Made by a program: the position numbers and the translations under genes
Notes under the pieces: generated by a model
What the model saw: the letters and a program-made list of their open reading frames with translations, nothing else
The model's database searches: none
Told to the model about the DNA's origin: nothing
In this document: positions 1-25,236 of the stretch, piece after piece
How the letters are laid out: the number at the start of each line of letters is the position of its first letter
How positions within the stretch are numbered: position 1 is the stretch's first letter
Source of the DNA: a virus
IMG/VR virus record: IMGVR_UViG_3300028030_000056
Coordinates: 1-25,236 of that record
Direction: 5' to 3' (one strand)
DNA: 25,236 bases

Positions 1-1
1 A

Positions 2-409
2 ATTTTACTACTCGCTGAAACTCTGGAAATTAGTAAACAAGAATTTTTCAGAAAAATTGATATAACATATGGTAATTTTACTGGAGATAGAAAAAAAAGA
101 CCTGTAAATTCTGACGCAATAAGGAATATATTACTCTTTTATCCTCAGACAAATCCTATATGGTTATTGATAGGCGAAGGTAATATGCTTTTAACACCCG
201 AGCAGGCATCGGTTCTTTATTCAAATGTGGAGTTGCAGTATTCAGAACCTATTGAATCTGGAGTAAAATATGATAAATCCGAGATAGGGGGTACAGACAT
301 AGCGGATCTACAGAAGACAATAAAGGAGTCGTTGGATACAATCAATGGCTTGGCAAAGGAGAATAGGGAGTTAAGGGCTAGGTTGGAGGGGAGGAGTGAT
401 GAGTTATGA
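2..409 (+). CDS. Phage repressor-like HTH protein (5' end missing)
   Basis: The reading frame is open from base 2, so the gene begins upstream and the start at the TTG at 167 is not real. The visible 135 residues begin in what looks like the second half of an XRE/CI-type helix-turn-helix domain ('LAETLEISKQEFF' then 'GNFTGDRKKRPV'), followed by 'NPIWLLIGEGNML', a phrase typical of Bacteroidota phage repressor-type HTH proteins (family knowledge). Residues after about 95 form a likely coiled coil (IADLQKTIKESLDTINGLAK) suited to dimerisation. The stop codon lies within the heptamer repeat that follows, and the last residues (RSDEL) are encoded by its first units. The likely role is a transcription regulator of the phage; whether it acts as lysogenic repressor is inferred from its position at the edge of the phage genes. 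Confidence 0.7.
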   Translation: MLLLAETLEISKQEFFRKIDITYGNFTGDRKKRPVNSDAIRNILLFYPQTNPIWLLIGEGNMLLTPEQASVLYSNVELQYSEPIESGVKYDKSEIGGTDIADLQKTIKESLDTINGLAKENRELRARLEGRSDEL

Positions 410-498
410 GTGATGAGTTATGAGTGATGAGTGATGAGTGATGAGTGATGAGTGATGAGTGATGAGTGATGAGTTATGAGTTATGAGTGATGAGTGAT
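394..498. repeat. 15-copy heptamer tandem repeat GAGTGAT/GAGTTAT
   Basis: There are fifteen contiguous 7-bp units. Eleven are GAGTGAT, and four (starting at 401, 415, 471 and 478) are GAGTTAT. The array begins inside the repressor coding sequence and supplies its stop codon. Because each frame of the array hits TGA within 21 bases, gain or loss of units past the stop does not alter the protein. It looks like a slippage-prone simple repeat; no binding role is visible. Confidence 0.95.
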
Positions 499-524
499 AA
501 TTTGATAAATATAAATATGTAATT

Positions 525-713
525 ATGGAAAAAGAATTAAAATCAATAATGAAATTTGTCTTGTCAAGCTATGCTCTATCTAAAGCATTAAAAGAAGAGA
601 TAGTCAAAATGGTAAGTAGTTCTGAGGGTATATCAGAGGCTGAAGTTACTAAGCGTATAGATGAAAGAGCTGAAGTAATCTTAAATGATTCTCGTAAAGA
701 GTTTAAATTTTAG
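525..713 (+). CDS. Small helical protein of unknown function
   Basis: This is a 62-residue ORF just downstream of the heptamer array. It has no family I recognise. The sequence is charged and helical: an N-terminal segment with hydrophobic periodicity (IMKFVLSSYALSKAL), then 'GISEAEVTKRIDERAEVILND', which could be a short helix-loop-helix. There is no signal peptide or membrane span. The start is the first ATG after an AT-rich leader (aatatgtaatt). It is on the same strand as the repressor and converges with the minus-strand block, its stop (TAG 711-713) overlapping the stop of the 42-residue ORF on the other strand by 4 bp. It may be a small phage accessory or regulatory protein; chance openness cannot be excluded for an ORF this short. 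Confidence 0.55.
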   Translation: MEKELKSIMKFVLSSYALSKALKEEIVKMVSSSEGISEAEVTKRIDERAEVILNDSRKEFKF

Positions 714-838
714 CCGCTGTATTCTATATCTTTAACTGCATCTCCAATCATCTTGTTGACTTTCTTTTCGATGTTGACAGGTTCTTTGACTTTAATAATT
801 AAGGTCTTGATCTTGATGTTAATTTTGGTCTTAGGCAT
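710..838 (-). CDS. 42-residue basic ORF at the end of the minus-strand block
   Basis: Reading the minus strand from the ATG at 838 gives 42 residues beginning MPKTKINIKIKTLIIKVKEP and ending DIEYSG, stop TAA at 710. It is lysine and isoleucine rich with alternating beta-like periodicity at the N-terminus and a short helix (VNIEKKVNKMIGDAV) afterwards. It follows the 127-residue membrane protein gene by 30 bp in the same direction and fills a gap that otherwise holds no gene, which supports it as the last cistron of the block. I do not recognise the family. The length is short enough that a random ORF remains possible. Confidence 0.45.
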   Translation of the reverse strand: MPKTKINIKIKTLIIKVKEPVNIEKKVNKMIGDAVKDIEYSG

Positions 839-868
839 TATATATTATTTAGATATTAGATAAATAAG

Positions 869-1252
869 TTAGTCACAAACAAATAGGTGTTCGTTGTCTT
901 TGTAAGTACCAATTAATTTGAAGTCTCGTAAGTCTTTGGGCTGTATATTGTGGACGTATCCATAAGTGCAGGCTATCATCTCAAATTCGTATTTGCTGTT
1001 GAGGTATATCCTGAAATAATGAGGTTTGTCGTGTCCCGGAGGAATGCCATAAATGACATCATCATCTTTGAGAGGCTTTCCATTGATTTTCAAAGTTAGG
1101 TAGCCTACATTTGATTGTCTTGATTTTAGAGGGATTGGAGTTGATTCCATAATGTTATTAAATCTAAGATTGAGAATCATTCCAAGGAACATTCCAAGTA
1201 AGAATCCATAGTATGCGTTGTACTCCGCATAGGGTAAAATTATTGTTGTCAT
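869..1252 (-). CDS. Membrane-anchored hypothetical protein
   Basis: This 127-residue protein has one N-terminal hydrophobic segment at about residues 15-29 (YGFLLGMFLGMILNL) with a glycine-spaced GxxxG-like face, followed by a soluble domain of about 95 residues rich in short beta-type segments (YLTLKINGKPL, HYFRIYLNSKYEFEMIA, FKLIGTYKDNEHLFV). It has no cleavable signal, so it is likely anchored in the inner membrane with the C-terminal domain on one side. The gene directly follows a 44-residue single-span protein (1-bp gap), and the hydrophobic segments of the two look alike. The pair sits at the end of the head/connector operon, where lysis or superinfection-exclusion genes are often found. 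That role is a guess from position only. Confidence 0.6.
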   Translation of the reverse strand: MTTIILPYAEYNAYYGFLLGMFLGMILNLRFNNIMESTPIPLKSRQSNVGYLTLKINGKPLKDDDVIYGIPPGHDKPHYFRIYLNSKYEFEMIACTYGYVHNIQPKDLRDFKLIGTYKDNEHLFVCD

Positions 1253-1253
1253 T

Positions 1254-1388
1254 TTAATGTGTTTTTTTAGGGTTTGATTTATGTGTTTGTTCGTAGCAAG
1301 GAAGTGCTCTTACTAGGTAATAAATTATTAGTTGGCAAAACAACCCTATTAAGAATCCAAAGAGTGTGTCATTTGATATAATCATCAT
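1254..1388 (-). CDS. 44-residue single-span membrane protein
   Basis: This ORF starts with tandem ATG codons at 1388 and 1385 and ends with TAA at 1254. The protein begins MMIISNDTLFGFLIGLFCQL and has a single strong hydrophobic span at residues 9-26, then a short tail with two cysteines overall (positions 18 and 31) and a basic end (HKSNPKKTH). The stop is 1 bp before the ATG of the next membrane protein gene, so the two are probably translated together. The span resembles that of its neighbour (FGFLIGLF against YGFLLGMF). Small single-span phage proteins act as holins, pinholins or host-membrane inhibitors; none of these can be assigned from sequence. Confidence 0.55.
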   Translation of the reverse strand: MMIISNDTLFGFLIGLFCQLIIYYLVRALPCYEQTHKSNPKKTH

Positions 1389-1410
1389 ATTAATTTATTA
1401 TATGGTTAGT

Positions 1411-1473
1411 AATAAGTTTGCGTTATATGCAAATAAGTTTGCGTAATTAGTCAATAAGTTTTTGTACGGTTGC
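1411..1473. repeat. Three 21-bp units overlapping the 3' end of the small HTH gene
   Basis: Units start at 1411, 1432 and 1453, each opening with AATAAGTTT. The first two share 13 identical bases (AATAAGTTTGCGT); the third (AATAAGTTTTTGT) lies within the last codons and stop of the minus-strand HTH gene. The spacing is exactly 21 bp, two helical turns and seven codons. On the minus strand the units spell repeated KLI codons followed by stops, so they look like tandem copies of the gene's own 3' end. Confidence 0.75.
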
Positions 1474-1689
1474 TGTCTTGCCGTTTTTGAGTTGAATGGT
1501 GACAGGCGGTTCTTTTACGGTAGTGGCGATGATTCTATAAATGGTCACTTCATTTTGTATGAAGAATTCTTCCATAAGTTTTTTCATCACGTCATCTCTA
1601 CGGAGTCTTTCTTTGTTGTAGAGCTCTTTGTATCTGCGCTGAATGGCTAGATATTTTTTGATAGTTGTTAATCGTTGTGGTTGATGCAT
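1447..1689 (-). CDS. Small helix-turn-helix protein
   Basis: The protein has 80 residues. The segment at about 20-55 reads as a DNA-binding helix-turn-helix: YKELYNKERLRRDD, then VMKKLMEEFF, a turn (IQNE), and a recognition-type helix VTIYRIIATT. The remaining C-terminal 25 residues are short beta segments around 'LKNGKTATVQ'. The helix pattern, with arginines before a helix and '(V/R)xIYxII' at the end, recalls the C-terminal DNA-binding part of small activators such as Mor/C of Mu. That is a resemblance of pattern, not a demonstrated homology. The gene is co-directional with the head genes, 19 bp after the tail terminator candidate. It could be a regulator of late transcription, but a role in packaging or replication is equally open. 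Confidence 0.6.
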   Translation of the reverse strand: MHQPQRLTTIKKYLAIQRRYKELYNKERLRRDDVMKKLMEEFFIQNEVTIYRIIATTVKEPPVTIQLKNGKTATVQKLID

Positions 1690-1707
1690 AATGTGAATGT
1701 TTTGTAA

Positions 1708-2259
1708 TTAATCAAGTTTTCTTACGAGTTCAGCGTGAAGTTCGAGCTGAGCTAATACTTTTCTCCAGACCGGAGCTGCGCTGTAGTCAAATATATTGGC
1801 ACGAAAGTTTTGAGCCGTGTGCATAATGCGATCAATGGCTGAATGCGTGGAAGTGCTTTTGCGTACAATAGTCTCTAGAAGCACCATATCCAATTCGGTA
1901 TCTTTGAGGGCTGCGTAATCGGGATGATCAGAGAGCATCCAACGTCTATTCATCAATGTAGTATAAATCTTATTCTCTATGGTGAGGTGATCAATGTGAA
2001 GCTTGTCTGTGATATCTCTGTCATCTCCGTACATAGTGGAGCTGATAAGTACTATATCAAAATTGAGTTGTGCCTTTTGGATTTGTTCCGGAATAGTCTC
2101 CCAATTGATAGGATGAAACTTGATGTATGCTGAGGGTGTGGCTCTGACGAAATCATCTCCTTGTTGATTGTATTGGTTAAGATCTAGATCCACTAAGACG
2201 AGCTCATCTATGTCATCAGTTAGTTTTTTCTGAAGTACCATATATATTTCTCTAATCAT
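1708..2259 (-). CDS. Putative tail terminator / gp37-like protein
   Basis: This is a soluble protein of 183 residues. The opening (MIREIYMVLQKKLTDDIDEL) followed by 'VDLDLNQYNQQGDDFVRATPSAYIKF' and a stretch of beta strands (FDIVLISSTMYG) is the arrangement of phage tail terminator or completion proteins that cap the tail tube and join it to the head. The second half is helical (residues about 95-183), which is longer than the typical 130-150-residue terminators. It overlaps the preceding gpG/gp10-like gene by 4 bp (ATGA), so the two are translationally coupled, and that neighbour supports a neck or tail-completion role. The assignment is based on gene order and pattern; sequence similarity to Mu gp37 was not tested. 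Confidence 0.5.
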   Translation of the reverse strand: MIREIYMVLQKKLTDDIDELVLVDLDLNQYNQQGDDFVRATPSAYIKFHPINWETIPEQIQKAQLNFDIVLISSTMYGDDRDITDKLHIDHLTIENKIYTTLMNRRWMLSDHPDYAALKDTELDMVLLETIVRKSTSTHSAIDRIMHTAQNFRANIFDYSAAPVWRKVLAQLELHAELVRKLD

Positions 2260-2675
2260 AATCGGGAGGAGTTAAATATGTTGTCAATTTCATCATAGAT
2301 CATATCTTCAATCTTTTGTTCCAGTACTTGAGAAGAGCCCATAAATTGGCGTTGTGGAGGTCTGCCCTCTATGCTACCACCATCATTGTGAAACTTTGCA
2401 TAAGACACATCATTGTACACTTCAATGATAGAACCTTTGACATCGTAGTCTATTCCTCTTCTCATATGCCCGGTCACTACCAGTGGTCTGAGTTTGGGCT
2501 TCTTGGTTTTGCGATCAATGACAGGTTTCCATTTGGATAGTTTGCGGTCTGTAAATCCTTTGTCTGTAAAAGACTTGTCAAAATGCTGTACAGCCATAGC
2601 TCCTGCGAGTACAGGAAATTTGTCGTTGAGGAAGTTCCGGAGATCTTCGGATTGTCGAAGAAAAATGTTAGTCAT
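2256..2675 (-). CDS. gpG/gp10-like virion morphogenesis (tail completion) protein
   Basis: This 139-residue protein has the hallmarks of the phage virion morphogenesis family (Mu gpG, P2 gpS): an N-terminal helix bearing 'VQHFDKSF', a basic central 'WKPVIDRKTKKPKLRPL', 'VTGHMRRGI', then 'VYNDVSYAKFHNDGG' and 'PPQRQFMG' near the C-terminus. The 'YAxFHNxG ... RQFxG' signature is characteristic of the family. Such proteins act at the head-tail joint or tail terminator. The gene is separated from the MuF gene by 177 bp containing two promoters and a short RNA, and it is the first gene after the minus-direction -7 box at 2725-2732, so it may be expressed from its own promoter. It overlaps the next gene by 4 bp. 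Confidence 0.75.
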   Translation of the reverse strand: MTNIFLRQSEDLRNFLNDKFPVLAGAMAVQHFDKSFTDKGFTDRKLSKWKPVIDRKTKKPKLRPLVVTGHMRRGIDYDVKGSIIEVYNDVSYAKFHNDGGSIEGRPPQRQFMGSSQVLEQKIEDMIYDEIDNIFNSSRL

Positions 2676-2724
2676 ATTGACAATAAAATAAAGCGTTGGA
2701 GGGCTTTATTGATAAATCACGATA

Positions 2725-2732
2725 CAAAGATA
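2725..2732 (-). promoter_or_regulatory. Bacteroidota -7 box (TATCTTTG) upstream of the gpG-like gene
   Basis: On the minus strand the bases read TATCTTTG, a full match to TAnnTTTG, about 50 bp before the ATG at 2675. No TTG lies at the expected distance upstream, so the -33 half is missing or weak. It would let the neck genes be transcribed separately from the MuF gene. Confidence 0.4.
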
Positions 2733-2751
2733 ATAAAAAAAACAATAAATA

Positions 2752-2782
2752 TTGCATATTAATTATAAAATGTATATCTTTG
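2752..2782 (+). promoter_or_regulatory. Consensus Bacteroidota promoter for a short RNA
   Basis: TTG at 2752-2754 is followed after exactly 20 bp by TATCTTTG at 2775-2782, matching the TTG-N(about 20)-TAnnTTTG consensus. Start of transcription is expected near 2788, at the base of the hairpin. No plus-strand coding region follows; the next plus-strand feature is the hairpin and T-run. Confidence 0.75.
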
Positions 2783-2787
2783 CATTG

Positions 2788-2849
2788 TAAGGGAGTACCT
2801 CGCGGAACGTGTAAAGGTTCGCGGTAGTGAGTAACCCTTATTTTTTTTT
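2788..2849 (+). ncRNA. Candidate structured small RNA ending in an intrinsic terminator
   Basis: The transcript predicted from the promoter at 2752-2782 is about 62 nt. An outer stem pairs TAAGGG (2788-2793) with CCCTTA (2835-2840) and is followed by nine T (2841-2849), a complete intrinsic terminator. Inside is a GC-rich hairpin in which CGCG-g-AAC (2801-2808, one bulged G) pairs with GTTCGCG (2817-2823) around an 8-nt loop. Almost the whole RNA is paired and no ORF fits. It runs opposite to the flanking head genes, stopping 3 bp short of the MuF stop codon. The sequence is more GC-rich than its surroundings. No known RNA family is recognised by eye. Confidence 0.6.
2835..2849 (+). terminator. 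Intrinsic terminator, U9 tract
   Basis: The 3' arm CCCTTA of the outer stem is followed by nine T. It works only in the plus direction: on the minus strand the same stem is followed by ACAATGC, with no T-run, so it should not stop head-operon transcription. Confidence 0.65.
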
Positions 2850-2852
2850 ACC

Positions 2853-3983
2853 TTATTTTATACTATCTGTAATGGCGTGTAGTTTGTATTGTCCTGAAGC
2901 CATTTCCGCTATGTTGATAAAGGAACTAATGCCGTCAATAATCACTTCATAATATAACCATTGCTTTATTTGTGCTCTTCCTTTTTCCTCCGGGACTGAT
3001 TTTATAAATTTTGCAATAGGGAAGTAATGCTCTAAGCTATCTAGTAAGTCCATTCTGATCAGTCTATCTTTGTGAGGTTTGCGCAGAATAGATTTGACAG
3101 CTTTATTAGTCATCTTGAAAGTTACATTTTTATTGGTAAATGATTTGCCTACCAAAGCTTCTTTTGCTTTAATTCTGAAATCATCTGATACGATTCTTAT
3201 CATACTATTTTCGATTTTCTTTTTTACAGATTCTTTTGCCTCAATAAAATAAGGATGTCGTTCATTCCAGACCTTTCCTGTTTTTCCGGGATTGGTACGA
3301 AAAGCAGGAGGCATTTGTTTGGTGTCCGGATAACCTTCAGGATCTTTCTCGGTAGCTTCAGCGTGTTGAAGAACATAGCATCTGCATCCCCAACCATTTG
3401 GAGGATAGTATGTGTCCCAAAATGGATCATCCACTTTCTTGATAGTGCCATTGAGCAACTCGTGAGAGCGTCTCACTCTATCATCTTCTTGAGTTTTGTA
3501 TTCGAGCCAGGGGAGTATGTCTTTGCGCTTTTCAATCTTAAGCCATTTGTCAGCCATTTGAGCACTTGCTTTTGCAGTATTGTATTCAGTCTTGAGCCAA
3601 TTGACATTGTAATCTTTGTCAATCTTGAGAGCTGCTTTTTTGAATTTGGGCCATGAGCGGAGTTTTCCGTTTGGATCTTTGAGTTCGTTTACCACTTGAG
3701 CTATATTTGAATGAGACTTGAATGCGATAAATGTAAATGTATTTCGTCTCATACGTTGCATCAATTGCATTCTGCCGTCTCTGAAGGAAGCGTTTGTCAT
3801 AGTGGTATTGAAGCCCTCCTCTATACCTTTGATCAATTGATTGGCATTGGTATGAAAGGTATCAGGATCTATTGATCCGTCTGCTTTGAGCTTTCGGTCA
3901 AATATCTTTTTGAGATATGCGATAGTACGATCTACAAAACCTAATACATTGACAATAACATTGTCTCCATAATAAGCAAGCAT
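2853..3983 (-). CDS. MuF-like minor head protein with possible C-terminal nuclease domain
   Basis: The protein has 376 residues from the ATG at 3983 (a TTG one codon earlier is unlikely in this group). Numbered from the TTG, residues about 15-160 form a helical head-morphogenesis region. The MuF core lies at about 158-206: 'LEYKTQEDDRVRRSHELLNG', then 'PFWDTYYPPNGWGCRCYV', with the D-x-RVR-x-xH and PPNxWxCRC signatures. MuF proteins bind the portal and are packaged as minor capsid proteins. Residues about 250-377 form a separate domain (FTNKNVTFKMTNKAVKSIL, 'QWLYYEVIIDG', 'YKLHAITDSIK') resembling the phage-associated barnase/EndoU/ColicinE5/RelE-type (BECR fold) domains often fused to MuF. 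That fold call is inferred. The gene follows the portal gene by 14 bp across a slip-prone A10 tract. Confidence 0.85.
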   Translation of the reverse strand: MLAYYGDNVIVNVLGFVDRTIAYLKKIFDRKLKADGSIDPDTFHTNANQLIKGIEEGFNTTMTNASFRDGRMQLMQRMRRNTFTFIAFKSHSNIAQVVNELKDPNGKLRSWPKFKKAALKIDKDYNVNWLKTEYNTAKASAQMADKWLKIEKRKDILPWLEYKTQEDDRVRRSHELLNGTIKKVDDPFWDTYYPPNGWGCRCYVLQHAEATEKDPEGYPDTKQMPPAFRTNPGKTGKVWNERHPYFIEAKESVKKKIENSMIRIVSDDFRIKAKEALVGKSFTNKNVTFKMTNKAVKSILRKPHKDRLIRMDLLDSLEHYFPIAKFIKSVPEEKGRAQIKQWLYYEVIIDGISSFINIAEMASGQYKLHAITDSIK

Positions 3984-3984
3984 C

Positions 3985-4012
3985 AAGTCATTAAGACTTA
4001 GCTTTTTTTTTT
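3985..4012 (-). promoter_or_regulatory. Possible -1 slippage site joining portal and MuF
   Basis: On the minus strand ten A (4012-4003) cover the last lysine codons of the portal gene. After a short spacer a 5-bp hairpin (AAGTC at 3999-3995 with GACTT at 3989-3985) follows and includes part of the portal stop. The frame one base back is stopped just upstream of the A-run but open from it (AAG CTA AGT CTT AAT GAC TTG ATG) straight into MuF. Transcript slippage or -1 frameshifting would fuse the two proteins. The hairpin is weak and no experiment backs this. Confidence 0.35.
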
Positions 4013-5143
4013 AGGTTCAGGTTCAGGTTTTTGTTTTGGAGTAGTCTCTTCGTCCTCTTCCATCAGATCAATGAATTTGAATTCAGCATCTGTCAAAGGA
4101 TATCCTCTTTTGATTAAGAACGGAAACAATACTTCATTTATATGGTATTGGATTCTGCGCATACGTGCAAGCGTGTAGGCATTGAGAATACGTTCGTGAA
4201 CCTCAGCAGATCCTACATAAGCCTTTTCGTCTGAAGTAGAAGTTTGTCCATTGATAAGCATCGCAATACCCTCATCAATGTATTTGATCAAGTCCTTGAA
4301 TGATACGTGACCGTACCCTTGACTAGTGGGTTCTTTGAGATCTATCTCATCTTCATCATCTAGGATAGCCCACATATTTGATCCAAAGTTTTCGAGCATC
4401 CGGGCTTTCTCTGCTATCTCCTTTTCGTCTCTGGTAGCTGTCTTAGCAATGACAAAAGGTAGTCCAAAGCGTTCATTTCTCCTACTCCAATCAAGGACAC
4501 TGTAATCTTTGCGTATAACCTGTTTGGATAACGGTAGGAGCAAACCAAGATCATCCGGGCGTCCTATCTCTACTAAGTATTTGGATAGAGCTCCTTTGTC
4601 GTAAGGCAGTCCATTTATGTCAGTAGTATTGATAACTACTTGTTTGACCTCCGGTCTGACGTGCTCTCTTGGTATGAGATCAATGGAGTCGAATAGTCCG
4701 TCTTCAGTATTGACATAAAATTCTATGAGGCTATGTCCATACAGTTCTGTATCCACACAATATTGCATATAATTATTGAACCAAGGTTTCTCCAGTAGGT
4801 CGTGAAGATCTTCATTCTCTTTGCCATTGTGCTCTATGATGAAACCTGCCAGTTGTACAGTGAATCTGGCAGTACGCACTTGTGTCAATAGTCTATCATC
4901 TTCCATTGCGACTTCATATAGTGCATAGAGCAATTCTCTTCTCGGTCTGTAAGGATCTTTTGCTTGAGCTTTTGCAAGTCTCCAGGTACGCATTTTGAGA
5001 TCTATATTATAGACCCTTTTTTTGACTCTTGTTTTGAGAGATCTTTTTTTGCTGTGAGAGGGAGCTTTTAATTTAAGCCCGGGGTCGTCATCCGGAGTAG
5101 TGACCACAAAGAGACTTTTTAACGTATTTAATATATTTGCCAT
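3998..5143 (-). CDS. Portal protein (DUF935 / Mu gp29-like)
   Basis: This protein has 381 residues. The portal core runs from about residue 70 to 345: 'LLYALYEVAMEDDRLLTQVRTA', the region around 'YGHSLIEFYVN' and 'LIPREHVRPE', and the DUF935 signature 'MLINGQTSTSDEKAYVGSAEVH' split over residues 295-316. Portal rings form the unique vertex through which DNA is packaged and to which the neck binds. It is shorter than the roughly 500 residues common for this family; the tail is missing and replaced by an acidic then Pro/Lys-rich end (residues 362-381) encoded by the A10 tract. It lies between the gp36-like and MuF genes; the usual Mu order has the portal directly after the large terminase. Confidence 0.9.
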   Translation of the reverse strand: MANILNTLKSLFVVTTPDDDPGLKLKAPSHSKKRSLKTRVKKRVYNIDLKMRTWRLAKAQAKDPYRPRRELLYALYEVAMEDDRLLTQVRTARFTVQLAGFIIEHNGKENEDLHDLLEKPWFNNYMQYCVDTELYGHSLIEFYVNTEDGLFDSIDLIPREHVRPEVKQVVINTTDINGLPYDKGALSKYLVEIGRPDDLGLLLPLSKQVIRKDYSVLDWSRRNERFGLPFVIAKTATRDEKEIAEKARMLENFGSNMWAILDDEDEIDLKEPTSQGYGHVSFKDLIKYIDEGIAMLINGQTSTSDEKAYVGSAEVHERILNAYTLARMRRIQYHINEVLFPFLIKRGYPLTDAEFKFIDLMEEDEETTPKQKPEPEPKKKS

Positions 5144-5162
5144 ATAATGCGATTTAAGAGCT

Positions 5163-5306
5163 TTAAAATAAAATTGTGGGGTAAGAGTCCAAAAATGTAT
5201 TTGCTAAAAATTCTAACAGTACTCTAATACCTTCACGGCGATTTTTAGGAGTGATGTGATCTTCTGACTTCACTTCCCCATCTAAATTTCGTTTTTGGTG
5301 TATCAT
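5163..5306 (-). CDS. 47-residue ORF overlapping the end of the gp36-like gene
   Basis: On the minus strand an ATG at 5306 opens a 47-residue frame that overlaps the last 62 bases of the gp36-like gene in another frame and continues to TAA at 5163, 20 bp before the portal start. The protein begins MIHQKRNLDGEVKSEDHITP and includes 'NRREGIRVLLEFLANTFLD', an amphipathic helix. It fills the only gap between the gp36-like and portal genes. I recognise no family. It may be a real overlapping cistron or a chance frame. Confidence 0.35.
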   Translation of the reverse strand: MIHQKRNLDGEVKSEDHITPKNRREGIRVLLEFLANTFLDSYPTILF

Positions 5307-5670
5307 CGTCGTTTTTTAATCTTGGTAAATCTACGGACTTCTTTCCGTCTGCTATTTCAAATAAAATAAAAGTTGTATCATCGTAATTTTTGACAACTCT
5401 TTCCGGGACGAATTTGTCCGGAATACGTTCGTGGATATAATACAATACAAGATTGATCATCCAACGGACTACAGAACGAGCTCTGTCATCTCCTGTTTTG
5501 CTGAATATTACCTCGCAGTCATATCTTGTGTGCAATGCATCTGTGATAACTGATTGAGCTGTCACTTCTGCATCTTCAAGGAAATTGTTGTTTTCTTCGA
5601 CAATCATTTTCAAGTGTTTGTCTTGTATGCGATGCAGGTAATCGTCTCTTACTATGAATGTGTTTGCCAT
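5245..5670 (-). CDS. Mu gp36-like head-tail connector (DUF1320)
   Basis: The protein has 141 residues. The N-terminal half (DYLHRIQDKHLKMIVEENNN, then 'DAEVTAQSVITDALHTRYD') and the central helix 'VVRWMINLVLYYIHERIP' with 'VPERVVKNYDD' match the pattern of the DUF1320 / gp36 family, which has the fold of adaptor proteins that dock on the portal ring. The C-terminus ends in 'KTKFRWGSEVRRSHHS', short and basic as usual for the family. It begins immediately after the large terminase stop, with its ATG next to the TAG, so it is co-translated with packaging genes. In Mu, gp36 follows the capsid gene on the same strand; here it has moved to the packaging side. Confidence 0.75.
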   Translation of the reverse strand: MANTFIVRDDYLHRIQDKHLKMIVEENNNFLEDAEVTAQSVITDALHTRYDCEVIFSKTGDDRARSVVRWMINLVLYYIHERIPDKFVPERVVKNYDDTTFILFEIADGKKSVDLPRLKNDDDTPKTKFRWGSEVRRSHHS

Positions 5671-7224
5671 TTAGTCTCTTTTAGATTTACGTTTGAAATT
5701 GCCTTGTATGGCTTTTGATCTTCCGGATCTACCGGTCTTCTGTAATTTGAAAACACCCCCCTCTATAGCATCTGGAGCATCATCGTGAGCAAAAGGAAAA
5801 CCAAGAAGCTGCTGTAATAGAGTTTGCATATCAGGATCTTTTCTTTCTTTCTCATTGAATCTGATAAGTCCTCTTTCTACCAGGGGCTGAAGGTTTTCGA
5901 TACGGACATATTTGTCAGGCTTCTTTCTCTTATCTCCTCTGATTGGCATATAGAAGCCTTGTATATCAGCCTCTTCGTCAAAATCATCAAGGAGTAGATC
6001 TTGAAGCATATTGGCTTCCATATAGTACCTAGCTCCATTGCCAAATCTACCATATAGATCATAGTGATTTACGACCATTGATTTGACAGTAGTCTGTCTT
6101 ACCCAAGCTTTTAGGACATCAATATACTTTCCTTTCTTCGCTAGTGTGACGGTTGCTTTGTAGTCATTTTCCTTCCCGGACTTGAATGAAGGGTCAGTAT
6201 AGATCAGTATAGCATCATACTTATTGTCCGGAAGAGGTTTTACCCATTTGATCCATTCGTGTTTGAATACAAAACCCTCTTCGTGATGTTCGTGAAAGTA
6301 CTCACGTCTGGAAGCGCGATAACCCATTTTAGACATTTTGTCCAAGAACATCTTGAGAGTGTATCTTTCTTTCCAAGCCGGTGTACCGTTGGGAGGATCA
6401 GCCTTCTTGTGAGTTTTGGGATTCTCAATAGCAAACACTTTGATATGAGTGATGCCTTGCCTCTTAGGATCTTCCGGTTCTACATCTCCTACGATGTGAG
6501 CCAACACAGATCTCTTGTGAATTCTATTGCCTGAAAATACCATTCTCGCACCTTTGATACTCAACGCTCCGTATAGATCTTCCAATATCCAATCAACTAC
6601 TTCTCTCACTCTCTTCTCATTGCGAACCAAAACCTTATCATCTATATCGTCTATAGAAGCGTAGTTTGGTCTGTTGGCAGCTTTACGGATTCCCCTGGGT
6701 GATTGACCTCGACCGAAAGCCCAAAAGCCCATTCCGTTGGCAGTGGAGAATTTGCCTTCTTGCCAATCTCCGTATTTCGCCATTTCTCCATAGTCGTGCT
6801 TCCAGGTCTCATTCCCGGTAAATTCTGCTTGCACATCTGCCAGTAGTTCTTTAGCCTTTTCTCCATTGACGGAGACTAGCACCATACCTGTCAACTCTCC
6901 TCTAGCGTGAAGATACAGCGGAATGAAGATATTAGCAAACACAGATTTGGCGTGCTCTCTAGCCCATTCGTTTATAAGAAAGATATTGGGATCTCGCTCA
7001 ATGGCTTTAGCAGCTTTCTTGTGAAACCAACCAAATTCAGAGTCAAGGTAGTGAGGGAAATAGTATTTGCAGAATTGCACAAAGTTCTGAGAAAGTTTGT
7101 GTTTTCTTTTTTCTTTTGCTCCCTCGCTTTCCTTTTTTGGGATGTTTCCTGCTGTGGCGTTTTGGATACGCATAACAAGTTCCTGCCATTCCTGGTAAGC
7201 TCTTTTTTCTGCATTGGTGCTCAT
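5671..7224 (-). CDS. Terminase large subunit (Mu gp28-like)
   Basis: This 517-residue packaging motor has an ATPase domain in the N-terminal half, with a variant Walker A 'EWAREHAKS' at residues 86-94 (arginine-rich, ending AKS), 'MVLVSVNGEKAKEL' at 114-127, and a Walker B hydrophobic strand ending in acids 'YASIDDID' at 188-195; 'FSGNRIHKRS' at 230-239 may be the coupling motif. The C-terminal RNase H-like nuclease is marked by 'LIYTDPSFKSGKENDYKA' with Asp344 and by 'HDDAPDAIEGG' at 480-490. The protein cuts and pumps DNA into the head. It overlaps the small subunit gene by 4 bp (ATGA). The length is normal for this family and all catalytic motifs are present, so it should be active. Confidence 0.92.
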   Translation of the reverse strand: MSTNAEKRAYQEWQELVMRIQNATAGNIPKKESEGAKEKRKHKLSQNFVQFCKYYFPHYLDSEFGWFHKKAAKAIERDPNIFLINEWAREHAKSVFANIFIPLYLHARGELTGMVLVSVNGEKAKELLADVQAEFTGNETWKHDYGEMAKYGDWQEGKFSTANGMGFWAFGRGQSPRGIRKAANRPNYASIDDIDDKVLVRNEKRVREVVDWILEDLYGALSIKGARMVFSGNRIHKRSVLAHIVGDVEPEDPKRQGITHIKVFAIENPKTHKKADPPNGTPAWKERYTLKMFLDKMSKMGYRASRREYFHEHHEEGFVFKHEWIKWVKPLPDNKYDAILIYTDPSFKSGKENDYKATVTLAKKGKYIDVLKAWVRQTTVKSMVVNHYDLYGRFGNGARYYMEANMLQDLLLDDFDEEADIQGFYMPIRGDKRKKPDKYVRIENLQPLVERGLIRFNEKERKDPDMQTLLQQLLGFPFAHDDAPDAIEGGVFKLQKTGRSGRSKAIQGNFKRKSKRD

Positions 7225-7670
7225 AGCAATTCTCTTTTTTGGTGAAGGAATGTATCAGCGAGATCAGATAGTTCTTGAGCTATCTCAAGATCATTAGCTT
7301 GCAGAAATTCAAAAAACTCCCGGATGACGCTAACGTAGTCCGACCATTTTTTTGAATCTTTTTTGATCGTTGTAAAAAGTTTTTGCAGGGCATCAATATC
7401 CCCTCGCTCAATGAGTTTAGTGGTCAAAGGATCTTCGTCTTTCCATAATTCAATCTTTCTCGTAATGGCTTTTGTTTGATAATCAATCATTTCCATAATT
7501 CTTTGTACTGAATTATCTTTCAGTAGGCTTAGATTGATCTTCTTTTCTTTCCATTTTCCTGCTATCGCCCATTTGTTGACGGTGTTCTTTCCGACGCCCA
7601 TAAACTTGGCGATATCGACTTGCGTAAAGCCTTGAATGTAGAGTATTTTTGCTGCATCTTTCTTAATCAT
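7221..7670 (-). CDS. Terminase small subunit-like HTH protein (Mu gp27-like)
   Basis: The protein has 149 residues. Residues 1-42 form a helix-turn-helix of the type used by small terminases: 'DAAKILYIQGFTQVDIAKFM', then 'GVGKNTVNKWAIAGKWKEKK' with the Trp-rich third helix end. The rest is a long helical region (about 45-149) expected to oligomerise. It would recognise phage DNA and hand it to the large subunit, whose ATG overlaps its TGA. It is the first gene of the minus-strand block, and the promoter -7 box at 7675-7682 ends only 4 bp before its ATG, so the transcript from that promoter may be leaderless or nearly so. Confidence 0.75.
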   Translation of the reverse strand: MIKKDAAKILYIQGFTQVDIAKFMGVGKNTVNKWAIAGKWKEKKINLSLLKDNSVQRIMEMIDYQTKAITRKIELWKDEDPLTTKLIERGDIDALQKLFTTIKKDSKKWSDYVSVIREFFEFLQANDLEIAQELSDLADTFLHQKRELL

Positions 7671-7674
7671 AATG

Positions 7675-7705
7675 CAAAAATGAAATAAAAAAACGGCTAA
7701 TACAA
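7675..7705 (-). promoter_or_regulatory. Leftward late promoter (TTG-N20-CATTTTTG)
   Basis: On the minus strand TTG (7705-7703) is followed after exactly 20 bp by CATTTTTG (7682-7675). The -7 box departs from TAnnTTTG only in its first base. Transcription should begin around the ATG of the small terminase gene. Confidence 0.55.
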
Positions 7706-7737
7706 CTTATATATTTACTATGTTATCTATATATAAG
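7706..7737. promoter_or_regulatory. 32-bp dyad between the divergent promoters
   Basis: Perfect 9-bp arms CTTATATAT (7706-7714) and ATATATAAG (7729-7737) flank a 14-bp centre. The left arm abuts the -33 TTG of the leftward promoter. The size and position suit an activator or repressor binding site; the arms are AT-only apart from the end base, so chance is not negligible. Confidence 0.45.
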
Positions 7738-7774
7738 CACCTGTAATATAATACTAACAACAAAATTAAGCGAT

Positions 7775-7805
7775 TTGCATAAGATAAATAATTGGTTCAA
7801 ATTTG
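7775..7805 (+). promoter_or_regulatory. Rightward late promoter (TTG-N20-CAAATTTG)
   Basis: TTG at 7775-7777 is followed after exactly 20 bp by CAAATTTG at 7798-7805, again TAnnTTTG with the first T replaced by C. Both late promoters continue into TTTGCAT. The ATG of the protease gene is 21 bp beyond the box. Confidence 0.55.
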
Positions 7806-7826
7806 CATCGAAATTAAAAATCATTT

Positions 7827-8759
7827 ATGGCGATCAAAAATGTTGTATTATCAAGTGGACAGGTCAATAGGTACGGTTATCGTATTTTACCTGAAGGTAT
7901 AAAATTGGATAATTATAAGCATAATCCGGTATTGTTGTACACTCATCGTAATCAGATACTCTCAGTCGGAAAAGTCATCAACATAAGAGTTGAAGATGGA
8001 CAACTGAAGGGAGATCTCGAATTTGATATGGAAGATACCTTAGCTAAGGAAATCAATAGAAAATTTGAAAAAGGCTATATGAATGCCGTATCTATATGGC
8101 ACGATCCAATCACGGTAAGTGATGATCCTAAGTATCTTCTTCAAGGTCAAACGAGAAGTACAGTAGTAGAGACAGATCTATTGGAGGTCTCTGTTGTGAA
8201 TGTTCCTGGAGATGCAGGTGCACACGCATTATCAGCAGATCGCAAAGAAGTGATTATTCCGAAATTATCTATTAATAAAAAAAATGAAGAAATGGAACTT
8301 ACTAAAGATGAACTGGCATTAAGGAAAACTCTTGGTCTATCCGCTGATGCTACTGCTGAAGAGGTGACTGCAAAGATTACTCAATTACAAGCTGATGCAG
8401 ATAATGCGCTTTCAGTTAAAGTTGATGCATTGATGACTACCGGTAAATCAAAAGGATTTATTACTGATGAAAATGCAGACAAGTACAAGAAACTTGCAAT
8501 GGCTGATTACGATACCGTAAAAGGTCTTATTGATGATTTTGAAAAAAGTGAAGGAGGGGATAATGATCAGTTATCTGTAAAAGAGCTGTTGGCTGCAAAT
8601 GCAAAGCTCAATAAAAAAGACGGAGACGAAGGAGGAGATGATAAGGAAACTTTTGATTGGTTGCAGAAAAATGATCCAAAGAAATTATTGGAAATAAAAA
8701 GGAATGATCCGGAGAAGTACAATAAGCTTGCTGCGGAGTACAATCCTAAGCGAAAATAA
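7827..8759 (+). CDS. Prohead protease with fused scaffold domain
   Basis: This is a 310-residue protein. Residues 1-140 are a prohead protease of the HK97/Mu gpI type: 'VVLSSGQVNRYGYRI', then 'NYKHNPVLLYTH' with probable catalytic His40, 'KGYMNAVSIWH' with probable nucleophile Ser89, and 'DLLEVSVVNVPGD' at 117-129. Residues about 156-310 are charged, helical and rich in Asp/Lys, as expected of a capsid scaffold ('LGLSADATAEEVTAKITQL' resembles the linker found in many such proteins). The enzyme cleaves the scaffold and itself during head maturation. It is the first gene of the plus-strand late block and precedes the major capsid gene, the standard order. A nested start for the scaffold lies at 8292. 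Confidence 0.85.
   Translation: MAIKNVVLSSGQVNRYGYRILPEGIKLDNYKHNPVLLYTHRNQILSVGKVINIRVEDGQLKGDLEFDMEDTLAKEINRKFEKGYMNAVSIWHDPITVSDDPKYLLQGQTRSTVVETDLLEVSVVNVPGDAGAHALSADRKEVIIPKLSINKKNEEMELTKDELALRKTLGLSADATAEEVTAKITQLQADADNALSVKVDALMTTGKSKGFITDENADKYKKLAMADYDTVKGLIDDFEKSEGGDNDQLSVKELLAANAKLNKKDGDEGGDDKETFDWLQKNDPKKLLEIKRNDPEKYNKLAAEYNPKRK
8292..8759 (+). CDS. Possible internally started scaffold protein
   Basis: An in-frame ATG at residue 156 of the protease (MELTKDELAL) is preceded by GAAGAA, a purine run unusual in this AT-rich region, and falls at the boundary between protease and scaffold. Mu makes its scaffold gpZ from an internal start in the protease gene I, so a 155-residue scaffold product here is plausible. 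It shares the frame and stop of the full-length gene. Confidence 0.4.
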   Translation: MELTKDELALRKTLGLSADATAEEVTAKITQLQADADNALSVKVDALMTTGKSKGFITDENADKYKKLAMADYDTVKGLIDDFEKSEGGDNDQLSVKELLAANAKLNKKDGDEGGDDKETFDWLQKNDPKKLLEIKRNDPEKYNKLAAEYNPKRK

Positions 8760-8826
8760 AATACAGTTATTACAGGCTTGGCAGTCTTGAGATAAGAAAA
8801 CTATTTATTAAGAAAAACAAAAAATA

Positions 8827-9744
8827 ATGGCAATTTTAACAGAAGTATGGGCAAAAGATATCGCGGAAAACATTTTTCCTGATAACTCATTTATGGTTGA
8901 GAGTATGGACTCATCTATGTGGGTTGATAATGATAAAGTCCACAGACCTCAAGCAGGTGCTCCCCCGGTGGTAGAAAGAAATCGTACTGTTGTACCTGCC
9001 ACTGCGGTAAAAAGAACCGATAGTGACAATGCGTATGAACTTGATGAGTTTACATCAACTCCCTCCTTTATTCAGGACATTGAAGAAATCGAAACCTCTT
9101 ATAATAAAAGAGCCTCAGTGCTTACTAATCATATAAGAGAGATTAATAAGGTAGCTGCCAATTGGCTAGCATATAGATGGGGTGCGACTTCTGCATCTGC
9201 TATATTGCGTACCAATGGTGATGCTAGACCGGCTAATGTAGTCGGAGCTACCGGAAACAGGAAGATGCTCACAATTGAAGATATCATCAAAGCAAAAGCT
9301 GTAATGGATGATATGGAGATCGTTGCGGAAGGAAGATGTATGTTGTTGCCGGCTCATATGTACAATGACCTATTACAAAAGCAATGGCAGGATTTGGTAA
9401 GCCTTGACAAGACCGGAAAGGCGCGAATAGCTAAAGGTCAGATAATGGAATTGTTTGGATTTAAAATCTATTTGAGAGGAAAGAAAAATATCTTGCAGTA
9501 CTCAAATGCAGCTACTCCTGTATTAAGAGCTCCTGATGCAGCAGCATTAGGTACAGCAAATGCAGCAGCATTGTTGTGGCATCCTGATTTTGTGGAGAGA
9601 GCGTTGGGTACAGTGAAAGTTTACGCTGATGAAGACAAGCCTGAATACTATGGATCTTTATTCTCTGCAATGGTAAGAGGAGGAGGACAGAAGTATTATA
9701 CAGATGGCAGAGGCGTCATCAGTATTGTGGAATCAGCAGCCTAA
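8827..9744 (+). CDS. Major capsid protein
   Basis: The protein has 305 residues. It begins 'MAILTEVWAKDIAENIFPDN', the usual opening of Bacteroidota phage capsid proteins, which target an N-terminal arm to the shell. The order after it fits the HK97 fold: an extended region with 'AGAPPVVERN' and 'TPSFIQDIEEIETSYNKRAS' (E-loop and spine region), a helical P-domain around 105-190 ('MLTIEDIIKAKAVMDD', 'LLPAHMYNDLL'), and a C-terminal A-domain ('LLWHPDFVERALGTVKVYAD', 'YYGSLFSAMVRGGG'). It follows the protease/scaffold gene by 67 bp of AT-rich sequence in which I see no promoter. The family match is by pattern and position. Confidence 0.85.
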   Translation: MAILTEVWAKDIAENIFPDNSFMVESMDSSMWVDNDKVHRPQAGAPPVVERNRTVVPATAVKRTDSDNAYELDEFTSTPSFIQDIEEIETSYNKRASVLTNHIREINKVAANWLAYRWGATSASAILRTNGDARPANVVGATGNRKMLTIEDIIKAKAVMDDMEIVAEGRCMLLPAHMYNDLLQKQWQDLVSLDKTGKARIAKGQIMELFGFKIYLRGKKNILQYSNAATPVLRAPDAAALGTANAAALLWHPDFVERALGTVKVYADEDKPEYYGSLFSAMVRGGGQKYYTDGRGVISIVESAA

Positions 9745-9749
9745 GGATT

Positions 9750-10004
9750 ATGTCTAAAGAAAGTATTATAGATTATCTACTGGAACAATTAAAGATGCAC
9801 GGATTGTCATTCGTATTGCTCGCAATGGCAATCTGGTATTTTTATAATGTCAACAATGAACTGCGAGCAAAGATAGAGATAAGCAATCAGCGCATCATAG
9901 AGCTTTATCAGATCAGGCAAAAAGAAGCCAATGATGTGATAGCAAAAAACACAACTGCGCTGAACCGCCTTACATTGAAGATTAATGAAATAATTAAAGA
10001 ATAA
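9750..10004 (+). CDS. Single-span membrane protein, possible BhlA/UviB-type holin
   Basis: The protein has 84 residues: a short N-terminal segment (MSKESIIDYLLEQLKMHG), one hydrophobic span at about 19-33 (LSFVLLAMAIWYFYN) and a long charged helix (36-84) of coiled-coil character. This one-span-plus-coiled-coil build is shared with BhlA/UviB-type holin-like proteins; it also fits a small adaptor anchored in the membrane. The gene lies 5 bp after the capsid gene and 2 bp before the next, so it belongs to the late operon. No endolysin is recognisable nearby, which weakens a lysis role. Confidence 0.5.
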   Translation: MSKESIIDYLLEQLKMHGLSFVLLAMAIWYFYNVNNELRAKIEISNQRIIELYQIRQKEANDVIAKNTTALNRLTLKINEIIKE

Positions 10005-10006
10005 AT

Positions 10007-10348
10007 ATGAATATCCCGAAATTTTTTAAAGACAATCCTGAATGTAAATTTGTCCTCAAAGTTGGAGATCAGTTCTACCTCAAGCACGCTGAAGCTCAGG
10101 CAAAGAATTATGCCAGGATAAGTGGAGCAAAATTGGAGAAGATCAAAAACCCTAATCTCAAGGAAGAGAAGAAAGAAGAAAAGAAAGATGCTACTCCTCA
10201 ACCTACAGCAAAGGAAAAGCTTCAAGCTGAAGCTAAAGAGATGGGTATTGAATTTAAATCAACTACTACCGTAAAAGATCTTAAGAAGCTTATAGCTGCT
10301 AAGAAAGAAGAAGATAAAAATAATTCATCTACTAATAAAGAGAAATAA
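10007..10348 (+). CDS. Small lysine-rich protein with HeH/LEM-like end
   Basis: The 113-residue protein has three parts. Residues 1-47 are a small globular unit (ECKFVLKVGDQFYLKHAEAQ). Residues 48-65 are a Lys/Glu-rich linker. Residues 70-100 ('AEAKEMGIEFKSTTTVKDL' then 'KKLIAAKKEE') resemble a HeH/LEM or SAP-type helix-extended-helix motif, common in small phage proteins near capsid genes. It ends in a charged, Asn/Ser/Lys tail. The stop overlaps the sheath ATG by one base. It may bind DNA or act as a head decoration or connector; neither is shown. Confidence 0.55.
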   Translation: MNIPKFFKDNPECKFVLKVGDQFYLKHAEAQAKNYARISGAKLEKIKNPNLKEEKKEEKKDATPQPTAKEKLQAEAKEMGIEFKSTTTVKDLKKLIAAKKEEDKNNSSTNKEK

Positions 10349-11529
10349 TGGCACATTTAAAAAATGATGTAAAATTTAATATTGTACCGGGCGGACTTGG
10401 AAGGCTACCTGAAGCAAAAGATTATATAAGTGCGATAATGATGGATCTATCCGCTAGTCCTGCTGCTTGGAGTGATGAACCTGTTGGAGTAAAATACGTC
10501 TCTGTGGATCAAGCAGAGGCGGACGGTATAGTTGATGGAGATGCTAATTATGGAGTTCTATGGTACTTTATCCGGGAGTTTTTCCGTATGGCAGGTGCTA
10601 GCGAGCTGTATGTTATTAATTCTTCTCACGCTAATTTTGATGCTCAGAAGTTCTTCGAGATCACTCAAGGAGAAGTCAGACAGGCGTTTTGGTACAATAC
10701 AGGAGGCTACTCTGCAATAGCAACCAAGGTAGGAGAACTCAAGACCTTTGCAGACGCATTGGATGCAATGTATTCTCCATTGGTGATAATCACTAATGTC
10801 AAAGATGAGGCTACGGCTGCTGATGGAGGTGGTAGTAATCCGGACTTAAGAGCTAGCGATGCTCAAGAGATCGCTGTATTGATAGCAGGTGATGGAAGTG
10901 GCAAAGGTAAAGAGATAGCAGACAGCTTGAGCTTGAAGTATATCCCTGCCGGAGGTACTGTCCTCGGACTGCTTTCAAAAGCGAAGGTTCACGAAAATAT
11001 TGGATGGCCTCGTCAATTCCCAATTACTTCAGGTGCAGATTTCCAAAAGATTGTATTTAGTGATGGAAGATTAGCAGACGGAATTACGGAAGCTGATAAG
11101 ATAGCATTAGCCGATAAGGCTTATATGTTTATCCGTCGATTGATAGGTATTGCAGGCAACTTTGTATATGATACATTTACTGCTGTAGCCAATACCAGTG
11201 ATTATTATAGTCTTGAAAACAACAGGACTATCCACAAGGCAAAGAGAGAAATCAGAAAGCATTTGTTACCTGACTTGATGATGCCATTGTATGTGGATGA
11301 AGATGGAAAGTTAGCTCCTGACACTGTAGCATATTTCAAAGCATTGACTTCACATCCTCTTGATAGAATGAGAGGAGAAAATGAGATAAGCGGTTACAAG
11401 GTAGTGATTGATCCTGAACAGAATGTATTGACCACTTCAAAATTGGTAATACAGGTCAAGATACAACCTGTGGGAGTCGCTCGTGAGATAGTTGTAAATA
11501 TTGGTTATACAGTAAAAATCAGCGAATAA
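10348..11529 (+). CDS. Contractile tail sheath protein
   Basis: This 393-residue protein resembles the DUF2586-type sheath proteins of Bacteroidota and Mu-like phages: an N-terminal strand-rich region ('FNIVPGGLGRLPEAKDYISA'), a nucleotide-fold-like middle ('ELYVINSSHANFDAQKFFEI', 'MYSPLVIITNV'), the conserved 'YMFIRRLIGIAGNFVYDTFT', and a C-terminal segment 'LTSHPLDRMRGENEISGY' followed by a beta-rich tail ending 'VREIVVNIGYTVKIS'-like that extends to neighbouring subunits. The sheath contracts to drive the tube through the envelope. It would normally be followed by the tail tube, but a 5-kb fibre gene is inserted between them. Confidence 0.8.
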   Translation: MAHLKNDVKFNIVPGGLGRLPEAKDYISAIMMDLSASPAAWSDEPVGVKYVSVDQAEADGIVDGDANYGVLWYFIREFFRMAGASELYVINSSHANFDAQKFFEITQGEVRQAFWYNTGGYSAIATKVGELKTFADALDAMYSPLVIITNVKDEATAADGGGSNPDLRASDAQEIAVLIAGDGSGKGKEIADSLSLKYIPAGGTVLGLLSKAKVHENIGWPRQFPITSGADFQKIVFSDGRLADGITEADKIALADKAYMFIRRLIGIAGNFVYDTFTAVANTSDYYSLENNRTIHKAKREIRKHLLPDLMMPLYVDEDGKLAPDTVAYFKALTSHPLDRMRGENEISGYKVVIDPEQNVLTTSKLVIQVKIQPVGVAREIVVNIGYTVKISE

Positions 11530-11531
11530 AT

Positions 11532-14500
11532 ATGAAAGTAATTAAGTTTTGGTTATTAATAATGTTGGGTCTGGTACTGACTGCCTCTCTGAAGGGGCAG
11601 ATCAGACCGGATGATTTTCCTTTGGAGGCAAACCCTGATTCTACTAATTTTGAAGTTTACTCTCAAAAAGGAGGTCAGATCAAAAGAGCAAATCTATTTG
11701 CCTTAAAAAAGTACTATGCTCCATTTATTAAGAGTGTAGGATTTGTTCCTTCAGCTACCGGTAATAGTTCACACCTGGCAGAGTTTGTTGAAGCTCCTAA
11801 TGGTAAGGTCTATTATATAGATGGTAAAGGAAATAGTGTTCAGGTGTTTGGAACTCAAGATATACATACTGATGCTACACTATCCGGAGATGGTACAAGT
11901 GGAAGCCCTCTTCACGTAGAAGGAGAACTTACAGACGATCAAAATCTATCGGATGGAGGTCGTTCCGGAACTATACAAAATGTAAATATTGAAGATGGAA
12001 CGGGTGTGTCATTTGATGTGGCTGACAATGATAATGACCCTGAGAATGAACTTCAAACCATTAGCAAAGATCCCAATACTAGAATAGTAACACTGTCGAA
12101 TAGTGGAGGTACATTTGTTGATGAGGTTGATGATATTGATAATGACACACTCAATGAAATTCAAGACTTGGCAATAGATACACTGACTGATAGTTTGTCT
12201 ATTACTCAAGGCAATAAGGTCTATCTGGGTTACTTGATGGGTCGTGATAGTCAAAAACTGACCCTAGTAAATGATACCCTTGGTATAGAGAATGGAAACT
12301 TCGTATATTTAGGGTATCTGATAGGTAGAGATAGTCAGCAGATACATATAGTAAATGATACATTGTGGATTGACAATGGTAATGGAGTACCAATTTCTAA
12401 CTTTGACAAACAATCTCTTAGGTACATAAGCAAACAAAATGAGATTGTGAACATAGGAATAGAGCGAGGTGATTCCATTTATATCAATGTCAATGATGCA
12501 GATAGCAGTGTGATTAACGAATTGCAGGATCTTACCTTTAATGAGACAACTGACAGCTTACATATACAGTACGGCAATACAGTATATCTTGGATCTCTAA
12601 AAGGAGATAATCAAGACTTGTCAGACGGAGGACGGTCCGGGACAAATCAGACTATTAATATCTCCGGGGGAAATGGTGTAGTGGTAGATGTAGCAGACAA
12701 TGACAATGACCCTACTAATGAATATCAATCACTAAGTGTATCCGGGAACAATCTGACAATCTCAAATGGCAATACTGTAACTCTTGATCCCAATGACGCT
12801 GACAGTAATCCATTAAACGAACTTCAAAATCTTAGTCTATCCGGTACGGTATTGTGTATATCCGGAGGTAATTGTATCACATTGCCTTCAGGTGATGGTT
12901 CTGGAGGAGGTGGAGATAATTGGGGGACGGATTCTGTCGTCAGTGACAGCACTATGACAGGCAATGGTACAGCTGCGGATACATTGAGAGTCAATTTGGC
13001 TCTTTCGGTTTTTCAGGCTCAAAATCTAAACTACAATAGTTCTACCAATGAACTATCCATTGACCGAGGAAATACAGTTACACTCAATCCCAATGACGCA
13101 GACTCTGATCCTAGTAACGAGCTTCAGACTATAGGTAAGTCCGGATCTACCGTTACCCTTAGTAATGGAGGAGGCTCATATACTGATGAAGTGAATGATG
13201 CAGACTCTGATCCCAATAATGAAATAGAGACAGCTAGTAATATAGGTACAGGAGCTGAAGTATATAAGCAAAAGACAGGTTCTAATTTTGAATTCAGGAA
13301 ATTGACATCAAGTGACGGTTCTGTCACTATTACTCAAAATGCAGACGATATCAATCTACAAGCTAGTTCCGGAGGAGGAGGAGACAACTGGGGAACTCAA
13401 GTAGTTCAGACAGATGCTTCACTTACCGGTGATGGTACAGCTGCTAATAAGCTCAAGGTAGATCCTATTACTGTCAATACATTTAACGACACTCATCAAT
13501 TTCATCTACCGGATGCACTTGGTAATACGATTGCATTCAAAGGGATAGGAGACATAAGTGTCACTACTCCAAGTAATGGAAGTCACGTTATCGAATTTGA
13601 GTACACCGGAAGTGGCGGAGGTGGTGGTGATGATTGGGGGACTCAGGTAGTGCAGACCAATGGAGGACTTACCGGAGACGGTACAAGTGGAAATCCATTG
13701 GCAGCTATAGATCAAAGTGCAACCAATGAAGACAATACAGCCAGTAATTTAGGCAGTGGAGCAAATGTATATAAGCAAAAGTCCGGATTAGATTTACAGT
13801 TTCGTACATTGACCAGTTCAGATGCTTCAGTAACCATAACAGAAAATGCAAATGAAATAGACCTTAAGGCTACAGGATCAGGCGGAGGCGACAATTGGGG
13901 AAGCCAGGTCGTACAGACTGATGGAACGCTTACAGGAGATGGAACGAGCGGAAATCCATTGCACGCTGTCGGATCAGGAGGAGACGATTGGGGTAGTCAA
14001 GTTGCTCAAGTGGGTTCAGGAATTACCGGAGATGGTACAAGTGGAAACCCATTGACGGCTGTGGACGCAAGTACTACAAACGAGATTGAGACCGCTAGTA
14101 ATATAGGAGGCTACGCTCAAATATATAAGGAGAAAGTTGGTCACGATCTAAGATTCAAGACACTAAGATCTTCTGATGCCTCAGTAACCATAACAGAAAA
14201 TGCAGATCATATAGACCTCAAATCAACAGGATCAGGCGGAGGCGATAATTGGGGAAGCCAGGTAGTACAGACTGATGCTACACTTACCGGAGACGGTACA
14301 GCAGGAAGTCCATTGCACTCTGTCGGGTCAGGAGACGATTGGGGAAGTCAGGTCGTACAGACCAATGGAGGACTTACCGGAGACGGTACGAGTGGAAGTC
14401 CATTGACCGCTGTAGATGCAAGTACTACAAACGAGCTTCAGACTATAAGTAAGTCCGGATCTACTGTCACTCTTAGTAATGGAGGAGGCTCATATACTGA

Positions 14501-16484
14501 TGAAGTAAATGATGCAGATGCAGATCCTTCCAATGAAGATAATACAGCCAGTAATTTAGGCAGTGGAGCAAATGTATATAAGCAAAAGTCCGGATTGGAT
14601 TTACAGTTTCGTACATTGACCAGTTCAGATGCTTCAGTAACCATCACAGAAAATGCAAATGAAATAGACCTCAAGGCTACAGGATCAGGAGGAGGCGACA
14701 ATTGGGGAAGCCAGGTCGTACAGACTGATGGAACACTTACCGGAGACGGTACAGCAGGGAGTCCTTTGAGTGCAGTAGGAAGTGATGACGGAGATTGGGT
14801 TGTGTCCGGAAATAATATGAATACGGGAGTTAGTGGGAATGTAGGGATAGGTCTTTTGCCTACTTATAAGTTGGATGTTGATGGAGTTATTAGATCAAAT
14901 AAAAGAATTATTCTTGACAATGGAGGAAGAAGTATTTATATTGGAAATGGAGCTGGATTATATGAAGATGGTGCTGATCGACGAAATGTAGGTATAGGGT
15001 ATTATTCTTTGAAGAATAATCATTCAGCTTATTATAATGTTGCTGTGGGTATGTATAGCTTACTTAATGATACTTCAGGGGTATCAAATACCGCATTGGG
15101 ATTTTATTCCCTTCGCGAAAGTTTATCCGGAAGTAATAATGTGGCTATTGGTAGAGAATCGGGCTTAAACACCACTACAGGATCTAATAATACAATAATA
15201 GGAGCTTATTCGGGAAAATATATGGAAGGCAATAATAATGTTTTTATAGGGTATTTTTCTGGATACAATGCGATAGGAAATCATAAATTGTATATTGAGA
15301 CTTCAGCTTCTAATACTCCCCTGATTTACGGAGAATTCGACAATGATCTACTCCGTATCAACGGCAATCTCCAAGTCCGTGATGTTTCTACAGACAATAC
15401 CCTTACCAATCTACTCGTCATTGACGGTACTAGCAAGGAAATAAAATCTCGTGCAATCTCGAGTATAGATGTCAATGACGCAGACTCTGATCCTACAAAC
15501 GAGCTTCAGACGATAAGTAAGTCCGGATCTACTGTTACTCTTAGTAATGGAGGAGGCTCATTTACTGATGAAGTGAATGATGCAGATGCAGATCCAAACA
15601 ATGAAATACAAAACCTAGATCAGGTTACTACACAAGGCAATACTACTACTAATGATGTCACTATAGGAAATTTGATTGTACAGAAGGTAGGAGCTTCTAT
15701 AACGCTTGATAATAATTCAGGAGCACCCGGTAAATGGAAGATGTTTATTGATGATAGTAATGATGAATTATTCTTACAACCAAAATACGCAAATAGTACA
15801 CGGTATTATATTAAAGCTCAAAGCGGTAATACTATTTATTCGTACAACACAGTGACAGGAGCAACTGATTTTACTAATTCTTCAGGTGTAGGTGCTGTAG
15901 GCATTAGTCCTGCTAATTATAGGGTTTCAGTCAATAATTCTAGTAATCAGCAATCAATTACGCTATATGGAGATACAAGACAAATAAAATTAGGTACGGA
16001 CTATGGAAGCCCCAACGAGGTGATGATGGTCAATGCCTCTAATGAGTTGGAATATGTAGATCCGCGTAATTTCTTAGCTAAAATACTCGGAACAACAGGC
16101 AATTACAATCTTACAAGTTCCTGGACTGTGATCCCATTTGGAAACGATCCAATAAATTCCGGACAATTTACTTTTGATGATGCTAATGATAAACTGGAAT
16201 ATAATGCATCAGGAACTTATCAGACTTGTTTCGAGGGAGTAGTTGAATATTCAGGATCATCTAGTACTGATATTGAGTTCAAAATAGAATACAATGGTTC
16301 AGCTACTATCACTCCAACATATATACATTCAATTCACGACTTCGATGCATCCAATGAGGAGAAAGTATATGTAAACTTTTGTAATGAAAGATATTGCAGT
16401 TCTGGGCACTATGTTCGTGTAAAAGGAAAAGGTGTAGATAGTCATCTGACTTATTATAAATTAACAACTGAAAAAATCTACTAA
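11532..16484 (+). CDS. Giant secreted repeat fibre / adhesin-like protein
   Basis: This 1650-residue protein starts with a clear signal peptide (residues 1-23, 'KFWLLIMLGLVLTASLKGQ'), rare for virion proteins. Residues 108-1085 carry nine copies of a 'WG(S/T)QVVQTDxxLTGDGT' type unit (near 108, 464, 620, 702, 789, 820, 907, 937, 1058) and Asp-rich 'DADSDPxNELQTI' units (near 168, 322, 420, 520, 557, 995, 1315, 1350) that may bind calcium. Residues 1102-1250 are a left-handed-type region with 'NVGIG', 'SNNVAIGRESG' and 'GNNNVFIGYFSG' repeats, as in YadA-like heads and Bacteroidota tail-fibre domains. The last 140 residues are beta-rich with cysteines 1566, 1617 and 1622 and could be a C1q-like tip. 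It sits between sheath and tube genes. It may be a phage fibre or a surface adhesin. Confidence 0.75.
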   Translation: MKVIKFWLLIMLGLVLTASLKGQIRPDDFPLEANPDSTNFEVYSQKGGQIKRANLFALKKYYAPFIKSVGFVPSATGNSSHLAEFVEAPNGKVYYIDGKGNSVQVFGTQDIHTDATLSGDGTSGSPLHVEGELTDDQNLSDGGRSGTIQNVNIEDGTGVSFDVADNDNDPENELQTISKDPNTRIVTLSNSGGTFVDEVDDIDNDTLNEIQDLAIDTLTDSLSITQGNKVYLGYLMGRDSQKLTLVNDTLGIENGNFVYLGYLIGRDSQQIHIVNDTLWIDNGNGVPISNFDKQSLRYISKQNEIVNIGIERGDSIYINVNDADSSVINELQDLTFNETTDSLHIQYGNTVYLGSLKGDNQDLSDGGRSGTNQTINISGGNGVVVDVADNDNDPTNEYQSLSVSGNNLTISNGNTVTLDPNDADSNPLNELQNLSLSGTVLCISGGNCITLPSGDGSGGGGDNWGTDSVVSDSTMTGNGTAADTLRVNLALSVFQAQNLNYNSSTNELSIDRGNTVTLNPNDADSDPSNELQTIGKSGSTVTLSNGGGSYTDEVNDADSDPNNEIETASNIGTGAEVYKQKTGSNFEFRKLTSSDGSVTITQNADDINLQASSGGGGDNWGTQVVQTDASLTGDGTAANKLKVDPITVNTFNDTHQFHLPDALGNTIAFKGIGDISVTTPSNGSHVIEFEYTGSGGGGGDDWGTQVVQTNGGLTGDGTSGNPLAAIDQSATNEDNTASNLGSGANVYKQKSGLDLQFRTLTSSDASVTITENANEIDLKATGSGGGDNWGSQVVQTDGTLTGDGTSGNPLHAVGSGGDDWGSQVAQVGSGITGDGTSGNPLTAVDASTTNEIETASNIGGYAQIYKEKVGHDLRFKTLRSSDASVTITENADHIDLKSTGSGGGDNWGSQVVQTDATLTGDGTAGSPLHSVGSGDDWGSQVVQTNGGLTGDGTSGSPLTAVDASTTNELQTISKSGSTVTLSNGGGSYTDEVNDADADPSNEDNTASNLGSGANVYKQKSGLDLQFRTLTSSDASVTITENANEIDLKATGSGGGDNWGSQVVQTDGTLTGDGTAGSPLSAVGSDDGDWVVSGNNMNTGVSGNVGIGLLPTYKLDVDGVIRSNKRIILDNGGRSIYIGNGAGLYEDGADRRNVGIGYYSLKNNHSAYYNVAVGMYSLLNDTSGVSNTALGFYSLRESLSGSNNVAIGRESGLNTTTGSNNTIIGAYSGKYMEGNNNVFIGYFSGYNAIGNHKLYIETSASNTPLIYGEFDNDLLRINGNLQVRDVSTDNTLTNLLVIDGTSKEIKSRAISSIDVNDADSDPTNELQTISKSGSTVTLSNGGGSFTDEVNDADADPNNEIQNLDQVTTQGNTTTNDVTIGNLIVQKVGASITLDNNSGAPGKWKMFIDDSNDELFLQPKYANSTRYYIKAQSGNTIYSYNTVTGATDFTNSSGVGAVGISPANYRVSVNNSSNQQSITLYGDTRQIKLGTDYGSPNEVMMVNASNELEYVDPRNFLAKILGTTGNYNLTSSWTVIPFGNDPINSGQFTFDDANDKLEYNASGTYQTCFEGVVEYSGSSSTDIEFKIEYNGSATITPTYIHSIHDFDASNEEKVYVNFCNERYCSSGHYVRVKGKGVDSHLTYYKLTTEKIY
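13725..13927 (+). repeat. 203-bp direct repeat inside the fibre gene, copy 1
   Basis: Bases 13725-13927 recur at 14532-14734, 807 bp later, with about five differences, mostly at third codon positions. The copies encode residues 732-799 and 1001-1068, identical in protein. Homologous recombination between them would delete or duplicate 269 codons in frame. Confidence 0.9.
14532..14734 (+). repeat. 203-bp direct repeat inside the fibre gene, copy 2
   Basis: This is the second copy of the repeat starting at 13725, in frame. It lies directly before the end of the repeat region and the transition to the 'NVGIG' head-like region. Confidence 0.9.
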
Positions 16485-16496
16485 AAATTAATCAAT

Positions 16497-16928
16497 ATGG
16501 CACTTAATAAAGAACAAACTATTAGAGGTACTGCATATTCTTGGTCTCAAATAAAAATCAATATAGGAGGCAATGTTATCTCTGAAGTAAAAGCTATCTC
16601 TTATAAGACAAAACAAGCTAAGCAAAACAACTATGGAGCTGGATCAGGAGCATTAAGCAGATCTCGAGGGAAGAAAGAATATGAAGGATCTATCCAGTTA
16701 TTTATGACTGCAATGGAGTCTCTTCGTAAAAATGCAAAGTCCGGTGATCTGACAGACATCGCTCCTTTTACAATAGTAGTGTCTTATCTTCCTGAAGGAG
16801 GTACGATAGTTACTCATACACTTAAGTATTGTGAGTTCTTGGAGGACGGCTATGATGTAAAAGAAGGTGATATGGAAGTAGCTCCTACTCTACCAATCAT
16901 CATTGGCGGTGTAGATTATGGCATATAG
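16497..16928 (+). CDS. Tail tube protein
   Basis: The 143-residue protein has the beta-rich layout of contractile tail tube subunits: 'YSWSQIKINIGGNVISEVKA' with 'ISYKTKQAKQNNYGAGSGAL', a hairpin loop, 'GKKEYEGSIQLFMTAMESL', and closing strands 'THTLKYCEFLEDGYDVKEGD' and 'LPIIIGGVDYG'. It forms the inner tube pushed into the cell. It is followed after 48 bp by the tail chaperone with its frameshift, then the tape measure, the standard tail order. The only oddity is the 5-kb gene separating it from the sheath gene. Confidence 0.85.
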   Translation: MALNKEQTIRGTAYSWSQIKINIGGNVISEVKAISYKTKQAKQNNYGAGSGALSRSRGKKEYEGSIQLFMTAMESLRKNAKSGDLTDIAPFTIVVSYLPEGGTIVTHTLKYCEFLEDGYDVKEGDMEVAPTLPIIIGGVDYGI

Positions 16929-16976
16929 GAAAACAGTATTCAAATAGTATTATAATAACCTTTAAACATTATTCAA

Positions 16977-17297
16977 ATGGCAGAGATTATAGCAGGCGGG
17001 CTAACTCAAGCAGAAATTGACAAATTAAAAAAGAAGCACGGATCACTTCGTTTGATTTCCGTTGAAGATGGGGATACTCATATCCATTTCTTCTTCAAAA
17101 AACCAAATATGAATGTGATTGCAGCCGTGCAGACTATCGCAGAGAGAGATGTGATTGCAGCGACTCAACAATTCTTTAAAGAATGTTTAGTACACGGAGA
17201 TCCTTCGTATGTTGATGATGTGGATGTATTTATGTCGATTCAGCCACACCTGGAGAAATTAATTGAAGAAAGAAAAGTAGTCGTAAAAAACTTCTAA
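16977..17297 (+). CDS. Tail assembly chaperone, zero-frame product
   Basis: The 106-residue protein has mixed alpha/beta character ('LISVEDGDTHIHFFFKKPN', then 'ATQQFFKECLVHGDP' and 'MSIQPHLEKLIEERKVVVKN'). It is small, acidic-then-basic, and lies between the tube and tape measure genes, where all contractile and siphovirus tails carry the gpG-type chaperone that coats the tape measure during assembly. Its last codons are the slippery heptamer A AAA AAC (17285-17291), so most ribosomes stop at TAA 17295 and a minority make the longer fusion. Confidence 0.85.
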   Translation: MAEIIAGGLTQAEIDKLKKKHGSLRLISVEDGDTHIHFFFKKPNMNVIAAVQTIAERDVIAATQQFFKECLVHGDPSYVDDVDVFMSIQPHLEKLIEERKVVVKNF

Positions 17298-17470
17298 GGC
17301 GGACATCACTGAGTGATGCTTCGCCTGAACTACTTAAAGCCAATGCTTTTATAAGGTTCTTTCACAAAGTAGAACCTGAAGAGCTTGAGATAGAAGATTG
17401 GGCTAAAAGATACAACGAGATATTATTCGTGATATCTCAATTCAAGAAAATGATAACCATAGAGGAATAA
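16977..17470 (+). CDS. Tail assembly chaperone, -1 frameshift fusion product
   Basis: After a -1 slip at the AAC codon (17289-17291) the reading frame continues with CTT CTA AGG for 59 residues to TAA at 17468-17470, giving 164 residues in all. The extension begins LLRRTSLSDASPELLKANAF and ends near 'YNEILFVISQFKKMITIEE'. It contains 'EPEELEIEDWAKRYNEI', the Trp-containing helix common in the second half of such chaperones. There is no start codon of its own near the junction, so the fusion is the expected product. The equivalent of lambda gpG-T and of the conserved frameshift in tail genes of dsDNA phages (Xu, Hendrix and Duda) is the basis for this call. The zero-frame and fusion ratio sets assembly. 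Confidence 0.88.
17285..17325 (+). promoter_or_regulatory. -1 programmed ribosomal frameshift signal
   Basis: The heptamer A AAA AAC sits in the correct zero-frame phase at 17285-17291. The 6-nt spacer 17292-17297 (TTCTAA) holds the zero-frame stop. The stem begins at 17298: GGCGGA (17298-17303) pairs with TTCGCC (17320-17325, one G-U), C17319 is bulged, and CATCAC (17304-17309) pairs with GTGATG (17313-17318) around a TGA loop, 12 pairs in total. Confidence 0.9.
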
Positions 17471-17500
17471 AGATATTTTTTAACTAAATTATTTAAAAGT

Positions 17501-18193
17501 ATGAAGAATTTTAAGTTTTTATCGCTTTTCACTTTACTGCTATTAGCCTTTGTGCTAAGTGCTCAAAACCCACATATTTACAAGGAGGATTATGTTCCGG
17601 ATAATTCTGCTAAGATGGGGGTTGATGATGAGTTGTATGTTCCGGATAATTTTGCTATTGTGGAGATAGACAATAAAGAGTATTCCGGTTTGGATGTATC
17701 ATCACTGGATGATGATCTAACCGTGACCGGTTCTTATATGTATTTATCCAATGATAAACAGGATTTACAAGTAACGTATGTATCGAATCCTTTAGATAAA
17801 GAAGAGATATCAAGAGAATCTGAAGTAAAAGAAGCTACATTAAGTACGACACCTCAAGTTACGTCGAATGACCTTCCTGATCCACCTTATGATGATGATA
17901 AACCTGACGCCTCTAAATTCAGTAAATGGTATTACGCCTTGTATGGAGTCTTAGTTTGGCTTGGAGGTGTACTAGGTAAGGTATTCGGTCTGAAAGAAAT
18001 GATTCCTAAGTATGTATATGTAGTCATAGCCTTTGGAATAGTTATAGCAGGAGGTTTTATCTGGTACGGATTTGACTTTATGATGTTGGCTATTACATTG
18101 GCATCGACACTGGGTATTTATGATATATTAGCACCATTGGTAAAGAAAAAGAAAACACTTGAACAGGTATTATTAAACGATAAAGTACAGTAA
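17501..18193 (+). CDS. Secreted multi-span membrane protein, unknown function
   Basis: The 230-residue protein has a signal peptide (1-22, 'FTLLLLAFVLSAQ') followed by a 115-residue acidic soluble region containing a duplicated 'YVPDN' unit (residues 31-35 and 46-50) and an Asp/Pro-rich stretch (125-137), then up to three membrane spans at about 143-163, 171-190 and 192-213, and a lysine-rich end (215-218). It has the topology of an inner-membrane protein with an exported N-terminal domain. It lies between the chaperone and tape measure genes. It might be a holin, an injection-channel factor or a host-surface protein; I know no close family. Confidence 0.6.
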   Translation: MKNFKFLSLFTLLLLAFVLSAQNPHIYKEDYVPDNSAKMGVDDELYVPDNFAIVEIDNKEYSGLDVSSLDDDLTVTGSYMYLSNDKQDLQVTYVSNPLDKEEISRESEVKEATLSTTPQVTSNDLPDPPYDDDKPDASKFSKWYYALYGVLVWLGGVLGKVFGLKEMIPKYVYVVIAFGIVIAGGFIWYGFDFMMLAITLASTLGIYDILAPLVKKKKTLEQVLLNDKVQ

Positions 18194-18207
18194 GGAAACA
18201 AGTGTAA

Positions 18208-20181
18208 ATGAGTCGTGTAGTAACATATAAGATTGAGGGCAAAGATTACATTAGTAAGGTCTTAGAGACTATCGGAGGAAAGTCTGTCAAGATTAGAAAT
18301 AATATTCGTAAAATCCGAAGTAAATTTAGTTCACTAAATAGACCGATGAAACGAGTTGCCCTCAATTTTCTTAAGATGGAACGTAGAGGCAAAAGGTTCG
18401 TGAAAAAAATTGGGGCAGGGCTAAAGAAAATAAAAAATAATTTAGGAGGTTTTGGAGCGACAATAGCCGGAGTTTTCGCAGCTCGTGAAATGTTCAATTT
18501 CTTTGGCAATCTAAAAACAAAAGCTTCAGACCTAAATGAAAGTATCAACAAATCAAAAGTCGTTTTTGGCGACTATTTTTCGTCTATAGACAAATATTCC
18601 AGGAAAGCATATCTGGCAGCCGGTATTTCAAAAGAACAGGCATTGGCTAATGCATCTGCATTTGGTTCAATGTTCAAGGAATTAGGCTATGGTCAAAAGG
18701 CTACGGCTGATCTTTCTAAAGGAGCTGTGCAATTGGCTTCAGATTTAGCTTCATTCAATAACCTAGATCCGGGACAGGCATTTGACGCTCTTTTTGCAGG
18801 CATAAAAGGAGAAACACAAGTATTGGCTACAAATTTCGGTATTGTCTTGGATGAAGCGATGGTGAAGCAAAAAGCCTTTGATATGGGATTGGTCAAATCT
18901 ACAAAAGGCACACTTCCCAAAGCGATTAAAGTACAGGCTACCTATGCAGCTATTTTGGAGCGTACCAAAGATGCTCAAGGTGACTTTGCTCGTACATCTG
19001 AAGATAGTGCCAATAGTGAAAGAATCTTACGTGCACAAGTAGAGAATTTACAAGCATCAATGGGTAAATTGTTGCTTCCCACATATACCAAATTAGTCAA
19101 GAAATTGAGAGAAGGTGTCAGTTGGATTGATAGGAATAAAACAGAGATACTTAAATGGACAAAAGTAAGTCTCAAAGTCATAGGAGTATTAGGAGGTATT
19201 TGGATCGCAGCAAAGAGTCTAATAGGTGTAGTGAGAATTATAAGCGATGTTAGAGATGCGTATAAAAAATTGAGAAAATCTACTATTCTCGCCAAAATAG
19301 CTCAGCTTGCTTTCGATGCTGTGGCAATGGTCAATCCATTTGTATGGATCGGGATTGCAGTCGTAGCGGTTGGAGCTGCTGTCTATATGATTATTAAGCA
19401 TTGGGATAAGGTTAGAACATTCCTTATTTATTGGGGGACAAAAATCTTAAGTTGGTTTAAAGGATTTGCAGCCCTAATGTGGAAGATCAATCCGTTTAGA
19501 TTATTACTCGAAGGTATAGAGCATTTCTTTCCGGGAGTGAAAGCTAAACTTATCGGATTATTTAAGTGGGTAGGTGATCTGATGGTTGTCGCAGGTAAAT
19601 GGCTTTGGAAACACAGTCCATTTATGATGTTGCTAAATGCTGCTGATTATATATTCCCCGGTATAAAAGAAAAACTTAGTAAGATATTTGAATATATTAC
19701 TGATAAGATAATGAAATTTGTGGGTTGGCTCAAAGGCTCTGTATTGGGGCAAATTATCTCCAAAACATTCAAGTTGAATTGGGTTGATAATAAAATGACA
19801 AATGCAGACCACAGCAAGAAATTAGCAGGCGTTTGGGGAAAGAAAGTAGTACCGACAAAGTCCGGAGTAGATACACAAATAGAAAAGGATAATCCTTATA
19901 ATAAAGTCAGTTCAATATTAGGAAAAGCTCCAGGAGAAAAGCAAAGTCTATTTACTAAAAAAACAAAATCTAAAAATGACCTTGGAGGGCATATCAATAA
20001 GGGATTATCTTCGGTTTCTTCAGGTGGTGGTTCTATCAAAAATATAAATATTTCAATAGGAAAATTGATTGAGAAATTTGTGATAGAGACAAATAACGTT
20101 GGAGCTAGTTTGGATCAAGTGAAAGCAGAAGTCTCAAGAGTATTATTAGATGCAGTAAATGATGTCAATTATGCCGGATAA
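18208..20181 (+). CDS. Tail tape measure protein
   Basis: The 657-residue protein is long and largely helical, as expected of the ruler that sets tail length and is ejected through the tube. It has a basic N-terminal coiled region (20-80), a conserved tape-measure-like core ('GISKEQALANASAFGSMFKE', 'FNNLDPGQAFDALFAGIKGE', 'GIVLDEAMVKQKAFDMG'), two hydrophobic spans at about 322-347 and 377-397, and then a duplicated 33-residue unit (427-459 'NPFRLLLEGIEHFFPGVKAK' and 468-501 'SPFMMLLNAADYIFPGIKEK'). The C-terminal 100 residues are Gly/Ser rich. At a typical 1.5 angstrom per residue the tail would be about 100 nm. The end overlaps the next gene by 23 bp. Confidence 0.88.
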   Translation: MSRVVTYKIEGKDYISKVLETIGGKSVKIRNNIRKIRSKFSSLNRPMKRVALNFLKMERRGKRFVKKIGAGLKKIKNNLGGFGATIAGVFAAREMFNFFGNLKTKASDLNESINKSKVVFGDYFSSIDKYSRKAYLAAGISKEQALANASAFGSMFKELGYGQKATADLSKGAVQLASDLASFNNLDPGQAFDALFAGIKGETQVLATNFGIVLDEAMVKQKAFDMGLVKSTKGTLPKAIKVQATYAAILERTKDAQGDFARTSEDSANSERILRAQVENLQASMGKLLLPTYTKLVKKLREGVSWIDRNKTEILKWTKVSLKVIGVLGGIWIAAKSLIGVVRIISDVRDAYKKLRKSTILAKIAQLAFDAVAMVNPFVWIGIAVVAVGAAVYMIIKHWDKVRTFLIYWGTKILSWFKGFAALMWKINPFRLLLEGIEHFFPGVKAKLIGLFKWVGDLMVVAGKWLWKHSPFMMLLNAADYIFPGIKEKLSKIFEYITDKIMKFVGWLKGSVLGQIISKTFKLNWVDNKMTNADHSKKLAGVWGKKVVPTKSGVDTQIEKDNPYNKVSSILGKAPGEKQSLFTKKTKSKNDLGGHINKGLSSVSSGGGSIKNINISIGKLIEKFVIETNNVGASLDQVKAEVSRVLLDAVNDVNYAG

Positions 20182-20722
20182 AACAACTACATTGAAAGTA
20201 TTTGGATTGCAAAGTGTCAGGACTCCTTCTTATACCGGGTTTGATGTATTGCATCAAGATGATGATCTTACTATAGCCGGTAACGGTTTGTTTACAGGAT
20301 CTATGCTTGGATCTCCTGTTTTTTCTGATTTGGAGCTATACATAGAAGATGAAGATAGATTGTATTTACAAGACGTTTTATTTACTGTAAATATGACAAA
20401 GAATATAGTTACCACTGCTGTAAATGGGAAGAAAGGGACGGTTAAAGAATACGTCAGCGACGGAGATTATAGTGTACACATCCAAGGGCTTATTGTCAGT
20501 GATGATTATTCTTATCCCCGGTCAGATGTGGCTACTTTAAAGAAGTTATTGTCTCACAATGAATCTCTCAAGGTTCTATCTCCATTTTTAGAGATATGGG
20601 GTATATATGAATTAGCTGTTTCTAGTTATTCCATTCCTCAAAAAGTAGGGTTTCAAAATACTCAAGCATTTGATATTACAGCATTATCTGATCAACCAAT
20701 AGAATTAATAATAGATGCTTAG
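20159..20722 (+). CDS. Baseplate/hub-associated protein (DUF6046-like)
   Basis: The 187-residue protein is beta-rich throughout and contains the pattern 'FGLQSVRTPSYTGFDV', 'FSDLELYIEDEDRLYLQDVL' and a central 'VNGKKGTVKEYVSDGDYSVH' that recurs in Bacteroidota baseplate-associated proteins, with a C-terminal 'PQKVGFQNTQAFDITALSDQ'. It takes the place where Mu carries the DNA-circularisation protein gpN, between the tape measure and the hub. Three in-frame ATGs (20159, 20162, 20171) are possible; I give the first. It overlaps both neighbours, so it is translationally coupled. The role as hub or tape-measure-docking protein is inferred from position. Confidence 0.6.
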   Translation: MMSIMPDKTTTLKVFGLQSVRTPSYTGFDVLHQDDDLTIAGNGLFTGSMLGSPVFSDLELYIEDEDRLYLQDVLFTVNMTKNIVTTAVNGKKGTVKEYVSDGDYSVHIQGLIVSDDYSYPRSDVATLKKLLSHNESLKVLSPFLEIWGIYELAVSSYSIPQKVGFQNTQAFDITALSDQPIELIIDA

Positions 20723-21662
20723 GCTTACTTCAAATATTACCATTGGAAACTATGGATTTAAGAACATCGTTTCTGTTGAATGTGCAAGCTCCTGGGACAC
20801 TTTTACGGACACTGCCACAATAGTCATTCCGAGAAAGGTTGAATGGCAAGGAAAGTATCTTTATGAGCACATAAAAAAAGGAGATAAAGTTGTTATAGAA
20901 TTAGGGTACAATGACCAAAATAAAGAAATATTCCAAGGGTATGTTACCAGTGTATCTGCAAGGATACCGGTAGAAATCAAAGTCGAAGATGCAGCCTGGT
21001 TACTCAAGCAAAATACAATAACAAAATCATATAAGAAAGTTGAGTTAAGTCAGCTTTTAAAGGATATACTGCCGTCTGTTGTACTATTTGAAGCCCCGGG
21101 TGTAAGCCTGGGGTCTTTTAGGATCTCAAACGCTACTACTATCAAAATCTTAGAAGAACTAAAGAGTGCATACTTTTTGAAGTCTTTTTTTAGAGGAGGA
21201 AAATTGTATGTAGGTTTTGCATATGTTCCTAAGCTACAGAAGAAACATGTTTTGAAGTTTAATCAAAATGTAGTGAGTGTAGATGATCTTAATTATAAGA
21301 TTGAAGATGATGTAAAAATCAAGCTTAAGATAGTCAATATTCTACCTAATAATAAGAAGCAAGAATATGAGTTTGGAGACACTACCGGAGAACAACGCAC
21401 ATTGACTTATTATGATAAAAAAGAGGCTGACATAAAGAAGATAGGAGCTGAAGAAATAAAGAGATTGAGATATACAGGTTATAGAGGTTCTATTACCATA
21501 TTTGGAGAACCAATGATTAATCACGGTGATGCAGTTAAATTGATAGATCCTAAGTATCCGGAACGTGAAGGAACTTACTTAGTGAAGTCAGTAAACAAGT
21601 CATTTGGTGATAGTGGTTATAGACAGACTATTGAATTAGATATAAAGATAAATGAGTCTTAA
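20715..21662 (+). CDS. Baseplate hub protein (Mu gp44 / late control D-like)
   Basis: The protein has 315 residues. It is beta-rich with the typical hub sequence: 'VECASSWDTFTDTATIVIPR' at the start, 'YEHIKKGDKVVIELGYND' and 'EIFQGYVTSVSARIPVEIKV' (residues 45-95), 'DAAWLLKQNTITKSY' next, and a C-terminal 'GDAVKLIDPKYPEREGTYLV' followed by 'GYRQTIELDIK'. The layout matches the hub trimer (P2 gpD, Mu gp44) that links the tube end to the spike. It overlaps the DUF6046-like gene by 8 bp and the spike gene by 11 bp. The family call is by pattern and order. Confidence 0.75.
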   Translation: MLRLTSNITIGNYGFKNIVSVECASSWDTFTDTATIVIPRKVEWQGKYLYEHIKKGDKVVIELGYNDQNKEIFQGYVTSVSARIPVEIKVEDAAWLLKQNTITKSYKKVELSQLLKDILPSVVLFEAPGVSLGSFRISNATTIKILEELKSAYFLKSFFRGGKLYVGFAYVPKLQKKHVLKFNQNVVSVDDLNYKIEDDVKIKLKIVNILPNNKKQEYEFGDTTGEQRTLTYYDKKEADIKKIGAEEIKRLRYTGYRGSITIFGEPMINHGDAVKLIDPKYPEREGTYLVKSVNKSFGDSGYRQTIELDIKINES

Positions 21663-22182
21663 AGAAGCAATAAAGAAATTAGCAAAGGACAACGAAGAGA
21701 TGTATAGTGTGATCGCTACTGTCGAATACGTGGATCAAAGCAAACGCATCTGTGAAGTATCTCCGGTCAATGGTGATGCAAAGATCTTCAATGTTCGATT
21801 ACAGGCACTACCTTCTTCAGACAAAGCAATTACTTTTATTCCTAAGAAAGGATCTGATGTAATTGTCACATTTATCAATAAAGAAGAAGCGTTTGTTTCA
21901 ATGACTTCAGAAGTGGAATCTGTGATAGGTGAGATAGGAGGGCAAAAGCTCAATTATGACAAAGATGGATTGCAAATGAAATCTACTTCAGCAGACTTAA
22001 AAGATTCATTGAATTCTGTTATAAATGTTGTCTCGAAAACGCTGTCTATCTTGAATACTTTTAAGCTTGCAACTCCTTCCGGGCCTACGATAACAGTTAT
22101 GCCTGAAATTATGGCCAAGTTGCAGAAACAAAAAGCTGATTTACAGAAAGCAAAAAAAGAATTAAACACTATTTTGAAATAA
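21652..22182 (+). CDS. Baseplate spike protein (gpV / Mu gp45-like)
   Basis: The 176-residue protein has an N-terminal OB-like beta barrel (about 20-95): 'YSVIATVEYVDQSKRICEVS', 'IPKKGSDVIVTFINKEEAFV', followed by a helical C-terminal region (115-176) with a coiled coil 'LQKQKADLQKAKKELNTIL'. Central spikes of the gpV type have the OB domain as the membrane-piercing base. The usual beta-helical needle is absent here and replaced by 'GPTITVMPEIMAKLQKQKA', so the penetrating tip may be the next small gene. Confidence 0.65.
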   Translation: MSLKEAIKKLAKDNEEMYSVIATVEYVDQSKRICEVSPVNGDAKIFNVRLQALPSSDKAITFIPKKGSDVIVTFINKEEAFVSMTSEVESVIGEIGGQKLNYDKDGLQMKSTSADLKDSLNSVINVVSKTLSILNTFKLATPSGPTITVMPEIMAKLQKQKADLQKAKKELNTILK

Positions 22183-22184
22183 TT

Positions 22185-22415
22185 ATGACATTAATAAAGA
22201 GCATATTAAAGCAAGGTATAAAAGCGGCTTTTCTAAAGCAAGCAAATAAGAAGAGCGTCAATGATGATCCTCTTCAAAGCGTTGAGGAATTAGCAGAGGA
22301 TTTGTCTATTGTTATTGATGCTTATATTAAGTTAGGAACGGTCAATACTATTGTTACCGGTGCATCCGCTACCGGTGGCCCGGTGACAGCCAAAGGAACA
22401 GGTAAGATTACATAA
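22185..22415 (+). CDS. Small protein, possible spike-tip component
   Basis: The 76-residue protein combines a basic amphipathic N-terminal helix (KSILKQGIKAAFLKQANKKS), an acidic helix (EELAEDLSIVIDAYIK), and a Gly/Thr-rich C-terminal tail 'VTGASATGGPVTAKGTGKIT' without hydrophobic span. The last motif, with spaced glycines, is reminiscent of short beta-strand needle ends. It lies directly after the spike gene (2-bp gap) and its stop overlaps the next ATG by a base, placing it in the baseplate. I do not recognise a named family; the tip role is inferred. Confidence 0.5.
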   Translation: MTLIKSILKQGIKAAFLKQANKKSVNDDPLQSVEELAEDLSIVIDAYIKLGTVNTIVTGASATGGPVTAKGTGKIT

Positions 22416-22714
22416 TGAAGAAACGAAAAGACATATTATTTGGACTTAATAAGGATCAGAAACATTTTGATTTAAGGATTGAAAATGGTGACTTCGTTAT
22501 TGGTGATTCAAACCTTCAGCACGTGGCTCATATTGTAGAGGCAGAGCAGGGACAAATCAGACAGTTTCCCCTGGTTGGAGTGGGTGTTATCAAAATGCTC
22601 AACGGAACTATTTCCGGAGCTGAAAAACGTACTATAAGATTACAATTGGAAAGTGATGGTTATGAGTTAAAAGAGATTATATTTAGGGAGGGACTTTTAA
22701 AGATTAGAATATGA
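22415..22714 (+). CDS. gp25/gpW-like baseplate wedge protein
   Basis: The 99-residue protein fits the gp25/gpW (lysozyme-like sheath-initiating) group by size and pattern: 'FDLRIENGDFVIGDSNLQHV' then 'AEQGQIRQFPLVGVGVIKML' and 'LQLESDGYELKEIIFREGLL'. The E-x-G-x(I/L)-(R/x)-x-P-L-x-G feature is typical. These proteins join the baseplate wedge to the first sheath ring. It lies between the tip candidate and the LysM-like gene, overlapping the latter by 4 bp. Confidence 0.7.
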   Translation: MKKRKDILFGLNKDQKHFDLRIENGDFVIGDSNLQHVAHIVEAEQGQIRQFPLVGVGVIKMLNGTISGAEKRTIRLQLESDGYELKEIIFREGLLKIRI

Positions 22715-22926
22715 AAGTAGTTGTAGTATATCCATATCAAACGATATTCGATGTCTGCCTGGAGCAAATAGGTTCTCTTGAAGGTATTGGAGGCATTATT
22801 AAGGATAATCCTGGCATACTCAATACAGATGAATTGGAAGGTCAAAAAGTGTATGTTAGAGATGACGAAATAGAAAATCAAAGGATTGTTGATTATTTCA
22901 AAAATAAACAAATAGTAACATATTAA
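22711..22926 (+). CDS. LysM-like tail protein (gpX-like)
   Basis: The 71-residue protein is one LysM-type domain: 'PYQTIFDVCLEQIGSLEGIG' with the helix-turn 'IIKDNPGILNTDELEGQKVY'. P2 gpX and similar small baseplate proteins have this build and seat on the tube or baseplate hub. There is no signal peptide. It overlaps the wedge gene by 4 bp and precedes the J-like gene by 2 bp, the normal baseplate order. Confidence 0.75.
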   Translation: MKVVVVYPYQTIFDVCLEQIGSLEGIGGIIKDNPGILNTDELEGQKVYVRDDEIENQRIVDYFKNKQIVTY

Positions 22927-22927
22927 A

Positions 22928-23770
22928 ATGGCAAGGACTATATTAGAAATATACGAGGATATTATTAAGGAAAAGGAGACACATTCTACTCTATTGGGTT
23001 TAGCTCCTAGTCACGAAAATGCAGACAATTTTTTGAAAGATTTGACTTCAGATAGTAAAGTTGCTGTTTGGCGTTTGTGGGCTTTCCTTATGTCAATTGC
23101 TATACATACTCACGAAATATTGATGGATATATTCCGGAAAGAAGTTGATGCTATTGCAGCCGCAGCTCCGGCAGGAACTCCAAAGTGGTATCAAAAGAAA
23201 ATGCTTGAATTTCAATTTGGAGATCCTTTAGTTTACATCAATAATCATTACGTATATAATCCTGTCGATTTAACTAAACAGATAATCAAAAGATGTGCCA
23301 TAGAAGAGCGTTCAAATGGTGTTGTAGTAGTTAAATTAGCAAAAGAGAATAACGGTGTTCCTGAGCCTCTCTCAACGCCTGAAAGAGATGCTGCCAATAG
23401 TTATGCTCATAAAATTAAATTTGCAGGGACTAGGCTCGCTGTGATCTCAATACCGGCTGATCAAATTACATTGAAATATGATGTTTTTTATGACCCGGTA
23501 ATTCCTCTTGAAAAAGCTATTGAAAACTGTGAGATGATGGTTAATGAATATCTCAGTAATTTACCATTTAATGCAGCTCTAAATATCACTCATTTTACTG
23601 ACGCATTGCAAAAAGCTGAAGGAGTCCTTGACCCTGTTTTCAGGAGTGCAAAAAATAAACCTGACGGAGGAGATGAAATTGATTTTGATGTTGAAATTAT
23701 TCCGGCAGCCGGTTGGTTTGTTCTTGAAGATGAAATAAAGAATATGTTTAATTTTATTCAAAAATTATGA
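22928..23770 (+). CDS. Baseplate J-like wedge protein (Mu gp47-like)
   Basis: The 280-residue protein has a helical N-terminal part (1-90, 'MSIAIHTHEILMDIFRKEVD') and the J-type C-terminal portion: 'GTPKWYQKKMLEFQFGDPLV', 'DYVY-like' beta segments, 'IPADQITLKYDVFYDPVIPL' and 'INIFNF'-type helical end near 'FVLEDEIKNMFNF'. J proteins form the six wedge arms that hold tail fibres. It is shorter than many J proteins (350-400 residues). The order LysM - J - I is conserved. Its ATGA overlap with the next gene suggests coupling. Confidence 0.75.
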   Translation: MARTILEIYEDIIKEKETHSTLLGLAPSHENADNFLKDLTSDSKVAVWRLWAFLMSIAIHTHEILMDIFRKEVDAIAAAAPAGTPKWYQKKMLEFQFGDPLVYINNHYVYNPVDLTKQIIKRCAIEERSNGVVVVKLAKENNGVPEPLSTPERDAANSYAHKIKFAGTRLAVISIPADQITLKYDVFYDPVIPLEKAIENCEMMVNEYLSNLPFNAALNITHFTDALQKAEGVLDPVFRSAKNKPDGGDEIDFDVEIIPAAGWFVLEDEIKNMFNFIQKL

Positions 23771-24360
23771 GGTACGATTTTGACATATTTAAGTATATAA
23801 AAAAAGCTGTTCCCTGGTTTCTCTACAAACTTGGAGAAGGCTTTTTTTGGCAAGCTCCGGACGGACTGTTTTGGGAAGCTCCAAATGGAGAGTTTTGGAG
23901 TACCGGAGGAAATGAGTCCAGGCACTTAGATTGGATCAAGTCTTTCTTATCTCCTCTTCAGACACTCAACAAGCTATTTAAGGCATATACTGATGATATT
24001 ATGTATCATTTGTACTTAACCGGTCAAGTGATCTATTTAGAGCACTACCTCAATGATTTATTTGATGCTGAACAGAGGCGTATTTACATAAGTGATGGAG
24101 CATTAGTTTTACCTCCTTATTTGTACACCAAAGATGATTACTCCAGGCACAATAATATACCTATATTGTATCTATATAATAAAGCAGATGGAGAAGCTCC
24201 ATTTTACCTATATAATAAAGTAGCGTATGATGTTCAGGAAGAATTTATAATCAATGTTCCAAGCGATCTACCCATTACTTCATATTTAGAAAACCGTATT
24301 CGTGCAGCAACCAATAAATATAAGCAAGCCGGAGCGATCTATTCAATAGTAAATTTTTAG
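23767..24360 (+). CDS. Tail protein I-like wedge protein (Mu gp48 position)
   Basis: The 197-residue protein occupies the gpI position directly after the J-like gene (4-bp overlap). Near the N-terminus it carries a triple aromatic repeat, units FFWQAPDGL, FWEAPNGE and FWSTGG at about residues 26-48. Residues 55-100 are helical ('LSPLQTLNKLFKAYTDDIMY', 'IYLEHYLNDLFD'). The second half repeats 'YLYNK' twice plus 'YLYTK' (118-158). Tail protein I bridges J and the fibres. The aromatic repeats are unlike typical gpI and may be a lineage-specific insertion, perhaps for glycan contact. Confidence 0.6.
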   Translation: MRYDFDIFKYIKKAVPWFLYKLGEGFFWQAPDGLFWEAPNGEFWSTGGNESRHLDWIKSFLSPLQTLNKLFKAYTDDIMYHLYLTGQVIYLEHYLNDLFDAEQRRIYISDGALVLPPYLYTKDDYSRHNNIPILYLYNKADGEAPFYLYNKVAYDVQEEFIINVPSDLPITSYLENRIRAATNKYKQAGAIYSIVNF

Positions 24361-24363
24361 CAA

Positions 24364-25119
24364 ATGAAAAAATTAATTATACCCAACGGAGGAATGCCAT
24401 TTGAAGGCGATGATTTGAAATATATGCAGGATGCATTCATTGAAGGATTTAGATTTCTCTTAAAGGCTTTTTCACCTGATGAAGATAATTTCATTCTTCA
24501 AGGAGTAGAGATTACTGAAGACAGTGGAGTAACAACTCTTTCTCCAGGATTAGTTGTACTCAGCTACGAGATACTTGAATTTCCCGGAGCTTCTTTTCCT
24601 ACTTCAGATATTAATTCCAAAGCTATAGTCCTTGATGTTAGTTATGATGCTCAAGGCAATGAAGTTTTTGCTGACAATGTGAGTAAAGACACCTATGAAG
24701 TAAGAAAATGTAAAATAGCTACCTCTACCGGTGTCCAAGAAGAGTTGCAGGTAACTGACTCTCATCAATGGATTTATCTAGGTGAGAAGATTATGCAGCT
24801 TCCTCATCTTGCTACGAAGACTATTTTAGAAACTGATGATTATGTATCAGGTGATTTGATTGCGTTTAAGCAAGGTGCTATTGTGGTTCTACAAGGCTCT
24901 ATCAATTCAAGTACCGGAAGTTTCGATGGTGAGATTATTCCTCAATTACCTGAGAAGCTAAGACCTACATCTACTATTAAAACATTGATTCCTTTGAATG
25001 ATACTGACGAAGATACATTTTCAAAACAAGGAGTATTGATTATTTATCCAAGCGGTTATGTCGGTTTGTATCACCCTGATCAAAGCGTCATTATCTCCAA
25101 TGTGTCTTATGTAGTCTAA
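24364..25119 (+). CDS. Candidate baseplate-attached fibre or fibre-adaptor protein
   Basis: The protein has 251 residues. The opening 'MKKLIIPNGGMPFEGDDLKY' followed by 'MQDAFIEGFRFLLKAFSPDE' is a pattern often seen at the start of proteins encoded just after gpI in Bacteroidota phages. The rest is beta-rich ('LVVLSYEILEFPGASFPTSD', 'HQWIYLGEKIMQLP', 'FKQGAIVVLQGSINSSTG') and ends with 'IIYPSGYVGLYHPDQSVIIS', resembling the tail-fibre-tip or baseplate-attached adaptor type. It contains no signal peptide or repeats. Its place after the wedge genes and before the terminal promoter suggests it is the last gene of the late operon. Confidence 0.5.
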   Translation: MKKLIIPNGGMPFEGDDLKYMQDAFIEGFRFLLKAFSPDEDNFILQGVEITEDSGVTTLSPGLVVLSYEILEFPGASFPTSDINSKAIVLDVSYDAQGNEVFADNVSKDTYEVRKCKIATSTGVQEELQVTDSHQWIYLGEKIMQLPHLATKTILETDDYVSGDLIAFKQGAIVVLQGSINSSTGSFDGEIIPQLPEKLRPTSTIKTLIPLNDTDEDTFSKQGVLIIYPSGYVGLYHPDQSVIISNVSYVV

Positions 25120-25151
25120 CTGTTGTATTATTCGTTTTTGGTTTGATTTCT

Positions 25152-25181
25152 ATTCAAATGCTTGTTTAACAGCGTTTGAAT
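25152..25181. promoter_or_regulatory. Imperfect inverted repeat overlapping a promoter
   Basis: Arms ATTCAAATGCT (25152-25162) and AGCGTTTGAAT (25171-25181) pair with one mismatch across an 8-bp centre. The -33 TTG of the next promoter (25162-25164) overlaps the end of the left arm and the centre, so a protein bound here would cover the promoter. The stem could also act in the RNA downstream of the last gene, although the T-run after it is interrupted. Confidence 0.55.
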
Positions 25182-25192
25182 GTGTATTTTTG
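25162..25192 (+). promoter_or_regulatory. Consensus Bacteroidota promoter leaving the window
   Basis: TTG (25162-25164) is followed after exactly 20 bp by TATTTTTG (25185-25192), a full TAnnTTTG match. The gene it serves begins beyond 25236. Unlike the two divergent late promoters, this one has T as first base of the -7 box. Confidence 0.7.
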
Positions 25193-25236
25193 CCATTTTT
25201 GGAGAATGTATTTTTCGATTTTGCTGATATAATAAT

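What the first reader, a model, noticed from the sequence alone, without database searches (positions are those of the whole stretch)
2752..2849. Promoter-driven structured small RNA antiparallel inside the head operon
A full consensus promoter (TTG-N20-TATCTTTG) is followed at the expected start by a compact, almost fully paired RNA of about 62 nt ending in a U9 terminator. No ORF fits. It runs against the flanking head genes. The 177-bp gap has no other purpose, and a separate -7 box faces the opposite way. A phage-encoded sRNA in this place could base-pair with host or phage mRNA, act as a decoy, or be a packaging or structural RNA.
Basis: partly seen in the sequence, partly recalled or inferred. 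Interest (0 to 1): 0.75.

Follow-up and report, generated by a model that had tools for sequence, protein, structure and literature searches.

The report
RNA antidote to a phage toxin
A small RNA gene sits head-to-tail against a phage capsid gene whose end encodes a predicted tRNA-cutting toxin, and comparison with about 100 related phages suggests the RNA is a tRNA look-alike that protects the producing cell from that toxin; RNA antidotes of this sort have not been described for such toxins, whose known antidotes are proteins.

Summary
The RNA gene is real, but it is not an ordinary regulatory sRNA. In the window, promoter 2752-2782 and RNA ~2787-2849 lie on the + strand, ending 3 nt from the stop of the opposing MuF-type head gene (gpF, 2853-3986). 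On its own it is unremarkable (fold z about -1 to -2.3). Comparison makes the case. Of 108 distinct MuF loci, gpF genes without a C-terminal toxin domain have the RNA in 0/26. Those with one have it in 39/82, against 3/377 at other gene ends. It tracks RNase-type toxins (35/51 in two RNase clusters) and is absent from 11 peptidase-type toxins. Between near-identical phages, toxin domain and RNA body are replaced together while the promoter stays. The window's toxin domain is LPD3/BECR-like. RNAs partnered with that domain carry UGUA or UGCA in an apical loop (13/19, versus 1/30 RNAs of other toxins), as in the anticodon loops of tRNA-Tyr and tRNA-Cys. In Proteobacteria the same slot holds cloverleaf-like RNAs that tRNA finders miss. 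Best reading: an RNA immunity gene that neutralises a virion-borne tRNase by substrate mimicry. Coupling to the toxin is shown; neutralisation and tRNA cleavage are inferred.

The parts
2752..2782 (+). Bacteroidota-type promoter TTG-N20-TATCTTTG of the RNA gene
   Evidence: Read directly; same element at +48 to +79 nt from the gpF stop in most toxin-bearing relatives that have the RNA
2787..2849 (+). RNA gene: outer stem 2787-2793/2835-2841, inner stem with apical UGUA (2810-2813), U9 terminator 2841-2849
   Evidence: syntenic RNAs in relatives
2805..2820 (+). Anticodon-arm-like hairpin GAAC-GTGTAAAG-GTTC (one of two alternative folds of the inner part; the minimum-energy fold pairs CGTG/CGCG instead)
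   Evidence: relatives have 7-nt loops such as CTGTAGA, TTGTAGT, TTGCAAA
2853..3986 (-). gpF, MuF-domain minor head protein with C-terminal toxin domain
   Evidence: Pfam Phage_Mu_F 5.6e-15; LPD3 0.0022, below Pfam's cut-off
2853..3185 (-). Predicted RNase (LPD3/BECR-like) toxin domain, about residues 268-377 of gpF
   Evidence: Alignment A4, AlphaFold2 model, structure matches, LPD3 in relatives L095 8e-14 and L107 1.7e-6
2256..2675 (-). gpG-like virion morphogenesis gene bounding the slot
   Evidence: Pfam Phage_tail_S 0.00044, below cut-off

Best explanation
The RNA is the immunity (antitoxin) gene of a phage MuF polymorphic toxin. gpF is a head protein whose C-terminal domain is a predicted tRNA-cleaving RNase, presumably packaged in the virion and delivered with the DNA. 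The RNA is made from its own promoter on the opposite strand. It presents a tRNA anticodon-arm look-alike (U-G-U/C-A loop, as in tRNA-Tyr and tRNA-Cys), binds the toxin domain as a substrate mimic, and keeps it off the tRNAs of the cell that makes the phage. Toxin domain and RNA move between phages as one cassette. Shown here: RNA anatomy, position, association with RNase-type toxins, joint exchange, loop motif, paired-site covariation. Inferred: transcription, tRNase activity, RNA-toxin binding, neutralisation, injection.
For: (1) Antisense promoter + RNA + U-run next to the gpF stop: 0/26 gpF without a toxin domain, 39/82 with one (Fisher p 1.1e-6), 3/377 at other gene ends in the same loci. 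(2) RNase-type clusters (CdiA_C-like and LPD3-like) 35/51; zincin (HExxH) and papain-like (NCQTC motif) clusters 0/11. (3) Joint exchange: L026/L027 match up to the toxin start, diverge through toxin and RNA body, then match from the RNA 5' end and promoter on. L178/L181 show 75-97% identity in the core, 23-47% across toxin and RNA, 85-97% from the promoter. (4) LPD3-type RNAs: UGUA/UGCA in an apical loop 13/19, dinucleotide shuffles 8% (p 9e-11), other toxins' RNAs 1/30; TGTA and TGCA are among the three commonest loop 4-mers. Host tRNA-Tyr and tRNA-Cys arms of L121's genome have loops CTGTAAA and CTGCAAC; L003's RNA shares GTGGTCTGCAAC with that tRNA-Cys. (5) Inner-stem covariation 0.63 versus 0.20 shuffled, 0/500; 96.7% of cells paired. 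(6) Toxin model pLDDT >90 over most of the domain; BFVD hits are LPD3; VIA top rows BrnT, two CDI toxins, MqsR, all RNase toxins of BECR/RelE type. (7) Multiple antidotes: L249 has two RNAs in tandem, and L201 carries a second RNA like L205's. (8) Proteobacterial relatives, including Pasteurella phage AFS-2018a, have cloverleaf-like or tRNA-like RNAs, several with TTCGAAT-type T-loops, in the slot.
Against: No expression or biochemistry. In the window itself the anticodon-like loop is 8 nt and the minimum-energy fold partly pairs it. 6 of 19 LPD3-type RNAs lack UGYA in the predicted loop. The window's LPD3 score is below Pfam's cut-off, structure matches to solved RNases are weak (Z 3.3-5.0), and the PBECR catalytic His and Ser/Thr are not invariant. 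About a third of RNase-type toxins lack a detected RNA under the strict rule. On the core tree, independent toxin/no-toxin pairs go the expected way wherever they are informative (about 4 of 9 pairs) but are too few for significance (median p 0.125). RNAs of CdiA_C-type toxins do not look like anticodon arms.
Confidence: 0.72

Rival explanations
1. The RNA is tied to the toxin but is not an antidote: it is a ribonucleoprotein partner that helps fold, load or guide the toxin domain into the capsid or to its target.
For: Association and joint exchange fit any obligate RNA partner of the domain.
Against: Substrate-like loops matched to toxin type and multiple RNAs in tandem are more typical of immunity. 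An own promoter on the opposite strand fits expression apart from the late operon.
Confidence: 0.12
2. The RNA is a tRNA-like decoy against host anticodon-nuclease defences, unrelated to gpF.
For: Phage tRNAs that evade tRNA-cleaving defences are known (PMC11555353, abstract).
Against: Presence depends on gpF's own toxin domain (0/26 without), loop motif depends on toxin family, and RNA and toxin are exchanged together.
Confidence: 0.06
3. Ordinary antisense or trans-acting sRNA regulating the head operon.
For: Lies antisense to the gpF-gpG intergenic region.
Against: Ends 3 nt before the gpF stop, so does not overlap the coding sequence. Stem sequences differ completely between relatives while pairing is kept, and toxin-free gpF genes lack it.
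Confidence: 0.05
4. Chance promoter plus hairpin or terminator in an AT-rich gap.
For: Within the window alone statistics are weak.
Against: Position-specific recurrence in 39 distinct relatives against 3/377 controls and covariation.
Confidence: 0.02

Closest known systems
MuF polymorphic toxins of temperate phages (Jamet et al. 2017, PMC5576092)
   Same: MuF head-protein N-terminus with exchangeable C-terminal toxin, protection expected to be encoded just downstream.
   Different: That work, and Bxa/Bsi/BAH (PMC11699363), describe protein immunity. Here the slot holds an RNA gene on the opposite strand.
Type III toxin-antitoxin systems (ToxIN, CptIN, TenpIN)
   Same: A structured RNA neutralising an endoribonuclease toxin would be the same principle.
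   Different: Single non-repeated RNA, own opposing promoter downstream of the toxin, BECR- or CdiA_C-type toxins on a virion protein, tRNA-like loop in place of the type III repeat/pseudoknot.
PBECR/LPD3 domains of phage polyvalent proteins (Iyer et al. 2017, PMC5512222)
   Same: MuF-PBECR fusions are described there and predicted to be RNases. The window's domain matches LPD3 in sequence (weakly) and fold.
   Different: LPD domains were listed there as of elusive function, PBECR targets were only guessed at, and no partner RNA turned up in the passages read.
Colicin E5/D and CdiA tRNase toxins with protein immunity
   Same: BECR-type tRNases; colicin E5 targets U-G-U in anticodon loops (own knowledge).
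   Different: Immunity there is a protein; here it appears to be RNA.

Membership tests
MuF polymorphic toxin | N-terminal MuF domain | tested here: met
   Phage_Mu_F 5.6e-15
MuF polymorphic toxin | Variable, exchangeable C-terminal toxin domain | tested here: met
   for the window itself LPD3 is sub-threshold, supported by family alignment and model
MuF polymorphic toxin | Small immunity ORF downstream | tested here: not met
   No convincing ORF in the 177-nt gap; an RNA gene occupies it
MuF polymorphic toxin | Encoded by a temperate phage | tested here: inconclusive
   Window is a 25-kb virus fragment with Mu-like genes; relatives occur inside bacterial genome contigs
Type III toxin-antitoxin | Antitoxin RNA of tandem repeats, co-directional and upstream of the toxin | tested here: not met
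   Single unit, opposite strand, downstream
Type III toxin-antitoxin | RNA directly inhibits an endoribonuclease toxin | not testable with these tools
   Needs biochemistry
Type I toxin-antitoxin | RNA pairs with toxin mRNA coding or leader region | tested here: not met
   RNA ends at 2849, gpF ORF ends at 2853
tRNA | Recognised by tRNA models | tested here: not met
   ARAGORN and Rfam negative for the window and for relatives L026, L027; Rfam down to E 1 also negative for L202, L205, L208, L209
BECR-fold RNase | Helix plus four-stranded sheet fold | tested here: inconclusive
   AF2 model and LPD3 matches; top VIA rows are BECR/RelE toxins at Z 3.3-5.0 only
[quoted passage not shown]
   Candidates present in the window (KPH, AITD) but not invariant in the family

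The most novel reading that the evidence does not exclude
Phages across Bacteroidota and Proteobacteria carry a whole class of RNA immunity genes, each a mimic of the RNA target of its partner toxin domain and exchanged with it as a cassette. This would be a polymorphic toxin-immunity system in which the immunity factor is RNA.
Probability: 0.6. Interest if true: 0.92.

Novelty: new variant of a known kind. Interest (0 to 1): 0.85.

Why it matters
How phages survive making MuF RNase toxins without an obvious immunity protein is open. This gives a concrete answer, widespread and testable in cultured phages. It would extend RNA antitoxins from type III toxin-antitoxin systems to virion-delivered polymorphic toxins. 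Because each antidote seems to copy its toxin's target, the RNA sequence would predict which tRNA a toxin cuts (here Tyr or Cys). It also means that immunity genes have been overlooked wherever only proteins were sought.

Tried and rejected
Direct DNA similarity of the RNA region found nothing beyond the window. Rfam, ARAGORN and Rfam at E 1 gave no family. The C-terminal family alignment was too diverse for a pattern scan, and a sweep of 395 Bacteroidota genomes gave one strong new case (L249) and weak ones. phmmer against the PDB gave no relative. Foldseek against the PDB gave only weak NTF2-like hits at the top. Rejected: operon terminator (no U-run on the operon strand), type I antisense, packaging RNA (absent from toxin-free relatives). 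An 'opposite-strand ORF' count did not separate classes usefully. The literature searches found MuF toxins with protein immunity only; bioRxiv and most subscription papers were not searchable.

Full report
WHAT IS THERE. The window is a 25,236-base virus record with Mu-like head genes: small and large terminase, Mu portal, MuF-domain gpF and a gpG-like gene on the minus strand. Between gpF (stop at 2853) and the gpG-like gene (start at 2675), on the plus strand, lie a TTG-N20-TATCTTTG promoter (2752-2782) and a structured RNA of about 62 nt ending in nine Us at 2841-2849. Within this window alone the case is weak: the promoter pattern recurs and the fold is only moderately better than shuffled sequence.

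SYNTENY. Relatives of gpF were collected from viral contigs and bacterial genome contigs. An objective rule was applied: Bacteroidota promoter on the opposite strand 25-140 nt from the gpF stop, then a U-run near the stop. After removal of near-duplicates there were 108 loci. gpF proteins ending shortly after the MuF domain: 0 of 26. gpF proteins with a long C-terminal extension: 39 of 82. Other gene ends in the same loci: 3 of 377. Toxin-free gpF is usually followed at once by the next gene (median next start 0), whereas RNA-bearing loci have a median gap of 92 nt.

TOXIN CLASS. Many of the extensions are recognisable toxin domains. In RNA-bearing loci Pfam finds CdiA_C (L019, L022, L122, L163, L117, L083; all above cut-off) and LPD3 (L006, L095, L107 above cut-off; the window 0.0022, below). 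In the two RNase-type clusters 35 of 51 have the RNA under the strict rule, 40 of 51 under a looser one. Clusters with a zincin HExxH motif (8 loci) or a papain-like NCQTC motif (3 loci) have none under the strict rule; the looser rule gives one zincin hit, L041. The assignment of those motifs to peptidases is mine.

CASSETTE EXCHANGE. L026 and L027 are nearly identical in DNA up to the start of the toxin domain, differ throughout the toxin and the RNA body, and match again from the RNA 5' end through a sigma-70-type promoter into gpG. L178/L181 in Bacteroidota show the same: core 75-97%, toxin and RNA 23-47%, promoter and next gene 85-97%. L164/L170 share the core and part of the promoter region but differ elsewhere. 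Joint exchange is the signature of polymorphic toxin-immunity pairs.

WHAT THE RNA LOOKS LIKE. RNAs of the window's toxin family share an architecture: a long outer stem of wholly different sequence in each, an internal loop, a short inner stem and an apical loop, often of 7 nt. UGUA or UGCA lies in the predicted apical loop, allowing two flanking bases, in 13 of 19, against 8% of shuffles and 1 of 30 RNAs of other toxins. Among bacterial tRNAs, U33-G34-Y35-A36 means tRNA-Tyr (GUA) or tRNA-Cys (GCA); in the genome holding L121 these tRNAs have loops CTGTAAA and CTGCAAC. Counting on 12 gapless inner hairpins gives 96.7% paired cells, 12 double-sided changes and a covariation score beyond all 500 shuffles. 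The stem boundaries of that set were chosen by me, so the slid control is the fairer one; it falls to 0.285 or less. L249 carries two such hairpins in tandem.

PROTEOBACTERIA. In isolate phages related to L026, and in Pasteurella phage AFS-2018a, the slot holds RNAs of about 75-103 nt. Several fold as cloverleaves, and several carry a TTCGAAT or similar T-loop. The phylum of the unnamed isolates is inferred from their similarity to Pasteurella and other proteobacterial Mu-like phages. tRNA models do not recognise the relatives tested. L201 has a second RNA like that of L205 next to its own. A Klebsiella Mu-like phage whose gpF overlaps gpG has no room for an RNA.

TOXIN FOLD. AlphaFold2 on 16 rows gave pLDDT above 90 for most of the domain. 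Viral structure matches are LPD3 domains (E down to 5e-6). Among solved structures the highest VIA rows are BrnT, two CDI toxins and MqsR, all RNase toxins, but at Z 4.2-5.0. Iyer et al. (PMC5512222) describe PBECR RNase domains fused to MuF and list the LPD domains as of elusive function.

INTERPRETATION. The RNA is tied to gpF's toxin domain, moves with it and, for the window's family, copies an anticodon arm. The simplest mechanism is an RNA antidote that occupies the RNase's active site as a substrate mimic in the producing cell. The opposing own promoter would allow expression in lysogens while the late head operon is silent. Expression, cleavage, binding and rescue are not shown. The phylogenetic paired test points the same way but is underpowered.

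NOVELTY. MuF polymorphic toxins are known and their immunity is described as protein (PMC5576092; PMC11699363). RNA antitoxins that neutralise RNases are known from type III systems (PMC5086642, PMC8860590). I found no report of RNA immunity for polymorphic toxins, with the limits of the searchable library.

Noticed in passing
L278 (Pasteurella phage AFS-2018a), about 2490-2566, minus strand: Unannotated tRNA-like RNA gene with sigma-70-type promoter between the head morphogenesis and virion morphogenesis genes of a named phage: a good experimental model.
   Followed up: partly
L201 downstream of gpF (stop 4452): Two different tRNA-like RNAs in tandem, one like that of L205: resembles orphan immunity genes.
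   Followed up: partly
L249 downstream of gpF (stop 2058): Two tandem anticodon-arm-like RNAs with loops TTATAGT and TTGCAGT.
   Followed up: partly
L122, L123, L147, L163, L167, L074: RNAs of CdiA_C-type toxins share a different motif (close to CGCGAGTAAC...TCAAG), in several inside a TGTAA/TTACA stem, possibly another RNA mimic.
   Followed up: no
L035 (Bacteroides phage p00, hankyphage) 4339-4638 minus strand: MuF gene with a papain-like motif (NCQTC) in its C-terminus and an opposite-strand hypothetical protein in the same slot, a candidate protein immunity gene.
   Followed up: no
window 11532-16484: 1650-aa repetitive virion or tail protein gene with many near-identical repeats.
   Followed up: no
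window 2716-2740, minus strand: A TATCTTTG box facing the gpG-like gene without a well-placed TTG; possible separate promoter for gpG.
   Followed up: partly

Follow-up and report, generated by a model that had tools for sequence, protein, structure and literature searches.

A candidate Sec-exported tail fibre encoded between the sheath and tube genes of a Mu-like phage of Bacteroidota

The tail sheath and tail tube-like genes of a Mu-like phage are separated by a gene for a repeat-rich protein of 1650 amino acids. We think it probable that this protein is a true component of the virion, a tail fibre whose precursor carries a functional Sec signal peptide; it would be exported by the Sec system and attached to virions around the time of lysis. 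The reading is supported by a signal peptide that follows the Bacteroidetes Q-rule, by the location of the gene in the late tail operon, by an insertion confined to a single clade, by conservation and selection in analogous systems, and by the annotated presence of analogous fibres in virions. A virion role for the protein is supported by analogy with Cellulophaga phages; the assembly route proposed below is inferred.

Phage and gene order

The window analysed here is an IMG/VR record of 25,236 bases and belongs to a Mu-like phage with a contractile tail. The minus strand carries the head and packaging set (neck, MuF-like, portal, adaptor, TerL and TerS), while protease, capsid, sheath, tube, tape measure, baseplate hub, spike, W, J and I are encoded on the plus strand. 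The sheath gene (10348-11529, plus strand) encodes a DUF2586 protein (E 6.5e-38; phrog_907, E 1.5e-31), with tblastn matches to the isolated Winoviridae, namely Flavobacterium phages lotta8-1/pippi8-1 and FPSV-S1 and Winogradskyella phage Peternella_1. The divergent gene order of the window is that of Peternella_1. With the DUF2586 sheath, the MuF-like head protein, the portal and this gene order, the window has the features of the Winoviridae and of Mu-like phages with a DUF2586 sheath; the best reading is a Mu-like, contractile-tailed, Winoviridae-like phage of Bacteroidota. A partial frame at the edge of the window (2-409) looks by eye like a helix-turn-helix repressor, which would fit a temperate lifestyle.

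Downstream of the baseplate genes J and I, where a tail fibre is normally encoded, lies a gene for a signal-less protein of 251 amino acids (24364-25119, plus strand), possibly an adaptor. In lotta8-1 and Peternella_1 this position holds the genes annotated as tail fibres, and phmmer finds relatives of the 251-residue protein in loci L010, L011 and L023.

Fibre gene at the sheath-tube junction

The fibre gene extends from 11532 to 16484 on the plus strand, exactly the coordinates and length given in the original prediction. Its ATG lies 2 bp past the sheath stop codon, and the ATG of the tube-like gene (16497-16928, plus strand; phrog_4579 'tail protein', E 1.4e-14; phrog_9206) follows 12 bp past its own stop. 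This location in the late tail operon, combined with a repeat-rich shaft, upholds the assignment of the product as a fibre. The prediction further held that sheath and tube genes are normally adjacent and that an insertion between them is unusual, and a comparison of junctions in relatives bears out both points. The tube-like gene directly follows the sheath gene in 79 related loci, a set that is not de-replicated, with a gap of at most 75 bp; the gap is 9 bp in Mu and 12 bp in P2. Open junctions are confined to one clade.

We counted a junction as open when one or more genes lay between sheath and tube, or when the contig continued from the sheath, or from sheath-W-X, straight into signal-peptide genes. 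There are ten distinct loci of this kind (the window, L020-L025, L043, L050 and L069), and all ten have signal-peptide genes with Gln at position +1 in the gap. In the sheath tree they fall within one clade of 11 (support 100/92), whose eleventh member, L052, is a contig that ends at the sheath and is, like all such contigs, labelled adjacent by default. Judged from this tree, the insertion looks like a single event. The closest relatives keep the start geometry of the fibre gene, with gaps to the sheath of 0 bp in L021, 2 bp in L024 and 3 bp in L025.

In L022, L043, L050 and L069 the inserted block consists of W, an X-type baseplate gene and then one or more fibre genes. Other relatives encode a long fibre after W-X, signal-less in L006, L017 and the isolates and with a signal peptide in L027, L059, L085 and L096. 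The window has no long fibre gene after W, and gene 11532-16484 takes the place of the fibre normally found after W-X. The W-X-fibre block after the sheath in clade members and the missing post-W fibre of the window together suggest one move of the fibre gene, and the most economical reading of these arrangements is a single relocation in this clade, of the fibre alone or with W-X, to the sheath-tube junction. The sheath-tube interval of L022 (9153-13821) starts with W and the X-type gene, followed by a copy of the N-terminal module described below that lacks a signal, then by two signal-peptide fibres and two small proteins that are exported or membrane-bound; the two fibres share another N-terminus, AQ[AV]TKIDxxxLxKP.

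Fibre architecture

The signal peptide and a conserved N-terminal module are followed by a shaft rich in G, S, N, T and D (residues 111-1085; 11863-14787). Repeat units noticed in the original prediction are real: motif counts give nine D-x-[DN]-x-[DN]-P/S/T..NE, eight GD[ND]WG and six LTGDGT units. A region with NNVxIG-type repeats resembling YadA heads follows (residues ~1086-1330; 14788-15521), the repeats themselves being visible at ~1150-1330. Residues 1135-1334 give weak tblastn matches to cyanophage virion structural proteins and to LR756500; the repeats have no sequence match in Pfam or the PDB, and their likeness to YadA is visual only. A distal shaft with one further D-x-D-x-D unit (15522-15971) leads to a C-terminal region with a possible tip (last ~170 residues; 15972-16484), which contains three Cys and has no relatives in the searched collections, viral contigs included. 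A single-sequence model of this tip was unusable (pLDDT 37). No family in Pfam, PHROGs or NCBIfam could be assigned to the fibre as a whole.

Signal peptide

The precursor starts with a Sec/SPase I-type signal peptide, MKVIKFWLLIMLGLVLTASLKG (residues 1-22; 11532-11597), with a predicted cut before Gln23 (MKVIKFWLLIMLGLVLTASLKG^QIRPDD); like all signal-peptide calls in this work, it comes from a rule-based predictor. The signal peptide of the original prediction is thereby recovered and specified as one obeying the Q-rule, with Lys/Arg in the n-region, a hydrophobic h-region, a small residue at -1 and Gln at +1 (MKVIKFW...TASLKG^QIRP). Substrates of the Bacteroidetes SPase I characteristically have Gln at +1, which is afterwards capped as pyroglutamate (PMC5837995, PMC10653852).

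Only two of the 25 window proteins were called in the scan, the fibre (LKG^QIRP) and a protein of 230 amino acids (17501-18193, plus strand; LSA^QNPH) that is encoded 5' of the tape measure gene and has hydrophobic C-terminal segments; L021 may contain a short counterpart of this second gene (10336-10749). As an outside control, none of 24 structural proteins of Mu and P2 was called. Small late genes with Q-rule signal peptides, possibly spanin-like, are found in isolated Winoviridae (L113, 33331-33774; L114, 35071-35436). The major capsid proteins of many relatives (L007, L008, L011, L012, L112-L114 and others) begin with a positively charged hydrophobic stretch that resembles a signal peptide or membrane helix and is not followed by Gln.

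When a predictor blind to Gln was used, a small residue and then Gln followed the h-region in 23 of 24 non-core proteins with hydrophobic N-termini encoded downstream of the sheath, and in 0 of the 24 major capsid proteins used as controls, which have hydrophobic N-termini as well (p 1.6e-12). This bears on the main alternative, in which the N-terminus does not serve export and is either kept on the fibre as a hydrophobic peptide for docking or clipped off by a phage protease, assembly being wholly cytoplasmic. Such a scheme would account for the annotation of signal-peptide fibres as virion proteins (see below), and the hydrophobic N-termini of the relatives' capsid proteins are presumably not for export. 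In phages of P. gingivalis, signal removal from the major capsid protein has been attributed to the prohead protease (PMC10367356), which we count in its favour. However, Gln after the hydrophobic stretch is diagnostic of SPase I and would be pointless for a greasy plug, and Sec signals typically show such a charged n-region and a small residue at -1. We consider wholly cytoplasmic assembly unlikely.

Signal-peptide fibres of Cellulophaga phages

Thirteen Q-rule signal-peptide proteins in five isolated Cellulophaga phages are flagged in GenBank as virion proteins by MS/MS, an annotation that records the presence of the protein and is silent on whether the signal peptide remains on it. These are gp091, gp092, gp093 and gp094 of phi10:1, gp085, gp086 and gp087 of phi18:3, gp25 and gp26 of phi39:1, gp08 of phiSM, and gp101, gp102 and gp103 of phi19:1. 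The five phages include the sheathed phiSM and members of the Assiduviridae and Pachyviridae. The premise from which the original prediction set out, that signal peptides are rare on virion fibres, therefore fails for Bacteroidota phages. Contamination of virion preparations by envelope could explain the MS/MS detection, although phiSM gp09 (L118, 7154-10438) and phi10:1 gp095 (L124, 5962-7452), pectate-lyase-like proteins with signal peptides that carry no MS/MS flag despite flagged neighbours, speak against it. The fibres of the crAss-like isolates crAss001 and phi14:2 have no signal peptides; from the genomes compared, signal-peptide fibres are widespread in Bacteroidota phages and not universal.

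Among five phages, the signal peptide of the QTVIK-module (gp093-type) differs pairwise by 1-7 synonymous and 0 nonsynonymous changes in 20 codons, the pairs not being independent; on this codon evidence the QTVIK-type signal peptide is kept by purifying selection. The enzyme bodies of signal-peptide fibres are interchangeable. phiSM gp09, which has a signal, matches the signal-less, MS/MS-flagged gp024 of phi13:1 at 63% over 1081 aa, and phi10:1 gp093 (with signal) matches phi17:2 gp054 (signal-less) at 50% over 658 aa. Since such enzyme bodies occur with and without a signal, and the module of the window fibre is signal-less in L022, the signal appears to be a replaceable part. Identical or near-identical N-termini composed of a signal peptide and QTVIK, or a signal peptide and QTVEG, were seen in L122, L123, L124, L125, L127, L128 and L129. 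The N-terminal cassettes span Assiduviridae, Pachyviridae and, for QTVEG only, Duneviridae, which looks like swapping across families.

No sequence similarity between the Cellulophaga signal-peptide fibres and the window fibre was detectable by tblastn, so what these phages offer is an analogy in kind and not a case of direct homology.

Late-operon context

An exported protein need not be a virion protein; displayed by lysogens or by infected cells, the fibre could instead act as an adhesin or in superinfection exclusion. The signal peptide and the adhesin-like, repeat-rich sequence fit such a role, in which a surface-displayed tail-like fibre could mask receptors. Its genetic setting argues otherwise. 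The gene is embedded among late structural genes and no promoter of its own was found in front of it: the sole nearby match to the Bacteroidetes-type pattern lies inside the ORF (11621), and matches across the window are about as numerous as expected by chance. There is no evident outer-membrane route or anchor either, as neither a T9SS C-terminal domain (Pfam/NCBIfam, E 0.1) nor a YadA C-terminal membrane anchor (Pfam or NCBIfam) was matched and the sequence has no SPII lipobox, the +1 residue being Gln and the first Cys not coming before residue 442. Furthermore, annotation places comparable fibres in virions, and the gene replaces the usual W-X fibre. The suggestion that the protein is displayed on the host surface during lysogeny thus finds no footing in the gene's position or sequence, and we regard a non-virion role in general as quite improbable.

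Conserved mature N-terminal module

Directly after the predicted cut lies a conserved module (residues 23-110; 11598-11862) with the pattern Q[VI]RPDxFPxExxPxxxNFEVYSQKxGxxRRAxLxxLKxY ... YIDxxG. Its identity across L018, L020-L025, L036 and L038 is 37-52% (alignments A1 and A3), while the fibres otherwise differ. It extends to other phage types, represented by L018 with a different tape measure (phrog_20660) and by L038 with a phrog_6681 terminase and a phrog_6547 portal, and a related form, QVRPDLAP...DAIYTQEDG, occurs in L043. In L022 a stop codon immediately precedes the module, which there opens a signal-less protein of 161 amino acids. A motif scan of 84,980 bacterial species genomes found the module in one, on a MAG contig of 6.5 kb (L036); searching 397 genomes of the family of L036 with a profile gave no further case. 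Its recurrence in phages and near-absence from bacterial genomes indicate that it is a phage module that is usually, though not in every case, preceded by a signal peptide. The structure model of the module is weak (pLDDT 62), and its matches to PDB profiles are weak and repeat-like. Position and conservation make docking a candidate role, for which the model gives no structural support.

That the fibre is a recently captured host adhesin gene with a left-over signal peptide, an origin the original prediction had also entertained, is very improbable: the DxDxDP..NE and NNVxIG repeats are reminiscent of secreted Bacteroidota proteins, but the mature module is nearly absent from host genomes and common to diverse phages, a comparable signal (QTVIK) is under purifying selection, and the GC content of the fibre gene (0.399) matches that of its sheath (0.412) and tube (0.377) neighbours.

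Proposed export and assembly

For an exported virion fibre, we propose the following route. The gene would be transcribed along with the late tail operon, Sec would export the precursor, signal peptidase I would cleave it ahead of Gln23, and the new N-terminus would probably be capped as pyroglutamate. Folding and trimerisation of the shaft would take place outside the cytoplasm. With no T9SS domain, lipobox or YadA anchor found, the fibre would stay in the periplasm and meet the tails once the envelope opens. Around lysis, tails assembled in the cytoplasm could thus encounter a pool of fibres, which would dock through the conserved mature N-terminal module, leaving the distal end to bind or process the host surface. 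Counting against this route, the fibres of the isolated Winoviridae lotta8-1, FPSV-S1 and Peternella_1 are signal-less, and export of a fibre away from the cytoplasmic site of assembly is mechanistically awkward.

More generally, many tailed Bacteroidota phages may use Sec-exported fibres that mature in the periplasm (SPase I, pyroglutamate), attach during or after lysis, and exchange cassettes of signal peptide and docking module among otherwise unrelated phages. We put this broader proposal forward tentatively, at a little short of an even chance.

Implications and comparison with known systems

Tailed phages are taught as particles assembled in the cytoplasm. If fibres of Bacteroidota phages do pass through Sec, their attachment must be extracytoplasmic and virion maturation would be linked to the host glutaminyl cyclase; this assembly route would be new if confirmed. 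It would change how receptor-binding proteins of gut and marine Bacteroidota phages are found and expressed, as a signal peptide would no longer mean that a protein is absent from the virion. Signal-peptide genes of such phages filed as host-modifying are likely to include annotation errors. The literature searched contained no description of Q-rule signal peptides on virion fibres and only tangential papers; subscription journals were thinly covered in it, and priority cannot be claimed.

Several known systems share part of this arrangement. Llp of T5 and the Lom/Cor-type proteins are small phage-encoded, envelope-directed proteins that mask receptors or reside in the membrane; in contrast to the window protein, they are not long fibres with conserved mature N-terminal modules. 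The Nixviridae phages of P. gingivalis have genes with Bacteroidetes Q-rule signal peptides like that of the window (PMC10367356). Those genes are described as being of unknown function, with modification of the host outer membrane as a suggestion, and are not presented as virion fibres (PMC10367356). The Winoviridae proteins lotta8-1 gp46, FPSV-S1 QCW20327.1 and Peternella_1 gp53 resemble the window fibre as long non-core fibres encoded in the tail operon of phages with a DUF2586 sheath, yet they lack a signal peptide, are encoded elsewhere (after baseplate W-X) and differ in sequence. The fibres of the Cellulophaga phages phi10:1, phi18:3, phi19:1, phi39:1 and phiSM are not encoded between sheath and tube, and their signal peptides are unmentioned in the annotation consulted. 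They are repetitive or pectate-lyase proteins from tandem structural genes and are recorded in virions by MS/MS. Like the window fibre, they are long fibres with a Q-rule Sec signal peptide.
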